Positions 1 to 64,000 of a stretch of DNA of 64,000 nucleotides are shown here, piece after piece. Below the pieces are notes generated by a model. It was not told where the DNA came from. It ran no database searches and saw nothing but the letters and a program-made list of their open reading frames with translations. The number at the start of each line of letters is the position of its first letter. Positions within the stretch are counted from its first letter, which is position 1. The stretch comes from Oscillospiraceae bacterium (GTDB taxonomy: Bacteria; Bacillota; Clostridia; UMGS1810): assembly GCA_015068825.1 (NCBI GenBank), contig SVJU01000003.1, forward strand, positions 1 through 64,000, read 5' to 3'. A program made the position numbers and the translations under genes.

Positions 1-153
1 ATTTTTGAATGAAGTTCAAGGCTAAAAAATGTTCGTAATCCTGTCGGATATGGGCATTTTTTAACGCAGAAATTCGTCAAAAAGATGATTTTTAGGACAA
101 TACTTCCTTGTTACCCTCGACCTTAAAGGTCAGCTTTTTTATTTTGCTAAAAT
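1..153. other. Non-coding left edge
   Basis: No open frame of useful length crosses this stretch in either strand. A short GACCT/AGGTC hairpin near 119-131 is followed on the plus strand by a T-rich run, so it could be a weak terminator for a plus-strand gene lying left of the window. It could equally be the 3' untranslated end of nrdR. Nothing else is recognised. Confidence 0.3.
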
Positions 154-612
154 TTATTTTTTTGATTTAAGTAAACTGTTAAGCTCTTCAAGGAAAGTAT
201 TAACATCCCTGAATTCTCTGTAAACAGATGCAAAGCGAACATAGGCAATTTCATCAATATGTTTAAGCTTTTCCATAACCAGTTCACCAATATGAGTTGA
301 TGAAATTTCTCTGTCAAGCGAATTAAAAAGCTTTGCTTCAATTTCAGAAACTATATTTTCAATCTGCGAAAAAGTTACAGTTGTTTTTTCACATGCACGA
401 AGTATGCCGTTTATAAGTTTTTGTCTATCGTACTGCTGGCGTTTGCCATCTTTTTTTATTATTACAATCGGAATAAATTCGATCTGCTCATAAGTGGTAA
501 ATCTTTTTTCACACTTCAAACATTCACGCCTTCTGCGTATAGAATTGCCTTCATCAGTTGGACGCGAATCAATAACTTTACTTTCGGTATATTCGCAATA
601 CGGGCATTTCAT
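154..612 (-). CDS. nrdR: Transcriptional repressor NrdR
   Basis: NrdR senses ATP/dATP and represses ribonucleotide reductase genes by binding NrdR boxes. At 152 residues it has the family's usual length. The N-terminus carries the zinc ribbon: Cys3 and Cys6, then Cys31 and Cys34, with the arginine-rich stretch RRRREC between the pairs. An ATP-cone domain follows from about residue 49 ([13 protein letters not shown]) to about 139. The start is an ATG preceded by GGAAG. It is the last gene of the minus-strand division cluster, separated from ftsZ by a hairpin at 644-674, so it may depend on read-through or on its own promoter. No ribonucleotide reductase gene lies in the window, so its targets are elsewhere. 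Confidence 0.95.
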
Positions 613-643
613 AACCTATAACTTCCTTTCGTGTTTTTTAAAC

Positions 644-674
644 AAAGCACACGACATAAAAGACCGTGTGCTTT
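644..674 (-). terminator. Hairpin between ftsZ and nrdR
   Basis: A perfect 10-bp stem (AAAGCACACG with CGTGTGCTTT) closes an 11-nt loop just after the ftsZ stop. The following T tract is short and broken on the minus strand, so I read it as a weak or partial terminator that lets some transcription into nrdR. Confidence 0.55.
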
Positions 675-685
675 AATTTTAATTA

Positions 686-1756
686 TTATTCAGTTTTATT
701 TAAGAACGGTGGGATTACAAAATCTGAATCACTGAATTTATCAAATGAAGGTACATTGTCGTCTGATGATGCTTTCTTTTCTGCTTTTGAAGGTTCATCA
801 AGACCTGTTGCAACAACAGTAATAACAATTTCGTCTTCCAAAGATTCATCAACTGATGTACCGAAGATGATATTTGCGTCAGAATCAACAAGTTCGTAAA
901 TAAGTTCAGATGCACTCTCAATTTCATAAAGAGTAAGATTTTTATCACCTGCGATGTTGAATACAACATTTTCAGCACCGTCGATTGTTGTTTCAAGTAA
1001 AGGACTGTTAATAGCCGCTTTAATAGCAACTTCTGCTCTGTTTTCACCTGAAGCTCTACCAATACCCATATGAGCTATACCTGAATTTCTCATAACAGAT
1101 GAAATATCAGCAAAGTCCAAATCGATATAACCGGGAGATGTGATAAGGTTAGAGATGCCTTTAACACCCTGGCTTAGAACGCTATCGGCAATTTTGAAAG
1201 CATCTTTCATAGAAGTTTTCTTATCACAAACATCTAATAGCTTGTCGTTAGGAATAATAACAAGTGCGTCTACACACTGTTTTAATTCTTCAATACCAGC
1301 CATAGCCTGATCCAATCTTCTTCTTCCTTCAAATCTGAAAGGTTTTGTAACAACACCAACTGTTAAAATACCCATTTCTTTTGCAATATTTGCAATAATT
1401 GGAGCTGCACCTGTACCTGTTCCACCACCCATACCGGCAGTTACAAATACCATATCTGCACCTTTAATAGCCTGAGCAATTTCTTCTCTGCTTTCTTCTG
1501 CAGCTCTCTGGCCAATTTCAGGTTTTGCACCTGCGCCAAGACCTTTTGTAAGCTTTTCGCCTATCTGAATTTTCAAATCTGCTTTTGAACGGTTTTCTCC
1601 AAAAAGCACCTGTTTTTCTGTGTTGACAGCAATAAACTGCACACCGGTAAGTGAATCTTCTATCATTCGGTTGATAGCATTGTTTCCGCCGCCACCTACT
1701 CCGATAACCTTCATATTAGCACCGGTTATTTCTTTTTCGTTATCAAATTCCAACAC
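686..1756 (-). CDS. ftsZ: Cell division protein FtsZ
   Basis: FtsZ is the tubulin-like GTPase that forms the Z ring. The tubulin signature GGGTGTG lies at residues 110-116, the glycine-rich N-terminal loop [10 protein letters not shown] (as [10 protein letters not shown]) at about 18-27, and the catalytic T7-loop region [10 protein letters not shown] follows near 210. The C-terminus ends in [10 protein letters not shown], which fits the conserved peptide (consensus D-I-P-x-F-L) that binds FtsA, SepF and ZapA-type partners. Length 356 is normal. Translation starts at a GTG, 8 nt after GGAGG. A clear promoter lies upstream at 1878-1906. No ftsA precedes it. Confidence 0.98.
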
Positions 1757-1877
1757 GGTTTTTTCCTCCTTGCAATATAAGTATATTAATCATATTTATC
1801 TAAAAGTATGTTAACTAAATTATGTTCAAAATTTAATTTTACAATTAAAACAAAGTGCATTACACCATTATGTTGTA

Positions 1878-1906
1878 ATTATATCATAAAAATTTCTAAA
1901 TTCCAA
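1878..1906 (-). promoter_or_regulatory. Sigma-A-type promoter of ftsZ
   Basis: On the minus strand TTGGAA (1901-1906) and TATAAT (1878-1883) are separated by exactly 17 nt. The pair lies in the 165-bp gap before ftsZ and implies that ftsZ (and nrdR) can be transcribed independently of the long dcw message. Confidence 0.8.
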
Positions 1907-1921
1907 GCATTTTTTTAAAAA

Positions 1922-2293
1922 TTATTCATTTTTTTCAATATTTTTTTCGTCGACTCTGTTTTTTACAATAAATTTTAAGAAAAAACGCCTTGTAATAGCA
2001 AAATTCTGAAAAATTCTTATAACAAAAACCAACACCGCTGCAAGATACAAATCAAGTCCTACTTTTTTACCCATAAATATAAGAAGTGCAGAAATTAACG
2101 AATTTCCCAGAAGGCCTGTTATAAAAATTACAAAATTATACTTTTTTGAAAGTGAAGCCGCATAAGCTCCTAAAAGCGAATCTACCGATGCTAAAATTAT
2201 TATAGCAACATATGGAGTTATTGCGGGCGAAATATACACATTAAAATTAAGTGCAAGAACAACACCTAAAACTATGGCAAAAGCTATTATCAA
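1922..2293 (-). CDS. sbp: Small basic membrane protein (Sbp, DUF1290)
   Basis: This 123-residue protein has about three hydrophobic segments (1-25, 27-45 and 53-95) and a charged C-terminal tail rich in Lys and Arg, as in the DUF1290/Sbp family found between divIB and ftsZ in Firmicutes. The family has no established biochemical role. The conserved core ITPYVAIIILASVDSLLG-type sequence at about 24-42 is recognisable. The start codon is TTG, preceded by a strong GGGGGCGG ribosome site. It follows the DUF881 gene by 12 bp, the same order as in B. subtilis (ylxX-sbp). Confidence 0.88.
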   Translation of the reverse strand: MIIAFAIVLGVVLALNFNVYISPAITPYVAIIILASVDSLLGAYAASLSKKYNFVIFITGLLGNSLISALLIFMGKKVGLDLYLAAVLVFVIRIFQNFAITRRFFLKFIVKNRVDEKNIEKNE

Positions 2294-2305
2294 TTTTTCC
2301 GCCCC

Positions 2306-3028
2306 CTATTCCATGATTTTAGCATGCTTAAAACTTACAATACCATTGTATTTATCTATTTTTATATTTGCAGCTTTTGAAATCAATATATCAAATCCAT
2401 AAAGGCTTCGTAGCTGATCTACAATTCCACCTTTTAAATTAAGTGCTGCAGAAAGCATATCGGCATCACCTATGGCTTTAATGGTAAATGGCGGAACATA
2501 CTTATTTCCGTTTATAATTATTGTAGGCCCTACGCATCTTATCTCGGTTGAAAATATAACTCTTTCACCATTTATCGATATTGCTTCTGCATCGGAAGCC
2601 TTAAGCTCATTTACGATTGTTCTTAAATCACTGTCGTGAAGTATGTATGACGATACATCCTTTGTCGGGTCCACCTCAGATGTGCTGTCTTTTAAGGTTA
2701 CAGTTATTCCACCACCCTCAACATCTGTAAGACCTGCTAATATTTTATATCTTTCAAGCTCATTTGATAATGATTTTGTGCCATCAGAATTTTGTTCTGC
2801 CTCTTTTCTGTATGAGTTCAAATCATTTGTTGCCTGCAGAAGCTGACTTTTTAAATCATCTATCTGAGTATCTTTTTTAACAAGCTCAGCCTGAGCCTCT
2901 TCAAGCCTTTGATGCTGTGTTGTGTTTGCACTGTTGTTTTTTATAATACTTTTTGTCTGAAGAGTTACGGTAAAGCTCAATATAAAAAATAATACTGCAA
3001 GTGTTATAACCGATTTTTTATCTTTCAT
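2306..3028 (-). CDS. DUF881 family membrane-anchored protein
   Basis: A 240-residue protein with one N-terminal membrane segment (about 7-25), a coiled coil (about 42-80, LEEAQAELVKKDTQIDDLKS-like heptads) and a DUF881 domain to the end. The family (YlxW/YlxX-like) sits in the division cluster of most Firmicutes. Its function is unproven, though its topology resembles that of FtsL/DivIC-type partners. Only one DUF881 copy is present, where B. subtilis has two. Neighbours are ftsQ upstream (26 bp) and sbp downstream. Confidence 0.85.
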   Translation of the reverse strand: MKDKKSVITLAVLFFILSFTVTLQTKSIIKNNSANTTQHQRLEEAQAELVKKDTQIDDLKSQLLQATNDLNSYRKEAEQNSDGTKSLSNELERYKILAGLTDVEGGGITVTLKDSTSEVDPTKDVSSYILHDSDLRTIVNELKASDAEAISINGERVIFSTEIRCVGPTIIINGNKYVPPFTIKAIGDADMLSAALNLKGGIVDQLRSLYGFDILISKAANIKIDKYNGIVSFKHAKIME

Positions 3029-3054
3029 ATAATATTTCCCCTTTTTTAAGAAGA

Positions 3055-3888
3055 CTACTGGGCACTTCCTTTGTATCTTACCACATTTTCGGGATCTGAT
3101 AAATCAAGTGTACCACCACGATATGTTTTAAGCTGGGTTAAAAGTGCCTGTTTAAGATAAGCCATTTTATATGACAAATTGGAACTATCACCAATATTAA
3201 CCGTAATATCATTATCAAGTGTAATGTATATTTCTTTTTTGTTTTTTAAATCCATACCCACAATTTTGTTTGGCATATCCTGATTATCATCAAGTGTTTT
3301 AAAAAACTCTTTTAAAATATCAAGCTTGTCCGCATCTTTAAAAACAACATTATCACCTAAAAAAAACTCTTTTGGAGAAGAATTTTTTATAATCATAAGA
3401 TTAGTATCAGATGGTGTATTTAATATTTCTACAATTTTGCCTGTTTCATCAATGCATATATATTTATTCATATGCGATATGTAAGCTCTTTTGTCGCGTT
3501 CTTTAACCGTTATTTCAATGGTTGACGGAAACTTTCTTTCAATATAAACTTCTTTTACAAGAGGTAATTTTTTAATTCTCTCCTCTGCTTTCTGAGTATT
3601 TACACTCAAAATATTTCTGTCTTTTACAATTTGAGATACCTCAATAATCTGTTCAACCGTTATAAAATTACTTTCTTTGACAACAATATTTTTAATGTTA
3701 AAAGCAGGTGTAAATAAAAGAAAAGACAAAATCGCAAACAAAAGGCAAAACCATACAAAACTGTTTTTACCTTCGCGTTTTATTTTTTCATCTTCTTTTG
3801 TATCTTGAACACTTACAAAATCATACGATAGATTTTCGTTATTATCGGTATTGTTTTCGTAAGTGTTGTTATCATTTTGTGAATTCAT
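3055..3888 (-). CDS. ftsQ: Cell division protein FtsQ/DivIB
   Basis: A single-pass membrane protein of the divisome that holds FtsL/DivIC with the septal synthase. It has an acidic, Asn-rich cytoplasmic tail (1-40), a membrane segment (about 44-64), a POTRA domain starting at about 67 (NIKNIVVKESNFI) and an FtsQ beta domain to the C-terminus. At 277 residues it is of normal length. Its ATG overlaps the murA stop codon by 4 bp (ATGA), indicating translational coupling. The sequence is diverged, as is usual for this family, and the assignment leans on domain order plus position. Confidence 0.9.
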   Translation of the reverse strand: MNSQNDNNTYENNTDNNENLSYDFVSVQDTKEDEKIKREGKNSFVWFCLLFAILSFLLFTPAFNIKNIVVKESNFITVEQIIEVSQIVKDRNILSVNTQKAEERIKKLPLVKEVYIERKFPSTIEITVKERDKRAYISHMNKYICIDETGKIVEILNTPSDTNLMIIKNSSPKEFFLGDNVVFKDADKLDILKEFFKTLDDNQDMPNKIVGMDLKNKKEIYITLDNDITVNIGDSSNLSYKMAYLKQALLTQLKTYRGGTLDLSDPENVVRYKGSAQ

Positions 3889-5141
3889 TCTTTAACCCTC
3901 TCAATATTAGCTCCGAGATTTTTTAAATTAATATGAAGATTTTCATATCCTCTGTCAATAAAATGAGTATTAAAAACTTTGGTTTCACCCTCTGCACAAA
4001 GTGCGGCAACAACTAACGCAGCACCCGATCGAAGATCACTTGCATAAACAGGCGACGCATAAAGTTTTTTTACTCCTTTTACTACCGCTACCTGACCATC
4101 TGTGTTTATATCTGCACCCATTTTTATAAGTTCATCAGCAATTTTAAACCGCTGTTGGAAAATGTTTTCTTTTATAATACTTGTGCCGTTTGCAACAGAC
4201 AAAACACTTAAAATACCTGACTGTGCATCTGTGGGAAATCCCGGATGTGGCAAAGTTCTTATTAAATCAATGCTTTTTATTTTATTGTTTGCCTTAACGC
4301 AAACATAATCTTTTCCTTCTTCAACATACTGACCACATTCTCTTAAAACAGATGTAACCGCCCCAAAATGATTTGGATTTACCTTTTTAACTTCAACGCA
4401 TCCACCCGTTATAACACCACCACAAAGGTATGTTGCAGCTGCGATTCTGTCAGGAATTATTGTATGCTCAAAATCATGGAGTTTTTTTACTCCATTTATT
4501 CTGATACTTGACGAACCTGCACCCGAAATTTTTGCCCCCATACCATTTAAAAAGTTTTGTAAATCCTCAATTTCAGGTTCACGGGCTGCATTTTCAATGC
4601 TTATTACACAATCAGAAAGTGCTCCGAAAAGCATAATATTTTCGGTTGCACCAACAGATGGAAAATCAAGATGCACCTGTGCGTCTTTATAATTATCCAA
4701 TTTACATTTTATATATCCGTTACCCTCTGTAACATCAACCCCTAATGCTTTTAATGCCTTTATATGCAAATCAATTGGTCTTGGACCTAATTCGCATCCA
4801 CCGGGAAAGCACATTGAAGCCTCTTTTGTTCTGGCAATTATTGCACCAAGAAAAATTATTGATGAGCGCATTTTTGTCATTAATTCGGTTGGAATATAAT
4901 TATTTACTATATTTTTTGCATCAACAATAATGGTATGATTTTCTTTTTTTATTTTGCAACCTAAAAACTTAAGTATATCAAGCGTAATTTTAACATCCGA
5001 TATATCCGGACAATTATGTAAAACAGTTTCTCCCTCATTAAGTATAGTTGCCGCGAGTGCCGGAAGCACTGCATTTTTTGAGCCCTGGATATCAACGCTG
5101 CCCAAAAGCGGTCCTTCGCCGATAACCTTTATATATTCCAT
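3885..5141 (-). CDS. murA: UDP-N-acetylglucosamine 1-carboxyvinyltransferase
   Basis: MurA transfers enolpyruvate from PEP to UDP-GlcNAc, the first committed step of peptidoglycan synthesis, and is the fosfomycin target. At 418 residues it has the standard length. The substrate-site SKN lies at 21-23, and the catalytic cysteine is present as Cys116 in PGGCELGPRPIDLH. A Cys here, rather than Asp, predicts fosfomycin sensitivity by family knowledge. The start is an ATG 11 nt after GGAGGTG. It is coupled to ftsQ by a 4-bp overlap. Many clostridia carry a second murA copy; only one is visible here. Confidence 0.97.
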   Translation of the reverse strand: MEYIKVIGEGPLLGSVDIQGSKNAVLPALAATILNEGETVLHNCPDISDVKITLDILKFLGCKIKKENHTIIVDAKNIVNNYIPTELMTKMRSSIIFLGAIIARTKEASMCFPGGCELGPRPIDLHIKALKALGVDVTEGNGYIKCKLDNYKDAQVHLDFPSVGATENIMLFGALSDCVISIENAAREPEIEDLQNFLNGMGAKISGAGSSSIRINGVKKLHDFEHTIIPDRIAAATYLCGGVITGGCVEVKKVNPNHFGAVTSVLRECGQYVEEGKDYVCVKANNKIKSIDLIRTLPHPGFPTDAQSGILSVLSVANGTSIIKENIFQQRFKIADELIKMGADINTDGQVAVVKGVKKLYASPVYASDLRSGAALVVAALCAEGETKVFNTHFIDRGYENLHINLKNLGANIERVKE

Positions 5142-5205
5142 TTATTAAAAAACACCTCCGCATCAGCATTTCATACTATATGCTATGCCGATACGAAACT
5201 ATTTG

Positions 5206-6306
5206 TTACTTTACAAACTTTAAAATGCTCTCACAAATAAACTTTGTTGAATCATTGTTATACATTTTATAAGCATTATTACCAATGCTTATGCGTTTGT
5301 TTTCGTCTTTAAGTAGTATATTTATTGCATCGTTTAAAGAAGAAGGTGAAAAATCACACTCTTTTATCATTAATGCTGCATTATTTTTTACAAGTGCGGA
5401 CGCATTATATTCCTGATGATTATTTGTTACATTTGGTGATGGAATAAGAATTGAAGCTTTTTTGAGTGCACAAATTTCTGACAAGGTTATTGCACCTGAG
5501 CGACATACTACCAAATCTGCGGCTGCAAGATATGTATCCATATCGTGAATATAAGGCATAACTTCAAAATAAGAATTATCTTCATACTCTTTTACCTTAT
5601 CTTTTATTCTCTCATAATCTCTTTTTCCTGTCGATATAAAAAATCTGGTATCACTTGATTTATATTCCTTTAGATAGTCACACACTACATCATTTATTTT
5701 AAGTGCACCAAGGCTTCCTCCAACAACAAGCACCATTTTTTTGTTGCCTAAACCAAGCTTTTCTTTTGCTTTTTCAGAATCTGCCATAAGAATATTTTCT
5801 CTTACAGGATTTCCGGTATATACAATATTTTTTGCACCTGATAAAAACTTTGTGCTTTCTTTAAAGCTTATTGCAGTAACTGTGCTTTTTTTTGAAAGAA
5901 ATCTTACTGCACTTCCGGGAAAAGCATTCTGCTCATGAATAAGTGTTGGAATTTTCATCATATTTGCCGCTGTAACCGCAGGCGCACAAACATAACCGCC
6001 AGTTCCTATAACCATATCTGCCTTAAACTTTTTAATAACACTTTTCATTTTCATACTGGCAAGCAAAAATTTTGCAAGCGGTTTTACATTTTTTAAAGAA
6101 AGTGATGTTTTAAACCCTTCAACATCTACAGTAAAAATATCAAAACCAGCTTTTTTTACAAGCTCATTTTCCATGCCGTTTTTTGTGCCGATAAATAAAA
6201 TATTAACATTTTCATAATGAGAATCAAAATATTTTGCGATTGCTATTGCAGGATTTATGTGTCCTGCACTGCCACCGCCCGATAAAATAATATTCAAATA
6301 CACCAT
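5206..6306 (-). CDS. murG: Lipid II synthase MurG
   Basis: MurG adds GlcNAc from UDP-GlcNAc to lipid I on the inner membrane face, giving lipid II. The N-terminal lipid-binding G-loop GGGSAGH is at residues 10-16, the second signature HEQNAFPG at about 122-129, and the donor-site region CRSGAITLSEI near 265. Length 366 is typical. The start is ambiguous among ATG, the adjacent GTG and a TTG within four codons; AAAGG directly precedes them. It lies between ftsW and murA, and murC and murB, which often adjoin it, are missing. Confidence 0.97.
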   Translation of the reverse strand: MVYLNIILSGGGSAGHINPAIAIAKYFDSHYENVNILFIGTKNGMENELVKKAGFDIFTVDVEGFKTSLSLKNVKPLAKFLLASMKMKSVIKKFKADMVIGTGGYVCAPAVTAANMMKIPTLIHEQNAFPGSAVRFLSKKSTVTAISFKESTKFLSGAKNIVYTGNPVRENILMADSEKAKEKLGLGNKKMVLVVGGSLGALKINDVVCDYLKEYKSSDTRFFISTGKRDYERIKDKVKEYEDNSYFEVMPYIHDMDTYLAAADLVVCRSGAITLSEICALKKASILIPSPNVTNNHQEYNASALVKNNAALMIKECDFSPSSLNDAINILLKDENKRISIGNNAYKMYNNDSTKFICESILKFVK

Positions 6307-6337
6307 ATCCTTTTAAGATAATATTTTATACTATAAA

Positions 6338-7468
6338 TCAAGAGTGTCCTATAGCATTTTTATCTTTTGAGTATCGTGAAATGTTAAGTACAAAGCCCAT
6401 TGCAACAAGCTGAAAGAAAAGTGCTGTTCCACCATAACTAAAAAATGGAAGGGGCATACCGGTAACCGGCATTGAGCCTGTTACAACAGCAATGTTTATC
6501 ATAACCTGAAAACCAATAAGACCAATAATACCGCACACCACCATAGATGAAAATGTATCAGGTGCATCTATTGCTATTTTAATTCCACGCCATATAAGTA
6601 TTACAAACAAAAGTATTAAAAGAAAAGCGCCAAAAAATCCGAGTTCTTCACAAATTACAGGAAATATAAAATCATTATGCGGTTCGGGGATATATAAATA
6701 TTTTTGTCGGCTCTGACCAAGACCAAGACCAAAAAATCCACCAGAACCTATTGCATATAGCGATTGCACAATCTGAAATCCATCGCCAAGATAATTTTCA
6801 AACGGATCTAAAAATGATAAAAATCTTTTTAATCGGTACGGTTCGAATGCTATTGCCGCTATAACAGCCAGTGCAACAGGCGGCAAAAAGAGTAAAAAGT
6901 GCCATATTTTTGCACCGCCTACAAAAAGAACAATCATTCCCGCAACAAATACAGTAAAAGCACCACTTAAGTGGTCTTCCAAAAATACAAGTCCTGCAAT
7001 AATGCCACAAAAAAGAAGATATGGACAAAAATCATATATAAATCTGTCTATTTTCTTTTTTCTTGCCGAAATACTTGTTGCCATAAAAATTATAACACAA
7101 TATTTTGCAAGCTCCGAAGGCTGAAAACTTAAAGGCCCTATACTTATCCATCTTTTTGCACCTTTAATTTCCTGACCTATAATAAGAACAAGTATGAGAA
7201 GTATAACTGTTAAAACAAGAATAGGAAAAGAAAATTTTTTAACAAGATTGTGATCTATCTGCGACACAATATACATTCCGACAAGACCTAAAATTGCAAA
7301 AAAGAGCTGTCTTTTTATAAAATAAAACGCATCTTCATACATATAATGTGCAGGTGCACTGCTTGCGCTGAACATCATTGTAAGACCAAATATTAAAATT
7401 ATAATTACCATTATAAGAAATGTAAAATCCACATTCCCTGCTTTTACAAAAATAGAAGGTTTTTTCAC
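6338..7468 (-). CDS. ftsW: SEDS peptidoglycan polymerase FtsW/SpoVE
   Basis: SEDS-family glycosyltransferase that polymerises lipid II with a cognate class B PBP. The 376 residues contain about ten membrane segments. The family signature PEPHNDFIFPVICEELGF is at about 271-288, and the terminal motif PVTGMPLPFFSYGGT near 339-353. The start is GTG, 8 nt after GGAGG. In clostridia and bacilli the copy between mraY and murG can be the vegetative FtsW or the sporulation-specific SpoVE; sequence alone does not separate them, and the partner PBP at 11338-13521 has the SpoVD-like PASTA tail. Confidence 0.93.
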   Translation of the reverse strand: MKKPSIFVKAGNVDFTFLIMVIIILIFGLTMMFSASSAPAHYMYEDAFYFIKRQLFFAILGLVGMYIVSQIDHNLVKKFSFPILVLTVILLILVLIIGQEIKGAKRWISIGPLSFQPSELAKYCVIIFMATSISARKKKIDRFIYDFCPYLLFCGIIAGLVFLEDHLSGAFTVFVAGMIVLFVGGAKIWHFLLFLPPVALAVIAAIAFEPYRLKRFLSFLDPFENYLGDGFQIVQSLYAIGSGGFFGLGLGQSRQKYLYIPEPHNDFIFPVICEELGFFGAFLLILLFVILIWRGIKIAIDAPDTFSSMVVCGIIGLIGFQVMINIAVVTGSMPVTGMPLPFFSYGGTALFFQLVAMGFVLNISRYSKDKNAIGHS

Positions 7469-7492
7469 CTTTTATGCCTCCGCAAATTTATT

Positions 7493-8440
7493 TTAAACAA
7501 CCATAAAATACGAAATCACACAAAGCACAAGACTCACTAAAATAAACATAACAACAATCTTTCGTTCACTAAAGCCGCACATTTCAAAATGATGATGTAT
7601 AGGACTCATTTTGAACACTCTTTTTCCTGTAAGCTTAAATGAAGTAACCTGAATAATTACCGAAAGTGTTTCTATTATGTAAATACCGCCCGCAAACACC
7701 AGAATCAAAGGAAGCTTCAGTGCCAGTGCAACCGAACAAATTGCTCCGCCTAAAAAGAGCGAACCTGTATCTCCCATAAACACCTTTGCAGGATACGCGT
7801 TAAATACCAGAAACGCAACAAGCGAACCTGTAAGTGCAGCACAAAAAACTGCTATATACGGCATATTAAGTCTGTATGCCATAACAGTAAAGAAAATTGA
7901 TACAACGCATGTTACACTTGATGCAAGACCGTCAAGACCGTCTGTTAAATTTACACTGTTTGTTCCACCAACCATAACAAACAAAGCAAACGGAATATAA
8001 AAATGCCACAAGTTTAATTTTGTTTTAATAAACGGAACATAAATTTCGTAAGATAAAATTCCAAGCTTTAACCCTGCTACAATTCCTATTGCAGCAGCTA
8101 AAATCTGCATTATAAGCTTTTGTCTTTCGGTAAGACCTAAATTTCTTTTCATAACGATTTTTATAAAATCGTCAATAAAACCTATAATACCATAAGATAA
8201 AGATACCAAAAGTACAAATATGCTTTCTTTGCTCTTATAAAAAACGAGCGTCACAATAGTTACTGCCAATATAAATATTACACCGCCCATTGTAGGTGTG
8301 CCAGATTTTTTCTTATGCCAGTTTGGCCCTATTTCTCTTATTTCCTGTCCGAACTTTAATCTTAAAAGAACAGGAATTAAAAAATATCCGCCTACAACAC
8401 CTATAGCAAACGCACATATTGTGCAAATCCATATTGTCAT
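7493..8440 (-). CDS. mraY: Phospho-MurNAc-pentapeptide transferase MraY
   Basis: MraY transfers phospho-MurNAc-pentapeptide to undecaprenyl phosphate, forming lipid I. About ten membrane helices are evident, with the family motifs KKSGTPTMGG near the N-terminus, the FIDDFIK aspartates, NLTDGLDGLA, and the terminal MSPIHHHFE. I start it at the second of two tandem ATGs (8440), 5 nt after CGGAG; the ATG at 8443 is possible. A TTG at 8479 gives 13 more residues but has no ribosome site and lies only 7 bp from the murF stop. The next gene downstream is ftsW. The murD gene usually found between them is missing. Confidence 0.96.
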   Translation of the reverse strand: MTIWICTICAFAIGVVGGYFLIPVLLRLKFGQEIREIGPNWHKKKSGTPTMGGVIFILAVTIVTLVFYKSKESIFVLLVSLSYGIIGFIDDFIKIVMKRNLGLTERQKLIMQILAAAIGIVAGLKLGILSYEIYVPFIKTKLNLWHFYIPFALFVMVGGTNSVNLTDGLDGLASSVTCVVSIFFTVMAYRLNMPYIAVFCAALTGSLVAFLVFNAYPAKVFMGDTGSLFLGGAICSVALALKLPLILVFAGGIYIIETLSVIIQVTSFKLTGKRVFKMSPIHHHFEMCGFSERKIVVMFILVSLVLCVISYFMVV

Positions 8441-8486
8441 CATTACTCCGTTAAATTCTACCAAAACGAAACACCTCAAATTTATA

Positions 8487-9851
8487 TCATAAGTTTTCTA
8501 AAATTTCGTGCATTTTCATACTGTGCGAACCTTTTATAAGAACACAGTCACCATTTTCTAAAAATTCTTTAAGCTTTTTGATAATTTCTGTATTTGTATC
8601 AAACGAAAATATATTTTCTTTTAAAACGCCTTTTTCATGTGCACCTTTTGCAATAAATTTTGCGTCATTTCCTAAAGTTATCAGCACATCACATTTTAAA
8701 GCTGCAAAATGCTCGCCAACCTCTTTATGATATTTGTGACTGTTTTCGCCAAGCTCTTTCATATCACCCAAAATTGCAATTTTTCTTTTTCCTTCAAGGC
8801 CTTTTAATACCTCAAGAGATGATTTTGCCGATTGCGGAGAAGAATTGTAGCAATCGTTAAAGAATTTTACGCCCTCTTTTTCAATTATGCTTTGGCGTAT
8901 GCCGTCACTTTTATAATTTAAAAGTCCGTTTTTAATTTCTTCGTAACTCATATTATAAAGCTTTGCAACACTGTAAGCACAAAGTGCATTATAAATATTG
9001 TGAATGCCCGGAATATTAACTTTAAATTCTTCTCCGTTTATTTTAAACTCTGAGCTTAATTCACAAAGTTTTATATCACTTGCCACAACATCGCAATCTT
9101 TATTTTCAATGCCAAAAAACAGGGTTTTAAAAGGAAGCTTTCCTTTTAAAGTTATAAGAAGGTCATCATCACCATTAAGTATTGCAACACCATCTTTATT
9201 AAGGCCTTCAAATATTTCACTTTTTGCCTTTAAAATGCCCTCTCTTGATTTTAAATACTCAATGTGTGATGTTCCGATGTTTGTTATTATTGCTACATCC
9301 CCAAGAGCACAGTTTGTAAGAGCGCTTATTTCACCGAAATTACTCATTCCCATTTCAACAACCGCTTTTTGAGTAGTGTTGTTTATACCAAAAAGAGTAA
9401 ACGGCAATCCAATTTCGTTGTTGTAATTAGCCTTTGTTTTAATAGTATTGAATTTCATATCAAGAACAGATGCAATAAATTCCTTTGTAGTTGTTTTACC
9501 AACACTACCCGTTAAAGATATGATATCACAATTAAATTTTTTGTGATAAACACGGGCAATATCAAGTAGTGCCTTTTTTGTATCGGAAACCTTTATTGCA
9601 AAATCAGCTTTTGCATCTGTGTCATCTTTACTTGTAAGATATCCTGTGCAACCATTTTGCAAGGCATTTAAAATAAAATCATGTCCGTCAAATCGCTCGC
9701 CAACAATTGGAATATAAAGGCAGCTTTCACCATTTTCACGGCTGTCGGTACTTATAGATTTTATTACAAAATCTTCCCTTCCGCATAAAAGTGTGCCGCC
9801 GGTTTCTTTAAGAATATCCGAAACAGAAATATTCTCAATATTTTCAAGCAT
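8487..9851 (-). CDS. murF: UDP-MurNAc-tripeptide--D-Ala-D-Ala ligase
   Basis: MurF adds D-Ala-D-Ala to the UDP-MurNAc-tripeptide in the cytoplasm, using ATP. The ATP-binding loop GSVGKTT is at residues 115-121, followed by the Mur-ligase central domain (EMGMSNFGEI, NIGTSHIEYL) and the C-terminal domain with DCYNSSPQS and GDMKELG. At 454 residues it is of normal length. ATG is preceded by GGAGG at 8 nt. It lies 16 bp downstream of murE and just upstream of mraY. Confidence 0.96.
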   Translation of the reverse strand: MLENIENISVSDILKETGGTLLCGREDFVIKSISTDSRENGESCLYIPIVGERFDGHDFILNALQNGCTGYLTSKDDTDAKADFAIKVSDTKKALLDIARVYHKKFNCDIISLTGSVGKTTTKEFIASVLDMKFNTIKTKANYNNEIGLPFTLFGINNTTQKAVVEMGMSNFGEISALTNCALGDVAIITNIGTSHIEYLKSREGILKAKSEIFEGLNKDGVAILNGDDDLLITLKGKLPFKTLFFGIENKDCDVVASDIKLCELSSEFKINGEEFKVNIPGIHNIYNALCAYSVAKLYNMSYEEIKNGLLNYKSDGIRQSIIEKEGVKFFNDCYNSSPQSAKSSLEVLKGLEGKRKIAILGDMKELGENSHKYHKEVGEHFAALKCDVLITLGNDAKFIAKGAHEKGVLKENIFSFDTNTEIIKKLKEFLENGDCVLIKGSHSMKMHEILENL

Positions 9852-9867
9852 TCTTAAAACCTCCGTT

Positions 9868-11319
9868 TCAGATGCCGATTCTTTTTACAACTTCTCTTAC
9901 AATTTCCCTCTCATCATAATGAATGGTTTTATCCTTTAAAATCTGGTATGTTTCGTGTCCCTTCCCAGCAAGAAGAACCACATCGCCTTCGTTGGCAATT
10001 TTCATTGCATATTCAATTGCCTGGGTACGGTTTGTAATTGCAAAATATTCAGCCTTTACATCTTTCATACCTTCCAAAACATCTTTTATAATAAGTTCAG
10101 GGTCTTCGCCTCTCGGGTTATCACTTGTAACCACGCAAACATCCGATAAATCCCCTGCTATTTTTCCCATTTTGGGTCTTTTTGTTCTGTCACGGTCCCC
10201 ACCGCATCCAAAAACAGTAATAACTCTTCCCTTGCAAAAACCTTTTATTGTAGAAATTATATTTTCTAATCCGTCGGGAGTGTGGGCATAATCTATCATA
10301 ACTGTATATGGAGTTGGAAGCGAAACAACCTCTGCTCTGCCTTTTACACCTTTTGTTAAAATAAGCGCCTTTGCAATATCCGATATTCCAATTCCTACAG
10401 CCTGACATATTCCTATTGCACAAAGAGCATTGTAAACAGAAAATTCTCCAGGAATATCAAGACGGATATTTTCGCTGCCAAAAGGTGTATCAACTTCAAA
10501 CAAAACACCTCTTTGATTGTATTTAATGTTTTTTGCACTTATATCGCACTTTTTATTTATACCGTATTTGGTAATTTTACTTGTTGCATCTTCACTTATA
10601 AGCTTTGCATACTCATCGTCGGCATTGATAATTCCCTTATAACACATTTTAAAAAGCATTGATTTTGCTTTTGCGTAGTTTTCCATTGTTTCGTGAAAAT
10701 CAAGATGGTCCTGGGTAAGATTTGTAAACGCACCAAGATAAAACTCATTACCATAAACTCTGTCAAGATAAAGCGAATGAGATGATACTTCCATAATTAC
10801 ATAATCTACGCCTTCGCTTACCATATCACAAAACAATCCCTGTAATTCCAAAGATTCGGGAGTTGTTCTTTCGCTCTCTAAAACCTTATCGCCAATCATA
10901 TTCTGATTTGTTCCTATAAGGCCGACTTTGTATCCTGCGAATTCAAGAATTGATTTTACAAGGTAGGTGATTGTTGTTTTACCGTTTGTACCTGTAACGC
11001 CAATAAGCTTCATTTTCTTTGAAGGATAATCATAATACGCACTTGCCATACAAGATAAGGCTTTTCTTGTGTTTTTGGCAACTACATAAGGAACTTTTAC
11101 ATCGTCCACAATAATACGCTGCGCAACAATTGCAGCTGCACCGTTTTCAATTGCTTTGTTTATATATTTATGTCCGTCAGTCTGATAGCCTTCTATAGCA
11201 ACAAAAACATCACCTTTTTCAACTTTTCTTGAATCGTATTCAATTTTATTGATATTTATATTGGTTTCACCAATAATTTCAAGCGTTTCTACATCCTTTA
11301 AAAGATTGGCAAGCAGCAT
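9868..11319 (-). CDS. murE: UDP-MurNAc-L-Ala-D-Glu--meso-DAP ligase
   Basis: MurE adds the third stem residue. The ATP loop GTNGKTT lies at 110-116, the carbamylated-lysine region follows, and the C-terminal specificity motif DNPR is at 400-403 (SDNPRGEDP). DNPR is characteristic of enzymes that add meso-diaminopimelate; lysine-adding enzymes differ there. A direct-type A1-gamma wall is therefore predicted. I use the ATG at 11319, which has AAAGGGTG 7 nt upstream. A GTG three codons earlier lies inside that ribosome site. Neighbours are spoVD (upstream) and murF (downstream). Confidence 0.96.
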   Translation of the reverse strand: MLLANLLKDVETLEIIGETNININKIEYDSRKVEKGDVFVAIEGYQTDGHKYINKAIENGAAAIVAQRIIVDDVKVPYVVAKNTRKALSCMASAYYDYPSKKMKLIGVTGTNGKTTITYLVKSILEFAGYKVGLIGTNQNMIGDKVLESERTTPESLELQGLFCDMVSEGVDYVIMEVSSHSLYLDRVYGNEFYLGAFTNLTQDHLDFHETMENYAKAKSMLFKMCYKGIINADDEYAKLISEDATSKITKYGINKKCDISAKNIKYNQRGVLFEVDTPFGSENIRLDIPGEFSVYNALCAIGICQAVGIGISDIAKALILTKGVKGRAEVVSLPTPYTVMIDYAHTPDGLENIISTIKGFCKGRVITVFGCGGDRDRTKRPKMGKIAGDLSDVCVVTSDNPRGEDPELIIKDVLEGMKDVKAEYFAITNRTQAIEYAMKIANEGDVVLLAGKGHETYQILKDKTIHYDEREIVREVVKRIGI

Positions 11320-11337
11320 TATTATCACCCTTTCTTG

Positions 11338-13521
11338 TTAATGTACATTCTTATACAATGCTTCCACCGTTACAATTGTACCTGTGGCAACGCTCTGCCC
11401 TGCTTCGGGGTTTTGTGAGCCTACATAAGCTTCTGTTCCGCCCTCTGCCGAGCCTGTTATTTTGATATTAAGTTTTGCATTTGTCAAAAGTATATTTGCT
11501 TCCGAAATTGATTTTCCTACAACATTCGGTACAACAACCATATTCTCTGCATTTTCTTCAGTATACAGCATTATTGTTGATTCGGTAGGAATTATAATTC
11601 CACCCTTTGGAGTCTGCGAAATAATTTCTGCTCCGTTTCCAACAATTTTATAATATAAACCTATTCCATCAAAAGCTATTTCAGCATCTTTTACTGATAA
11701 TCCTTCAACATTTGGAACTGTTGTTTCTGCCTGAGTAAGCTCTTGCTCGGTATACTGCGGGTCAATATTTAAATATCTTAGTGTACTGTCAAAAATTTTC
11801 TGGAATGTAGGTGCAGCAATCTGACCACCCATATAAAGTCCGTCTGCAGGAGGCTCATCAAGCACTACAAGACCAATTATTTCCGGATTATTTGCAGGAG
11901 CAAATCCTAAAAACGATGCAACATATTTTCTGTTTCCACGGGGTGCTTTTTCACTTGTACCTGTTTTTCCTGCAACCCTCATACCTCTTATATAAGCATT
12001 TTTTGCAGTACCTTCAGATACAACACCCTCTAAAATTTCTCTTACTTTTTTTGCAGTATCCTTTGATATTACATCTCTTATAACTTCACTCTCATAGCTT
12101 TTAACAATATTTCCTTCATCATCAACAAGCTCTTTTACAATTCTTGGACGAATCATTTTTCCGTCATTTGTAATAGCGCTCATTGCCGTTATAAGCTGAA
12201 GTGGTGTAATATTAAATCCCTGACCGAACGAACTTGTTGCAAGCTCGGCTTCGTTAAAATCGTTTTCGCTAAAGAACAATCCGCTTGCTTCACCGGGAAG
12301 TTCAAAACCTGTTGCATCCATAAATCCAAAGCGTTTATAATAATCTTTAAACTTCTGATTTCCTAATCTTGCACCTACCTGCATAAATACAGGGTTACAG
12401 GAATTGTGAACACCTTTTATAAATGTTTCAAGTCCGTGACCTTCTCTTTTATGACAATGAATTCTCCATTTGCCAACAACATGATAACCAGGACAGTTAA
12501 AGGTATCGTTATCTTTAACAACATTTTCTTCTATTGCCATTGCCGCAACAAAGGTTTTAAAAGTAGAACCTGGCTCATAAGTATCACAAACCGCTTTGTT
12601 ACGCCACATTCTGTTTCGTGCATCTGATAAATATTTTTGTCTTTCATCACCGTTCAAGGTTTCAAGTACATCAATATCAGCCTGATTTGTTAAAGTAAAC
12701 GGTGCATTTAAATCGTAATCGGGCTTTGTTGCCATGGCAAGTATTTCGCCTGTTTTTGCATTCATAATTATACAAGCTGCACCCTTTGAAACACTGTATT
12801 TTTCAACCGCTGCCTCAAGCTCTTTTTCAACAAAGTGCTGAATTACCTCGTCTATTGTAAGCACCACATTAACGCCATTTTGTGCGTTTATGTATTTTTC
12901 GTACTTATATGGCATATCAGTACCAAGTGCATTTTTAGCAGTAATAATTCTTCCGGGAACTCCTTTTAAATATTTGTCATAAACCATTTCAATGCCGTTA
13001 AGTCCCTGGTTATCTGTTCCTACAAAGCCTATTACATGAGATGCAAAATTTCCATAAGGATAATATCTTTTAGAATCCTCGGTAAGATAAATACCTTTAT
13101 AATTCAATTCTCTTATTTTTTCTGACTGTTCAGGATCAATTTTTCTTTTTATAATTTCGTAAGAAGATTTTTTTGTTATGATTTTTAAAACATCTTCTTT
13201 TTCCATTTCGAGAATATCAGCAAGATTTTTTGCAATTGTATCTATATTTTTGCTCTCTGATATTTCTCTTGGGGTTGCACAAACAGTATCAACAGATGCA
13301 CTCTGTGCAAGAACCTTTAAGTTTCTGTCATATATTATGCCCCTTTTTGAGCTTATAATCTTATCTTTGGTCTGTTGTTCTATTGCTTTTTGCTGCAAAT
13401 CCTTACCCCTAGCAAACTGCACATAACCAATTCTTACGGTAAGAAGTAAAAAAACAAAGCAAAATGCAAAAAGAACAAAAACGGCGCGTTTATTCAATAT
13501 CAGCTTTGATTTTTTTCCCAT
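11338..13521 (-). CDS. spoVD: Class B penicillin-binding protein with PASTA tail (SpoVD/PBP2B type)
   Basis: A membrane-anchored transpeptidase that crosslinks peptidoglycan with a SEDS partner. Its 727 residues comprise a membrane segment (about 12-33), a PBP dimerisation domain (about 55-210), the transpeptidase domain (about 245-580) with active Ser319 in STFK, SCN at 374-376 and KTGT at 519-522, and two PASTA domains (about 600-654 and 661-722). Two terminal PASTA repeats fit either SpoVD (spore cortex) or a vegetative PBP2x-like protein. No second class B PBP is in the cluster, so this one may serve vegetative division. ATG lies 7 nt after GAGGA. Confidence 0.93.
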   Translation of the reverse strand: MGKKSKLILNKRAVFVLFAFCFVFLLLTVRIGYVQFARGKDLQQKAIEQQTKDKIISSKRGIIYDRNLKVLAQSASVDTVCATPREISESKNIDTIAKNLADILEMEKEDVLKIITKKSSYEIIKRKIDPEQSEKIRELNYKGIYLTEDSKRYYPYGNFASHVIGFVGTDNQGLNGIEMVYDKYLKGVPGRIITAKNALGTDMPYKYEKYINAQNGVNVVLTIDEVIQHFVEKELEAAVEKYSVSKGAACIIMNAKTGEILAMATKPDYDLNAPFTLTNQADIDVLETLNGDERQKYLSDARNRMWRNKAVCDTYEPGSTFKTFVAAMAIEENVVKDNDTFNCPGYHVVGKWRIHCHKREGHGLETFIKGVHNSCNPVFMQVGARLGNQKFKDYYKRFGFMDATGFELPGEASGLFFSENDFNEAELATSSFGQGFNITPLQLITAMSAITNDGKMIRPRIVKELVDDEGNIVKSYESEVIRDVISKDTAKKVREILEGVVSEGTAKNAYIRGMRVAGKTGTSEKAPRGNRKYVASFLGFAPANNPEIIGLVVLDEPPADGLYMGGQIAAPTFQKIFDSTLRYLNIDPQYTEQELTQAETTVPNVEGLSVKDAEIAFDGIGLYYKIVGNGAEIISQTPKGGIIIPTESTIMLYTEENAENMVVVPNVVGKSISEANILLTNAKLNIKITGSAEGGTEAYVGSQNPEAGQSVATGTIVTVEALYKNVH

Positions 13522-13592
13522 TTACAATTCCTCTATTTCATAAAATAACTTATTTTAACAAAACAAAAATATTCCTTATTAAGACGACTAAA

Positions 13593-13644
13593 GGAGTAAA
13601 GACTATTCTTTTTTGATGCACTAAAAAGAATATCCTTTTACTCC
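13593..13644. repeat. Large imperfect inverted repeat between ftsL and spoVD
   Basis: The arms GGAGTAAA...TATTCTTTTT and AAAAAGAATA...TTTACTCC pair over 18 bp with a small internal bulge around a loop of about 10 nt. It fills the 144-bp gap between ftsL and spoVD. On the plus strand a T-rich run follows within 15 nt; on the minus strand, the direction of transcription, there is no T tract, so it is unlikely to stop the operon. It could be an mRNA processing or stability element. Confidence 0.6.
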
Positions 13645-13665
13645 TAATTAAGTTATATTTTTTTC

Positions 13666-14178
13666 TTATTGCAAATATTCCAAAACATTAATTACACTTT
13701 GTTTTATAACACTGTATGTACCGCTAAATTCATCTTTAACAGGCTTTGTATTAAGCTCTGCATAGTTTTTCTGTGTTACATCAACATAAACTGTCTGATT
13801 CTTGTCCGGTCTTTTCATTCCAAGCTTGGTTGTTGCTATTTCCTCGATTTTTTTAAGGTCTACCTCTTTTTTAAGTTCAAAATCAAGCTTTGTATTTGTT
13901 GCCTGAAGTGATGTGAGCTTATTTTCAAGGTTTTGTGCTTCTGTTGCCGATTCAATAATAACAACATTTCTGTAAAGTATTGTGCAGGCAAGTGCAAATA
14001 TTAAAAGTACTATACCAACCGCCCTTACTCTGGCTCTCATTTTCAATTTGAGTCGTTCTTTTTTTATTCTTTCATCGTTGATAGCTTTTTTATTATAATA
14101 GTTTTCAATTTCATAATTGTCATACTTATATGCAGATGAACCATTTACATAATAGTATTTATTCAACTTTGACTGCAC
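13666..14178 (-). CDS. ftsL: FtsL-like divisome protein
   Basis: A bitopic division protein that pairs with DivIC and FtsQ and activates the septal synthase. The 170 residues show a basic cytoplasmic tail with Tyr/Asn-rich start, one membrane segment (about 53-70), a coiled coil (about 75-108) and the typical IEEIATTKLGMKRPD motif (about 111-125). FtsL sequences are poorly conserved; position between rsmH and the PBP gene decides the call. The first codon used is GTG with little spacing to AAAGGCG; a TTG four codons later (14166) has a better placed AAGGCGGTG and may be the real start. Confidence 0.82.
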   Translation of the reverse strand: MQSKLNKYYYVNGSSAYKYDNYEIENYYNKKAINDERIKKERLKLKMRARVRAVGIVLLIFALACTILYRNVVIIESATEAQNLENKLTSLQATNTKLDFELKKEVDLKKIEEIATTKLGMKRPDKNQTVYVDVTQKNYAELNTKPVKDEFSGTYSVIKQSVINVLEYLQ

Positions 14179-14184
14179 CGCCTT

Positions 14185-15117
14185 TTAAAGTTTTTCAATA
14201 ATTCTAAGTTTAGAGCTTTTTGCTCTTTTATTCATATTTATTTCTTCATCACTTGGGATTACGGGTTTTCTTGTAATAATTTTACCCTTAGGAGTATTTC
14301 CGCATACACATACCGGAAAATCTTTTGGACAAATACACCCTTTTGATAGATTTAAAAAAGTGTTTTTTACTATTCTGTCTTCAAGCGAATGAAAACTTAT
14401 TATTGCAAGTCTTCCGCCTTTTTTTAATGAATCAAAAAAGTCATTTATTGCGTTTTCCAAAATTCTAAGTTCGCCATTTACTTCAATTCTTATTGCCTGA
14501 AATACTCTTTTTGCAGGATGCGAACCCTTTTGAATGAATTTTTGTGGAATAGTATCTTTTATTAAATCAGAAAGCTCTTTTGTTGTGTCAATGCTTTTAT
14601 TTATTCTTCTTGTTACAATTTCTTTTGCAAATTTTTTTGAAAATTTTTCTTCACCATATTCAAAAAAGATTTTTGAAAGCTCGTCTTCTGAATAAGTGTT
14701 TACAACATCATAGGCGCTTACGGGGGAGGTTTTATCCATTCGCATATCTAATGGTGCGTCGGCTATATAGCTAAAACCTCGCTCAGCGTTATCAAGTTGG
14801 TAGGAGGAGACGCCGAGATCCAGAACCGCCCCGTCTATTGCGCTTATATGATTTTTTTCAAGAATCTGTTTTATATTCTTAAAATTGGTATTTTCAAAAA
14901 TTACATTAGAAAATCTTTCGAGTCTTTTTTTTGCTGCACCAATTGCCTCAATATCCTGGTCTATGCCAATAAGCAGACCGTTTTTATCAAGCTTCTCAAG
15001 AATTTTTTCGCTATGGCCACCACCACCAAGTGTGCCGTCAGCATAAATTCCGTCTTTTTTTACACAAAGTGCATCTACCGACTCATTTAAAAGAACCGAA
15101 ATATGTTTAAATTCCAT
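14185..15117 (-). CDS. rsmH: 16S rRNA m4C1402 methyltransferase RsmH
   Basis: RsmH (MraW) N4-methylates C1402 of 16S rRNA with SAM. At 310 residues it matches the family. The SAM-binding motif DGTLGGGGHSE is at about 27-37, VLDLGVSSYQLD near 99-110, and the terminal motif LAIISFHSLEDRIVK near 239-253. It begins at ATG 3-4 nt after GAAGGA and lies 11 bp after mraZ, the conserved mraZ-rsmH-ftsL order. One cysteine-rich patch (CICPKDFPVCVCG) near 264 is also typical of Firmicute RsmH. Confidence 0.97.
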   Translation of the reverse strand: MEFKHISVLLNESVDALCVKKDGIYADGTLGGGGHSEKILEKLDKNGLLIGIDQDIEAIGAAKKRLERFSNVIFENTNFKNIKQILEKNHISAIDGAVLDLGVSSYQLDNAERGFSYIADAPLDMRMDKTSPVSAYDVVNTYSEDELSKIFFEYGEEKFSKKFAKEIVTRRINKSIDTTKELSDLIKDTIPQKFIQKGSHPAKRVFQAIRIEVNGELRILENAINDFFDSLKKGGRLAIISFHSLEDRIVKNTFLNLSKGCICPKDFPVCVCGNTPKGKIITRKPVIPSDEEINMNKRAKSSKLRIIEKL

Positions 15118-15128
15118 TATCCTTCACC

Positions 15129-15563
15129 CTATATTCCGAGATCTTCCATATTTTGTGCGATTATATCAGGCTCTAAAGAAGAATTGTAATCCACCCATTT
15201 ATCACTATCCCAGATTTCAACCCTTTCGCCTACACCGATAACAGAAACATCTTTTTTTAGTTCACCGTAGCTTCTTAAATTCTGTGGAAGAAGAATTCTG
15301 CCCTGCTTATCAACCTCGCACTCAATTGCGCCTGATAAGAAAAATCTTACAAACTGTCTTGCATTTGTATTTGAAATAGGCAGTGCTTTTAATTTTAATG
15401 TAAATGCCTCCCAAGCTTCTTTAGGATATACAAACAAACAGTTGTCAAGACCTCTTGTCACCATAAAACTTTCACCAAGAAGTTCTCTGAATTTTAAAGG
15501 AACAATCATTCTGCCCTTTGCATCAACACTGTGCTGATATTCACCACTGAAACCGTATGACAT
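15129..15563 (-). CDS. mraZ: Transcriptional regulator MraZ
   Basis: MraZ is a small ring-forming DNA-binding protein with two SpoVT/AbrB-like swapped-hairpin domains. Both are visible, with [14 protein letters not shown] near 14-27 and [13 protein letters not shown] near 85-97; these repeated D-x-x-G-R motifs are the family signature. Length 144 is standard. It heads the division operon and in other bacteria represses it by binding repeats just upstream of itself. A matching repeat array is present at 15648-15683. The start is ATG with AAGGGCGGTGAG upstream. Confidence 0.97.
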
Positions 15564-15647
15564 TTACTCACCGCCCTTCTTAATAGTATTTTAATTTGAT
15601 AAGACCAAAACAAAGCCGCATATTTGTGATTTTTCAAAAGAAAATTA

Positions 15648-15683
15648 CCACAAATCGCCACTTTTTATCACTTATCACCACTT
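15648..15683 (-). promoter_or_regulatory. MraZ operator array (four 10-bp-spaced boxes)
   Basis: On the minus strand AAGTGG, AAGTGA, AAGTGG and TTGTGG occur with an exact 10-bp period (plus-strand CCAC/TCAC at 15648, 15658, 15668 and 15678). MraZ of E. coli binds TGGGN repeats with the same 10-bp period, and Mollicute MraZ binds AAAGTG(T/G) repeats. Position just downstream of the promoter and upstream of mraZ fits autoregulation. The specific binding is inferred. Confidence 0.8.
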
Positions 15684-15691
15684 TTAAGTAA

Positions 15692-15720
15692 ATTTTAACC
15701 CAAATACATAAAAAAATCAA
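15692..15720 (-). promoter_or_regulatory. Promoter of the dcw operon
   Basis: TTGATT (15715-15720) and TAAAAT (15692-15697) on the minus strand are 17 nt apart. The predicted start site falls at about 15685, so the MraZ boxes occupy roughly +3 to +38. The remaining 15721-15856 is AT-rich and I see nothing in it beyond a short TGCAC/GTGCA inverted repeat at 15800-15817. Confidence 0.65.
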
Positions 15721-15856
15721 TAGTTTTTTAAAAATTTTTTTCAATTATTTTACCGTTTTATTAAATTTCTTTAAAATTTGGGTAAAGTTAAATATGTTCT
15801 GCACCAATTTTTGTGCAATATAACAAAAAATCAAATCGAAAAAGCGCAAAATGGAC

Positions 15857-15896
15857 ATAAAAAAATAAGGCTCGCAATAAAAACAAGCCTTATTTT
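15857..15896 (-). terminator. Intrinsic terminator of thiT
   Basis: Minus-strand stem AATAAGGCT/AGCCTTATT around a 13-nt loop followed by seven T residues, 20 bp past the thiT stop. Confidence 0.85.
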
Positions 15897-15915
15897 CATT
15901 AAATATTAACAAAAA

Positions 15916-16488
15916 TTACGAAAACTTTTTAATTATGGTGTCTATACTTGATATACTTAAAACAGATACAATAAGTGTTGTAATTATTATTTCGGGTATC
16001 ATATACCCTCCATTATAAAGAATTGAATAAATCCACACAGGTTGTCCTTCTGGTGCATATGAGCCCCACAAAATTATTCCCGATAAAAAGTGACACACAT
16101 ACCTTAAAAAAGTAACCAAAAACGAAGAGATAATCATCGAAATTCTTTTTTCTCCCATTAACCGGTAAAAAAATCCCGCCAGACCAAAAACTCCAAAAGC
16201 CAGAATGTAATCTAATAATATCATAAGAAGATATGTAGATATTTCTTCGGTTGGAAGCGTTGTTACAACACCTTTGAAAATCATATTTAAAACTGTGTAA
16301 CAAATTGAAGTGAATATCCCCCACCGTGTAGAATACATAAAAGATATAACAATAACAGGAACCATTGAACCGATTGTTATATCGCCGCCATTTGGTGCTT
16401 TAAAAACTGCAAAAAACGAAAGCACCAGCGACAAGGCAATCATAATTGCACTGTTTGTCAGTTTTTTTGTCATACTCATACTTTTCAT
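15916..16488 (-). CDS. thiT: Thiamine transporter substrate-binding subunit ThiT
   Basis: ThiT is the S component of an energy-coupling-factor (ECF) transporter that binds thiamine at the outer face. The 190 residues form about six membrane helices. Family landmarks are the first loop with NGGDITIGSMVPVI (about 33-46), RWGIFTS near 55, LLDYILAFGVFGLAGFF (about 90-106) and a C-terminal PEIIIT. The shared EcfA/A'/T module is not in the window. A TPP riboswitch with a terminator precedes the gene, which independently supports a thiamine role. ATG is preceded by GGGAG. Confidence 0.93.
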   Translation of the reverse strand: MKSMSMTKKLTNSAIMIALSLVLSFFAVFKAPNGGDITIGSMVPVIVISFMYSTRWGIFTSICYTVLNMIFKGVVTTLPTEEISTYLLMILLDYILAFGVFGLAGFFYRLMGEKRISMIISSFLVTFLRYVCHFLSGIILWGSYAPEGQPVWIYSILYNGGYMIPEIIITTLIVSVLSISSIDTIIKKFS

Positions 16489-16526
16489 AAAAATCTCCCT
16501 TTCTTTTTCGGGAAGTTTTTAAAGCA

Positions 16527-16555
16527 TTAAAAAAAGCATACCACAAGGTATGCCA
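16527..16555 (-). terminator. Riboswitch expression-platform terminator
   Basis: Minus-strand stem GCATACC/GGTATGC with a TTGT loop and seven or more T residues, located between the TPP aptamer and the thiT ribosome site. It should stop transcription when TPP is bound. Confidence 0.88.
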
Positions 16556-16570
16556 CAAAATGCTATAAAA

Positions 16571-16654
16571 TCCCTCCGTTGGCATTACCCAAATCAGGTT
16601 ACAGGGTCTAAGCGTTACGCGCTTACTCTCAGCCTGCCAAAAGCAAGCTCCCCT
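16571..16654 (-). promoter_or_regulatory. TPP (thiamine pyrophosphate) riboswitch aptamer
   Basis: The minus strand has the classical THI-box elements in order: GGGGAGC, GGCTGAGAG, ACCCTG, ACCTGATTTGGGTAATGCC and GGAGGGA. These are the TPP-binding core of this riboswitch class. The aptamer is followed by a terminator (16527-16555) and then thiT, so excess TPP should switch thiamine uptake off. The 16655-16923 stretch upstream is AT-rich; I see no gene in it. Confidence 0.97.
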
Positions 16655-16923
16655 TTTTTTGCTTATTATAGCATCTTGTTTTATTATTGTCAATACACAT
16701 TTTTTGCTCATTACAAAGATTTATAGTTGTTATTCAAAGGTTTGATTTTTATTTATCTTGTATCATTATTATAATAACAAAGTCTTTAAAGATGTATATT
16801 TTTTACAAAAAATTTATCGTTCAAAATAATATTTCTAATAAAAACAGTAATATCTATGTAGTTTCACAATAAAAAATGATATAAAATAAAAATATAATTA
16901 TTAAAATCAAGGAGGAACTATTT

Positions 16924-17460
16924 ATGCAAAAAAGAAGAATTCTTTGTCTTTTGTTATGTTTAATACTTGTTTTTACACAAGGTGTCAACATAACAGCTCA
17001 AAATGAAAACAGTCCACAAATCAAAAATATTATTTACATGATACCTGATGGTGGTGGTATGGCTCCTTTTTTTCTTGCCGATAAGATAAAACAAAATGGT
17101 GGTTTCTCAAAAGAAATTTATCCCAATCTGACAGAAGTTGAAACAGGAGATGACATTTTATATACCGAAGGTCTTCATGTCGATGATTTATCTGTTTCGG
17201 TTTTGGAAAACAAAACCAATGTAAGATGCGACTCCTACAATCTGACAGACGACTACACAAAAACAGCACATCTTGTAGTATCATATTTTAAAGATGAAAA
17301 ATTGGTTGAATGTTTTGTTAAAGAAATAAGTTTTGAAGATAAACTTACATTCTTAAATGAATATATAACAAGAAAAACAGATGATTTTGACACTGTAAGC
17401 GCATTTGTATGGTCAGATATTTACGACATGACAATTTTAGGTGAATACGCAGTGCAATAA
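16924..17460 (+). CDS. Secreted protein: alkaline phosphatase N-terminal stub joined to a small C-terminal domain
   Basis: The 178-residue protein starts with a signal peptide (about 1-25). Residues 33-57 (IKNIIYMIPDGGGM...) look like the first beta strand and metal-site loop of the alkaline phosphatase superfamily (typical: KNVIxMIxDGxG). No nucleophile Ser/Thr or later metal ligands exist, so it cannot be an active phosphatase. Residues about 65-178 resemble a small beta-rich domain of clostridial secreted proteins that ends in an A-F-V-W-x-x-x-x-x-M pattern (AFVWSDIYDM here). The simplest reading is a large in-frame internal deletion. AGGAGG precedes the ATG, and a terminator follows, so it may still be expressed. 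I assign no function. Confidence 0.7.
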   Translation: MQKRRILCLLLCLILVFTQGVNITAQNENSPQIKNIIYMIPDGGGMAPFFLADKIKQNGGFSKEIYPNLTEVETGDDILYTEGLHVDDLSVSVLENKTNVRCDSYNLTDDYTKTAHLVVSYFKDEKLVECFVKEISFEDKLTFLNEYITRKTDDFDTVSAFVWSDIYDMTILGEYAVQ

Positions 17461-17467
17461 TAAGCTT

Positions 17468-17500
17468 AAAAAGCCTCCAGGACATCCTGGAGGCTTTTTT
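17468..17500. terminator. Bidirectional intrinsic terminator
   Basis: A 12-bp stem (AAAGCCTCCAGGA with TCCTGGAGGCTTT) flanked by A and T runs separates the convergent secreted-protein gene and dus gene, and can serve both. Confidence 0.92.
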
Positions 17501-17503
17501 AAA

Positions 17504-18418
17504 TCACAAAAGATTGTTAATAGCACTGTTTAAATCGCTAAGCTTATTTGCTTTTTTAACCGCTTTTAAAATCTTTTTCTCTTCTTCAAAGTTTTGCATC
17601 ATATAAATCCATATTTCTTTTAGTCGGTGAAGAGTATAAATTTCTGAATTAAGAAGCTTTAAATATTTTTCTTCAAGCATATTTGAAAACAAAATAAGCT
17701 CGCTTGTTTTAAGCTTTTCTCCACCTTTTATTTCGCGAAAAATTGCAGGATTTTTAATCGCTCCTCTGCCAATCATAACAGACGACAAAGAATTATAATT
17801 ATTTTTTATTTTTTCATAATCTTCTTTTGTGTATATGTTTCCGTTATAGCAAAGCTTTGCTTTTGCATTTTTGTACGCCTTATCAAACGAATTCATATCA
17901 GGATATCCCTTATAATATTCTTCGCGTATCCTTGGATGAATAATGAGCTCACTTATTGGATATTTATTGTATATTTTTAAAATTTCATCAAATTCATCAT
18001 GACTATAAAAACCTGTTCTGCTTTTGACCGAAATTTCTACATCCGATTTATTAAAGATATAATCCAAAAACTTATCAAGTGCATCTAAATCTCTTAATGC
18101 ACCTGCTCCGCGCATCTTTTTTACCACAGTACCTGAAGGACATCCAAAGTTTAAATTAACCTTGTTATAACCTAAATCCTTTATCTTTTTTTCAAACTCC
18201 AAAAATGCCATGGCACTTGACGCCATCACCTGAGGTATTACATCAATATTGTTGTTTTCTTTTAAAATATCCCTTAAATTTTTTATACTTAATTTTTCGT
18301 TTTCGGTAGGCACAATAAAAGGCGCAAAATACTCGTCACACCCGCCAAACATCTCTGCATGAGTGTTTCTGTAGGTATATGTTGTTACACCTTCCATAGG
18401 CGCAAAATAAAGCTTCAT
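17504..18418 (-). CDS. tRNA-dihydrouridine synthase family protein
   Basis: FMN-dependent enzyme that reduces uridines in tRNA D-loops. The TIM-barrel starts with the family motif MKLYFAPMEGVT (1-12), the catalytic cysteine is Cys93 in NLNFGCPSGTVVKKMRGAGAL, and the FMN/substrate lysine lies in SVKSRTG (Lys132). Late motifs IIHPR and VMIGRGAIKNP bind the FMN phosphate. At 304 residues it is slightly shorter than DusB (about 320-330). It belongs to a clostridial Dus subgroup whose target uridines I cannot state. ATG has AGGAG upstream. Confidence 0.9.
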   Translation of the reverse strand: MKLYFAPMEGVTTYTYRNTHAEMFGGCDEYFAPFIVPTENEKLSIKNLRDILKENNNIDVIPQVMASSAMAFLEFEKKIKDLGYNKVNLNFGCPSGTVVKKMRGAGALRDLDALDKFLDYIFNKSDVEISVKSRTGFYSHDEFDEILKIYNKYPISELIIHPRIREEYYKGYPDMNSFDKAYKNAKAKLCYNGNIYTKEDYEKIKNNYNSLSSVMIGRGAIKNPAIFREIKGGEKLKTSELILFSNMLEEKYLKLLNSEIYTLHRLKEIWIYMMQNFEEEKKILKAVKKANKLSDLNSAINNLL

Positions 18419-18478
18419 AACAACTTTCTCCTGCTTTTACTTTTTGGAAGAGCCGAATGGTTTAGATGACATTAATTT

Positions 18479-19174
18479 CTATGTGGAGATAAACACCTCA
18501 TCAACATCTGTCTTATGGCATAATGTATGCACATATATTTTGTTCAGTTTATTCTTCTCGAACAAAAATATATTCTTTTTTGAATGACTCATAATAATTT
18601 TTCTAATCATCGTTTGCTCTATATCCCTGTCGGAAATAATTCCATCTTCAGACAGTCCTAAAGCTGAAAAGAAAGCAACATCAACATTAACCCCGTTTGC
18701 ATATTGTTCTGCTATTGAACCCACAAAACACATATCCTGACAATAATATTTACCTCCTAACAAAATACAGGGAATTTGTGATTTTGATGCAATTAGCAAT
18801 GCATTCACAGAATTTGTTACAATTGTTATATTTTTAAATCTATTAATGTACGGTATGATATAATGACAGGTAGAAGAACTGTCAATAAAAATTGTTAAAT
18901 CATCGCTCAGAAAATTTATGGCCTTTTTACTTAAATAAATTTTTTCGCTTTCGTCTACAAAAAACCTTTGCGAAATAGGCATTTCACTACTAACAGCCGT
19001 CAAAACAGCACCACCTCTGTACCTTTTAAGCACACCGTCTTTTTCCATTTCACTTAAATCTCTGCGAATCGTCATTTCCGATACAAATAATGTTTTTGCA
19101 AGTTGCAATACGGAAACTCTACCGTTTGCATATAAAATATCTAAAATATCCTTTTTCCTATCTTTATATTCCAT
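18479..19174 (-). CDS. DeoR-family transcriptional repressor
   Basis: An N-terminal DeoR-type helix-turn-helix (about 4-58: RKKDILDILYANGRVSV, then VSEMTIRRDLSEMEKDG) is followed by a DeoRC sugar-phosphate sensor domain (about 70-230) with IFIDSSSTCHYI and VTNSVNALL motifs of the phosphosugar-binding Rossmann-like fold. I start it at the ATG at 19174, 9 nt after GAGGA; a TTG three codons upstream abuts that site. It is divergent from the YgjV-like gene, and an 11-bp inverted repeat lies in the shared promoter region, so it probably controls that gene and itself. The effector is unknown. Confidence 0.92.
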   Translation of the reverse strand: MEYKDRKKDILDILYANGRVSVLQLAKTLFVSEMTIRRDLSEMEKDGVLKRYRGGAVLTAVSSEMPISQRFFVDESEKIYLSKKAINFLSDDLTIFIDSSSTCHYIIPYINRFKNITIVTNSVNALLIASKSQIPCILLGGKYYCQDMCFVGSIAEQYANGVNVDVAFFSALGLSEDGIISDRDIEQTMIRKIIMSHSKKNIFLFEKNKLNKIYVHTLCHKTDVDEVFIST

Positions 19175-19212
19175 TTTATCCAATCCTCTTGTTTATAACA
19201 ATGTTTATTTAC

Positions 19213-19245
19213 AACATTTCGAACATATATTGTTTTCGAAATGTT
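19213..19245. promoter_or_regulatory. Palindromic operator in the DeoR/YgjV intergenic region
   Basis: AACATTTCGAA (19213-19223) and TTCGAAATGTT (19235-19245) are perfect inverted arms with an 11-nt spacer. The right arm lies between the -35 and -10 of the plus-strand promoter, the expected place for a repressor site. Confidence 0.8.
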
Positions 19246-19257
19246 TATCTGGTATAA
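19230..19257 (+). promoter_or_regulatory. Promoter of the YgjV-like gene
   Basis: TTGTTT (19230-19235), 16-nt spacer and a consensus TATAAT (19252-19257), ending 39 bp before the ATG. It overlaps the palindromic operator. Confidence 0.72.
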
Positions 19258-19296
19258 TTGTATCAAAATAAAATCTATGTGTCAAGGAAACTTAAA

Positions 19297-19815
19297 ATGG
19301 ATATAATTATACAATTAATTGGCGGGCTTGGAATTATTGCAAGCATAATATCTTTTCAATGTAAAAAGCACAATTCAATTTTGCTTTTTAGAACTCTCAA
19401 TGAATTTATTTTTGCAATACAGTATTTCCTTTTGGGTGCGTATACCGGTATGGCAATGAATCTTGTAGGATGTGTCAGAAATATTATCTTTACAAAGCAG
19501 ATATTACAAAACAAAAAAACAACAATAACAACAATTATTTTCGGATTTATGTTCTTGCTGTTTGGTATTTTTACGTGGCAGGGAATGAAAAGTATCTTGA
19601 TAATCGTAGCAAAAGTGCTATCAACAATCGCATATGGAAATAAAAATACTACAGTTGTAAGAGGAATTATATTTGTAACATGTTCAAGTTGGTTGATTTA
19701 TAATTATTGTGTGTTTTCTATCGCAGGAGTGCTATGTGAGGCTTTTACATTGATATCGTTAATAATAGGGGTAATACGACTTGATGTTATCCCACATTTA
19801 ACAAAAAACAAATGA
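19297..19815 (+). CDS. YgjV-family inner membrane protein
   Basis: A 172-residue protein (ATG at 19297, AAGGAAA upstream) with about five hydrophobic segments. It begins DIIIQLIGGLGIIASIISFQ, followed by a short basic loop (CKKHNSILLFRTLNEFIFAIQYFLLGAYTG-like), as in the YgjV family of small membrane proteins of unknown function. The core has the conserved N-L-x-x-x-x-R motif (MNLVGCVRNIIF). Upstream in-frame TTG at 19258 is rejected because it falls at the transcription start. It stands alone under a DeoR-type operator, suggesting a link to sugar-phosphate status; that is inference. Confidence 0.82.
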   Translation: MDIIIQLIGGLGIIASIISFQCKKHNSILLFRTLNEFIFAIQYFLLGAYTGMAMNLVGCVRNIIFTKQILQNKKTTITTIIFGFMFLLFGIFTWQGMKSILIIVAKVLSTIAYGNKNTTVVRGIIFVTCSSWLIYNYCVFSIAGVLCEAFTLISLIIGVIRLDVIPHLTKNK

Positions 19816-19961
19816 CTTTTGTGTTCGAAATAGATACATAGGTTTTAGGGTATATACTCCCTTTACTCGTTGCCATATTATAAGTAAAGTTGAAACAATA
19901 ATCTTTTTCATAATATAAGTTCCCTTTCAGTATATATTTTAATTAGCTCTTTTGTATGTTA

Positions 19962-20006
19962 AGGAATAGCACCTGATTGGATTATTAAATCAGGTGCTAT
20001 TCCTTT
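19962..20006. repeat. 18-bp perfect inverted repeat
   Basis: AAGGAATAGCACCTGATT and AATCAGGTGCTATTCCTT are perfect arms around a 9-nt loop. T tracts are poor on both sides (TTTG on plus), so it is not a textbook terminator, though it may end the YgjV transcript. Between 19816 and 20092 I see nothing else. Confidence 0.7.
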
Positions 20007-20092
20007 GTCTACAGTTCAAGTCTGGTTCAAAACCGCTTGGCATCTACCATTTTGTTTTAAAATCAATTTTTGCAAAAAGCTCTCAAACTATT

Positions 20093-20132
20093 GAAAAAAG
20101 CGAACAATTTAGATGTCATCTAAATTGTTCGC
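20093..20132 (-). terminator. Terminator of the tRNA operon
   Basis: Minus-strand stem of about 15 bp (GCGAACAATTTAGAT with ATCTAAATTGTTCGC) followed by TTTTTTC, immediately after tRNA-Ser. Confidence 0.9.
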
Positions 20133-20138
20133 TTCTTT

Positions 20139-20231
20139 TGGAGGAGAGGATGGGATTCGAACCCACGGAACGGTTAATGCCGTTCACAGCATTTCCAATG
20201 CTGCGCCTTAAACCAACTCGACCACCTCTCC
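20139..20231 (-). tRNA. tRNA-Ser (anticodon GGA)
   Basis: The minus strand folds as a class II tRNA with acceptor stem GGAGAGG/CCTCTCC, anticodon loop TTGGAAA (GGA, reads UCC), a long variable arm (GAACGGCATTAACCGTTC) and T arm GGGTTCGAATCCC. CCA is encoded. The discriminator reads T rather than the G usual for serine tRNAs. It is last in the Met-Glu-Ser operon. Confidence 0.95.
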
Positions 20232-20290
20232 AAAAAAATATTAAGTTTTATAAAGAAAAAAAGAAGACTCTTTTAAAAAAAGAGTCTTCC

Positions 20291-20365
20291 TGGTGACCCC
20301 TACGGGATTCGAACCCATGTTATCGCCGTGAAAGGGCGGTGTCTTAACCACTTGACCAAGGGGCC
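20291..20365 (-). tRNA. tRNA-Glu (anticodon TTC)
   Basis: Acceptor GGCCCCT/AGGGGTC, anticodon stem-loop CCGCCCTTTCACGGCG-type giving TTC, T arm ATGGGTTCGAATCCCGT and encoded ACCA end. 75 nt with CCA. It is the middle gene of the tRNA operon. Confidence 0.97.
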
Positions 20366-20371
20366 GTATGT

Positions 20372-20448
20372 TGGTAGCGGCAACTGGATTTGAACCAGTG
20401 ACACTACGGGTATGAACCGTATGCTCTAGCCAACTGAGCTATGCCGCC
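20372..20448 (-). tRNA. tRNA-Met, elongator (anticodon CAT)
   Basis: Acceptor GGCGGCA with a G1-U72 pair, D arm AGCTCAGTTGGCTAGAGC, anticodon loop TTCATAC (CAT) and encoded CCA. The sequence resembles elongator Met tRNAs, not initiator (a C1-A72 mismatch is absent) or tRNA-Ile2. First gene of the operon. Confidence 0.94.
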
Positions 20449-20536
20449 GTAAACAACATAAACAATTTTACCATAACGCAGATGTTTTGTCAAGAATATT
20501 TTTTAATTTTTTTAAAAAAATATACATTTTTCAAAA

Positions 20537-22093
20537 TTAAATTTTATTCATTTCTTCTATTATTTTGCACGCACATCTTATGCCGTCAGATGCAGCAGAC
20601 ATAATACCTCCTGCATATCCTGCACCTTCACCGCAAGGATAAAGCCCTTTAACATTTACAGACTGTAAACTTTCTAAATCTCTCACAATTCTTACAGGTG
20701 ACGAACTTCGTGTTTCGGGTGCTGTTAAAACTGCATCGTCCATTGCAAAACCTTTTAACTTTTTATCTATATTTTTAATTCCTGATAAAAGTTTTGACAC
20801 AACCTTACAAGGAAGAATTTTAGTTAAATCTGCCCCCATAACACCAACAGAATATGTTGGTAAAACACTTCCAAATGATGTTGTTTTTGTTCCATTAAAA
20901 AAATCACCAAGTTTTTGACAAGGTGCAGCATACGATTTTGTATACTCATACGCCTTTTTTTCAAGCATCCTCTGAAAATTAACCCCTGCAAAAAGGTCAT
21001 TTCCAAAATCAGATGAATCTACATTTACCAAAAGAGCACTGTTTGCATTTTCACCATCTCTTAAATGATTACTCATTCCGTTTGTAACAATACCCTCCTC
21101 TTCACTTGTTGCAGCAACAACATATCCACCAGGACACATACAAAATGTATAACAATCATCACCAAATTTGTAATCCGCCGCTTTAAGATTTTTGTGATTT
21201 GCCATCTTGCCATATTGCGCCTTGTTTATAAATTCCTGTTTATGTTCAATTCTTACACCTACCGAAAACGGTTTGGATATCATAGAAACATTTCTTTTAT
21301 CAAGCATTTCAAAAGTATCTCTTGCGCTGTGACCTATTGCACAAACAACATAATCTGTTTCTATCTTTTTTCCTTTGCTTGTAATAACTGCACTTATTTT
21401 TCCATTCTTAATTTCCAAATCACAAACCTTTTCTTCAAAAAGATATTCACCGCCATTTTTTTCAACATAATCGCGGATATTTTTTGCAACATCAATCAAA
21501 ACATCAGTACCAATATGTGGTTTTGCATCAATAAGAATATCCTTACTTGCGCCAAATTTTACATACTCTGATAAAATTTTTCTGATATATAGCGAATTTG
21601 TACCTGTATTTAATTTTCCGTCAGAAAAAGTGCCTGCACCACCCTCACCAAACTGAACATTTGATTCGTTATTTAAAATGCCTGTTTTGAAAAATATATC
21701 AGTATCTTTTTTTCTGTCGCAAACCTTTTTTCCGCGTTCAATAATAATTGGTTTAGCACCTGCATTTGCAAGGCACAATGCTGCAAAGCTTCCCGCAGGA
21801 CCACTGCCTATTATAACTGGTCTTACATCGGTTTTCTTTTCAATATGCGGATAATCAAATTCTTTTGCATCAAATACCTTTGCACCTTTTATTTTATCAA
21901 TATATTTTTGCTCATTTTCAACATCCAAAATAATCGATAAAACAAAGTGAACATCATCTTTTTTTCGTGCATCAACCGCTTTTTTATAAATATAGTAGTT
22001 TTTGATTTTTGCATTTGTAAGCTTTTTTAATTTTTCATAAAGTTCATCTTTTGTATAATCAAGACTTACACTTATTCCATCTATTTTTATCAT
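20537..22093 (-). CDS. FAD-dependent oxidoreductase (COG2509 type)
   Basis: A 518-residue flavoprotein. It has a small N-terminal alpha/beta domain (about 1-85), then a Rossmann FAD motif IIGSGPAGSFAALCLANAG (about 94-112), the family's FGEGGAGTFSDGKLNTG (about 148-164), and a C-terminal FAD-binding motif GLYPCGEGAGYAGGIMSAASDG (as shorter segments, about 483-504). This architecture is conserved in Firmicutes; its substrate is not established. It follows the BaiN-like gene by only 2 bp on the minus strand, so the two flavoproteins are co-transcribed and perhaps act on related substrates. Confidence 0.88.
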   Translation of the reverse strand: MIKIDGISVSLDYTKDELYEKLKKLTNAKIKNYYIYKKAVDARKKDDVHFVLSIILDVENEQKYIDKIKGAKVFDAKEFDYPHIEKKTDVRPVIIGSGPAGSFAALCLANAGAKPIIIERGKKVCDRKKDTDIFFKTGILNNESNVQFGEGGAGTFSDGKLNTGTNSLYIRKILSEYVKFGASKDILIDAKPHIGTDVLIDVAKNIRDYVEKNGGEYLFEEKVCDLEIKNGKISAVITSKGKKIETDYVVCAIGHSARDTFEMLDKRNVSMISKPFSVGVRIEHKQEFINKAQYGKMANHKNLKAADYKFGDDCYTFCMCPGGYVVAATSEEEGIVTNGMSNHLRDGENANSALLVNVDSSDFGNDLFAGVNFQRMLEKKAYEYTKSYAAPCQKLGDFFNGTKTTSFGSVLPTYSVGVMGADLTKILPCKVVSKLLSGIKNIDKKLKGFAMDDAVLTAPETRSSSPVRIVRDLESLQSVNVKGLYPCGEGAGYAGGIMSAASDGIRCACKIIEEMNKI

Positions 22094-22095
22094 TA

Positions 22096-23259
22096 TTAAT
22101 CCTCTTTAATGGCATTTATTGCCGCAATGTATCCCGAAGAGAAAGCCCACTGCAGATTAAATCCTCCACAATCGCCATCAACATCAAGCATTTCACCTGC
22201 CGCATAAAGGCCTTTAACTTTTTTTGACTCCATAGTCAAGGGGTTAAATTCTGAACATAAAATACCGCCTGCAGTAACCTGAGCATTTTCGAAACCATTT
22301 GTATCATCAATCTCAAAAGATAAGCATTTTACTTTTGATGCAAGGCTTTTTATTTCGTGATTTGTAATTTCACTGCAAGATTTTGAAAACGGCAAAACAT
22401 TGCATATTTTTAAAATTTCCCTGCCTACTTTTTTGTTTAAAAAACCTGTAAAAAGATTTTCCAGAGTAAGATTTTTAACCTTTTTCTTTTTCACAAGAAA
22501 TTCTTCTACTTCTTTAAAAGACAAATCAGGTGTTAAATCAAGGTCAATTTTTTTGCCCTTTGCATCGCGCGAAAGCTGCAAAATTGGTGGGCCGGATAAT
22601 CCGTAAGATGTAAATAACACCTCACCCATCTCCTGCCTTTTATCCATTTTAACAAGCGCATTAACCTTTATTCCCTCAAGTGCTTTTGTGTTTTTACATT
22701 TAAGCTGAACAATAGAAGGTTTTAGAGGGGTTAAAGTATGACCCAAATCAGTTAAAAGATTATATGCACCGCCACCCGAAAGCTTGGACGCCGCCTTTCC
22801 TCCGCAGCATACTATAACTCTGTCATATTTTTCTTCCTTATCATCGGTTATAACGCCAATTTTATTTTTATACACTTTTAGTTTTTTTACTTCGGTATTG
22901 CATATTTCACACTCACCCTCTGCAAGACGAAGCATATCTGCAACACTTGATGCCTGAAGGCTGTATGGAAACACCTTATCACCTTCATACACACATTTTA
23001 CACCCATCTCCTCCATAAAATCCATAAGAGAGTACTGATTAAAAGTATCAAGTGCATAGGAGGCAAAATCTCTATCGCCGTGATAACGACTTAAATTAAT
23101 ATCAATATTTGTTAAATTACATCGTCCGTTTCCTGTTGCAATAAGTTTTCTTGCGGCACGGGGTTGTTTTTCATATAAAGCAAGCTCATGATTTGTTCTT
23201 TTTATAATAACAGATGCTATAAGACCTGCCGCACCTGCTCCGATTACGGCTATTTTCAT
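22096..23259 (-). CDS. NAD(P)/FAD-dependent oxidoreductase, HI0933/BaiN family
   Basis: Flavoprotein of 387 residues with FAD motif AVIGAGAAGLIASVI at the N-terminus, the family signature ARKLIATGNGRCNLTN (about 36-51) and C-terminal FNLQWAFSSGYIAA. BaiN of Clostridium scindens reduces bile-acid intermediates, and the E. coli relative YhiN (RdsA) has another role; the substrate here cannot be read from sequence. I start at the ATG at 23259 with AAGGTGGCG; the frame extends upstream to 23337, but a consensus promoter (23290-23318) lies inside that extension and rules it out. Confidence 0.9.
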   Translation of the reverse strand: MKIAVIGAGAAGLIASVIIKRTNHELALYEKQPRAARKLIATGNGRCNLTNIDINLSRYHGDRDFASYALDTFNQYSLMDFMEEMGVKCVYEGDKVFPYSLQASSVADMLRLAEGECEICNTEVKKLKVYKNKIGVITDDKEEKYDRVIVCCGGKAASKLSGGGAYNLLTDLGHTLTPLKPSIVQLKCKNTKALEGIKVNALVKMDKRQEMGEVLFTSYGLSGPPILQLSRDAKGKKIDLDLTPDLSFKEVEEFLVKKKKVKNLTLENLFTGFLNKKVGREILKICNVLPFSKSCSEITNHEIKSLASKVKCLSFEIDDTNGFENAQVTAGGILCSEFNPLTMESKKVKGLYAAGEMLDVDGDCGGFNLQWAFSSGYIAAINAIKED

Positions 23260-23289
23260 TTTTTCGCCACCTTGTAATTTATTAATGGT

Positions 23290-23318
23290 ATTATACATTA
23301 AATACCCCATAATGTCAA
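23290..23318 (-). promoter_or_regulatory. Consensus promoter for the FAD-protein pair
   Basis: TTGACA (23313-23318) and TATAAT (23290-23295) on the minus strand with a 17-nt spacer: a perfect sigma-A consensus. It fixes the downstream start codon. Confidence 0.92.
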
Positions 23319-23327
23319 TTTTACAAA

Positions 23328-23365
23328 CAAAAAACAACAGATATAAAAGTATCTGTTGTTTTTGT
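23328..23365 (-). terminator. Terminator of the GH36 sugar operon
   Basis: Minus-strand stem AAAACAACAGATA/TATCTGTTGTTTT with a short loop and a TTTTTG tail, about 40 bp after the epimerase stop and just upstream of the next promoter. Confidence 0.85.
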
Positions 23366-23400
23366 TTTATCCTGTAATTTATTCTGCCAAATAATTAAGA

Positions 23401-24285
23401 TTAATCCATGTTATATTTTTTAAGCATTTCTTTTTCAAAGTTCAAAAGATATTTAGCTTCTTCGTCAATTCTTGCTTCTGTTGGATTTTCAACAAGGTTA
23501 CGATATACATGAATATCTCTTCCAACTTCGCCGCCTTCCATTACAAAAGGTTCAGATACAATTCTGCCTTTATAGTTAATATCTGAAAGAGCGCCAAATA
23601 TTTCATCCCAGTCAAGATGTCCTCTGCCGGGTGCAGTTCTGTTGTTTTCGCCTGTGTGGAAGCTTGTTAGTTTATTGCCAACAAGTCTTATAGCATCACC
23701 AATGTTGTTTTCTTCAATATTCATATGGTATGTGTCAAGAAGTACGCCAATATTTGGACTGTCAATCTCTGCAACATAATCGAGTGCTTCTTTAGCTGTG
23801 TTGATAAGACATGTTTCAAAGCGGTTAACCGCTTCTACACAGTATGTTACACCACATTCTTCTGCAACCTTTATAATTTCTTTCATACTTTTAATACTCT
23901 GTTCCCAGTAAGGACGTTTGTCGCCAAGGAAGTTATCGGGAGTTCCCCAGCCTGCATAGCTTACACCAGATAAAAGTGTACCGCCACCAATGTGCATTTT
24001 TCTTACAATGTTCTGAAGATATTCAACTCCGCCTTTTCTGATACCTTCATCAAGAGAAGATACATCATAAGCTCTGTCAAGACCAAGGCTGTATGTAAGC
24101 TCAATACCAACTTCGTCTGCAAGAGCTTTTAAAGATTTTATTTTTTCATCTGACATTTCAAGTAATGGCTGAGCCTGGAATTCAAGTACATCAAAGCCTA
24201 TTTCTTTTGCTTTTTTTATGTACTTTGCATGGTCTGCATCCCAGTTTTTCTCCCAGAAATTCATAAATATACCAAGTTTGTTCAT
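23401..24285 (-). CDS. Ketose 3-epimerase, D-allulose/D-tagatose 3-epimerase-like
   Basis: TIM-barrel metalloenzyme that epimerises ketohexoses or ketopentoses at C3. The metal ligands of the family are all in place (numbered from the ATG two codons upstream): Glu153 in VEAVNRFE, Asp186 in LDTYHMNIEE, His212 in FHTGENNR and Glu247 in SEPFV. The substrate-binding PGRGHLDW and GGEVGRDI motifs also match. Length about 294 is typical. The ATG at 24285 has GGGGG 8 nt upstream. It is the last gene of the operon with the GH36 enzyme and the isomerase-like protein, suggesting catabolism of a less common sugar released from a galactoside. The exact sugar is not determinable. Confidence 0.9.
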   Translation of the reverse strand: MNKLGIFMNFWEKNWDADHAKYIKKAKEIGFDVLEFQAQPLLEMSDEKIKSLKALADEVGIELTYSLGLDRAYDVSSLDEGIRKGGVEYLQNIVRKMHIGGGTLLSGVSYAGWGTPDNFLGDKRPYWEQSIKSMKEIIKVAEECGVTYCVEAVNRFETCLINTAKEALDYVAEIDSPNIGVLLDTYHMNIEENNIGDAIRLVGNKLTSFHTGENNRTAPGRGHLDWDEIFGALSDINYKGRIVSEPFVMEGGEVGRDIHVYRNLVENPTEARIDEEAKYLLNFEKEMLKKYNMD

Positions 24286-24310
24286 TTTCATTTCCCCCTA
24301 TATAATTTAA

Positions 24311-25711
24311 TTATAGAACATCTATATTGTAGCCTAAATATTTTACAAGTGCTTCTTTAATACAAGCTGACCATTCACCTTTTGCTATTGCTACATGGTG
24401 TTTGTAACCGTTTTCACACATATATCTGAAAATTTCTTCAAGATTTTTGTTTTCAAAAACAACGCCTGCACCAAAGAATTCTTTATCAAACTTATCATCT
24501 GTAAGTTTACCGTCTGTTGTAAAGCCCCAGATTGCTCCGTCTTCAGTTTTGGTTGATGCAACTGTTACCTTGCCTGTTTTAACTTTGCCGTTTACAATAC
24601 CAACGCCTGTACCTTCGCCATAGCTCTTTTTAAACATTAAATGCTCACTGATGGATGGTTTATCATCAAAGAATGAGGAAGGTATTGCTGAGCAGTGGAA
24701 CATAATATTTTTTGTAGGACAATCACCATAGTTGTTATTTACATCAAGAAGCATAACTGGCTCTTGTGAAGCAAGGCATAAAGCATACATCATAACAGCA
24801 TTGTTTATATCAAGCTCACACGCAGCAGGAATTCCTCTTTCGTTAAGGTCGCTAAGCACTAAACAAGGAGCAATATGATACTGTGTTACAAATTCGTCCC
24901 AGCATCTTACAGCAACAGCATTTAAGCTGTATTCTTCAATAAGCTTATCAACCACAATACCAAGTTTTGAAATGTTTATAAGCTTTTCTTCAGGATAATT
25001 TCCAAACGATGCTACATTTTTATAGTATTCCATTTTAGCTGCAAGCTCTTTTTCGTCAACCTTTCCCATAAGGTCAAAAATATAAGAAAGGTCAATCGTT
25101 TCAACGGTAACACCATTGTTTTCAAGTGCAACTTCATCAGTTCTTACAGTTTTAAATGCAGTTGTTCTTGCGCCAAGAGCACCAATACTGAATTTTTTCA
25201 TTCCTTTTACCACTCGGCAGATTGCAGCAAAATTTTTCAAATCTTCACTAAAAGATTCATCAAGAGGAGAAACTGCCATTTTTTTAGTAAGAGTAAATTT
25301 AATTTTACACTGACGAAGCACATGACACATTGCAAATTTACCGCAAACAGTATCTCTTCTTTGAGCAAAATCCATTTTTCCAATTTCATCAGGATATGCC
25401 TGCACAAGAATTGGAACATTTGCATTTTTTAATGCTTCTGCCGCACCATTTTCATCCGAGAAGTTTGGCATACATAAAATTACACCATCAAATTTGCCAC
25501 GGTTTTCTTCAAGGAATTTTGCATATAGCTTTCCTTCCTGACGTGTTTCAACTGCTCCGTAGCGTGTTAAAGATTCATCCATACAGATGTAATCAAATCC
25601 ATTTTGAGTAACTGCTTTTTGCATTTCTTCTCTTGCCTTTGCAATTACTTCACCCGGGAAAAATCCTCTGTTACCAAAAAACAGAGCGAAAGTGACTTTG
25701 TTCTTTTCCAT
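24311..25711 (-). CDS. L-fucose/L-arabinose isomerase-family protein
   Basis: About 466 residues with the two-domain layout of the fucose/arabinose isomerase superfamily: an N-terminal Rossmann-like region (1-170, with RQEGKLYAKFLEEN and the ICMDESLTRYGAV region) and a C-terminal barrel region. Family-like stretches are AVRCWDEFV near 270 and ACELDINNAVMMYAL near 300. Several paralogous families here have unknown sugars, so I do not give a gene symbol. ATG at 25711 has AGGAG at 8 nt; an ATG two codons earlier is too close to it. It lies 20 bp after the GH36 gene and 25 bp before the epimerase. Confidence 0.82.
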   Translation of the reverse strand: MEKNKVTFALFFGNRGFFPGEVIAKAREEMQKAVTQNGFDYICMDESLTRYGAVETRQEGKLYAKFLEENRGKFDGVILCMPNFSDENGAAEALKNANVPILVQAYPDEIGKMDFAQRRDTVCGKFAMCHVLRQCKIKFTLTKKMAVSPLDESFSEDLKNFAAICRVVKGMKKFSIGALGARTTAFKTVRTDEVALENNGVTVETIDLSYIFDLMGKVDEKELAAKMEYYKNVASFGNYPEEKLINISKLGIVVDKLIEEYSLNAVAVRCWDEFVTQYHIAPCLVLSDLNERGIPAACELDINNAVMMYALCLASQEPVMLLDVNNNYGDCPTKNIMFHCSAIPSSFFDDKPSISEHLMFKKSYGEGTGVGIVNGKVKTGKVTVASTKTEDGAIWGFTTDGKLTDDKFDKEFFGAGVVFENKNLEEIFRYMCENGYKHHVAIAKGEWSACIKEALVKYLGYNIDVL

Positions 25712-25736
25712 TTTCATATCTCCTTTTTATATTTAA

Positions 25737-27821
25737 TTAAAATTTTATTTCAAATTTATATTTTTGTGTTGCATCAGGTGTAAATGTTAAATAAGCAATA
25801 TCTCCCTCATACTTAACATTAAATTTACCGCTATCTTTAATCTTGTAGTTATCAGGAACAAAAAGAGCAACTTTGTATTCATCATTTTTTACAAGATTTG
25901 CTTCTAAATAAAGCACATTATCTTTAAAGAAAGTATCTTCTATTTCAGCTGCACCTTGTGTAATGTGTCTTGATGTAGATACAATCTGTGGAATATCGCA
26001 TGCTTTTCTTATTGCTAAAACCTTTGTTTCGCACTCATCAAAGTCAAGATTTAATTTATCTTCAAAAATGCCAAGATATTTATCGTTCCAATAATCGTAA
26101 ATATGATATTTACCTTTTTCAAGTTCAAGCTCGTTATCAAAATCAACTTCATATTGCTGTTTTTCTTCGGTTGTGTTAAATAAGCTTACAACATTGTAAT
26201 TTTCCCATTTTTTATTTACAACAAGGTTTGTTATGAATATCTTTGTTTTATCAACTCTCGATATAGCATCCTTTGGTGTAATATCAAGAGAAGGAATTAC
26301 ACGTTTTAAAACATCTACCCTTTCTTTAGGAAGCTTTGTAAGGTCATCACCAAATGTTACGGGCATTCCAAGCATAGAAACAAATACTGCTCTTGAAATT
26401 GCCTGATTCAGTGTGTTGTATTCTTCACGGACAAGAACATTATCAGGGTCGTTATACATCATTACATTGTGCATAGGATAAAATTCCATTGCCCTGAAAG
26501 CACAATTATGAAGAAATTCTTCCCACTCAAATATATCAAGACCTACCCTTGCTGCATCAAACATATCGCCTGCCCAGGTAACAACAGCGTGATTATCGCC
26601 TGCGCACGATAACATATATGTATCATCTCCTGCAAGCTCTCTTACCTTTTTAATCATATTGCGATATGCCTCAAAGGTTGTAAGTGATTTATCATAAAGC
26701 TTTTCGTGATGCTTTTCACACATTTCCATACAAATAGGAAGAGTATCAAATTTAATTGCATCATATCCCCACTCTTTAACCTTTGCCATAGCTTTTGGAA
26801 GGAAATCGTTAAGATATGTAGGATGAGTTATATCGTAAAAATAAATTCCAACCCAACTTGGATTTTCGCAAAGAACAATTTCAGGATGCTCTTTTATGTA
26901 ATCTGTTTCCCATGTTTCATTGGTAAAACCTATCCAAAGCGAAGGAATAAGACCAAATTCTTTTATTTTGTCCGAAACATATTTTAATCCGTTCGGATAT
27001 TTTTGTTTATCAGGATTAAATGTATCAACACCGTCATCTCTTGGCCCAGGTTGCAAATACACATAATGAAGAGGCTCGGATGCCGCATAAAATCCTTTAT
27101 GATACCATTCCCAGTCAACCCATAGAGTGTTTGCGCCAAAATCTTTTAAATTGTCGCTCATAAATTTTGCGTTTTCCAAAACAGTTTTTTCGCCTGCATC
27201 AAATTTTACTGCATACCATGTCATCCAGCCAACAGGAGGCATTTTGCCAAATGTATTGTTTTTATTTATTTTTCCATAAGGAACGCAAAAGTTGTGTGCA
27301 TATATATCTTTTTTAAACAGGAAAGTAAATTCGCATTTTCCAAAAAGAGTGTAATTGTTTTTTTCAAAATCAAATCCGAAGTTTATATCACTTCCGTCTA
27401 TTATAACAGCACTGTCTTGATTTCTGTCAAAAAGAGCATTATCATATTTTGAAACACCATTTCCTAAAGAAGTTCTTGTAACATGAGTTCTTTTATCAAG
27501 ACGCATAGGCAAAATGTTATAAGAATCGTCATATTCAAAAACACCTTCTATATCAGCATCTGCTAATACGGTTATCCCGTTTTTATCTGCCTTAAAAGTG
27601 ATTAAAAGTGTTTTTTCTTTATTATAATACGTTACCTTTTTAACAACACCAAGATTTTCAAGAATATATGTATCCTCACATTTATCAAAACCATTTAAAA
27701 TATCACTTTTAATTTTTGCTGTAAAATATTTTTTTCCATATCCAACGCACATTATAAAACTATCTTTGTTATAGTCAAGAAAGTAATTATTATAGCTTAA
27801 ATATACACTATTTGTACTCAT
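25737..27821 (-). CDS. Alpha-galactosidase-like glycoside hydrolase (clan GH-D, GH36 type)
   Basis: A 694-residue cytoplasmic enzyme without signal peptide. An N-terminal beta-sandwich (about 1-185) precedes a TIM barrel (about 195-520) and a beta-rich C-terminal domain. GWMTWYAVKFD at 198-208 matches the first barrel motif of clan GH-D. The nucleophile would be Asp359 in IKFDTLP and the acid/base Asp429 in ARVGLDI, with a clan-like Arg425. The clan uses retaining alpha-galactosidases and alpha-N-acetylgalactosaminidases; the substrate here is inferred. It leads the three-gene sugar operon with its own promoter at 27857-27885. Confidence 0.85.
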   Translation of the reverse strand: MSTNSVYLSYNNYFLDYNKDSFIMCVGYGKKYFTAKIKSDILNGFDKCEDTYILENLGVVKKVTYYNKEKTLLITFKADKNGITVLADADIEGVFEYDDSYNILPMRLDKRTHVTRTSLGNGVSKYDNALFDRNQDSAVIIDGSDINFGFDFEKNNYTLFGKCEFTFLFKKDIYAHNFCVPYGKINKNNTFGKMPPVGWMTWYAVKFDAGEKTVLENAKFMSDNLKDFGANTLWVDWEWYHKGFYAASEPLHYVYLQPGPRDDGVDTFNPDKQKYPNGLKYVSDKIKEFGLIPSLWIGFTNETWETDYIKEHPEIVLCENPSWVGIYFYDITHPTYLNDFLPKAMAKVKEWGYDAIKFDTLPICMEMCEKHHEKLYDKSLTTFEAYRNMIKKVRELAGDDTYMLSCAGDNHAVVTWAGDMFDAARVGLDIFEWEEFLHNCAFRAMEFYPMHNVMMYNDPDNVLVREEYNTLNQAISRAVFVSMLGMPVTFGDDLTKLPKERVDVLKRVIPSLDITPKDAISRVDKTKIFITNLVVNKKWENYNVVSLFNTTEEKQQYEVDFDNELELEKGKYHIYDYWNDKYLGIFEDKLNLDFDECETKVLAIRKACDIPQIVSTSRHITQGAAEIEDTFFKDNVLYLEANLVKNDEYKVALFVPDNYKIKDSGKFNVKYEGDIAYLTFTPDATQKYKFEIKF

Positions 27822-27856
27822 TATTTACGCCCCTTTTTTAAAAACCTGCTAATAAT

Positions 27857-27893
27857 ATTATAAGTAACTGATAATTAAATATCAATTACTTAT
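27857..27893 (-). promoter_or_regulatory. Promoter of the GH36 operon embedded in an inverted repeat
   Basis: Minus-strand TTGATA (27880-27885), 17-nt spacer, TATAAT (27857-27862). The same bases form an inverted repeat of 14-bp arms with one mismatch (ATAAGTAACTGATA at 27860-27873 and TATCAATTACTTAT at 27880-27893) around a 6-nt centre. A repressor bound here would cover both promoter elements. The regulator is not identified. Confidence 0.82.
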
Positions 27894-27953
27894 AATGTAC
27901 CATACTGATGTTTTGTGCTTTTATATATTTGTATAAAAATTTAATATATCTTA

Positions 27954-27983
27954 TTGACATATATCATACCAAAGTTGTAGAAT
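27954..27983 (+). promoter_or_regulatory. Promoter of the serine hydrolase gene
   Basis: Consensus TTGACA (27954-27959), 18-nt spacer, TAGAAT (27978-27983), 35 bp before the ATG. Confidence 0.82.
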
Positions 27984-28018
27984 ATACTTAATTACAAATC
28001 GAAAGGATTTTAAAAACT

Positions 28019-29203
28019 ATGGAATTTTCAAAATTAAAAAACCTGATGGATAAATTTGTAAGTGAATACAATACACCTGGTGTAGATGTTATTGTTTATA
28101 AAAACCACGAAATGCTTTTTAGGTATTTTACAGGTTTTAGCGATATTGAAAATAATAAAAAAATGAATGGCGATGAGCTTTATCTTATTTTTTCAATGAC
28201 AAAAATGATAACCTGTACTTGCGCACTTCAGCTTCTTGAGCAAGGCAAATTTTTGCTTAGCGACCCTGTTTCAAAATATCTTCCCGAATTTGAAAAAATG
28301 AAAATTTCATCCGATGAACTCGACATCGAAAATGCAGCAAAAATTACAACAGGTGCATCGGTTGGAGAAAGCATCAAAACAAGTGATGATGGTTATGCAA
28401 AAAATCAAATCACAATAAAAAATTTATTTACAATGGGTGCAGGTCTTGACTATGACTTAAGAAGCGAGAGCATAAAAAAATCACTTGCAGAAGGAAAAAT
28501 TTCAACAAGAGAGCTTGTGAGCGCAATCGCACAAAAGCCTTTAGGCTTTGAACCGGGTACAAGATACCGCTACAGCCTTTGCCACGATGTTCTTGGTGCA
28601 TTAATCGAAATATGGTCAGGTAAAAAACTTGGCGATTATATGAAAGAAAATCTTTTTGACCCACTTGGAATGAAAAATACATTTTTCGGTGTACCTAAGG
28701 ATGAAGAAAGACTTTCTAAAATGGCAGCAAGATACACTTACGATAAAGACAGAAAGCCACAAAGAAATGAGCTTGAATGTGTATATAATCTATCCAATGA
28801 ATATCAAAGCGGCGGTGCAGGACTTACATCATCGTGCGAGGATTATGCTTTATTTCTTGATGCACTTGCCTGTGGCGGTGTAGGCAAAACAGGCAACAAA
28901 ATTTTATCATCTGCAACCATTGAGCTTATGGGTACAAACCACTTAAACGAAAAACAGTATGAAGATTTCCAAAGCTTACAGTTTGGCTACGGATACGGCC
29001 TTGGTGTGAGAACACATACTGACAAAGCAATAAGCGGTTCTTTAAGTCCTCTTGGCGAATTTGGCTGGGACGGTGCTGCAGGCGCATTTTCTATGGTTGA
29101 TCCAAAAAACAACCTTTCTCTTACATATTTTCAGCATATTCACGGTTGGGATAAAAGACTGCAACGAGAAATGAAAAATGCTCTTTATGCTTGTCTTGAT
29201 TAA
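28019..29203 (+). CDS. Serine hydrolase, beta-lactamase class C/DD-peptidase fold
   Basis: A 394-residue protein of the beta-lactamase-related family (Pfam Beta-lactamase). The catalytic S-x-x-K is Ser59-Met-Thr-Lys62, and the second motif is Tyr185-Ser186 in RYRYSLCHDVLG where the family has Y-x-N or Y-S-N. A C-terminal FGWDGAAGA (about 346-354) corresponds to the third motif region (H/K-T/S-G). No signal peptide is present, so it is probably a cytoplasmic esterase or peptidase and not a beta-lactamase. It is followed at 19 bp by a metallo-hydrolase gene in the same direction. Confidence 0.87.
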   Translation: MEFSKLKNLMDKFVSEYNTPGVDVIVYKNHEMLFRYFTGFSDIENNKKMNGDELYLIFSMTKMITCTCALQLLEQGKFLLSDPVSKYLPEFEKMKISSDELDIENAAKITTGASVGESIKTSDDGYAKNQITIKNLFTMGAGLDYDLRSESIKKSLAEGKISTRELVSAIAQKPLGFEPGTRYRYSLCHDVLGALIEIWSGKKLGDYMKENLFDPLGMKNTFFGVPKDEERLSKMAARYTYDKDRKPQRNELECVYNLSNEYQSGGAGLTSSCEDYALFLDALACGGVGKTGNKILSSATIELMGTNHLNEKQYEDFQSLQFGYGYGLGVRTHTDKAISGSLSPLGEFGWDGAAGAFSMVDPKNNLSLTYFQHIHGWDKRLQREMKNALYACLD

Positions 29204-29222
29204 ATAAAATGAGGTGTTTTTT

Positions 29223-29882
29223 ATGAACCTTATCGCTTTTAAGTATGGAAAAACGGAAATCAATGAAAAAATGGCATTTGAAGATGGCGATAAAAACATA
29301 AAGCTTCCTATTTCGCTATTGTTTTTCTTAATAGAAACCGAAAATAAAAAAATTTTAGTTGATGTTGGCTGTGATACAATGCCCGGTTTTTGCTTATATG
29401 AATTTGAAAACCCCATAAGTATTCTTGAAAAATACGGCATAAAAAAAGAGGAAATCACCGATATTGTTATTACTCACGCTCATCATGACCATTTTGACTG
29501 TTTAGGTTACTACCCCGATGCAAAGGTTTATATTAATGAAAACGAGTCTTTGGATGTAACAAATCGCTTTAAAAACATAAAAAACCTTTTTGCTTTCAAA
29601 AAAGATATTGAAATTTGTGATAATGTTATTGCAAAACATATTGGCGGACATTCAAAAGGCTCAAGTGTTGTTCTTATCAAAAATAACGATAAAACCTTTG
29701 TATTATGCGGTGATGAATGTTATACTATGGAAAATTTTTCAAAAGGAAAACCTACAGGAAGCAGTATCAATCTTGAAAAAAGCACGCAATTTATTAATGA
29801 ATACAGAAAAGATGCATATATTCCGCTTTTGATGCATGATCCCAATCTTGTAAAAGAAATAGGATTTAAAAAAATATTTTAA
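29223..29882 (+). CDS. Metallo-beta-lactamase-fold hydrolase (lactonase-like)
   Basis: A 219-residue member of the MBL superfamily. The zinc motif THAHHDHFD fits H-x-H-x-D-H, a further His is in HIGGHSKGS, Asp in LCGDECY, and a late His in LLMHDPN. The N-terminal half resembles the N-acyl-homoserine-lactone lactonase branch (LVDVGCDTMPG for the usual LIDTG). The substrate is unknown. The ATG at 29223 lies 6 nt after GAGGTG; an upstream GTG at 29214 is part of that ribosome site. Likely co-transcribed with the serine hydrolase gene and closed by a terminator. Confidence 0.87.
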   Translation: MNLIAFKYGKTEINEKMAFEDGDKNIKLPISLLFFLIETENKKILVDVGCDTMPGFCLYEFENPISILEKYGIKKEEITDIVITHAHHDHFDCLGYYPDAKVYINENESLDVTNRFKNIKNLFAFKKDIEICDNVIAKHIGGHSKGSSVVLIKNNDKTFVLCGDECYTMENFSKGKPTGSSINLEKSTQFINEYRKDAYIPLLMHDPNLVKEIGFKKIF

Positions 29883-29895
29883 TTGTTGTTATATC

Positions 29896-29928
29896 CAACG
29901 GTAAGCAAGTTTGCTTACCGTTTTTTTA
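29896..29928 (+). terminator. Intrinsic terminator
   Basis: AACGGTAAGCAA/TTTGCTTACCGTT-type hairpin (stem 11 bp) and TTTTTTT, after the MBL gene. Confidence 0.9.
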
Positions 29929-30022
29929 TTACCATTTATTTAAAAATTTTACCCTTTAAAGATTATAAAATTTTTGCTAAAATTATCTTATAGCATTACA
30001 ACTTAAGGAGGATTAATTTATA

Positions 30023-31633
30023 ATGTTAAAAAAATTCATGTGCTTATTTATGATTTTGATTTTAGCTGTTTCAAATGTATATGCCGGCGTCTTACCTGCA
30101 TTTTCAGACGGTGATTTTGAAAACGGTAATTTAAATGGCTGGCAAGGTGTTGCAGCAGCCGAAAGTCTGAATGGAAAAATAACTGTTATTTCTGAAAATT
30201 CAATAAAATATTTAAAATATTACGACAGAAAAGACAAATATTCTTTTCCTGCAATTGATGTAACCGATTTTCTTTTGAAAAATGGAACGGGTAAATACAA
30301 AGCATCAGGAAAATTCAAATACTCTTATCCTGATGGCGCAGATAAATCTGATACCACAAAATATGAACCTGTAAAATCTGCACTTGTTCTTTTAAGGACT
30401 CAAAGCAAAACATCAGATATTACAGGTCTTGAAAAGGCATCCTTCAAAGCTTTAAAATCTTTTTCATCGCCAGTGCCCGAAACGTGGTATGATTTTGATG
30501 TAGAGCTTGAAATTACCGATTTTACCTTCGGGAGCGGAAATACTTACAAAGACCCATACAATGCTTTTTTTGGTATAAGAGTTGACAACGAAAATTTTGA
30601 CATTTGCGTTGATGATGTTAAATTTGAATATATTACTGAAGAAAAAGGTCTTCAGGCTGAATTGATTGACAATGCTGCACAAATAAAATACAGTGCAAAA
30701 GAGGTTATATCAAAATTTGGCGAAGAAAATGCAAAAGCACTCGCTCTCATTTATTCAAATCAAAACAAACTTATCGGTGTACATATAAACAACAATTTAT
30801 CCACCTCAACAAGCGATACCGAAACTTTTAAAATAAATATTCCATCAAACGAAAAAGCGTATGTTAAACTTTTTGCAACAAACGCAAAAGATAAATTTAA
30901 TCTTATTTATTCAAAAGATATCGGTCCAAAACAGGCAAAGCTTGTTCTTATAGGCGATTCAATCTGTGTGGATTATCCTCTTAACCATTCTTACCCTATT
31001 CAGGGTTGGGGCTATTATATGCAGGATTTTCTTAACGAAAATATACAGGTTAAAAATTACGCTCACGGCGGTTACAGTACAAAAACCTTTTTAGAAGGTG
31101 CAGGAAACTGGAATGGCATTTTACAAACACTTGAAAAAGGTGATTATGTAATGGTTTCGCTTGGTATTAACGATAGTAGTTCAAACGAAAAATACCATAC
31201 AGATACCGACAAATATGTAGAAAACCTCAAAAAATTTGCAACAGATACCCGTAGCAAAGGTGCAGAAATTATTTTTATCACCCCAACTCCCGGTTCATGG
31301 AGTGAAAACAACTCTATGCAGGGGCGTTCTGAATTTATGAAACAGGCAGCAAAAGAAGCCGATGTTATTGTACTTGATTTAAATGCCAGGTTATATGATA
31401 TCTTTAAGGAAATAGGAAATCTTGACGAAGTAAGATATAAATATTTTATCCCGAATAACTACCTTAAAGATAAAGGTATGACAGATGAACAAATTGCAAA
31501 CGCAAGCGGAAATGTTAAAACCTACGGCTACGATTACACACACTTTAATCCCGAAGGGGCAAAACTACTTGCAACATATATTTTTGAACTTTTAAAAGAA
31601 ACATCATCAGGACTTAACGCATATATAAAATAG
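30023..31633 (+). CDS. Secreted SGNH/GDSL esterase with N-terminal CBM-like module
   Basis: A 536-residue exported protein with signal peptide 1-21. Residues about 27-205 form a beta-sandwich of the carbohydrate-binding (CenC) kind (SDGDFENGNLNGWQ opening). About 210-300 holds a small beta domain related in pattern to that in the 16924-17460 protein. The SGNH hydrolase domain spans about 305-530: block I GDSIC (Ser313), block II NYAHGGYS, block III SLGINDS (Asn383) and block V DYTHFNPEG. This layout resembles rhamnogalacturonan acetylesterases (CE12), so deacetylation of pectin or another polysaccharide is the likely role; the substrate is inferred. AAGGAGG precedes the ATG. Confidence 0.85.
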   Translation: MLKKFMCLFMILILAVSNVYAGVLPAFSDGDFENGNLNGWQGVAAAESLNGKITVISENSIKYLKYYDRKDKYSFPAIDVTDFLLKNGTGKYKASGKFKYSYPDGADKSDTTKYEPVKSALVLLRTQSKTSDITGLEKASFKALKSFSSPVPETWYDFDVELEITDFTFGSGNTYKDPYNAFFGIRVDNENFDICVDDVKFEYITEEKGLQAELIDNAAQIKYSAKEVISKFGEENAKALALIYSNQNKLIGVHINNNLSTSTSDTETFKINIPSNEKAYVKLFATNAKDKFNLIYSKDIGPKQAKLVLIGDSICVDYPLNHSYPIQGWGYYMQDFLNENIQVKNYAHGGYSTKTFLEGAGNWNGILQTLEKGDYVMVSLGINDSSSNEKYHTDTDKYVENLKKFATDTRSKGAEIIFITPTPGSWSENNSMQGRSEFMKQAAKEADVIVLDLNARLYDIFKEIGNLDEVRYKYFIPNNYLKDKGMTDEQIANASGNVKTYGYDYTHFNPEGAKLLATYIFELLKETSSGLNAYIK

Positions 31634-31644
31634 AATTTATAAAT

Positions 31645-31680
31645 GACTGTAATACTTTTATTGGTATTGCAGTCTTTTTA
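31645..31680 (+). terminator. Terminator overlapping the next promoter
   Basis: GACTGTAATAC/GTATTGCAGTC hairpin (one mismatch) and TTTTTATATTT. The right arm contains the -35 element of the next gene. Confidence 0.82.
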
Positions 31681-31695
31681 TATTTATGTTATAAT
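31667..31695 (+). promoter_or_regulatory. Promoter of the 713-residue stalk-domain protein gene
   Basis: TTGCAG (31667-31672), 17-nt spacer, TATAAT (31690-31695), overlapping the preceding terminator stem. Confidence 0.7.
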
Positions 31696-31731
31696 TATAA
31701 ACTGACAATAGCAAAAAGGAAGGTACATACT

Positions 31732-33873
31732 ATGAAAAAGCTATCAAGAATAATTTCACTTGTTATTATAACCGCAATAATTTCTTCTTTTTTACCGGTT
31801 TGTGCAAACAACAATATAAGTGTGTTTGTAAATAACTCAAGAATATCTTTTGATGTTGAACCGGTTATAATTAATAACAGAACTATGGTCCCTTTAAGAG
31901 CAATATTTGAAAAAATAGGAGCAGAAGTTGAATGGAATGAAACCACCAAAACTGCCGAAGCAACCTGTCAGGATACTTTGGTTTCTGTTAAAATAGATGA
32001 TGAAGTTATGTATGTAAACGGAGTAGCAAAAAAAATTGATGCTCCTGCAAAAATTGTTGAACAAAGAACATTAATTCCTCTTCGTGCGGTATGCGAAGCT
32101 TTTGACTGCACAGTAGACTGGGATGAAACCCTAAAAAAAGTTTCAATTGATGCTAAAGGTGTTAATCGACGAAATGGCGGTCTTTCAGCATTAAAGGTTG
32201 AAAAAAGCTTTGATGAAAGAATTGCGCTTCTTTACGAAAATATCTTAAATTCTGAAAAAATCAGAAATATATATAAACCCGAAGAAGCTTTAAACAAAGA
32301 AAATCCTTATACAGTTTTTATTTCAGTTTGTGACGCCAAAAGCCGTGCAATTGTATTTCACAATTCTGCTTTCAGCATAGAAGAAGCATTTAACAAAGCC
32401 TTCCAAAGTGCGAAAAAGTTTGTTTTTGAAAACAATTACAATGTTATCTGGATTAAAGCCGATGTTGTTGACAGTTTTGAAAAACTCACAACAGATGAAT
32501 TAAAAGTAAAAGTAACAAATTCTTTCAACGAATTTTACAGAAAAGGTATTTCTCTTGATGATAATTTTAACACTGCTTTTCTTGAAGCAGAAATAAACGG
32601 AAACAAAATGTTAGATTATAAAGAAACAAAAGAAATTGACCTTGATGTTATAAACACATATATTAAAAAATATCAGAAGCACACACCAAAGGTTAACAAA
32701 ATACCCGATCAGATAATAGCCTTCACCTGCATTGGATTTATGTGCGATGAAAACAGCAAAATATACGAATTAAACGGTTATGGAGATAACAAAGGTTTAG
32801 ACTATGGCAGAAGAAGTTATAAAGTAGACCGCGATGCTATTAAAGATGTGGTGTTAAGTGGTACATACTGGCTGGCAAATGAAATACAGGATGACGGATT
32901 ATTTAACTACGGATACTACCCTACTTATGACAAACTCTTTACCGCATACAACTATTTAAGACATTTATCGGGTATGTTCCCTCTTATGTGGACATACACA
33001 ATAACTGGTGATGAAAAGTTAAAAGAATCTGCAAAAATTACTCTTGAACGCTTTTTAAAACAAATTGTAAATAAATCTGAAAATGTTTCTTATTTATTGG
33101 ACAGAACCGAAATTAAGCTTGGCGGCAATGGTGTTGCAATTGTACTTCTTGATACATATATGCAAACCTTTGGAAAAGATGAAAAGCTAATTGCGCTTTG
33201 CGAAAGACTTGGCGAAGGAATGTTAGAGCTTCAAAATAAAGATGGTTCATATTACCACATTTTAAATCCTGATTTTACAAAAAAAGAAGAATACCGCACC
33301 GTTTATTATGACGGTGAAGCAACATACGGTTTTTGCGTGCTTTATAAATTAACAGGAAATAAAAAATGGCTTAATGCTGCACAAAAAGCTATGGAATATT
33401 TTATTGAAAATGATTACACACAATATAGAGACCATTGGGTAGCTTATGCAGTAAACGAAATTACCAAGCATATAGATGATGAAAGGTATTATGAATTTGG
33501 ATTAAAAAACCTTCAGCTTAATATGAAACGAATTTATAATCAGAAAACTTCGTATCATACATATATGGAGCTTCTTCTTGCAGGCTTTGAAATGTATGAC
33601 AGAATGATTGAAGAAAAAATAGAATGTGATTATCTTGAAGAATTTGATGAAGAGTTTTTTGCTCAGACAATCCAGCGAAGAGCCGAGCATATGCTAAATG
33701 GTTTCTTCTATCCGGAATATGCAATGTATCTTAAAAATCCTGAAAGTATTGTTGGTACATTCCATGTCAGACACGATGGATACAGAGTGCGTATTGACGA
33801 TGTAGACCATTTTATAGCAGGTTACTTCCATTACTGGCAACTTTACGATAAAGTTCAAAAATATTTAAAATAG
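31732..33873 (+). CDS. Secreted stalk-domain protein with alpha/alpha-toroid-like C-terminus
   Basis: A 713-residue exported protein. A signal peptide (1-24) is followed by a copper-amine-oxidase N-terminal ('stalk') domain (about 26-140) with the doubled motif NRTMVPLRAIFE and QRTLIPLRAVCE. A middle alpha/beta region (about 150-370) and an alpha-helical region (about 375-710) come next. The last region has repeated helical pairs, FNYGYYPTYDKLFTAYNYLRH, WTYTITGDEK and LYKLTGNKKWL, as in six-hairpin glycosidase or epimerase folds. I do not recognise a named family for residues 150-713 and give no activity. Conserved acidic and aromatic positions suggest carbohydrate binding. It stands alone, closed by a terminator. 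Confidence 0.75.
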   Translation: MKKLSRIISLVIITAIISSFLPVCANNNISVFVNNSRISFDVEPVIINNRTMVPLRAIFEKIGAEVEWNETTKTAEATCQDTLVSVKIDDEVMYVNGVAKKIDAPAKIVEQRTLIPLRAVCEAFDCTVDWDETLKKVSIDAKGVNRRNGGLSALKVEKSFDERIALLYENILNSEKIRNIYKPEEALNKENPYTVFISVCDAKSRAIVFHNSAFSIEEAFNKAFQSAKKFVFENNYNVIWIKADVVDSFEKLTTDELKVKVTNSFNEFYRKGISLDDNFNTAFLEAEINGNKMLDYKETKEIDLDVINTYIKKYQKHTPKVNKIPDQIIAFTCIGFMCDENSKIYELNGYGDNKGLDYGRRSYKVDRDAIKDVVLSGTYWLANEIQDDGLFNYGYYPTYDKLFTAYNYLRHLSGMFPLMWTYTITGDEKLKESAKITLERFLKQIVNKSENVSYLLDRTEIKLGGNGVAIVLLDTYMQTFGKDEKLIALCERLGEGMLELQNKDGSYYHILNPDFTKKEEYRTVYYDGEATYGFCVLYKLTGNKKWLNAAQKAMEYFIENDYTQYRDHWVAYAVNEITKHIDDERYYEFGLKNLQLNMKRIYNQKTSYHTYMELLLAGFEMYDRMIEEKIECDYLEEFDEEFFAQTIQRRAEHMLNGFFYPEYAMYLKNPESIVGTFHVRHDGYRVRIDDVDHFIAGYFHYWQLYDKVQKYLK

Positions 33874-33883
33874 TTTAAACAAA

Positions 33884-33909
33884 AAGGCTGAACGTAAAAG
33901 TTCAGCCTT
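33884..33909. terminator. Bidirectional intrinsic terminator
   Basis: AAGGCTGAAC/GTTCAGCCTT, a perfect 10-bp stem with a 6-nt loop, flanked by A-rich and T-rich runs between two convergent genes. Confidence 0.9.
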
Positions 33910-33914
33910 AAAAT

Positions 33915-35390
33915 TTATTTTTTTGTCTGATACAACGGCTCGCAGGTTAAGTTTACTCCAAGCCGTCTGAAAACTTTTTCGTCTACAGATGACAAAATAA
34001 CAGTTGAATGAACCTCACAGCCTCTTAATTTCGAAAGCTGCTCCATTGCAAGTTCAGCATTTTCATCACTTGCCGCACAAATTGAAAGTGCAATAAGTAT
34101 TTCATCAGTATGAAGTCTTGGATTTCGGTTTCCAAGATGTGCCGTTTTTAAGTGCTGAATAGGCTCTATAATAACCGGTGAAATAAGTTCTACTTCATCG
34201 TCAATTCCTGCAAGTGCCTTTAAAGCATTTAATAAAAGTGCCGATGATGCTCCAAGAAGTTCAGTAGTTTTTCCTGTTATAATTGTACCGTCAGGAAGCT
34301 GAAGTGATGCTGCAGGCAAGCCAGTGATTGCCGCTTTTTGAAGTGCAGGTGCAATAACTAATCTGTCGTTTGTTGTAATACCTGCTTTTTTCATTAAAAG
34401 TTCAAGCTTATAAACGGTATCGTCATCGGTTAATATACCTTTTCTCTGGTCGCAAAGAGCTGTATAATATCTTCTTATTATTTCCTGCTTTGATGCTTCT
34501 TTTACAACCTCATCATCGATAATGCAGTTGCCCGCCATATTAACACCCATATCGGTAGGTGATTTATAAGGACAAGTTCCAAGAATTTTTTCAAGCATTG
34601 CATTTACAACAGGGAAAATTTCAACATCACGGTTGTAGTTTACTGTTGTTTTGCCGTACGCTTCAAGATGGAACGGGTCAATCATATTTACATCGTTAAG
34701 ATCGGCAGTTGCAGCCTCATACGCAAGATTAACAGGATGTGTAAGCGGAATATTCCATATAGGAAATGTCTCAAATTTAGCATATCCTGACTGGATACCT
34801 CTTTTATGTTCATGATAAAGCTGTGATAAACAGGTTGCCATTTTTCCGCTTCCGGGACCTGGAGCTGTAACAACCACAAGCTCTTTTGTAGTTTCTATAT
34901 ATTCATTTTTTCCAAAGCCATCATCACTTACAATTTTGGCAATATCCGAAGGATAACCATCTATTGTGTAATGACAATAAACCTTAACACCAAGCGCTTC
35001 AAGCCTCTTTTTAAATGCTGTGCACGCAACCTGATTGTTAAAGCGTGTCATTACAACCGAGCCAACATAAAGACCAATTGAACGGAAACAATCTATCAAA
35101 CGGATAACATCAAGATCATAGGTAATTCCAAGGTCACTTCGTTGCTTATTTTTTTCAATATCAAATGCATTTATGGCGATAACAATCTCTACCCTGTCTT
35201 TTAGCTGAAGAAGCATTTTAAGCTTACTGTCCGGCTCAAAACCCGGTAAAACTCTTGACGCATGATAATCGTCAAATAACTTTCCGCCAAATTCAAGGTA
35301 CAGCTTTCCGCCAAATTGCGCTATTCTTTCTCTGATATGTTCAGATTGTGTATGAAGATATTTATCATTGTCAAATCCAACCATCGCCAT
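33915..35390 (-). CDS. DUF1846 (UPF0371) family protein
   Basis: A 491-residue cytoplasmic protein of the highly conserved DUF1846 family. Recognised segments are [15 protein letters not shown] at the N-terminus, [17 protein letters not shown] (about 37-53), [22 protein letters not shown] (in two parts, about 172-193) and [15 protein letters not shown] (about 284-298). The PGSGK stretch is loop-like and could bind a phosphate. Structures exist for the family but no accepted function. AGAGGTG precedes the ATG. Monocistronic, convergent with the previous gene. Confidence 0.92.
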
Positions 35391-35486
35391 TTAATACACC
35401 TCTTATCTTTTGAATACTTCCATATTTTTTAATTATATAACATATTTAATATTATTTCAAGAGTAAAAAAACTTTTTTGGGATATG

Positions 35487-35515
35487 TTGTCATTTTTGTA
35501 TGTTTATGGTATAAT
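35487..35515 (+). promoter_or_regulatory. Promoter of the CPBP protease gene
   Basis: TTGTCA (35487-35492), 17-nt spacer, TATAAT (35510-35515), 33 bp before the ATG. Confidence 0.8.
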
Positions 35516-35547
35516 TAATACATAAATCCAAACTCAAAGGAGATTAT

Positions 35548-36228
35548 ATGAAAAGTAACATTAAAAAAGCTGTTCTTATAGTATTTCTTATAGCCGTTTT
35601 TTGTATTCTTATGGCGTTCATTGACGGAATACTTAAAGCAAGTTATTTTATTAAATCAATCATAAAATTTGTATTGTTTTTAATATTACCGGCTATATAC
35701 TCATTTTATGACAAAAGCATAAAAATAAAAGAAATTTTTATAATAAATAAAAAAGGAATAAACCTCGCACTCATTTTAGGTGTATCGGTTTACTTAGTTA
35801 TTTTAGGCGGATATTTACTTCTTAAAAATGTTTTTGATTTTTCAAAAATTACAGGTGCATTAACTCAAAACATCGGCGTTACAGGAAGTAATTTTATATT
35901 TGTTTCGCTATACATATCTTTTGTAAATTCTTTTTTAGAAGAGTTTTTCTTCCGTGGATTTGCTTTTTTAACACTCAAAAGAATAACAGGCACAAAATTT
36001 GCTTATCTATTCAGTGCGGCGGTATTTGCAATTTATCATATAGCTATGATGATTGGCTGGTTTGAGCTTGATGTATTTACAATCATTATGGCAGGGCTTT
36101 TTGCAGGTGGACTTATATTTAACTATCTTAACGAAAAAAGCAAAACTATCTACCCTTCGTGGTTAGTACATATGTTTGCTAATTTTGCCATAAATACAGT
36201 AGGCTTTATACTGTTTGGAATAATATAA
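35548..36228 (+). CDS. CPBP-family intramembrane metalloprotease
   Basis: A 226-residue integral membrane protein with about seven hydrophobic segments. The CPBP/Abi motifs are all present: Glu131-Glu132 with Arg136 in LEEFFFRG, His164 in IYHIAMM, and His208 with Asn212 in LVHMFANFAIN. These form the active site of the Rce1/CAAX-protease superfamily. Members act in bacteriocin self-immunity, peptide processing or membrane protein turnover. It lies 90 bp upstream of the SCIFF peptide gene, so a role in peptide processing is conceivable but it has its own promoter. Confidence 0.9.
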   Translation: MKSNIKKAVLIVFLIAVFCILMAFIDGILKASYFIKSIIKFVLFLILPAIYSFYDKSIKIKEIFIINKKGINLALILGVSVYLVILGGYLLLKNVFDFSKITGALTQNIGVTGSNFIFVSLYISFVNSFLEEFFFRGFAFLTLKRITGTKFAYLFSAAVFAIYHIAMMIGWFELDVFTIIMAGLFAGGLIFNYLNEKSKTIYPSWLVHMFANFAINTVGFILFGII

Positions 36229-36259
36229 CCAAACAATACTAAGTTTATATTTTTAAATA

Positions 36260-36288
36260 TTGACTTTAATTAAATCTTATGGTAAAAT
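36260..36288 (+). promoter_or_regulatory. Promoter of the SCIFF operon
   Basis: TTGACT (36260-36265), 17-nt spacer, TAAAAT (36283-36288), 30 bp before scfA. Confidence 0.8.
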
Positions 36289-36318
36289 TAAGTATATTAT
36301 CTTGTGGAGGTTACTATT

Positions 36319-36471
36319 ATGAAACATATTAAAACTCTTAAAACTCGCAATCTTTGTGACAGCGCGAAGAATGGCGGATGCGGCGAATGCCAGACTTCTT
36401 GTCAGTCTGCTTGCAAAACAAGCTGTGGTATTGCTAATCAGCAGTGCGAAAACAAAAAAGAAAGCAAGTAA
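36319..36471 (+). CDS. scfA: SCIFF precursor peptide
   Basis: A 50-residue ribosomally made peptide, the substrate of the radical SAM enzyme encoded next. It opens with MKHIKTLK and carries the family core GECQTSCQSACKTSC. SCIFF peptides (six cysteines in forty-five residues) are nearly universal in Clostridia and receive Cys-to-Thr thioether crosslinks. Cysteines are at 13, 21, 24, 28, 32, 36 and 43; Cys13 is additional to the usual six. TGGAGG lies 8 nt before the ATG. A hairpin at 36484-36512 separates it from the maturase gene and probably makes the peptide more abundant than the enzyme. Its biological role remains unknown. Confidence 0.96.
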   Translation: MKHIKTLKTRNLCDSAKNGGCGECQTSCQSACKTSCGIANQQCENKKESK

Positions 36472-36483
36472 TTTTAAATTATT

Positions 36484-36512
36484 AAATGCCGTTGTAATAA
36501 ACGGCATTTTTT
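36484..36512 (+). terminator. Partial terminator between scfA and scfB
   Basis: AAATGCCGTT/AACGGCATTT, 10-bp stem with a 5-nt loop followed by TTTATT. It should reduce read-through into scfB. Confidence 0.85.
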
Positions 36513-36542
36513 ATTGTGATAGTATACAAGGAGATTTGTTTT

Positions 36543-37928
36543 ATGATACATAAATATAAACTTGGCGGATACAACATTGTGCTTGATATTTCGTCAGGCT
36601 CGGTACATGTGGTGGATAATGTTGCCTACGACATAATTGATATTTTTGAAGATAATGATAAAAATACCATTATTGAAAAAATATCGGAAAAATATGCTGA
36701 TAATAAAGATATTACAAAAAACGATATAGAAGAATGTTACTTACAAATTGAAGAATTAAAAAATAATGGTCAGCTTTTTGCTCCCGATACATTTGAAGAT
36801 AAAGCAGGGCATTTAAAACAAAAAACATCGGGAGTTATAAAGGCGCTTTGCCTTCATGTAGCACACACCTGCAACTTAAACTGTTCATACTGCTTTGCAA
36901 GTCAGGGAAAATATCACGGCGAGCGCGATGTGATGAGCTTTGAGGTTGGAAAAAGAGCACTTGATTTTCTTGTTGAAAATTCGGGAACAAGAAAAAACCT
37001 TGAGGTTGACTTTTTTGGCGGCGAGCCGCTTATGAACTTTGATGTTGTGAAAAAACTTGTTGAGTATGCAAGAAGCATTGAAAAAGAAAAAAACAAAAAC
37101 TTCCGTTTCACATTAACAACAAACGGTGTTCTGGTTGATGACGATGTTATAGAATTTGCAAACAAAGAAATGAGCAATGTTGTTTTGAGTCTTGACGGCA
37201 GAAAAGAAGTTCACGACCGTTACAGAGTTGACTATAACGGAAACGGCAGCTGGGATAAGATTGTTCCTAAATTTCAAAAATTTGTAACTCTTAGAGGCGG
37301 CAAAAACTACTATATGCGTGGCACCTTTACACATGCAAACCCCGATTTTTTAGAAGATATCAAAAAAATGCTTGAGCTTGGTTTTTATGAGCTTAGTATG
37401 GAGCCAGTTGTGTGTGCCCCCGGCGATAAAGAAGAATTAACCGAAGAAGATTTACCAATAGTACTTGACCAGTATGAAAAGTTAGCAAATCTTATGATAG
37501 AATACGATAAAAAAGGCACACCATTTACCTTCTATCACTATATGATTGATTTAGAAGATGGCCCTTGTATTTACAAAAGAATTTCGGGCTGTGGCTCAGG
37601 AACTGAATATATGGCAGTTACACCCTGGGGTGATTTATACCCATGCCATCAGTTTGTTGGTGAAGAAAAGTTTAAGCTTGGCGATATTTATAACGGTGTT
37701 ACAAATACGAAAATTCAGCAAAGCTTTTCAGATTGTAATGTTTATGCACGCCCCGACTGCAAGGACTGCTGGGCAAAGCTATATTGCTCTGGCGGATGCA
37801 GTGCAAATGCATATCATTCAACAGGCTCTGTCAAGGGTGTTTACAAATACGGATGTGAGCTTTTTAAAAAGAGAATGGAATGTGCTATTATGGTTGCAAT
37901 ATCAAGAGCATTCAGTGAGGAAGAATAA
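36543..37928 (+). CDS. scfB: SCIFF maturase, radical SAM/SPASM thioether synthase
   Basis: A 461-residue radical SAM enzyme. The N-terminal part (1-90) resembles a RiPP recognition element. The SAM cluster cysteines are Cys110, Cys114 and Cys117 in CNLNCSYC, followed by FFGGEPLMNFD. The C-terminal SPASM/twitch region carries many cysteines: CGSGTEYMAV, PCHQF, CNVYARPDCKDCWAKLYCSGGC and a final Cys in KYGCELF. It installs thioether bonds in the SCIFF peptide. I start it at the ATG at 36543, 9 nt after AAGGAG; an upstream GTG precedes the ribosome site. The following decarboxylase gene overlaps it by 1 bp. Confidence 0.96.
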   Translation: MIHKYKLGGYNIVLDISSGSVHVVDNVAYDIIDIFEDNDKNTIIEKISEKYADNKDITKNDIEECYLQIEELKNNGQLFAPDTFEDKAGHLKQKTSGVIKALCLHVAHTCNLNCSYCFASQGKYHGERDVMSFEVGKRALDFLVENSGTRKNLEVDFFGGEPLMNFDVVKKLVEYARSIEKEKNKNFRFTLTTNGVLVDDDVIEFANKEMSNVVLSLDGRKEVHDRYRVDYNGNGSWDKIVPKFQKFVTLRGGKNYYMRGTFTHANPDFLEDIKKMLELGFYELSMEPVVCAPGDKEELTEEDLPIVLDQYEKLANLMIEYDKKGTPFTFYHYMIDLEDGPCIYKRISGCGSGTEYMAVTPWGDLYPCHQFVGEEKFKLGDIYNGVTNTKIQQSFSDCNVYARPDCKDCWAKLYCSGGCSANAYHSTGSVKGVYKYGCELFKKRMECAIMVAISRAFSEEE

Positions 37929-39265
37929 TGAATACCCCTATCTGTGATTTTGTAGAAAATTACATAAATTCCAATGCATTAAGATGCCATATGCCAGGAC
38001 ATAAAGGAAAAGATTTTCTTGGCTTTGAAAAATATGATATTACCGAATTTTTTGGTGCTGATTCTCTTTATGAAGCAACTGGCATAATAAAACAAAGCGA
38101 AGATAATGCAGGCAAGATTTTTGGTGCAAATACATTTTATTCAACCGAAGGTTCTTCACAGTGTATTCGTGCTCTTATTTATCTTGCGTTACAATTTGCA
38201 AAACAAAATGGAAAAAATACTCATATTTTTGCTACAAGAAATGTTCATAAAACCTTTTTAAGTGCACTTAATCTTTTAGATTTTGATGTTACCTGGATTT
38301 ATGGCAAAAATCAAACATCATATCTTTCGTGCAAAATAGATGCAGATGATATTGAATGTGCATTAAAAAGCGCAAAAACAAAACCGTGTGCACTTTACAT
38401 CACCTCTCCTGACTATCTTGGAAATATGCAGGATATTAAAAAAATTGCCGATGTATGCCACAAATTTGGCGTTCTTTTATTGGTGGATAACGCTCACGGT
38501 GCATATTTAAAATTTTTGGAAGAATCAAATCATCCAATAGACTTGGGTGCTGATATTGTATGTGATTCTGCACACAAAACACTTCCCGCTTTAACAGGCG
38601 GTGCATACCTTCATATATCGTACAATGCGCCATCGTTTTTTAAAGAAAATGCAAAAGAAGCACTTGGTATGTTTGGTTCAACAAGCCCTTCATATCTTAT
38701 TTTGCAGTCGCTCGATAAAATAAATCCTTATTTATATTATGATTTTAAAAACGAGCTTTCTTCTTTTATTAAAGATACAAATAAAGTTAAAGAAATACTT
38801 GTATCAAACGGTTATTCTTTTTGTGGCGATGAAAAATTAAAGCTTACTCTTGATATAAAAAAATATGGATATACAGGCTTTTCTTTTGCGGACATACTTA
38901 TTAAAAACAATATTTATCCTGAATTTTACGATAACGATTTTGTTGTGCTTATGCTTACTGAGCAAACAGGTAAAAATGATTTAAAACGGTTAACCGATGT
39001 GCTTTTGTCAATTAAAAGCAAACCCGAAGTTTTTGACGCACCTCCCGTTTTACACAAACCAAAAAGGATAATGAGTGTTAAAGAAGCACTTTTTTCAAAA
39101 AGAGAAATTTTGGATATTTCAAAATGCAAAGGAAGAGTTTTTGCATCACTTTCTATCTTTTGTCCACCTGCAGTTCCAATTATAATTTGCGGAGAAGAAA
39201 TTGACGAAAGTGCAATTAATTGTTTTTCTTATTATGGCGTAAAAAAATGTGAAGTTGTTAAGTAA
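37928..39265 (+). CDS. PLP-dependent Orn/Lys/Arg decarboxylase-type protein
   Basis: A 445-residue fold-type I PLP enzyme of the Orn/Lys/Arg decarboxylase major domain. The N-terminal substrate region RCHMPGHKGKDF (19-30) and TEFFGADSLYEATGII are typical. PLP-contact motifs are STEGSSQ (72-78), VDNAHGA with Asp187, and SAHKTLPALTGG with Schiff-base Lys217. At 445 residues it is the short Gram-positive form (B. subtilis YaaO/SpeA-like). Which amino acid it uses is not known. Its ATG overlaps the scfB stop (TAATG), so it is translationally coupled to the SCIFF maturase. Confidence 0.92.
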   Translation: MNTPICDFVENYINSNALRCHMPGHKGKDFLGFEKYDITEFFGADSLYEATGIIKQSEDNAGKIFGANTFYSTEGSSQCIRALIYLALQFAKQNGKNTHIFATRNVHKTFLSALNLLDFDVTWIYGKNQTSYLSCKIDADDIECALKSAKTKPCALYITSPDYLGNMQDIKKIADVCHKFGVLLLVDNAHGAYLKFLEESNHPIDLGADIVCDSAHKTLPALTGGAYLHISYNAPSFFKENAKEALGMFGSTSPSYLILQSLDKINPYLYYDFKNELSSFIKDTNKVKEILVSNGYSFCGDEKLKLTLDIKKYGYTGFSFADILIKNNIYPEFYDNDFVVLMLTEQTGKNDLKRLTDVLLSIKSKPEVFDAPPVLHKPKRIMSVKEALFSKREILDISKCKGRVFASLSIFCPPAVPIIICGEEIDESAINCFSYYGVKKCEVVK

Positions 39266-39275
39266 TGCACAATAA

Positions 39276-39308
39276 AAAAGACCCATTGGATATCCAATGG
39301 GTTTTTTA
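39276..39308 (+). terminator. Intrinsic terminator
   Basis: A perfect palindrome ACCCATTGG/CCAATGGGT followed by TTTTTT, closing the SCIFF operon. A-rich on the other side, so it may also end the convergent gene. Confidence 0.92.
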
Positions 39309-39319
39309 TTTATTTTAAA

Positions 39320-40114
39320 TTATTCTTCAATAATTTCTTCTTCGATTATTTCTTCTTCAATAATCTCTTCTTCAATGATTTCTTCTTCAATGATTTCTTC
39401 TTCAATGATTTCTTCTTCGATTACTTCTTCAATAATCTCTTCTTCAATGATTGTTTCTTCGATAATTACTTCTTCAATTACTTCTTCAACTACTTCTTCA
39501 ACTTCAACAGTTGCAATCATAACTTTCTTTTCTGCGCCATCCCAGTCAACCTTGCAACCAAAAGCTTCTGATACTGCACGAAGTGGAATTAAAGTTCTGT
39601 CATTTACAATCTGAGCAGCAACATCTAATTCAACAGCTTCATTTCCAACAAAAAGTGTTGGTGTACCAATCTGTAAAACAACGCTTGTTTCTTCTTTGAA
39701 AGCAGAAACTGTTTTTGTTTCGTCATCCCAGTTAACAACTGCACCAAGTGCTTCAAAAATAACTCTTAAAGGAACCATTGTTCTATCGTTAATTATAACA
39801 GGGTCAACATCAAATACTAAAGCTTCGCCGTCTAATTCAACACTGATTGCTTTTTCAGCAGTTTCTTCAACTACTTCTTCAACAATTATTTCTTCTGTAA
39901 CTTCTTCAATAACTGTTTCTTCAACAATTATTTCTTCTGTAACTTCTTCGATAACTGTTTCTTCAACAATTACTTCTTCTGTAACTTCTTCGATAACTGT
40001 TTCTTCAACTACTACCTCTTCAGTTACTTCTTCAACAACTGTTTCTTCAGCAAATGCCATTGTGCAAGATAAAATCATAGCAACTGCCAAAATGATACTT
40101 AAAAATTTTTTCAT
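39320..40114 (-). CDS. Secreted stalk-domain protein flanked by Glu/Ile/Val repeats
   Basis: A 264-residue exported protein. Signal peptide 1-22 (ALA-like cut at MAFA-EE) is followed by an acidic repeat (23-86), a copper-amine-oxidase-N stalk domain (89-200) with NDRTMVPLRVIFE and NDRTLIPLRAVSE, and a second acidic repeat to the end (201-264). The first repeat has three copies of a 14-residue unit (VEETVIEEVTEEII), the second mainly a 5-residue unit IIEEE. The paired glutamates alternate with branched aliphatics. No enzyme motif is visible. Role is unknown: a surface spacer or a protein that self-assembles into beta-structure is possible. Monocistronic. The family is common on clostridial surfaces. 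Confidence 0.8.
   Translation of the reverse strand: MKKFLSIILAVAMILSCTMAFAEETVVEEVTEEVVVEETVIEEVTEEVIVEETVIEEVTEEIIVEETVIEEVTEEIIVEEVVEETAEKAISVELDGEALVFDVDPVIINDRTMVPLRVIFEALGAVVNWDDETKTVSAFKEETSVVLQIGTPTLFVGNEAVELDVAAQIVNDRTLIPLRAVSEAFGCKVDWDGAEKKVMIATVEVEEVVEEVIEEVIIEETIIEEEIIEEVIEEEIIEEEIIEEEIIEEEIIEEEIIEEEIIEE
39323..39514. repeat. Tandem repeat, 15-bp unit, C-terminal acidic repeat
   Basis: A series of 15-bp units of the AATGATTTCTTCTTC/AATAATTTCTTCTTC type (plus strand), coding the pentapeptide IIEEE in the minus-strand gene. The array is nearly perfect at 39323-39425 and more diverged toward 39514. In-frame unit length means copy changes keep the reading frame. Confidence 0.88.
39851..40048. 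repeat. Tandem repeat, 42-bp unit, N-terminal acidic repeat
   Basis: Three nearly identical 42-bp copies plus partial ones, each coding a 14-residue unit with two Glu-Glu pairs. The copies differ by a few silent or conservative changes. Confidence 0.85.
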
Positions 40115-40143
40115 CCTTTGTTTCCTCCAATTTTAATTTATTT

Positions 40144-41142
40144 TTATTCTATAACACATGGTGTGTTAGGATGGATAACATTAATCCAGGTTGTACCGGG
40201 ATTTGTCATAACTTCGTTTCCGTCAGCTGTTTTAAAAACGGTTTTTGCATTTCGTGATGTTTTCTGCCAGGTAACAGGAACACATTTACCGCCTGTTATA
40301 AATATACCTTCACCGCTTCCTACAGTATCAACCTCCTGACGGTCAGAACCATCGCCAAGAGAGTAGTTTCTTGTATACTGAATTATAATATTTGTAGCGG
40401 TAGCATATACACCATTAGCATCTTTATGTTCAGTAGAATTCATTTTTCGCTTATAAACCTTATTTTCCGCATCGTATGTATAATAAACTTTGTAGTGATA
40501 CGAATAAGGAACGGTAATATTTAAAGCACTTTCCCCTTCAATTTCACAAAATTCTCTGTTTATATTTTCAATTTTATCTTCTGTGGTGTTTCGGTATCCT
40601 TTTTTAGATGCCATTTCTTTAATATTTGCTATATTTGTATAGGCGCTGTGCCAGTCGCCTGCATATTTTCTCTCACGCCAGAAGATTGATTCATCCGTTC
40701 CTAAAATTCCGTTTATTTTGTTGATGCCAAGACTTGAAATATCGTTTGCCGCCTTGGGACTCCAGCCAAAATGAACATAAGTTGCATCGTTTTCAAGAAC
40801 ATAATCTAAAAAGTAATGTCTGGATGAGCGAACAGGTCCGATTTTTTCACAGTCGGTATTTTTAAAAAGTGCCATAAAACGGGTTGAACCGCCTTCGACC
40901 ATTACTTCATAAACCTTGTATGCTTTATCAAGTCCTGCCTGAGGCCATGCAGAGCTGTTGTCGTTATCAATCATTACTGCAATCGGTCTTTCGTTACTGT
41001 CAGCAACCACCTTGTAAAACTCGCTTGTTGTATCAACTACTTCAGGTGGAATTATTTCGTCTTCCTTTGCAATATCATCTTTTTTTGCGCAAGCTGTAAA
41101 TAAAAATGTAAGTGATAAAATAAGTGCCAGAACTTTTTTCAT
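40144..41142 (-). CDS. DUF3048 lipoprotein (YerB-like)
   Basis: A 332-residue lipoprotein. The signal ends in the lipobox LFTAC with Cys18 as the lipid site. The DUF3048 N-terminal domain (RPIAVMIDNDNSSAWPQAGL at about 51-70) and the second domain (SRHYFLDYVLENDATYVHFGWSP near 107-128, TWQKTS and TTWINVI near the end) are both present. The family (B. subtilis YerB) is widespread in Firmicutes without a confirmed function. Tail residues after position 300 are conserved in the family. A promoter lies at 41175-41203. Confidence 0.9.
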   Translation of the reverse strand: MKKVLALILSLTFLFTACAKKDDIAKEDEIIPPEVVDTTSEFYKVVADSNERPIAVMIDNDNSSAWPQAGLDKAYKVYEVMVEGGSTRFMALFKNTDCEKIGPVRSSRHYFLDYVLENDATYVHFGWSPKAANDISSLGINKINGILGTDESIFWRERKYAGDWHSAYTNIANIKEMASKKGYRNTTEDKIENINREFCEIEGESALNITVPYSYHYKVYYTYDAENKVYKRKMNSTEHKDANGVYATATNIIIQYTRNYSLGDGSDRQEVDTVGSGEGIFITGGKCVPVTWQKTSRNAKTVFKTADGNEVMTNPGTTWINVIHPNTPCVIE

Positions 41143-41174
41143 ACTCTCACCCTATATTAAATTTATTATATATT

Positions 41175-41203
41175 ATTCTACATCATTAATTACCAGTTGT
41201 CAA
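41175..41203 (-). promoter_or_regulatory. Promoter of the DUF3048 gene
   Basis: TTGACA (41198-41203), 17-nt spacer, TAGAAT (41175-41180) on the minus strand. Confidence 0.82.
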
Positions 41204-41223
41204 ACAAAACAAAAAATTATTCA

Positions 41224-42114
41224 TTAATTTGTAATAATTCTTATTGCTTTGCTTTTATTTGTTATTTCAACTTTTTTATGGTCACCACCGTATTCACCGT
41301 CAACAGTCCAGCTTATAGGGGTTTGACAATGTATTTTAATTTTACTGCACTTTAACGAAACAAACATCTTTGATTGTGTATTACGGCTAAGAAGATCTGT
41401 AATTGCCGTCTGAAGCTCCATTGGATTTTTTGGCATTTTAATTAAAAGAACCTCAAAAAGTCCGTCATTTAACGAAACATCTTTACTTACCATTTCAAAT
41501 CCACCTACATAATCAGTGTTTGATACCATACCAAAAACAAATTCATCTTCTATAAACTTATCTTCTACATTGATTTTTGTTTTGATGGGTTTGATTGTCC
41601 CTACTCTTTTTAAGCCCTCCATCAAATATGCCGCATAACCAAACATATTTTTGAACTGCTGATTTGTCTGATAGGAAACATCTGTAAATGCGCCGAATGC
41701 CGCTACATAGACAAAATATTTTTTTGAAAATTTTCCTATATCAACTAAAATTTCTTTTCCTTTTATAATGTTTTTACAGGCTTCAAGCTGATTTTTTGGA
41801 ATATGAAGACTTGTGGCAAAATCATTTACCGTTCCTGATGGAATATAGCCAAGAGGTGGGCGTTTTGCTTTTGGAATACTCATAAGTCCACACACTGCCT
41901 CATTTAATGTACCATCGCCACCCGATGCGACAACAAGGTCATAATCGAGTGCATTTTTAGAAATTTTTTCAGTTGCATCGCCTTTTGTCTGGGTAGGATA
42001 CACCAAAACCTCATAATCTGCTTTTACAAAAGTATCTATTATATTTAAAAGATTTCCTTTTATCTGCGCTCGTCCAGAGTGCGGATTAAAAACAAAGTAA
42101 AGTTTTTTCGGCAT
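41224..42114 (-). CDS. Diacylglycerol/lipid kinase family protein (YegS/DgkB-like)
   Basis: A 296-residue soluble lipid kinase. The glycine-rich nucleotide loop GGDGTLNE is at 65-72, the N-terminal NPHSGRA (10-16) contacts the phosphate, and GTVNDFATSLHIP near 92 is the third motif. C-terminal beta-sandwich includes DGLFEVLLI and the terminal TVDGEYGG. The family phosphorylates diacylglycerol, undecaprenol-like lipids or sphingosine. Substrate here is unknown. GGAG lies upstream of ATG; own promoter at 42193-42222. Confidence 0.9.
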   Translation of the reverse strand: MPKKLYFVFNPHSGRAQIKGNLLNIIDTFVKADYEVLVYPTQTKGDATEKISKNALDYDLVVASGGDGTLNEAVCGLMSIPKAKRPPLGYIPSGTVNDFATSLHIPKNQLEACKNIIKGKEILVDIGKFSKKYFVYVAAFGAFTDVSYQTNQQFKNMFGYAAYLMEGLKRVGTIKPIKTKINVEDKFIEDEFVFGMVSNTDYVGGFEMVSKDVSLNDGLFEVLLIKMPKNPMELQTAITDLLSRNTQSKMFVSLKCSKIKIHCQTPISWTVDGEYGGDHKKVEITNKSKAIRIITN

Positions 42115-42192
42115 AGATAAATCTCCTTTTAATTATAATATATGTATTACACTTGCCATAAAAAACACATTTTATAACTTTATAATTTATTA

Positions 42193-42222
42193 ATTCTAAC
42201 ACTTTTTAACACATTATGTCAA
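42193..42222 (-). promoter_or_regulatory. Promoter of the lipid kinase gene
   Basis: TTGACA (42217-42222), 18-nt spacer, TAGAAT (42193-42198) on the minus strand. Confidence 0.75.
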
Positions 42223-42241
42223 TAACAATACTCAAAGTAAA

Positions 42242-42284
42242 AAATAAACCGCACCCCAAAAAATAAGGCGCAGTTTATTTTACT
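42242..42284 (-). terminator. Terminator downstream of spo0A
   Basis: Minus-strand hairpin AAATAAACTGCGCC/GGTGCGGTTTATTT with one or two mismatches and a T tail, just after the spo0A stop. Confidence 0.8.
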
Positions 42285-42297
42285 ATATAAGGAAGAT

Positions 42298-43085
42298 TTA
42301 TGCAGTTTTAATTTCAAGACGAAGCTTATCTGATATCATAGCAATAAACTCCGAATTTGTAGGTTTACCTTTACTGCTTAAAATCGTATAGCCAAACATT
42401 TCGTCTAAAACTTCAGGGTCACCTCTGTCCCATGCAACCTCAATTGCGTGTCTTATAGCTCTTTCCACCCTTGAAGATGTAGTATTGTATTTTTTAGCCA
42501 CAGAAGGATACAAAATTTTGTAACCGAATTTATGGTATCCATATCGTTAATAACCATAATTATTGCATCACGCATATACTGATATCCCTTAATATGTGCA
42601 GGAACACCAATTTTTTGAATAATCTGGGTAACACCCATTTCTAAATCAAAATTTCCGTTTGAATTTATATTTTTAAAATTAACTGTTTTAAAAGGTGACA
42701 TATTGTCTTTAAACTCTCTTATTCTTTCTTCAATTACCGAAAGTTCAACAGGTTTAATTATGTAATACTTTGCACCAAGATTCATTGCTGTTTTTGTAAG
42801 TCTGTCATTGCCAATTGCCGAAATAACAATAACATTAGGCTTTTTTGTAAGAGTTGAATTTGCATTTATTTTGCTAAGAACCCCAAAACCGTCAAGATTT
42901 GGCATAACTACATCAACCAAAAGAACATCAGGTTTTGTCTGGAGAACCATTTCGTATGCCTCTTTTCCATCAAATGCGGCACCAACAAACTCAATTCCCT
43001 CACAATGTGTAAGATGATCTCTCATTGTTCTGCAAAATTCCTTATTATCGTCAGCAACAACCACTCTTATCTTATTATTCATCAT
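42298..43085 (-). pseudogene. spo0A: Spo0A sporulation master regulator, frameshifted in the DNA-binding domain
   Basis: Spo0A is the response regulator that starts sporulation. The receiver domain is intact: acidic pocket VVADDN, phospho-acceptor Asp in LLVDVVMPNLDG and Lys in YIIKPVE. The DNA-binding domain begins normally (IIQKIGVPAHIKGYQYMRDA, then INSVTK) but the frame then breaks. The rest of the domain continues in another frame from about 42513 to 42298 ([20 protein letters not shown], then ending in [10 protein letters not shown] and DKLRL). A one-base loss in an A4T4 run at 42512-42519 explains it: five A or five T would restore T-K-I/F-L-Y-P. As given, a 209-residue product ends in an unrelated 16-residue tail at 42453, missing the recognition helix. 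Start: ATG at 43085 or 43082 after GGAGGAG. Confidence 0.9.
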
Positions 43086-43247
43086 TAACTCCTCCAATAT
43101 TTTGTTTTTTGTAATTTCATTATATATTTCGTTGTATCTATTTACAACAAAGTCGCTTTTATTCGATTTTTATTTCCAAATATTTACAAATATGTATATT
43201 ATTTACAATTAGTTTTTTAAAAAAAGCAGACTTTTTCTTAGTAATTA

Positions 43248-43290
43248 AAGAAGGATTGAACCATTTAAGTTCAACCCTTCTTGTTTTTTT
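43248..43290 (+). terminator. Terminator-like hairpin with no obvious gene
   Basis: AAGAAGGATTGAAC/GTTCAACCCTTCTT, a 14-bp stem with one mismatch, then GTTTTTTT on the plus strand. The 43086-43462 gap between divergent spo0A and the zinc-ribbon gene has no ORF leading into it. A small RNA ending here, or a leftover terminator, are both possible; I see nothing else in the gap. Confidence 0.7.
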
Positions 43291-43462
43291 ATATTGGTTT
43301 TTCTTTTTTCAAAATGTTTTTACACTTTTTTCAAAAAAATGACCTAAAACGACCAAAATATTTTTACTCCTAAATTAAGCTAAAATTTGTATTGCCATTT
43401 TTTTAATAAAAGTGTATAATGAAGTCATAAATTGTAGAAAATGCTTTTGGAGGATTATATAA

Positions 43463-44194
43463 ATGAAAAAAGAGATTAACACTTTTGCTAAATTTTTCAG
43501 TATTATTATTTCTGTAATTACTATTTTTCTGATTTTTTCAGACTGGCTGTCACAAGTATACTTTGGCGCTTCGGTTTCTATATTTGAAGTTTCTGATATT
43601 TTAAAAACCCTTCCAACATTTGATATAATTGAAAGTTCTGTTATATCAATTATTATTTCGCTTTCAGTTATTGTTGCAATATCGCTTGAAGCATTGTTTT
43701 TAATGTGTATATTTACAAAACAAAAAACTACATCTTTAGTATGCACACTATCATCAGTTTTTAATATTGCAGCATCCATTGCATTTCTTGTTTTGACTGC
43801 TCTTATAAATATTGGTTTTTCTTATAAAAATCTTGGGTTAACAGCTGTTTTTGTAAACACAACATCAACGCCCTATTTAATAATTATTTTATCAATTGTT
43901 AAAAGAATACTTCTTTTTATAAAGAAAAAAGATAAAAAAGTTAAATTCAATTCTGAATCTGATGCATCATACTTTGAAAACATTTCTTGCTCTAAAGAAA
44001 AAATTTGCCCCGTATGCAGTTCAGTTAATATAGAAGAAGCAAAATTTTGCAAAGACTGTGGCGCAAACTTTGTTGCTTTGGATATAGCCACGAATTTAAA
44101 AGAAGACAACATTAAAATATGTAAAATATGCGGTGAAGAAATCTCTGATAAAATGGCATATTGCATACATTGCGGAAATAAAATTGAAGACTAA
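43463..44194 (+). CDS. Membrane protein with two C-terminal zinc ribbons
   Basis: A 243-residue protein with about four membrane segments (about 8-28, 55-80, 91-118 and 132-150). The cytoplasmic C-terminus holds two zinc-ribbon motifs: CPVCSS with CKDCG (about 180-201) and CKICG with CIHCG (about 217-239). The zinc-ribbon class (DZR type) is common at the ends of Firmicute membrane proteins; no function is known. GGAGG precedes the ATG. It is monocistronic with its own terminator. Confidence 0.82.
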   Translation: MKKEINTFAKFFSIIISVITIFLIFSDWLSQVYFGASVSIFEVSDILKTLPTFDIIESSVISIIISLSVIVAISLEALFLMCIFTKQKTTSLVCTLSSVFNIAASIAFLVLTALINIGFSYKNLGLTAVFVNTTSTPYLIIILSIVKRILLFIKKKDKKVKFNSESDASYFENISCSKEKICPVCSSVNIEEAKFCKDCGANFVALDIATNLKEDNIKICKICGEEISDKMAYCIHCGNKIED

Positions 44195-44206
44195 AAAAGG
44201 CAAATT

Positions 44207-44236
44207 AAAAGACGGGATGTTTATCCCGTCTTTTTT
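44207..44236 (+). terminator. Bidirectional intrinsic terminator
   Basis: AAAAGACGGGAT/ATCCCGTCTTTT hairpin with T run, between convergent genes; its right edge touches the stop codon of the 843-residue gene. Confidence 0.9.
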
Positions 44237-46766
44237 AGTGTAGCCACAAAATATTAAGTTCTTTGTTCCAATCAACATCATATCCCATATAATCAGTAAT
44301 AAATGTTAAGGGGATATGTATTTCTCCGTTTATAAGCACAGGTTTTGCTTTTAAATCAACCATTTCGCCTTTTATTTCGGCTTTTGTTTCATTAACATTC
44401 ATTTTTGCTGTAAAATATATTTTTTTGATTGTGATATCGCCAGTTTGTTCATTATATAAAAGGTCATAATCGGTTTTTTCACAAATTCTTCTCATTGCAA
44501 TATACCACATATTATCTTTTAAAACAGGTTTGTCCTTTTGAACAATAATTTCGTCCTTGAGCCTTATTACAAGATCGTTATTAAACGAAGGAATTGCTAT
44601 TCTTGTTTTGTTGTTTACAAGAATTTCATTTTCTATTCTGTCAACTGTTACAATGTCTTCGCCTGCATCTATTTTTTCAAAGTATACCCCATTTTTTGAA
44701 AGATACAAAAAATTCTGGTCGGTGTAATAGAAAATATCATTAAGCGCGCCTATATATTTTGGTCTTTCTATTTCATAATCAAGCTTGGTAAACGGCATAT
44801 CAGGTGTTGACATAAAGAAAAATCCATACTTTGTACAGCTTATTTCGATTTTATTATTTCCGTAAGGAATGTTAACTGTAGATAATTCAAACCAGTCCTT
44901 ACCATTTTCGCTGTAATAATTCTTTCCTGCACAAACATAATATTTGCCCATTGAATAACCTATCTTTGTAGGATATTCGTCAAATGTTTTTTCACTTACA
45001 AGATTAAAATCTTTATCAAAAATATAAACCTTATTATAAAAATCAAGTACACTTGTGTAATAAGACGGAGCGCCGTCGTATTCAGCCCATTTTGCAATGT
45101 ATCCGCCTTCGGTTGCAATTATGTCGTAATGTCTGCCTTCGGCTTTAAAAATTTCTTTTGCTTCATTACTAAGATTTATCTTTTCAAAATTTACAAGGTT
45201 ACTGCTTTTGTATAAATCAAGATTGTTCCATACAAGAAAATCTTTTCCGTCTGTTTTTATTCCCTTTTTAGCCACCTCAAATTGCGAAGGCTCAAATTTA
45301 ACCTCATAAGGAGAATCCTTTAAAACAAAAGAGTTAATCATACCGCCATTATTGTTTGCAGGAAGGATAACATCAATATAAAATGTTGTTTTTTTATTTT
45401 TTTCAAGCTTTACACACGCCATTGTGTCAAGTGCACCATCACCCTTATTACCTTTTGAAATTGCATAAGGAAACACACTTTGCATATTTTCATCATACAA
45501 AATAACAATATTGTTTGAGCTTGTTTCAAGATTATAATAAACATATCTGTCAAAATTGCAACGGTTGTTTATGGTAACTTTATAATTTACCCTTACACCG
45601 TAGTTACCAAGGTTGCACGCCTCAAGATAGTTATCCTCATATCGTGTTACCAAACGGTTTGGAATAAACTTGTTTTCATCCTGCGGATTTTTTTCTTCAT
45701 CTGTGGATTTTGTATCTGTATGGAAAACATCAAAATACCACCACTCATCTTTTTTAATGTCGGGAACATCATCACCATAAAGATTTAATTTTTCTTCGTC
45801 TTTATATTTTATAACAAGCATATCTGACTCGGCGCACATATCTTTTGCCCATTTTGCATTTTGCGGATTTAAATTTGTAACCCATTTTTCTGTATATCTT
45901 CCGGCGGTATTATACTGATTGTAAATATTCACAGGTAAATATGCTCCGTCTTTATCCTTGTTGTTTATATTAAAGTTAAGTGTTGCACAAACCTTTGGAA
46001 GTGTTTCGGCAATACCTTTATATTGTCTTTCTCTTATATATCCGTCTTCTTTGGCGTTGTAATTATGATTACTTCTGTCCTTTAAAGTTCCTGTGTGTTT
46101 AAGTGCTGCAATATTAAAATCGCACTCACCCGACAAAACCTCAAAATCCATTAAAATATTAACAGGTTTTAAATACGGCACAACCGAATAATTGTCTATA
46201 TACTGGCTTAACCATACATTTTTTGTGTTGCTTATTCCAAACTTAACCTCGTTAAAATTGCCCGGATAATATCTTTTATACGAATTAACCTGATAAATAG
46301 GCATTTTAAGATAAGTTGCCCACGCATCCATACAGCTCCAGCTATCTTCGTATCTCTGCTCATTACCACCCGAATACAAGGTTTTAACATGCGGCATTTC
46401 ATAAGCAAGAGATGTAATTTTTATAACGGCGTTTGTTTTTGTTTCAAAAAGTCCGTCTACCTCTATTGAAAATCCTGGCTCAATTATTTTGCCCTCTTCG
46501 TTTTTTATACCTGTGTTATTAAGATTTGTTATAAAAACAGAATATTTACCGGGTTTTAACGAGGTGTTTTTCATTATATATCTGGCGTCAGGATTTGATT
46601 TGTCCGACAAATTTTCTCTTTCAATAGACTCAATATTGTTTTCGTATATGTAAGTTCCGCCGCCTGCCTCTTTAAAAACAAGGTCGCATGGTTCAATTCT
46701 TGCATAAGCAGTTCCAACTGCAAAAACAAATATTAAAAATATAAATATATTAATAAATTTTTTCAT
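44235..46766 (-). CDS. Large secreted protein with C-terminal stalk domain
   Basis: An 843-residue exported protein, signal peptide about 1-22 (ends in GTAYA). Residues 25-550 contain beta-rich material with no family I can name. About 560-740 has repeated patterns (YYTSVLDFYNKVYIFDKDF, MGKYYVCAGKNYYSENGKDW, TDQNFLYLSKNGVYFEKID) that look like beta-propeller or Kelch-like blades with S-x-D-G/N-G-x-x-F/W motifs. The last 95 residues form a copper-amine-oxidase-N domain (KPVLINGEIHIPLTFITDYMG) that ends two residues before the stop. Stalk domains are normally N-terminal in this organism's other proteins, so this order is reversed. GGAG precedes the ATG. Confidence 0.72.
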   Translation of the reverse strand: MKKFINIFIFLIFVFAVGTAYARIEPCDLVFKEAGGGTYIYENNIESIERENLSDKSNPDARYIMKNTSLKPGKYSVFITNLNNTGIKNEEGKIIEPGFSIEVDGLFETKTNAVIKITSLAYEMPHVKTLYSGGNEQRYEDSWSCMDAWATYLKMPIYQVNSYKRYYPGNFNEVKFGISNTKNVWLSQYIDNYSVVPYLKPVNILMDFEVLSGECDFNIAALKHTGTLKDRSNHNYNAKEDGYIRERQYKGIAETLPKVCATLNFNINNKDKDGAYLPVNIYNQYNTAGRYTEKWVTNLNPQNAKWAKDMCAESDMLVIKYKDEEKLNLYGDDVPDIKKDEWWYFDVFHTDTKSTDEEKNPQDENKFIPNRLVTRYEDNYLEACNLGNYGVRVNYKVTINNRCNFDRYVYYNLETSSNNIVILYDENMQSVFPYAISKGNKGDGALDTMACVKLEKNKKTTFYIDVILPANNNGGMINSFVLKDSPYEVKFEPSQFEVAKKGIKTDGKDFLVWNNLDLYKSSNLVNFEKINLSNEAKEIFKAEGRHYDIIATEGGYIAKWAEYDGAPSYYTSVLDFYNKVYIFDKDFNLVSEKTFDEYPTKIGYSMGKYYVCAGKNYYSENGKDWFELSTVNIPYGNNKIEISCTKYGFFFMSTPDMPFTKLDYEIERPKYIGALNDIFYYTDQNFLYLSKNGVYFEKIDAGEDIVTVDRIENEILVNNKTRIAIPSFNNDLVIRLKDEIIVQKDKPVLKDNMWYIAMRRICEKTDYDLLYNEQTGDITIKKIYFTAKMNVNETKAEIKGEMVDLKAKPVLINGEIHIPLTFITDYMGYDVDWNKELNILWLH

Positions 46767-47076
46767 TAAAAATCTCCTTTTTATGTGGTGATAATTTATT
46801 TTATCATAACAGCCCTTTCATTTCAATATATAAATTATACCTGATTTTGGTATCACATAATATTTTAAAGCATTTTTAAGTAATTATAAATTTTTATAAG
46901 ATAATTATGCCACATACTATATAGCAAATTGACAGCTTTTCTTACAGTGTTTGCTTTTTTTTTAAAAACAAGTTAAAATAGGTTATGCCTACAAGCGATG
47001 GATAAATCGTTTAAAGGGCCAAAAAAGATAAGTAAAGTGTCCGCCACACTTTACTTAAAAGAAAGGATAATTCAAT
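46767..47076. other. Intergenic region with 5'-UTR hairpin before sleB
   Basis: AT-rich 310-bp gap between divergent genes. The only structure I see is a perfect 11-bp hairpin (AAGTAAAGTGT/ACACTTTACTT, 47030-47056) with a CCGCC loop, 4-5 nt before the AAAGGA ribosome site of the sleB-like gene. It has no T tail, so it is not a terminator. Confidence 0.6.
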
Positions 47077-47745
47077 ATGAAAAAGATATTTTTTCTGTTG
47101 ACACTTACCCTGACCCTCTTTTTGACCTGTGTAGGTGCATCGGCATCCGATGTACTTCTTAAACACACTTCAGACAGTTACGAGGTAACTGTTGTGCAGA
47201 CACTACTTAAAAATCAGGGATATTTTGATGGCGAAATAACAGGATACTATGGCTACAACACCAAAAGCGCCGTTAAAGATTTTCAAAAAGCTTTTTCCCT
47301 TAAAACTGACGGGATTTTTGGTCCTCAGACAAGAACTGCACTTTATAATGCAGCATCAAAGCATTATTTAAGAACTTATGACGATAACGATATTTACTGG
47401 TTATCGCGTCTTATTGAGGCAGAAGCCCAGGGCGAAAGCTATACAGGAAAGGTTGCGGTTGGTAACTGTGTTTTAAACAGAGTTATTTCAAACCAATATC
47501 CCAACAATGTTGTAAAGGTTATTTTTGATAAAAACTATGGTGTGCAGTATCAGCCTACCGCAAACGGAAAAATTTATAACACTCCGTCAAATGACAGTAA
47601 AAATGCCGCCATTGCAGCACTTGAAGGTGCAAAACCCATTGGAAAATGTATGTTTTTCTACAATCCTTCAAAAAGCTCAAGCAACTGGATTAAAAATAAC
47701 CGAAAGTATTATACAACAATAGGAAATCACGATTTTCATATATAA
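47077..47745 (+). CDS. sleB: SleB-like spore cortex-lytic enzyme/cell wall hydrolase
   Basis: A 222-residue exported protein: signal peptide 1-23, a peptidoglycan-binding domain (PG_binding_1, about 30-93, VTVVQTLLKNQGYF and GIFGPQTRTAL), and a Hydrolase_2 (SleB/CwlJ) catalytic domain (about 104-222). The catalytic glutamates lie in LIEAEAQGESYTGKVAVG (about 112-129). The C-terminus IGNHDFHI is typical. SleB-type lytic transglycosylases degrade spore cortex during germination; in non-sporulating relatives similar enzymes act on vegetative wall. AAAGGA precedes the ATG. Confidence 0.92.
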   Translation: MKKIFFLLTLTLTLFLTCVGASASDVLLKHTSDSYEVTVVQTLLKNQGYFDGEITGYYGYNTKSAVKDFQKAFSLKTDGIFGPQTRTALYNAASKHYLRTYDDNDIYWLSRLIEAEAQGESYTGKVAVGNCVLNRVISNQYPNNVVKVIFDKNYGVQYQPTANGKIYNTPSNDSKNAAIAALEGAKPIGKCMFFYNPSKSSSNWIKNNRKYYTTIGNHDFHI

Positions 47746-47775
47746 AAAAACAATCCCTTCCGGGATTGTTTTTTT
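47744..47775 (+). terminator. Bidirectional intrinsic terminator
   Basis: AAAACAATCCC/GGGATTGTTTT hairpin with a 4-nt loop and T run, between the sleB-like and AraC-type genes. Confidence 0.9.
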
Positions 47776-48571
47776 ATATATATTTACTTCGATATTCAAA
47801 AGGTGATAATCCTGTATGGTTTTTAAAAATCTTGTAAAAATAAGATTTATCATAAAAATTTAAAAATGCACTTATTTCTTCAATAGTAATTTTACTACTT
47901 CTTAAAAGTTCTTTTGCTTTTTCAACCCTTAGTGTATTAATATATTTTACAGGACTCATTTTTATTCTTTCTTTAAACACTCTTCTGAAATGACTTTCCG
48001 ACATCGCACATTTTTGTGCAATATCAGAAATTGATATTGGTGTATTAAAATTAAGTTTTATATACTTTATAGCATCATCTAAGCTCATCATATTTTTCTC
48101 GTTATTTTCCGATAAAATCTCATCAAAAACTTTATAACATAACGATTTTGCTTTGAGTATACGGTTTTTCATATATAAGTCAATAATCTTATGAAATATT
48201 TGGGTAAGTTTTCCAGAGCTATCCTCATAGATTTTTGTTATTTTATCATTAAATAAAAACTCTTTTCCTTCATCATTAATCAAAATAAAGTTTATAAGAC
48301 TTGCATTAATAGACGATTTATCGCTATCTGATATAAAATATACTTTATAATTTATACCTTTTGGAATATAAATTACATCGCCGCTTTGCGCAGTAAAAAA
48401 TGAATTATCCAAAAATGTATATATGAATTTTCCTTTTAAAATTAAAGATAATCCATTATCCGGACGAGGATTATCTAAGTAACTATATGCACCGGACATT
48501 TTCCATTCCTGCGACAGTGCAACCAACTTATGAATATTGAAGCTGTTAGTATTTATGCTTGGATTTTTCAT
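47774..48571 (-). CDS. AraC-family transcriptional regulator
   Basis: A 265-residue regulator. The N-terminal cupin-like sensor (1-150; KGKFIYTF and AQSGDVIYIPKG) is followed by a two-HTH AraC domain (about 167-263: IKLNFNTPISISDIAQKCAMSESHFRRVF, and EEISAFLNFYDKSYFYKIFKNHTGLSPFEYR in shorter parts). This layout fits activators of sugar-use genes. It is downstream of the Gfo/Idh/MocA and TIM-barrel genes on the same strand, so it probably regulates them. Confidence 0.9.
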   Translation of the reverse strand: MKNPSINTNSFNIHKLVALSQEWKMSGAYSYLDNPRPDNGLSLILKGKFIYTFLDNSFFTAQSGDVIYIPKGINYKVYFISDSDKSSINASLINFILINDEGKEFLFNDKITKIYEDSSGKLTQIFHKIIDLYMKNRILKAKSLCYKVFDEILSENNEKNMMSLDDAIKYIKLNFNTPISISDIAQKCAMSESHFRRVFKERIKMSPVKYINTLRVEKAKELLRSSKITIEEISAFLNFYDKSYFYKIFKNHTGLSPFEYRSKYI

Positions 48572-48649
48572 AATTCATAAATTCCTCCCCTGTGCAATGA
48601 TATGTCTTTAGATAATTGTTACATCTAAACTTTATTTTGTCAATACTTA

Positions 48650-49792
48650 TTAATACAAAAATAAACTTCTTTCTTCACTCGCTCCAGAATAATATTCTGT
48701 TGATATTGGTGCAGGAATTTCAAAATCTGTATTCAATTCTACAAATTTTCGTGTAATTGAGGACTCTATAATTGCATTTATCACTTCAAGTGCATGGTAT
48801 CCTATTTCAAAAGAAATTCTTGGTTTTCTTTTACATCTTAAAGCCCACGCCATATCTACTGCTCCTATACCTCTTAAATTTTCTTTGAACGGATGGGATA
48901 TAGGAAATTCCAGTTTTTCTCCTTCATTTTTTTCGATATATATTTTATCACCAAAATTATTAGGATCAGCTAAATATAAAGTACCTTCTGTACCATGTAA
49001 TTCAAAAAGATTTCCGTTTATACGAAAATCAGAGCATGTATTAAATGAGCAAAAAGGTCCGCTTTTAAATTTCATGCTTGCACAAACAGTATTTATTGTA
49101 TTTACAAAAAAGTTTTCGTTAAACAGCTCATGCCGCGGATTAAGATATGGTCTTTGTGCTTTTGTAGTTGTAGCATATCCGCATACACTTTCTACTGGCC
49201 CAAAAATGTTAAATAATGCATGCAAATGATATCCTCCCATGTCATATGGAATTCCGCCGCCTTCACACATAACAGAGTAGCGCCTTTTTGCATCATCTTC
49301 ACTTGATTTAATCATATGGTATCCTCTTGGGCGGTTTACAATTATCTGTATAACATTTCCGATTAATCCTTTTTCTATTATGTACCTTGCTGTTTGCTGA
49401 CTTGCACCTAAAAATGTATCAGGAGCTGATGCAAACATAACATTGTGCTTTTTTCTAAGTTCATTGATTTTATCCGCTTCATCCATTGTTATGCACATCA
49501 TTTTTTCACTATAACAATGTTTGCCGGCACTAATAATCTGTTTATTTACTTCATAATGTGCACTGGCATAGGTAAGATTTAGCACAAGCTCAATTTCTTT
49601 GTCATTTAATATTTCTTCATTTGTCATTTGCTTTATATTGTATTTTTCAGCCTGCGCTTTTGCTTTTTCTTCTACAATATCCGAAATACCCACAAGTTCA
49701 ATTATGCTGAAACGATTTTTTAAATTTTCAAGATATATGTCGCTTATCATACCCGCGCCTATAACAGCGGTTTTAACAGGTTTAAATATCAT
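48650..49792 (-). CDS. Gfo/Idh/MocA-family NAD(P)-dependent oxidoreductase
   Basis: A 380-residue oxidoreductase. The N-terminal Rossmann motif AVIGAGMISDIYLENL, the EK(M)-type catalytic motif around SAGKHCYSEKMMCIT (about 90-104) and the C-terminal dimerisation half (MGGYHLHALFNIFGP near 191) mark the family. Substrates are sugars or inositols. Its ATG overlaps the stop of the TIM-barrel isomerase gene by 1 bp, so the two enzymes are translationally coupled and likely act in one pathway. Confidence 0.92.
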   Translation of the reverse strand: MIFKPVKTAVIGAGMISDIYLENLKNRFSIIELVGISDIVEEKAKAQAEKYNIKQMTNEEILNDKEIELVLNLTYASAHYEVNKQIISAGKHCYSEKMMCITMDEADKINELRKKHNVMFASAPDTFLGASQQTARYIIEKGLIGNVIQIIVNRPRGYHMIKSSEDDAKRRYSVMCEGGGIPYDMGGYHLHALFNIFGPVESVCGYATTTKAQRPYLNPRHELFNENFFVNTINTVCASMKFKSGPFCSFNTCSDFRINGNLFELHGTEGTLYLADPNNFGDKIYIEKNEGEKLEFPISHPFKENLRGIGAVDMAWALRCKRKPRISFEIGYHALEVINAIIESSITRKFVELNTDFEIPAPISTEYYSGASEERSLFLY

Positions 49793-50580
49793 TAGTCATC
49801 CACCCCTATCTTTTTGAGGAAATCAAAGCTTGATTTAACACACGCAAACGCATCACGGCCATATGTATCATCCTGTTCAATTGCATAACTCTTTACATCA
49901 AGTCTTTTACACAAATCAACAATTGGCTTCCAATTAAGATTTCCTTCACCCACAGGTGCAAATTCAATTGGCCGCGCTTCCCATTTTTCGCCCATTGCGC
50001 CAATTGCAAAATCTTTAACATGAACATAGTCAAAACGGTCTTTGTATTGCTCTAAAAATTCTGTTATAACGCTTCCGCCCGACTGAATCCAGTGTGTATC
50101 AGGTATAATTTGAATTGCTTCAGGGTCGGTTTCATCAATTAGAATATCAATACCTTTTTTGTTACCAAACCTTTTAAATTCAAACGAATGAAAATGATAA
50201 ACAATCTTTATTCCTTTTGATTTATATTCCTTTGAAACCTCGTTAAGATAATGTGCAAACATTTTATATCCTGATGCATTATCCGTAAGCCCTCTTTGTA
50301 TTGAATCAATTCTTACATATTTTGTATTAAAAAGTTCGCACTGTTCGATAGTAGTATTTAATCGATCTTCTAATTTTAGTGAAGGACAAAACACAGAATC
50401 ATTTATTATACCAAAACTATCAAATACCTTTTTTACTTCTTTGGCATCAAATGCATCAGGAATGCTGTACTGCAAGGTTTCAAACCCAATTTCTCTAAGC
50501 TTTGATATAGTATTTTTAAAATCTTCCCAGGTTTTTGTATGTTCTCTCATTGTAAACATCTGAAGTGAAATTTTACTCAT
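49792..50580 (-). CDS. Sugar phosphate isomerase/epimerase, TIM-barrel
   Basis: A 262-residue AP-endonuclease-2-family isomerase (IolE/IolI/KguE-like). Motifs seen are the start ISLQMFTMREHTKTWEDF, a metal-site His in IKIVYHFHSFEF, DTHWIQSGG near 160-168, HVKDF, and the terminal IEQDDT. Metal ligands (Glu/Asp/His) lie at the expected strand ends. It leads the operon with the Gfo/Idh/MocA gene. The pair is typical of inositol or uncommon sugar breakdown; the substrate is unknown. Confidence 0.88.
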   Translation of the reverse strand: MSKISLQMFTMREHTKTWEDFKNTISKLREIGFETLQYSIPDAFDAKEVKKVFDSFGIINDSVFCPSLKLEDRLNTTIEQCELFNTKYVRIDSIQRGLTDNASGYKMFAHYLNEVSKEYKSKGIKIVYHFHSFEFKRFGNKKGIDILIDETDPEAIQIIPDTHWIQSGGSVITEFLEQYKDRFDYVHVKDFAIGAMGEKWEARPIEFAPVGEGNLNWKPIVDLCKRLDVKSYAIEQDDTYGRDAFACVKSSFDFLKKIGVDD

Positions 50581-50713
50581 TTAAAACTCTCCTTTTAATA
50601 AATTCTTACCATGTTTTCATTATACTTAATGCAATTTTCTTTTCAATGTAAATTTTAAAAAAGCTGTTGTATTTTTCGGGCATTTCAAAAATATTTGTTT
50701 TATATTATCGTTC

Positions 50714-50742
50714 TTGAAATATTGCAAGCTTTGTGATATTAT
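50714..50742 (+). promoter_or_regulatory. Promoter of the methionine operon
   Basis: TTGAAA (50714-50719), 17-nt spacer, TATTAT (50737-50742), about 32 bp before the metF ATG. No SAM riboswitch or T-box is seen here. Confidence 0.75.
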
Positions 50743-50773
50743 ATTTTTATTAATATATAAAGAAGTGATTTGT

Positions 50774-51649
50774 ATGAGAATTATTGATATTTTAAAAGAT
50801 GAAAAACTTTCGTTATCGTTTGAGGTGTTTCCTCCCAAAAGCGATACCAACTTTGAAAGCGTTAAAGATGCAACCGAAAAAATTGCACTTTTAAAGCCAT
50901 CCTTTATGAGTGTTACATATGGTGCAGGCGGCGGAACAAGCAAATACACACTTGACATTGCAAAAAATATTGAAAAAACACATTCTGTACCAATGCTTAC
51001 ACACTTAACATGCGTTTCATCTACCAAAGAAACAGTAAAACAAAGAATTGCTGATATGAAAAACGCAGGAATTAAAAATGTTATGGCACTAAGGGGCGAT
51101 TTAACACCCGAACTTGAAAAATCTGATAAATCAAAGTGGCATTATCACCACGCGATTGACCTTATAAAAGAGCTTAAAGATAACGATTTTTGCATTGGCG
51201 GTGCATGCTACCCCGAGGTACATCCTGAAAGTTTAAATCAAAAGGATGATATTATGCACCTTAAAGAAAAGGTTGATGCTGGATGTCAGTTTTTAACCAC
51301 GCAGATGTTTTTTGACAATAATCTTTTATACAATTTTTTATATAAAATAAGAGAAGCGGGCATAACCGTTCCTGTTGTTGCAGGAATTATGCCAATTACA
51401 AATGCAAATCAGGTGGAAAGAGCAATAAAACTATCTGGCTCTTTTATGCCGCAAAGATTTAAAAGCATAGTGGATAAATTCGGCTATGACAAAGATGCAA
51501 TGAAACAGGCTGGAATTGCTTACGCAACCGACCAGATTATAGATTTATACGCAAACAACATCACAAATGTTCATGTTTATTCTATGAACAAACCCGATGT
51601 TGCCGAAAAAATACAGAGTAATTTATCTGATATATTAGGAAAAATATGA
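50774..51649 (+). CDS. metF: Methylenetetrahydrofolate reductase MetF
   Basis: MetF reduces 5,10-methylene-THF to 5-methyl-THF, the methyl donor for MetH. The 291 residues form a flavin TIM barrel: FEVFPPKSD near the N-terminus, SVTYGAGGGT, ALRGD, FCIGGACYPEVHPES and the late PVVAGIMPI. Length is typical. I use the ATG at 50774 (GAAGTG upstream); an extension to a TTG at 50714 would begin on the -35 element and is rejected. It overlaps the next gene by 4 bp. Confidence 0.95.
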   Translation: MRIIDILKDEKLSLSFEVFPPKSDTNFESVKDATEKIALLKPSFMSVTYGAGGGTSKYTLDIAKNIEKTHSVPMLTHLTCVSSTKETVKQRIADMKNAGIKNVMALRGDLTPELEKSDKSKWHYHHAIDLIKELKDNDFCIGGACYPEVHPESLNQKDDIMHLKEKVDAGCQFLTTQMFFDNNLLYNFLYKIREAGITVPVVAGIMPITNANQVERAIKLSGSFMPQRFKSIVDKFGYDKDAMKQAGIAYATDQIIDLYANNITNVHVYSMNKPDVAEKIQSNLSDILGKI

Positions 51650-52314
51650 GTAATACTGTTTTTGTTAAAAAATACGATGAACCAAAATTTAATATAAAAG
51701 AAATTTTACGATATGCCCAGACAAAAGATGACAGCATAATTCCCATTATAAATGAGTGCATAGATGAGGTTAAAAATAAGCTTTCGTACAGGGTGTGCTA
51801 TGCGTTTTTTGACATTGTAAAAAACAATGATTTTTTTGATTTGAGTTTTACAAAAACAAAAAGCAAAAATCTTATGAAAAATTTAAAAGATTCATCAAAA
51901 ATTGTTTTATTTGGTGCAACTATCGGCATTGAAATTGATAGACTCATTGCAAAATATGGTAAAATATCTCCACTAAAAGCACTCATTTTTCAATCAATCG
52001 GTGCTGAAAGAATTGAAAGCCTTTGCGATATGTTTTGCGATGAAATATCAAAAGAAGTAAATAAAAATAATTTATTTACCCTTCCACGATTCAGCCCCGG
52101 ATATGGCGATTTTGAATTAGAAAATCAAAAAGATATTTTTAATGTGTTAAACCTTCATAAAAATATTGGTCTTACCTTAAATTCATCTTATATTATGTCA
52201 CCTTCAAAATCTGTTACGGCAATTATTGGAATAACCGATAAAAAGTGCGATTTTAACGCTCAAAAGTGCAAAAACTGCAATAAAAATGATTGCATCTATA
52301 AAGAAAGGAATTAA
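51646..52314 (+). CDS. Stand-alone MetH reactivation (SAM-binding) domain
   Basis: A 222-residue protein equivalent to the C-terminal activation domain of MetH, which reductively remethylates cob(II)alamin with SAM. Marks are RFSPGYGDFEL (about 145-155) and MSPSKSVTAIIGI (about 183-195), with a C-terminal Cys cluster CDFNAQKCKNCNKNDCIY. In many Firmicutes this domain is a separate gene next to metH, as here. Its start overlaps metF by 4 bp (ATGA). The Cys cluster could hold a metal or an FeS centre; this is inference. Confidence 0.92.
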   Translation: MSNTVFVKKYDEPKFNIKEILRYAQTKDDSIIPIINECIDEVKNKLSYRVCYAFFDIVKNNDFFDLSFTKTKSKNLMKNLKDSSKIVLFGATIGIEIDRLIAKYGKISPLKALIFQSIGAERIESLCDMFCDEISKEVNKNNLFTLPRFSPGYGDFELENQKDIFNVLNLHKNIGLTLNSSYIMSPSKSVTAIIGITDKKCDFNAQKCKNCNKNDCIYKERN

Positions 52315-52320
52315 TCTATT

Positions 52321-53430
52321 ATGGAAAGTATTATGGAATTAAATCCCACAGTTTGTGTTGTAAAAAACGAATATCAGATTATAATCATAACAAAAAAAGA
52401 TGCGCTTATAAAAATAAAGGTCGGAGATGAAATCTTTTATAACCATAGTAACGGAATAAGAATTTCATCAAAAGGCGTACATAAATTTTTTATTCCTCAA
52501 CATTTACTCGACAAAGAAAAATGCTACACTGTTTTTGCAAAAGAAATGGTAGAACGACTTGCTTATCACTCAAAAACAAAAGAAGAAGTAAAAAAAGATT
52601 TTAAATTTAAACCCATTACAAAAACCAAAAACATCAATATTTACCATCTTGCAGATGTTCACGGAAAAAAAGATATGGCAATAGGGTGCGCTAAAAAAGC
52701 AGACAAAGAAATCGACCTTCTTGTTTTAAACGGTGATATTTCAAGCACATCAAATACTTTTGACGATATAATACTATCCTATAAAATTGCCTCAGAAATT
52801 ACAAATGGCGAAATTCCATGTGTTATTTCAAGAGGAAATCACGATTTAAGAGGCCCCGGTGCAGAAAGATTAGCAGATTATATGCCAACAGATAATGGAA
52901 AATCATATTACACATTTAAAACAGGCTGTATATGGGGAATTCTTATAGATGCCGGCGAAGATAAAAACGATGACCATCCTGAATACGCAGACACAATGTG
53001 TTGCCATATTTTTAGAAAAGAGCAGGAAAAAGAAATTAAAAAGGTTATAGAAAATGCTAAATCTGAATACGAAAAAGACGATGTTAAATATAAGCTTATT
53101 ATATCTCATATACCTTTTACATTTAAATATAAAGAAGTTCATAATATTGAAAAAGAGCTTTACACAAGCATTGCAAAGCTTTTAAGAGAAAATATAAAAC
53201 CAAATCTTATGCTATGCGGGCACACTCACATAAAATGTATAAGCACACCAAAAAGCGAATATGACTATCTTGGACATCCGTGCACAGTTGTTGTAGGCTC
53301 TGATGAAAGATGTGATACAGACAAAGCAAGAATTTTATCAGGTGCTCTTATTACACTTAACAATCAAAACTTTGATGTAAGCTTTAATACCCAAAACAAA
53401 ATTTACGAAACACAAACACTAAGCTACTAA
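52321..53430 (+). CDS. Calcineurin-type metallophosphoesterase
   Basis: A 369-residue protein: an N-terminal beta-rich domain (1-85) of unknown role, then a metallophosphoesterase domain (about 105-340) with the metal motifs LADVHG, LNGDISS, SRGNHDLRG and CGHTHIK. The Fn3-like N-terminus is common in purple-acid-type phosphatases, but there is no signal peptide, so it acts in the cytoplasm. It lies inside the methionine operon, 6 bp after the reactivation gene and 20 bp before metH. A link to methyl-cycle by-products is possible but unproven. Confidence 0.88.
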   Translation: MESIMELNPTVCVVKNEYQIIIITKKDALIKIKVGDEIFYNHSNGIRISSKGVHKFFIPQHLLDKEKCYTVFAKEMVERLAYHSKTKEEVKKDFKFKPITKTKNINIYHLADVHGKKDMAIGCAKKADKEIDLLVLNGDISSTSNTFDDIILSYKIASEITNGEIPCVISRGNHDLRGPGAERLADYMPTDNGKSYYTFKTGCIWGILIDAGEDKNDDHPEYADTMCCHIFRKEQEKEIKKVIENAKSEYEKDDVKYKLIISHIPFTFKYKEVHNIEKELYTSIAKLLRENIKPNLMLCGHTHIKCISTPKSEYDYLGHPCTVVVGSDERCDTDKARILSGALITLNNQNFDVSFNTQNKIYETQTLSY

Positions 53431-53450
53431 ATAAAGCGGGAGTTTTTTAA

Positions 53451-55868
53451 ATGAATATACTTGACTTTTTAAAAGAAAATATACTTTATCTTGACGGCTC
53501 AATGGGAACACTTTTGCAAAAAAACGGTCTTAAATTAAACGAATTGCCTGAGGAGTGGAACATCACCCACCCTGATGTAATAAGAAAAATTCATCTTGAT
53601 TATTATAATAGTGGAAGCAATGTTGTATCTACAAACACATTTGGTGCAAACACTCTAAAATTTAATTTAGATGAGCTTGAAAAAATTATAAAAGCCGCAT
53701 TTGAAAATGCATATTTTGCAAAAGAAAATTCCACATCGAAGGGCGAAAAATTTATCGCACTTGATATTGGCCCTACAGGTAAGCTTTTAAAACCCTACGG
53801 CGACCTTGGTTTTGAAGATGCAGTTAAAATTTTTGCCGACACCATAAAGCTTGGTGTAAAGTATGGTGCTGACCTTATTTTTATTGAAACAATGAACGAT
53901 AGCTACGAAACAAAAGCGGCACTACTTGCGGCAAAAGAAAATTCAAATCTTCCCATTTTTGTATCAAACGCATACTCAGAAGATGGAAAACTTATGACAG
54001 GCGCTACCCCTGAAGCAATGGTTGCTCTTTTAGAGGGTATGGGTGCAGACGCAATTGGTGCAAACTGCTCATTAGGTCCAAAAATGCTTGAAGGTGTTGT
54101 TAAAAAGCTTTTAAAATATGCATCTGTTCCTGTAATTTTAAAACCAAACGCAGGTCTTCCAAAGGAAGAAAACGGCAAAACATTATATGATGTATCGCCC
54201 GAAGAATTTAGTGAAGATGTAAAAAATTATGTTAAAGATGGTGTAAGAATTGTAGGCGGATGCTGTGGCACAACACCTGAATATATAAAAGAAGTTTTTG
54301 AAAAGACAAAAGATTTAACTCCCAAACCTGCAGAAAAAAAAGACATAACTATGGTGTCATCTTACACACACGCAGTTTTGTTTGACAAAAAGCCTGTTTT
54401 AATTGGCGAAAGAATTAATCCGACAGGCAAAAAACGTTTTAAACAGGCTCTTTTGGAAAATGATATAAACTATATTTTAGAAGAAGGAATAAAACAGCAC
54501 TCAAAGGGTGTTGATATTCTTGATGTTAATGTAGGTCTTCCTGATATCGACGAAAATAAAATGCTTACTGATGTTGTAGAAGAGCTTCAGACTGTTACAA
54601 ACCTTCCGCTTCAGATTGACACAAGTAACTTTGAGGCAATGGAAAATGCACTAAGATGCTATAACGGCAAGGCTATGATAAACTCTGTAAACGGCAAAAA
54701 AGAGAGTATGGAAAAAATATTTCCTCTTGCAAAAAAATATGGTGGTGTTATTGTTGCTCTCACATTAGACGAAAACGGTATTCCCGAAAATAGCGAAGGC
54801 AGATTAAAAATTGCTAAAAAAATTATTGAAACTGCAAAAGAATATGGAATTGATAAAAAAGATATTATTTTTGACACTCTTGCAATGGCATTAAGTGCCG
54901 ACAAAGATGCGCCAAAAGAAACCTTAAAAGCTCTTTATGAAATAAAAAACACATTAAAATGCCACACATCGCTTGGTGTTTCAAATGTATCATTCGGACT
55001 TCCTTCAAGAGATGCAATAAACAGTACATTTTTTGCTATGGCTCTTACAAAAGGTCTTTCTGCGGCGATTATGAATCCTTATTCATTTGATATGATGAAA
55101 ACATATTATTCATACTGTGCGCTGTGTGGTATGGATGAAAATTTTGAAAAATACATTGACTATATGTCAAATAATGCTCCGTCACCTCAAAAAAGCGATG
55201 TGCCTGTTCAAAAGAGCGAAGTTTCAATCAATTCTGATGATAAAACAGAGCTTCAGCTTGCAATAGAAAAAGGCTTAAAGGATAAAGCAGGTGAGCTTAC
55301 ACAATCACTTATCAAAACAATTAATCCTTTTGATATTATTCAGAATGAAGTTATTCCTGCACTTGATGTTGTGGGAAAAGGCTTTGAAGAAAAAAAGGTT
55401 TATCTTCCGCAGCTTTTAATGAGTGCCGAGGCAGCAAAAGCATCGTTTGAATGTATAAAACAAAACGCATCAACCTCAAAAAGTGATATGACAAAAAAAT
55501 GCACTGTTGTAATTGCAACAGTACATGGTGATATTCACGATATAGGCAAAAACATTGTAAAGCTTCTTTTAGAGAACTATGGTTTTGATGTTATTGACCT
55601 TGGAAAAGATGTTCCGCCTGAAACGATTTTGGAAAAGGTTACCGAAACAAACGCCCCTATTGTGGGACTTAGTGCACTTATGACAACAACTGTTCCAAAA
55701 ATGGAAGAAACAATTAAACTATTAAATAAAAAAGCTCCCAACTGCAAAACAATTGTTGGCGGTGCAGTATTAAACAAAGAATATGCTGATAAAATCGGTG
55801 CTGATAAATACGCCAAAGATGCTATGGAAGCAGTAAGATATGCAGACATTATAAATTCCAAATTATAA
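53451..55868 (+). CDS. metH: Cobalamin-dependent methionine synthase MetH (core)
   Basis: An 805-residue enzyme that methylates homocysteine via B12. Modules: homocysteine-binding (1-295; zinc ligands Cys206, Cys271 and Cys272 in VGGCCGTTP), pterin-binding (about 305-570, GERINPTGKKRFK and DVNVGLPD), B12 cap (about 610-680) and B12-binding (about 685-805, DIHDIG with lower axial His696). It lacks the C-terminal reactivation domain, which is the separate gene at 51646-52314. Such split MetH is common in Clostridia and Thermotogae. The last gene of the operon with metF. Confidence 0.95.
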   Translation: MNILDFLKENILYLDGSMGTLLQKNGLKLNELPEEWNITHPDVIRKIHLDYYNSGSNVVSTNTFGANTLKFNLDELEKIIKAAFENAYFAKENSTSKGEKFIALDIGPTGKLLKPYGDLGFEDAVKIFADTIKLGVKYGADLIFIETMNDSYETKAALLAAKENSNLPIFVSNAYSEDGKLMTGATPEAMVALLEGMGADAIGANCSLGPKMLEGVVKKLLKYASVPVILKPNAGLPKEENGKTLYDVSPEEFSEDVKNYVKDGVRIVGGCCGTTPEYIKEVFEKTKDLTPKPAEKKDITMVSSYTHAVLFDKKPVLIGERINPTGKKRFKQALLENDINYILEEGIKQHSKGVDILDVNVGLPDIDENKMLTDVVEELQTVTNLPLQIDTSNFEAMENALRCYNGKAMINSVNGKKESMEKIFPLAKKYGGVIVALTLDENGIPENSEGRLKIAKKIIETAKEYGIDKKDIIFDTLAMALSADKDAPKETLKALYEIKNTLKCHTSLGVSNVSFGLPSRDAINSTFFAMALTKGLSAAIMNPYSFDMMKTYYSYCALCGMDENFEKYIDYMSNNAPSPQKSDVPVQKSEVSINSDDKTELQLAIEKGLKDKAGELTQSLIKTINPFDIIQNEVIPALDVVGKGFEEKKVYLPQLLMSAEAAKASFECIKQNASTSKSDMTKKCTVVIATVHGDIHDIGKNIVKLLLENYGFDVIDLGKDVPPETILEKVTETNAPIVGLSALMTTTVPKMEETIKLLNKKAPNCKTIVGGAVLNKEYADKIGADKYAKDAMEAVRYADIINSKL

Positions 55869-55963
55869 TAGAATAGTTCATTTTTTAAAAAGGATACTGC
55901 CTTGTATTTTTTATATAATCATTATATAATTTTAAAAAGCTTTTTAAAAAAAGGGTGATATAT

Positions 55964-56881
55964 ATGCAAAAGAATGGACAAATGTGGTACGATACCGACG
56001 GCAATGAAATACAGGCACACGGCGGCTGTATAATTAATTATGAAGGAACATACTATTGGTATGGCGAAAATAAAAACGGAATAACCAAAAACAGAAGAAT
56101 GGATTTTATAGGTTTTTCGTGCTATTCATCAAAGGATTTGGTAAACTGGAAAAACGAAGGCCTGGCTTTTAAAGCTATTACAGAGACAGCTGACCACGAA
56201 GCAGGCATAAAATCAATTGGAGAACGACCAAAGGTTGTTTACAGCAAAAAAATAAACAAGTTTGTTATGTGGTGGCATCTTGATAATATGCAATATGATT
56301 TATCACGCGCAGCTTATGCACTTTCTGATAATCCAACAGGCCCATTTATATATGTAAAATCTTTTAAACCAAATGTAATTGATATGTTTGATTTTACCGT
56401 TTTTGTTGATAACGACGAAAAAGCTTATCTTGTTCACGCATCCGACAGAAATAAAACCATGGTTATTGCCGAGCTTAATGATGAATATACTGCTCCGACA
56501 GGAAATTACAAAAAGATTTTTACCGATCAGATAAGAGAAGCTCCCGTTATGTATCATGCCGATAACGGAATGTATTACCTTGCAACATCAAGCTGTACAG
56601 GCTACGACCCAAATTCAATGCTTTACGCAATATCAAGAAATAATTCAATTTTTGGATTATGGGTGCTTTTGGATAATCCTTGTATGGGAAGAGAAGACTA
56701 CCGCAAAACTTTTCAGGGTCAGGGTACATATCCATTATATATCAATGGTAAATATTATATTATGCTTGACCACTGGAATCCAAATGATATAAAATCATCC
56801 GGATACAGTATTCTTCCTGTTAAATTTGACAAAACTTATATGGAAGTTATGTGGCAGGACGAATGGAAGGGTATCCAATAA
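55964..56881 (+). CDS. Glycoside hydrolase family 43-like beta-propeller protein
   Basis: A 305-residue cytoplasmic GH43-type five-bladed propeller. It opens with WYDTDGNEIQAHGGCIINYEG and YYWYGENK, then SSKDLVNWKNEGLAF, GERPKVVYS, FDFTVFVD and a late YPLYINGKYYIMLDHW. The INAHGG-like start suits the GH43_24 branch (exo-beta-1,3-galactanases), whose members lack the standard Asp base; I cannot prove the substrate. No signal peptide is present. ATG at 55964 has AAGGGTG upstream; a GTG at 55955 lies within that site. Closed by a strong terminator. Confidence 0.82.
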   Translation: MQKNGQMWYDTDGNEIQAHGGCIINYEGTYYWYGENKNGITKNRRMDFIGFSCYSSKDLVNWKNEGLAFKAITETADHEAGIKSIGERPKVVYSKKINKFVMWWHLDNMQYDLSRAAYALSDNPTGPFIYVKSFKPNVIDMFDFTVFVDNDEKAYLVHASDRNKTMVIAELNDEYTAPTGNYKKIFTDQIREAPVMYHADNGMYYLATSSCTGYDPNSMLYAISRNNSIFGLWVLLDNPCMGREDYRKTFQGQGTYPLYINGKYYIMLDHWNPNDIKSSGYSILPVKFDKTYMEVMWQDEWKGIQ

Positions 56882-56888
56882 AAAAAAT

Positions 56889-56923
56889 TAAGGTACGGAA
56901 TTTTAAAATTCCGTACCTTTTTA
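56889..56923 (+). terminator. Bidirectional intrinsic terminator
   Basis: AAGGTACGGAATTT/AAATTCCGTACCTT, a 14-bp stem with T run, between the GH43 gene and the convergent SLH gene. Confidence 0.93.
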
Positions 56924-59227
56924 TTATTTTTCTCTTACCACAATAATTCTTACTCTGCCGCCTTTTGATTCGTCTTTATCATAATATGCGGTAATTGATT
57001 TATAATCAGAAAGCTTTTCGATTGCAGTATCAATCGGGGTTATAAGATATTTATATGTACTTGAAGTTCCATCATATACTGCACTATAAATAATAACATC
57101 ATCCGAAAGCTTATATTTAACATTTTGCGCAATAATGTACTCTCCTGTTAAGTCACTTACTTTTCCTTCAGTTGCAAAAAGTGCTTTTACAGTATCAATT
57201 TTGCCTCCTGATACAGAAAGTCTTGCTCCGCTGCTTGCCGAAACAGGAAGATATCTGCCGTTATCGGTATAAGTTGAACCATTTGAATCAAAAGTATAAC
57301 TATACCCTCTTACATTACCGTCACCATCTTTTGTTGTTTTTACACTTGCAGTAATTGCATAGGTATAAACATCACCTGTAACATCTTTAAGTATCATTTT
57401 GGTAATTTCACCACTTGCGTTCTTCTCTACATAAAGTGTATTTGATGAGGTAATACTTAATCCGTCAAGGCGTTGTAAATACACATTTTTATAAAGAGTA
57501 GGCTCGTCTTCATAAATTGTGCCAACATCAAGAATTTCTGCATTTTCTGAAACATAAGTTGAACCTATCATCATTTTAGATGCTTTAACTACTCCAAGTG
57601 TCTGCGGATTAGAAGCTTTTGTAATTTTTCCTTCGCCGTTTGTAAATGTAACATTTACCGCAAGGTTTTTAAAGCTTGAATAGTTTTTATCTGTTTTATA
57701 TTCATTCTCCTTACCATCTGTAGTAACAACCTTTGCAAAGAAAGAGCTGTAATCGTTTCCGTCAGAATCCTTATAAATTTTACTTCCTGCATCGGTTAAA
57801 TATCCGACTATGCTTGTAGAAATATTTCCTGCAACCGAAACATCGGCAATTTTGCCGTCTTTTCCTAAAAATACAGTAATTGTATCTCCATATTTAAAGT
57901 TTCCTGCTGCAGATAATTTATTATATGCGCTTGCACTTTCAATATCATAAGTTGTGCCCGAAATTTCTATACTTGAAGGGTTATCTCTGTTTGGCGAAGC
58001 ATTTTCATACACACCTGTAACCTTTTTAGAGTATGCAAGAACCATATCAACGCCTTTATTATAGTAGACAATATCATTTGTTTTAATATCGCCCGATGCA
58101 CATTTTACGCCATCACGCACAAATGACGAGGTAGATACATTTGCGCCAATATTTGATGCCCAAGCCGAATTTGTAACCGTAACAGGACCTATAAGAGTAC
58201 CTTCATTATATATAAGATAATCTATTGCTCCAAAATCATCATATCTTACTGTTATTTCATCGCCCATATCAAGTTTGGATTTAACCTGAGAAAAAGTACT
58301 TTTATTACTGCCTTCATAAATATCAAGACCATCTTTGAATGTAAGCTCTTTAAACTGTGAATTATCAAGAACAATAACCTTATTGTCAAGTACAGAATAT
58401 ACTGCATATTTTTCGGTTGTATATTCAGTATTTGGAATAAACGCAACCATTGTATCGTTTTCTTTTATAATTGCATTGCCTTTTTTGCCAAGATAATCAA
58501 GGTTGAGATAATCCCCTATTTCATATGTAGACTCACTTGTAGCAATTTTATTTGCGCCAACCGAGGAATCCTCATTTGATGTAGCAATTAAAATTATGTT
58601 TTCTTTAAGTGCACAATCAAATACACTCATATATTCTGAATTTGAACCATCTTTCATCTTACAGTTTAAAAGATTGTATACAAGTGTTATTGCATCTTTT
58701 CTTGTAAGAAAAGAGCCAATTGAAAGGTCAATATTATCCACCAAATCAATATTTTGTGCAATTCCCATAGGACCATACGGCCACGATGAGCCAAAATCAT
58801 CGTTTGTATATCCCAAAAGCTTTAAAAAGATTGTTACTGCCTCTTCATAAAGAACGGTTGAATCAGGTCTGAAGGTAGAATCCTCATACCCATTTACATA
58901 TTTATTTGTAAGTGCAACTTTTATATATGGAGCTGCCCAATGCTTATATGAAACATCTTTAAAAGGCGATATTTTAAGGCTTGATGCAACCATATTCCGA
59001 CTCTTAGATGCCGCAACTGCAATTTTAGAAAACTCTGCTCTTGTAACCAAATCGTCAAGGCGGTAGTTTCCGTCTGGATCGCCATTTATTATATTGAAGC
59101 TTTTAATAAATTCGATATAGTTTTCTGCCGAAAATTCTTTGCTTTGATGAGCAAATGCTGACATATTCGGTATTAAAAGACAAAGTATAACAAAAAGCGA
59201 AACTACTTTTTTTATCATAAAACTCAT
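56924..59227 (-). CDS. S-layer homology (SLH) domain surface protein
   Basis: A 767-residue exported protein. Signal peptide 1-27 precedes three SLH repeats (about 28-85, 88-148 and 150-205) with the typical DPDGNYRLDDLVTRAEFSKI, GYEDSTFRPDSTVLYEEAV and RKDAITLVYNLL patterns; these anchor proteins to pyruvylated wall polymers. The rest (about 215-767) is beta-rich, low in Cys, with repeated KIADVSV/KGKITKAS-like strands. I recognise no enzyme motif there. It lies 13 bp after the MacB-type permease gene on the same strand, an unusual position for a surface protein. Confidence 0.87.
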   Translation of the reverse strand: MSFMIKKVVSLFVILCLLIPNMSAFAHQSKEFSAENYIEFIKSFNIINGDPDGNYRLDDLVTRAEFSKIAVAASKSRNMVASSLKISPFKDVSYKHWAAPYIKVALTNKYVNGYEDSTFRPDSTVLYEEAVTIFLKLLGYTNDDFGSSWPYGPMGIAQNIDLVDNIDLSIGSFLTRKDAITLVYNLLNCKMKDGSNSEYMSVFDCALKENIILIATSNEDSSVGANKIATSESTYEIGDYLNLDYLGKKGNAIIKENDTMVAFIPNTEYTTEKYAVYSVLDNKVIVLDNSQFKELTFKDGLDIYEGSNKSTFSQVKSKLDMGDEITVRYDDFGAIDYLIYNEGTLIGPVTVTNSAWASNIGANVSTSSFVRDGVKCASGDIKTNDIVYYNKGVDMVLAYSKKVTGVYENASPNRDNPSSIEISGTTYDIESASAYNKLSAAGNFKYGDTITVFLGKDGKIADVSVAGNISTSIVGYLTDAGSKIYKDSDGNDYSSFFAKVVTTDGKENEYKTDKNYSSFKNLAVNVTFTNGEGKITKASNPQTLGVVKASKMMIGSTYVSENAEILDVGTIYEDEPTLYKNVYLQRLDGLSITSSNTLYVEKNASGEITKMILKDVTGDVYTYAITASVKTTKDGDGNVRGYSYTFDSNGSTYTDNGRYLPVSASSGARLSVSGGKIDTVKALFATEGKVSDLTGEYIIAQNVKYKLSDDVIIYSAVYDGTSSTYKYLITPIDTAIEKLSDYKSITAYYDKDESKGGRVRIIVVREK

Positions 59228-59240
59228 CCTCTCTTAAAAA

Positions 59241-60425
59241 TCAGTCATATCTTAAAGCATCTATCGGATTTAAAGCTGCCGCTTTTTTTGCAGGGAAATA
59301 TCCGAATGCCACTCCGATAAGTGCAGAAACAGTAAACGATATTATTATTGCCGAAATCGACACAACGGGGTTTAATCCCTCAACAAACCGGGCGGCATAC
59401 GAGCCTATAATTCCAAGAATTATACCTAAAATTCCGCCAATTGAGCTTGTTGTAATTGCTTCAACAACAAACTGACTCATAATATCCCACGGTGCTGCTC
59501 CAAGCGACTTTCTTATGCCTATTTCTCTTGTTCTTTCGGTAACCGATACAAGCATAATATTCATAATACCTATACCACCTACAAGAAGCGAAATTCCTGC
59601 AACAGCCGCACCCATAAGACTCATTTTTGCCGTCATATCATCCATTGTTTCTATAAGTGATGACATATTTGTAACTGTATAGGCATTTGTATTTGAAAAC
59701 ACATCATAAAGATATTTTTCGATAAGTGTCTGCGCCTTATCAGCCACCTCTTTTGAAAGTGCACAAAAAGTATATGAGCCTATTGTAAAAGTATATGCAA
59801 GCTTTTGCGCAACTGTATAAGGAATAATTACAATATCATCTGCACTTGATTGGGCGCTGTCTGCTTTTTCTTCTAAAACACCAACAATTGTAAAAGTTTT
59901 GCCGTTGATTTTAAGCTCGTTTCCAAGTGCATTTTCACTTGTACCAAAAAACTCTTTTGCAACATAAGTTCCAACAACACAGTTTGTAAGGCGTGCATTG
60001 CAATCCATATATTGCAAATCTCTTCCGTATTCGGCTTTTTTGTTGTTAATCTCTGCATAACTTTCGTTTGCGCCTGTTACCGAAGTTGTATCAAGATTTT
60101 CACTGCCTGATTTTACAACTGCACCTGCAACAGTAATAGAAGGCGTCATACCTTTTAAAAGTGTTGGATTATCATCAACCAAAGATTGCATATCGTCTAT
60201 ATCTACACTTCGGCTGCTGCCTCTGCCTCTTACCGAAACAATAATATTTGTTGCACCCATAGAATCAAATTCATCAAGTATTGTTTTGGTCATACCATTT
60301 ATGGTACTTACAATTATAATAACCGCCGCAACACCTATAATTATGCCAAGCATAGTAAGAAAGGAACGCATTTTACTGCCCATAAGGCTTTTTAATGCCA
60401 GAATAAGCGATTGCTTTATACTCAA
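59241..60425 (-). CDS. MacB-type ABC transporter permease
   Basis: A 394-residue permease with an N-terminal membrane helix (about 17-40), a large extracytoplasmic domain (about 45-265; MacB periplasmic core type) and three helices near the C-terminus (about 272-375, FtsX domain with GIGIMNIMLVSVTERTREIGIRKSLGA). This fits mechanotransmission exporters that move peptides, antibiotics or lipids. The start codon ATG overlaps the ATPase stop by 4 bp. Confidence 0.93.
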   Translation of the reverse strand: MSIKQSLILALKSLMGSKMRSFLTMLGIIIGVAAVIIIVSTINGMTKTILDEFDSMGATNIIVSVRGRGSSRSVDIDDMQSLVDDNPTLLKGMTPSITVAGAVVKSGSENLDTTSVTGANESYAEINNKKAEYGRDLQYMDCNARLTNCVVGTYVAKEFFGTSENALGNELKINGKTFTIVGVLEEKADSAQSSADDIVIIPYTVAQKLAYTFTIGSYTFCALSKEVADKAQTLIEKYLYDVFSNTNAYTVTNMSSLIETMDDMTAKMSLMGAAVAGISLLVGGIGIMNIMLVSVTERTREIGIRKSLGAAPWDIMSQFVVEAITTSSIGGILGIILGIIGSYAARFVEGLNPVVSISAIIISFTVSALIGVAFGYFPAKKAAALNPIDALRYD

Positions 60426-61126
60426 ACTGCCCCCTCCTCTTCTTTTGCGGGAATGTTAAACTCATCCGATATAATCTTTCCGTCATGAATTCTTACAATT
60501 CGTTTAGTCTGGGCAGCAATTGAGTTATCGTGTGTGATAAGCACAATTGTTGTGCCTTCATCATTTAATTTTTTTAAAAGTGCAAGAACATCTCTGCCCG
60601 TTTTTGAATCAAGAGCACCGGTTGGCTCATCGGCAAGAATAACAGGCGGCTCTCCTGCAAGAGCTCTTGCAATAGAAACTCTTTGCTGCTGACCACCCGA
60701 TAGTTGTGACGGAAATTTTGATAGTCTGTCGCCAAGTCCTACTCTCTCAAGAGCAATTTTTGCCATTTCTTTACGCTTTGACGGATTTATTCTTCTGTAA
60801 ATTAACGGAAGCTCCACATTTTCCAAAAGATTTAACTTTGGAATTAAATTATATTGCTGAAAAACAAATCCCAGCTCTTTGTTTCGTATGTAGGCAAGCT
60901 CTTTTTCGTTCATCTTGCTTACATCGTTTCCGTGAAGATAATACTCACCGCTTGTGGGAATATCAAGACATCCGATAATGTTCATACAAGTAGATTTACC
61001 CGAGCCTGATGAGCCTACAATTGATGTAAATTCACCCTTGTCAACAAAAAGCGAAACACCGTCAAGAGCTCTTATTTCGCTGTCACCGTCGGAGTATATT
61101 TTGTATACATTTTTAAGTTCTATCAT
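60422..61126 (-). CDS. MacB-type ABC transporter ATP-binding protein
   Basis: A 234-residue ATPase of the LolD/MacB/FtsE group. Walker A GSSGSGKST is at 38-46, Q-loop at FVFQQYNLIP (88-97), signature LSGGQQQR at 142-149, Walker B VILADEPTGALD at 162-173 and H-loop near LITHD (about 196-200). It pairs with the permease (4-bp overlap) and the membrane-fusion protein (23 bp upstream). Confidence 0.96.
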   Translation of the reverse strand: MIELKNVYKIYSDGDSEIRALDGVSLFVDKGEFTSIVGSSGSGKSTCMNIIGCLDIPTSGEYYLHGNDVSKMNEKELAYIRNKELGFVFQQYNLIPKLNLLENVELPLIYRRINPSKRKEMAKIALERVGLGDRLSKFPSQLSGGQQQRVSIARALAGEPPVILADEPTGALDSKTGRDVLALLKKLNDEGTTIVLITHDNSIAAQTKRIVRIHDGKIISDEFNIPAKEEEGAV

Positions 61127-61149
61127 ATATAATTACTCCCATAATAATT

Positions 61150-63135
61150 TTATCTTCCAAACTGACGGTTTCCGCCCATTTGACGATTACCGCCCATGTT
61201 TCCTCGTGGCATACCGCCGCCCATCGGCATTCCGCCCATCATACCTGTTCTAGAGTTAGTTACAGTAGCATCAGGAAGAAGAACTGTATCACCCTCATTA
61301 AGTCCATTTTTAATTTCAACAAAATCATCATCACTAAGACCAACTTCAACAAATATTGCCTTGTATCCGTCTGGAACTTCAAGATTTCTTAAAAACGGAT
61401 TGTCTTTTGCATCCATTTTTGCAGAAGTCTGTTGTGATTTTTTATTGTTATTTTCTTTTGATTCGGCTTGTTGTTTCTTTGCATCTAAATTATCTTTCTG
61501 ATTAGATGGAGATGTTTTTTCTCTATTCACATTTCCTTTGTCAGAAGGCATTTTCATTTGGGCATTTTCACCTGTTTTTTCACTTTGAGTATCTGATGAC
61601 CCTGCATTTTGTCTTGCTCCACCAAAGGACGGAGTAACACCATCAGACTCTGTTTTTGCAATTATAACATTTCCTCTTCTTAAAGCCGAAACAGGAACTC
61701 TGATAACATTTTCAGCCTTTTCTATAACTATGCTTGCACTTACATTCATTCCTGGAATTAAAAGGTCTTTATTTTCACTGTTTACAACAACTGTTACAGG
61801 ATAAGTTGTAACACCCTGAGAACTTGTACCTACAACGCTGATTTTATCAACAACACCCGAAAATCTTTCATTTTCATAAGCATCGGCAGTTATAGAAACC
61901 TCTTGTCCAACCTTTATACTTGCTATATCAAGCTCGTCTATATTTATATCAAATGTTAAAATTGATAAATCCGAAATAATTGCGAGCGGTGAAGAATTGT
62001 TGGAAGAATTATCTATTTTTTCGCCCGCTTTGTAATTTTTTTGCACAATTTTTCCGTCTATAGGAGCTTTTATACTGTACTCTTCAATTTCTTCATAAAG
62101 ATTATCTAAATTCTCCTGTGCGTCCGAAAGATTATTTCTTGCATTTTTTACATTTGAGTACGAATTTTCATAATCTATTCTAAACAGAGTATCTCCCTTT
62201 GATATGTAATCACCAAGCTTATAATTTAAAGAATATATATCTCCAGAAAGCTTTGCAATAACGGTTTTTTCCTGATTGCTTTTAAATGTGCCAGAGCTGT
62301 TGCAGGCAATATCACCAACAATGGCAGTTGCTTTATCTCCGGCTTTTATAGCACCCGGATTATCAACGGTTATTTCAACCATTTTAATTGCAACACCTTC
62401 ATCGCTTATTGTTGTACCTGTGCCAACATGTGTAACTTCTCCTTCAATAGTTGTATAAGAATTTTCAAGGCTTACCTCTGCCTTTTCGCCAACATTCAAA
62501 AGCTCCGCTTCTGAATCGTTGAATGCAATAGAAAGAAGCATTTTTGAATTATCTTTTATTGTTGCAACATTTGAACCGTTATTTACCTTTGAACCTTCAA
62601 ATACATTAAGCTCTGTTATAACCCCCGAAACAGGTGCAGTTACATTCATATCACGATTTGCGTCATTGTAGCTTTCAAGCGCATCGTCATAACTTGTCTG
62701 AGCCTTTTCAACAGATAAAATTGCTCTGTTAATACTCGACTGCATATCGCTTGAATCGACCACATAAAGCACCTGATCTTTTTTAACCTCGTCGCCTTCT
62801 TCAAAGCTGCACTCAAGAATTTCACCTTTTATTCCTACCGATGTAACCTCATACTGGTCAATAGCTTCAATTGTTCCTGAACCTTCTATTATTTTTGTAA
62901 CATTACCGTATGTTGCCACTGCGGTATTCATTCCTTCAACAGTAGCCCCCTTCCCTCTTGAAAAGAAGAAAATCAAAGCAACAACAATTAGCAAAACAAC
63001 CAAAGCAATTATAATAATCTTTTTTGAATTTTTCTTATTAAAAAAATCTCTGCCTCTGTCCTTCAATTTTGAACCTGCATTTTTAGCAAAATTCAAAAGA
63101 TCTTCTTTTTTGATTTTTTTCAATTTATCTGACAT
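61150..63135 (-). CDS. Membrane-fusion/HlyD-family efflux adaptor
   Basis: A 661-residue MacA-like adaptor. It has a cytoplasmic Lys-rich start and a membrane segment (about 40-61), a biotinyl-lipoyl-like beta domain, and a helical hairpin region (about 115-150 and 325-360). Two lipoyl halves repeat: MNVTAPVSGVITELN-like and YSIKAPIDGKIVQKN. The C-terminal third (about 500-600) is Ser/Gln/Lys/Asn-rich. It ends with a Met/Gly/Arg/Asn tail (GGMPMGG and MGGNRQ repeats). Two lipoyl-binding motifs suggest a duplicated adaptor core. In Gram-positives such adaptors serve MacB-type pumps (e.g. YknX). Confidence 0.9.
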   Translation of the reverse strand: MSDKLKKIKKEDLLNFAKNAGSKLKDRGRDFFNKKNSKKIIIIALVVLLIVVALIFFFSRGKGATVEGMNTAVATYGNVTKIIEGSGTIEAIDQYEVTSVGIKGEILECSFEEGDEVKKDQVLYVVDSSDMQSSINRAILSVEKAQTSYDDALESYNDANRDMNVTAPVSGVITELNVFEGSKVNNGSNVATIKDNSKMLLSIAFNDSEAELLNVGEKAEVSLENSYTTIEGEVTHVGTGTTISDEGVAIKMVEITVDNPGAIKAGDKATAIVGDIACNSSGTFKSNQEKTVIAKLSGDIYSLNYKLGDYISKGDTLFRIDYENSYSNVKNARNNLSDAQENLDNLYEEIEEYSIKAPIDGKIVQKNYKAGEKIDNSSNNSSPLAIISDLSILTFDINIDELDIASIKVGQEVSITADAYENERFSGVVDKISVVGTSSQGVTTYPVTVVVNSENKDLLIPGMNVSASIVIEKAENVIRVPVSALRRGNVIIAKTESDGVTPSFGGARQNAGSSDTQSEKTGENAQMKMPSDKGNVNREKTSPSNQKDNLDAKKQQAESKENNNKKSQQTSAKMDAKDNPFLRNLEVPDGYKAIFVEVGLSDDDFVEIKNGLNEGDTVLLPDATVTNSRTGMMGGMPMGGGMPRGNMGGNRQMGGNRQFGR

Positions 63136-63157
63136 TTATAAAATCCCCCTTCTTATC

Positions 63158-64000
63158 TTACAATTCAAACCAAAAATTACTGCCGCCACCTTCGCTGCTT
63201 TTAACGCCAAAATCTGCATTATGCAAAACAAGAATATTTTTAACTATCGAAAGACCTATTCCCGTACCATTTACTCCTCTTTGGTGATTTTTGCCTGTTT
63301 TGTAATATCTGTCCCATACTTTGTCAAGGTCATCTTTTGCAATTCCATCTCCGGTATCAATTACCTCAAAAAGAACTTTATCTTCTTTTTTCTTTACATT
63401 TATTTTAACCTTTTTATCTCTGCCTGTGTAATTAAGTGCATTGTTTATAAGATTATATACAACCTGATAAATTTTAGCTTCGTCAGCAAATATTTCGCAG
63501 TCTTTATCAAAATCGGTTATAAAACTGTATCCTTCATTTTCTTCAAGCACCGAAAAATTCTGAAGAACAGAAGATACTGTTTTTGTCAAATCAAAATTTT
63601 TCTTATTCAAAGATGTAATATTTGCTTCTAATTTTGACAAATCAAGTATATCGCCAACAAGATACGAAAGACGATCCGCCTCATTTATAATTACATTTAA
63701 ATGCTCTGTTCTTTTTTGTGGATTATCACCCGACAAATCTTTTATCATTTCTGCATAAGATTTTATAATGGTAAGTGGAGTTTTTAAATCGTGCGATACA
63801 TTGGACAAAAGATCTCGCCGTAAAGTATCGGTTTTTTTTAGTTCTTTGGCTGCATAATTTAGGGTATCAGCAAGATTATTTATTTCGCTGTAATTTCCGC
63901 CTTCAAATTTAATATCGTAATTACCACTTCCCAGAAGCTTTGCTGATTTTGTAATTTTAGTAATTGGCTTTGCTAATTGGCGTGCCATAAAATACGCAAG
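63158..64000 (-). CDS. Sensor histidine kinase, N-terminus cut by window edge
   Basis: The frame stays open to the window end, so this is the C-terminal part of a membrane histidine kinase. Visible are a HAMP-like linker (ARQLAKPITKITKSAKLLGSGNYDI), the H-box LSNVSHDLKTPLTIIKSYAEM and the HATPase motifs: N-box VYNLINNALNY, G1 VIDTGDGIAKDDLDKVWDRY and G2 GTGIGLSIVKNI. The response regulator must lie beyond the edge. It is followed 22 bp later by the efflux adaptor gene on the same strand, so the kinase probably controls or is co-expressed with this exporter. Confidence 0.93.
   Translation of the reverse strand, partial: LAYFMARQLAKPITKITKSAKLLGSGNYDIKFEGGNYSEINNLADTLNYAAKELKKTDTLRRDLLSNVSHDLKTPLTIIKSYAEMIKDLSGDNPQKRTEHLNVIINEADRLSYLVGDILDLSKLEANITSLNKKNFDLTKTVSSVLQNFSVLEENEGYSFITDFDKDCEIFADEAKIYQVVYNLINNALNYTGRDKKVKINVKKKEDKVLFEVIDTGDGIAKDDLDKVWDRYYKTGKNHQRGVNGTGIGLSIVKNILVLHNADFGVKSSEGGGSNFWFEL

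Follow-up and report, generated by a model that had tools for sequence, protein, structure and literature searches.

The open frame and its surroundings

At positions 16924-17460 of the 64,000-nucleotide stretch of DNA analysed here (the window) lies an open frame of 178 residues that is present once in its host draft genome, an assembly of 2.0 Mb in 62 contigs. The features of the locus, in order, are these:

16910..16915, + strand: ribosome-binding site AGGAGG, read from the sequence, with the ATG 8 nt downstream
16924..17460, + strand: open frame of 178 residues, from open-frame translation, single copy in its own genome
16924..17001, + strand: signal peptide, approximately residues 1-26, read from the sequence, the cleavage site placed by eye
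17017..17148, + strand: start of an alkaline phosphatase (ALP), residues 32-75, from homology searches and alignment with 21 ALPs
17149..17172, + strand: joint region, residues 76-83, from alignments with ALPs, where about 500 ALP residues are missing
17173..17457, + strand: C-terminal domain of exported proteins, residues 84-178, from profile matches of nearly full length
17468..17499, either strand: two-way terminator-like hairpin, from folding, also listed as an inverted repeat

The initial annotation had given this gene both a strong ribosome-binding site and a terminator. The ribosome-binding site is there, AGGAGG at a distance of 8 nt from the start codon, but the terminator is weakened as a signal of this particular gene: the hairpin folds on both strands (-23.6 and -24.1 kcal/mol) and sits between the open frame and a convergent gene (17504-18418), so that it carries little information on expression of the frame. 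A simple terminator scan listed no site. Promoter-like sites on the two strands of 16640-17560 number 6 versus 5.7 in shuffles, and one of them (16802-16830, + strand) precedes the open frame in a scan that as a whole stands at the shuffled level. In codon usage and GC3 the two halves of the frame both stay within approximately 1 standard deviation of what 24 other window genes show, hydrophobic N-termini comparable to that of the frame are also present in the aligned full-length ALPs, and an NCBIfam search with the frame returned no match.

Several other features of the window deserve mention in their own right. Upstream, a TPP riboswitch on the - strand (16554-16664) precedes a gene that by eye is thiamine-transporter-like (15916-16488). 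Further downstream, a 50-residue peptide with seven cysteines (36319-36471), which we take to be SCIFF-like, is encoded directly before a radical SAM protein (36516-37928) with a sub-threshold SPASM match, and an exported protein (39320-40114) has long EEVTEE / EEIIEEE repeats that, judged by eye, flank a stalk-type domain.

An alkaline phosphatase start and its missing middle

The initial annotation had read the beginning of the protein as that of a secreted ALP, and the homology searches agree: the best ALP match (L010, 691 residues) has 48% identity over 96 positions, covering query residues 4-92, with an E-value of 5e-22 when composition adjustment is off. At that level the N-terminal similarity is, on the sequence comparison, not a product of chance. 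L010 itself matches the ALP family model PF00245 at 7.9e-52; the open frame has no match to PF00245 at E up to 10, and hence none over the cut-off of that model. In the alignment with 21 ALPs the similarity spans IKNIIYMIPDGGGMAPFFLADKIKQNGGF and YPN as far as VETG and then ends, the open frame continuing with DDILYTEGLH and the ALPs with a KDYLVG-like stretch followed by the TDSA nucleophile motif. Within IPDGGG (residues 40-45), D42 aligns with an Asp in all 21 ALPs and is the first metal-ligand Asp of the ALP N-terminal strand. A search of all 178 residues of the frame for TDSA found none, and the nucleophile is as absent as had been claimed.

The extent of the loss is another matter. The ALP stretch is not limited to 25 residues, as first proposed, since the homologous part comprises approximately residues 32-75, and the joint lies not at residue 57-65 but after G75, the last residue of VETG (17148/17149). 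From VETG or its equivalent to the C-terminal domain there are 505-512 residues in L010, L036 and L037, the three ALPs with a terminal domain of this kind, on which the estimate is based, versus 8 in the open frame; this replaces the earlier figure of about 400 missing residues with one of about 500, which include the nucleophile and the later metal ligands.

Full-length relatives of the ALP part retain the nucleophile motif. Query residues 26-95 found matches in 13 of 391 class genomes, the host included, and 11 of these (the host and G188 aside) hold 20 ALP places, each with TDSA; two loci, L011 and L012, are apparently the same records as L038 and L042 and were counted once. In the order of G223, 5 of 95 genomes match at 8 places, of which 5 are new and have TDSA without exception. 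With the whole open frame as query, 2 of 398 phylum genomes match at E up to 0.001, the host included, and the other (G589) encodes a 554-residue ALP frame in which TDSA is present. With L010 added to these 20, 5 and one, TDSA is kept in all 27 of the full ALPs that were compared and that match the N-terminus of the frame. When genome_contigs was scanned at those loci that contain any of six peptide patterns, 3 loci were returned, each of them an ALP. One of the ALP genes apparently has a mobile element inside it: in L012 460-8503 (apparently the same as L042), from another Clostridia genome, the ALP diverges from its relatives past EYAKQRTD, and downstream of the ALP part lie mobile-element genes, for a serine recombinase, a MobA/VirD2-type relaxase and an AAA ATPase.

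Homologues of the same short size in distant species had been named in advance as the mark of a genuine small family. We looked for them in genome_contigs (within the pattern limit), in the 391 class, 398 phylum and 95 order genomes, and found none; as no second short form emerged from these searches, we set a new small family aside. Two candidates were rejected along the way, a 271-residue frame of G188 (E 1.1e-4), which is unrelated and by eye HD-domain hydrolase-like, and a 365-residue frame of G812, which is an ALP cut by a contig end. Viral contigs searched with the open frame and with L010 gave no match, nor did plasmids and phages searched with the open frame; solved structures yielded nothing meaningful (best E 0.16). 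The titles and abstract beginnings searched contained no description of the gene or of its C-terminal domain.

Within the host's own family of 16 genomes, PF00245 over the Pfam cut-off is found in none, the host included. The sole match of any kind (G004) reaches 18.7 bits, below the cut-off of 24.4, and by eye belongs to a phosphoglycerate mutase-like protein. When L010 was searched against the same 16 genomes its sole strong match was the open frame, three others having E-values of 0.018-0.048, and the host genome holds no further pieces of L010 at E up to 0.1. A full-length ALP parent at the same place in a close relative was not found in this family: in G010, which the two flanking genes point to as the nearest relative, those genes are on different contigs, and in G001, of the same genus, neither the N-terminus of the frame nor either flanking gene has a match at the limits used.

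The C-terminal domain and the origin of the joint

The second half of the protein had been likened to a domain common to exported proteins, and this likeness held. Parts of residues 55-176 match long proteins when the whole frame is searched against the family, and at E up to 0.1 a domain profile of eight copies, that of the open frame among them, has matches in 14 of the family's 16 genomes, with 11 places in the host genome including the open frame. The frames concerned are mostly several hundred residues long (at least 400). Leave-one-out scores for 34 distinct copies, gathered from loci by a model containing the copy of the open frame, range from 28.3 to 80.0 bits; two loci, L085 and L086, entered only the pooled open-frame scans for the domain. 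Against a profile built without it, the domain of the open frame scores 33.2 bits and ranks 30 of 34, and by this score the C-terminal similarity, too, is not chance. The searches have in this way brought to light a domain that is common in the exported proteins of the family, and for which a Pfam scan of three copies found no model over cut-off.

In many exported proteins of the family the domain ends like KAFVWDSL. At L118 1432-1911 in the host genome it stands directly after a signal peptide, in a protein that runs off the contig; two short frames with the domain in the same genome (C8 and C18 of G000) also run off contig ends and are not established small proteins. Elsewhere in the window, an exported protein that by eye is an SGNH-type hydrolase (30023-31633) has a weak domain match in mid-protein (E 0.04).

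Do ALPs carry this domain? Eight of the 21 class-search ALPs leave their contig or stretch and their ends are not visible; among the 13 ends seen, 3 have the domain, in L036, L037 and L010 (leave-one-out scores of 51.1, 47.9 and 35.9 bits). L042 is the ALP apparently broken by a mobile element, L034, which is nearest in its N-terminus, and the remaining seen ends finish otherwise, and L038 and L040 have weak domain matches in the protein interior.

What kind of event, then, formed the joint? We propose that the open frame is the remnant of a secreted ALP gene, from which about 1.5 kb with nearly the whole catalytic domain was probably lost in one in-frame event, joining ALP residue 75 to the linker of a C-terminal domain such as some of these ALPs and many other exported proteins of the family have. 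The simplest route would be a deletion within one ALP gene carrying such a domain, and a deletion running from an ALP gene into a neighbouring gene with such a domain would fit nearly as well. In support, there are full-length ALPs that begin in the same way, three of which also have a C-terminal domain of this kind, and both ends of the gene match a longer gene type, the 3′ end by kind of domain and not by nearest relationship. The undecayed ALP part, the codon usage of both halves and the lack of other L010 pieces in the host genome speak for it too. Against it count the ALP ends, the domain being found at 3 of the 13 seen, and the family genomes, among which a full-length ALP was not found. 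That the gene is a recent in-frame deletion remnant of a secreted ALP gene, catalytically dead, is in our judgement likely; the comparisons show the two homologies, the missing middle and the single copy, and from them we infer a single deletion, a recent loss and a product without a role.

The 3′ end is where two genes might have been involved, the deletion having fused the ALP start with the terminal domain encoded by an adjacent gene for an exported protein. The profile of the domain is in 14 of 16 family genomes versus ALP in none, and when the domain is searched as a single sequence its matches are non-ALP proteins, including L002 of the host genome, with L010, L036 and L037 not listed at E up to 1. 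Nor does the domain lean towards the ALP copies: a model of these three gives it 7.7 bits, and 60 random triples of non-ALP copies give a mean of 13.1 bits, 44 of the 60 scoring at least as high as the ALP triple. This test of preference is a weak one, however, because the three ALPs come from families other than that of the host, and domain copies within the host family may resemble each other through the shared family. A model of the open frame and four non-ALP copies reaches the ends of L036 (E 0.0016) and L037 (E 0.0061) weakly and that of L010 not significantly (E 0.3), these E-values being for 22 sequences; higher figures for the ALP ends come from models containing ALP copies. A fusion moreover requires an ALP gene and a suitable neighbour side by side, whereas a single ALP gene with the domain is a simpler route and such ALPs exist, and we consider a two-gene origin unlikely. 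The initial annotation is well supported in its in-frame loss joining an ALP start to another domain; the domain itself may have come from the ALP or from a neighbour.

A joint in a draft genome also raises the question of whether it was made by the assembler. Of the genomes searched only one showed the short form, a draft of 62 contigs, and two stretches might have been falsely joined in it. Yet the gene and its flanks lie within one contig of 84,844 bases, the reading frame is intact across the joint, and no further ALP piece occurs in the genome. The matches listed, from a search in which 40 of 80 candidates were scored, include no long genome repeat over the joint, those crossing it being of approximately 20 bases at 90-95% with E-values of 0.16 and 3.65, which is chance level. 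An assembly error is, in our estimation, quite improbable.

Age, product and relation to known systems

If the joint arose by deletion in an ALP gene, how long ago did this happen? Residues 32-76 of the ALP part score 2.92 per column, the 21 ALPs 2.72-3.28, and departures at strongly conserved positions number 2 in the open frame and 0-2 in the other ALPs. The ALP part is as typical as that of intact enzymes, which implies either a loss that is recent relative to the divergence of ALPs or retention of the short protein. On this ground the loss of the ALP middle looks recent, and the undecayed ALP part and clean ribosome-binding site would also be consistent with a gene maintained by selection.

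If it is made, the product would be exported and would consist of little more than a fragment of enzyme core and a single small domain. That fragment, of 44 ALP residues, is a small piece of the core and probably does not fold alone. The product would be unable to hydrolyse phosphate esters because it lacks TDSA and the later metal ligands; from what is known of ALPs, the retention of IPDGGG with the loss of TDSA and everything downstream excludes phosphatase activity.

Could a small exported protein nevertheless have been kept for a role of its own, in binding or surface attachment, through the ALP signal peptide? Its signal peptide, ribosome-binding site and frame are intact, its ALP part is undecayed and its domain is widespread in exported proteins, but no homologue of the same size was found in the genome sets searched, the domain copy is among the less typical in the leave-one-out ranking, and it is difficult to imagine what the 44 ALP residues would do. 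The two AlphaFold2 models give nothing firm: both are of low confidence (mean pLDDT 50.2 and 54.9), and the second, of a 96-residue domain construct, folds residues 32-94 into four strands and one helix. None of the results supports the decoy or binding role suggested in the initial annotation. We regard retention for such a role as quite improbable, and slightly less probable still is a new small exported protein in which an unnamed surface or binding domain travels by the ALP signal peptide and was kept by selection after the enzyme was lost. Most likely, the open frame is not a new kind of protein but an ordinary gene remnant that has stayed in frame. By itself such a remnant is of little importance, and what it illustrates is that an in-frame remnant can look like a neat, small secreted protein, which annotation might then list as hypothetical.

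Compared with the ALPs of family PF00245 (L010, L036, L037), the open frame likewise has a signal peptide, a IKNIIYMIPDGGGM-type start that reaches VETG or its equivalent, and a C-terminal domain of the kind seen in these three, but it is missing about 500 residues, with the nucleophile, the later metal ligands and the whole middle, and has no match to PF00245. Like the exported proteins of the host family it has residues that fit the domain profile nearly full length (84-178), whereas in the open frame the domain is almost alone and elsewhere it is mostly in frames of at least 400 residues. Gene remnants formed by internal deletion are a known kind of bacterial pseudogene, and the open frame resembles them in that the two ends of a longer gene are kept, the middle is lost and the form occurs in one genome; it differs in that its frame is kept and it would pass as a small exported protein.

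Follow-up and report, generated by a model that had tools for sequence, protein, structure and literature searches.

PF07833 proteins and the stalk gene

Proteins with the PF07833 (Cu_amine_oxidN1, or 'stalk') domain are numerous in Clostridia, with dozens of matches in some genomes, and in the literature examined we saw no function established for those that stand alone. In the Cys-less Cu/Zn-SOD of Paenibacillus lautus, the N-terminal domain annotated as PF07833 forms a homodimer; there, the position of the second helix in the amine oxidase domain is occupied by the helix of one partner (PMC10432803). The scaffoldin OlpC also carries PF07833 (PMC3413522) and is elsewhere called cell-wall-tethered (PMC12811415). 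PF07833 proteins appear in a study of the bacterial surfaceome (PMC4137172). In Clostridium thermocellum, one was seen as a stained gel band when cellulose-affinity-purified and extracellular proteins were analysed (PMC6116742).

The window analysed here is a 64,000-nucleotide stretch of an Oscillospiraceae bacterium (contig SVJU01000003.1). A stalk-domain gene with the codon usage of highly expressed genes was found at 39320-40114 on the minus strand. It is a complete gene of 264 amino acids plus the stop, with an ATG start and a ribosome-binding site, GGAGG, 9 nt 5' of the ATG (40124-40128, minus strand). PF07833 was the only Pfam match in the protein, at residues 94-200 (39515-39835, minus strand; E 5e-39), scoring 133 bits, where the cut-off is 24.2, and covering profile positions 2-108 of 108. 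Two plus-strand open reading frames, 39297-39614 and 39696-40136, were mainly Ser/Thr/Ile-rich mirror images of the repeat arrays and were not favoured. An Rfam search of the locus gave no RNA element.

The original prediction of an exported protein agreed with a signal peptide at residues 1-22 (40049-40114, minus strand), MKKFLSIILAVAMILSCTMAFA^EE, which was clear as judged by eye and has a probable signal peptidase I cleavage at AFA^EE. The sequence MILSC at residues 13-17 is a loose fit to a lipobox. This match may be incidental, given that cleavage at AFA^EE would be typical of signal peptidase I and that relatives with signal peptides of similar shape have no Cys at position 17. No LPXTG, SLH or transmembrane tail was found in the sequence or by the Pfam scan, and the C-terminal end is EEIIEE. 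With the stalk domain as the only visible anchor, the protein may simply be released.

The window protein resembles exported Firmicutes proteins annotated as 'stalk domain-containing protein' in having a signal peptide and a full-length domain above the cut-off, and its domain is up to 57% identical to other domains of the PF07833 family. However, most relatives have an enzyme or another large region beside the domain, whereas the window protein has none, and no PF07833 relative examined had two acidic repeat arms or a tail matching its 56% Glu. The OlpC/ScaG scaffoldins of C. thermocellum and Acetivibrio cellulolyticus likewise have PF07833 in an exported protein, there tethered to the cell wall, but they carry cohesin, whereas the window protein has acidic arms only. 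Proteins of this kind are known, and the version with an arm on each side of the domain is an unusual one.

Structure of the domain and the arms

In the AlphaFold model (51 aligned sequences), the PF07833 domain had a pLDDT of about 97-98. Foldseek matched the domain, with a probability of 1.00, to the D1 stalk of the copper amine oxidase of E. coli (PDB 1OAC and related entries). The two have the same fold and superpose at 1.3-1.4 Å over 71-73 columns, 1OAC itself at 1.4 Å over 73 columns. The E. coli enzyme differs in having a catalytic domain, and the window protein is not an amine oxidase: its 264 residues contain the stalk domain alone and no catalytic domain with a topaquinone site and copper ligands. 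Within the PF07833 domain, the two halves resemble each other in sequence, with 50% identity over 36 residues. The P. lautus SOD (PDB 8IMD) is likewise exported and annotated as PF07833, yet at the chain level its fold match was poor (E 0.16, TM 0.17-0.21). The SOD has about one half-domain per chain and dimerises, whereas the window protein has both halves in one chain, and therefore dimerisation cannot be assumed.

The N-terminal arm was predicted to be disordered (pLDDT 42-50), and the C-terminal tail was modelled as a low-confidence helix (pLDDT 52-61). Both arms are built of EE pairs separated by one to three residues that are aliphatic or Thr. The hydropathy periods are 4.63 residues in the N-terminal arm and 4.85 in the C-terminal arm, and therefore Ile and Val would fall on every face of a helix or a strand. 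The hydropathy power at 2.0 (beta) and 3.6 (alpha) was within the range of shuffled arms. These periods, together with the lack of excess power at 2.0 or 3.6, do not support the original suggestion that the arms are amphipathic beta or fibre-like. Nor does the structural model, which gives disorder in the N-terminal arm and a low-confidence helix in the tail. A further suggestion, calcium binding, found no backing in known motifs: no RTX, EF-hand or dockerin type was seen by eye, GGxGxD or DxDxDG-type motifs were absent by eye, and the Pfam scan gave no such calcium-binding domain. With about 70 net negative charges, the protein may still bind cations non-specifically.

Sequence and divergence of the repeat arrays

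Tandem Repeats Finder (TRF) and the reading frame agreed on two independent in-frame arrays, which are read in the order 42-bp array, domain, 15-bp array, as first noted. The N-terminal array, residues 23-78 (39881-40048, minus strand), consists of four 14-residue (42-bp) units, EETVIEEVTEE(V/I)IV, and a short acidic bridge joins it to the PF07833 domain. TRF reported 4.3 copies of the 42-bp unit at 39875-40053, with 91% matches and a score of 281. The C-terminal acidic tail, residues 204-264 (39323-39505, minus strand), is built mostly of 15-bp (5-residue) units, reported as 11.2 copies at 39323-39487 with 81% matches and a score of 204. Unit lengths of 42 and 15 bp do allow the copy number to change without a frameshift. 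When codons were shuffled within each array (100 trials), the best TRF scores were 152 for the N-terminal and 180 for the C-terminal array, below those of the real arrays, and therefore their order, and not composition alone, is repetitive.

The Glu-Glu/Ile-Val patterning described at the outset was also correct. The mature protein has 83 acidic and 10 basic residues, with a calculated pI of 4.05 and a charge of about -73, and the net charges of the arms are about -28 and -34. Glu makes up 56% of the 61-residue C-terminal tail. The two arms together contain about 62 Glu, spaced by Ile/Val pairs, and Thr is a further regular element of the N-terminal array (EETVIEEVTEEIIV).

The last six C-terminal units are identical in protein sequence (EIIEE) and not in DNA. 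All four distinct codon variants among these six contiguous units are silent; a simple mutation model gives this a probability of 0.001, a test biased by the choice of protein-identical units. Among the four 14-residue N-terminal units, four of seven variants are silent and the other three are V/I exchanges (probability 0.05). The synonymous differences between copies argue against a very recent expansion, and the array sequences favour arrays old enough for drift at silent sites while the pattern was kept.

Codon usage

The codon adaptation index, computed against 21 ribosomal protein genes from this genome, was 0.836 for the whole stalk gene, 0.835 for the domain alone, and 0.846 and 0.827 for the arms, where it partly mirrors the duplicated unit. 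The comparison was made on the genes of the window and then widened to 61% of the genome. The 17 neighbouring genes had values of 0.60-0.71, and the ribosomal genes themselves 0.63-0.775. None of 2000 composition-matched random codon draws from the background usage attained the whole-gene value. Since the domain alone scored alike and no random draw reached this value, the repeats are not the cause of the high index.

Among 1005 open reading frames of at least 100 residues (1.22 Mb, 61% of the genome), the stalk gene ranked fifth, and it ranked first among the exported-like ones; these ranks are approximate, because reading-frame calling was mechanical and signal peptides were picked out by a crude filter. 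Its company in codon usage was L7/L12, phosphoglycerate kinase (PGK), EF-Ts and L13, which we named from their sequences. EF-Tu domain 3 had no match in the assembly (G000, rated 96% complete), probably because of an assembly gap, and EF-Tu was therefore not used as a yardstick of expression. With codon usage as the proxy, these values suggest that the stalk protein is among the most abundant exported proteins of the cell.

The neighbouring DUF3048 gene

A DUF3048 lipoprotein gene (PF11258 and PF17479; 40144-41142, minus strand) lies 29 nt upstream of the stalk gene on the same strand, and its codon usage is ordinary, with an index of 0.65. A consensus scan found a promoter-like site, TTGACA-17-TAGAAT (41175-41203, minus strand; 11 of 12 matches), 5' of the DUF3048 gene and none in the 29-nt gap, promoter-like sites in the region being no commoner than in shuffles. 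In the same scan, a terminator hairpin with a T-rich tail, common to both strands, was found about 18 nt past the stalk-gene stop (39281-39302, minus strand), with five terminator-like sites observed and 1.6 expected. This layout is consistent with a two-gene transcript from near 41175-41203, and the DUF3048 gene is the probable operon partner of the stalk gene.

The genus-mate retains the DUF3048 gene at 71% identity, but there a polysaccharide deacetylase gene comes next. For other family members, no stalk gene was found in the short flanks examined.

Relatives and distribution of acidic repeats

The genomes compared comprised one per species. In the single genus-mate genome (93% complete), no ortholog of the stalk gene was found; the gene was thus either gained in this lineage or lost in the mate, and it is not essential to the lineage. 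No relative in the genus and family had both acidic arms. A scan of GTDB contigs gave 11 loci, which matched in the domain only. A pattern joining the end of the domain to an EE tail had this gene as its sole match in 292 genomes, and distant forms could escape such a pattern, which is exact at the codon level. No other tail like this one was found among some 60 stalk proteins examined.

Of 391 Clostridia genomes, 40 contained repeats of the EE-x2-EE type (with V, I, T or A). Most of these repeats lay in unrelated proteins, and many such proteins are intracellular. EE/VV repeats occur in the intracellular proteins S1, S2 and MscL of Clostridia, and therefore such tails need no surface role. 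As it is spread over unrelated proteins, the motif is no family marker, and only its combination with the stalk domain is unusual. A 77-residue predicted lipoprotein made up almost entirely of EE-(V/T/A)2 repeats after the lipobox Cys was also observed (L094; G057 contig C34, near 17164-17313).

The genome contains 11 PF07833 matches in all. A second exported PF07833 protein of 341 residues (C55:20513-21535, plus strand; L133:17514-18536; codon adaptation index 0.798) resembles the window protein in its export, its optimised codons and its acidic Val/Ile/Thr segments at both ends, after the signal peptide and at its terminus ...EEAVIEEVTVEE. It differs in having an extra region before the domain and no tandem arrays. 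Among exported-like proteins in the sampled 61% of the genome, a motif of the ...EEAVIEEVTVEE type was found only in these two. Relatives of similar build are encoded by further genomes in the family and class, and the best match of the second protein in the genus-mate has an acidic tail of different composition. Folded alone, without an alignment, the second protein gave a mean pLDDT of 30.7. An N-acetylmuramoyl-L-alanine amidase of the same genome combines PF07833 with a linker that is 52% acidic, and in a member of the same family (L087) acidic repeats precede the PF07833 domain. In these sequences, acidic segments beside PF07833 recur, and their sequences do not. Within the window, two more exported PF07833 proteins (31732-33873, plus strand, and 44235-46766, minus strand) have long regions unmatched in Pfam.

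Possible roles of the arms

We tentatively propose, at somewhat short of an even chance, that the gene encodes an abundant envelope-associated stalk protein whose two flexible polyanionic arms serve as a charged spacer or a cation-holding brush. The single PF07833 domain is predicted to fold into a compact core, from the two ends of which the long arms would project. By analogy with other exported PF07833 proteins, the core would keep the protein attached to the cell wall or to itself. As a charged brush, the arms would keep surfaces apart, hold water and divalent cations, and keep an aliphatic-rich segment soluble. Selection would then act on composition and on the pairwise EE/(I,V,T) pattern, and not on exact sequence or copy number. 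In favour of this proposal are the high codon index, the disorder of the N-terminal arm and the lack of alpha or beta periodicity in both arms, the mainly silent differences between units, the recurrence of acidic segments beside PF07833, and the papers that place PF07833 proteins at the cell surface or outside the cell. Against it, codon usage stands in for expression, and in the DUF3048 gene, which is probably co-transcribed, it is ordinary (0.65); no anchor can be seen beyond the stalk domain; the gene is missing from the genus-mate; and EE/VV repeats are also intracellular.

The main rival to the spacer or brush is neutral low-complexity growth, in which slippage in purine-rich codon runs inflated the linkers, the exported and soluble protein tolerated it, and only the stalk domain matters. 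Similar EE-VV tails have arisen independently in unrelated proteins of 40 of the 391 Clostridia genomes, no relative has the same arms, and two different units flank one domain, as expected of independent slippage events. Yet most changes from copy to copy are silent and the remainder V/I, the arm codons are optimised (0.846 and 0.827, though these partly reflect the duplicated unit), and an abundant protein of which about half is unused acidic repeat would be costly; we consider neutral growth somewhat unlikely. It is very improbable that the arms are a length-variable surface spacer whose copy number shifts between strains under immune or phage pressure: the units are in frame and the location is probably surface or secreted, but the copies have diverged at synonymous sites, unlike those of a rapidly slipping array.

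Assembly dependent on Ca or Mg is unlikely. Here the Glu residues would be neutralised by cations or low pH, and the arms would collapse or form beta or helical bundles, giving a surface gel or fibres. The roughly 62 Glu with Ile/Val pairs, the mature charge of about -73, the low-confidence helix of the tail and the homodimer made by PF07833 in the P. lautus SOD (PMC10432803) point in this direction, whereas the arms show no known calcium motif and no amphipathic period, and a domain that has both halves and matches D1 need not form the SOD half-domain dimer. We also regard as quite improbable a secreted subunit that docks on the DUF3048 lipoprotein with the arms as binding segments. The shared strand, the 29-nt gap without a promoter-like site and the terminator after the stalk gene suit such a partnership, but the genus-mate keeps DUF3048 (71%) beside a polysaccharide deacetylase gene, the flanks in the family are without a stalk gene, and the codon usage of the two genes is far apart (0.65 and 0.836).

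An extension of the brush proposal, which we hold to be decidedly unlikely, is a polyanionic protein coat, in which the Glu/Ile-Val arms would form a cation-holding layer on a Gram-positive-type surface, with the second stalk protein contributing a tail of the same kind. If true, it would be a protein counterpart to the charge of wall teichoic acid. Codon usage like that of L7/L12 and a glycolytic enzyme points to a quantitatively important and little-studied exported protein, and one that is a simple place to test the role of the stalk domain. The arms are a compact natural case of apparently selected acidic low-complexity repeats, with a period of 4.6-4.9 that matches neither helix nor strand.

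Other features of the window

A Spo0A-like gene at 42298-43097 (minus strand) is apparently split. The open reading frame at 42453-43097 contains the receiver domain and matches Spo0A_C (104 positions) over no more than its first 39, and an overlapping one in another frame (42298-42513) reads like the rest, reflecting a frameshift mutation or an assembly error. A SCIFF-peptide radical SAM maturase is encoded at 36516-37928 on the plus strand (TIGR03974, E 9e-229), and a TPP riboswitch lies at 16554-16664 on the minus strand (65.6 bits).
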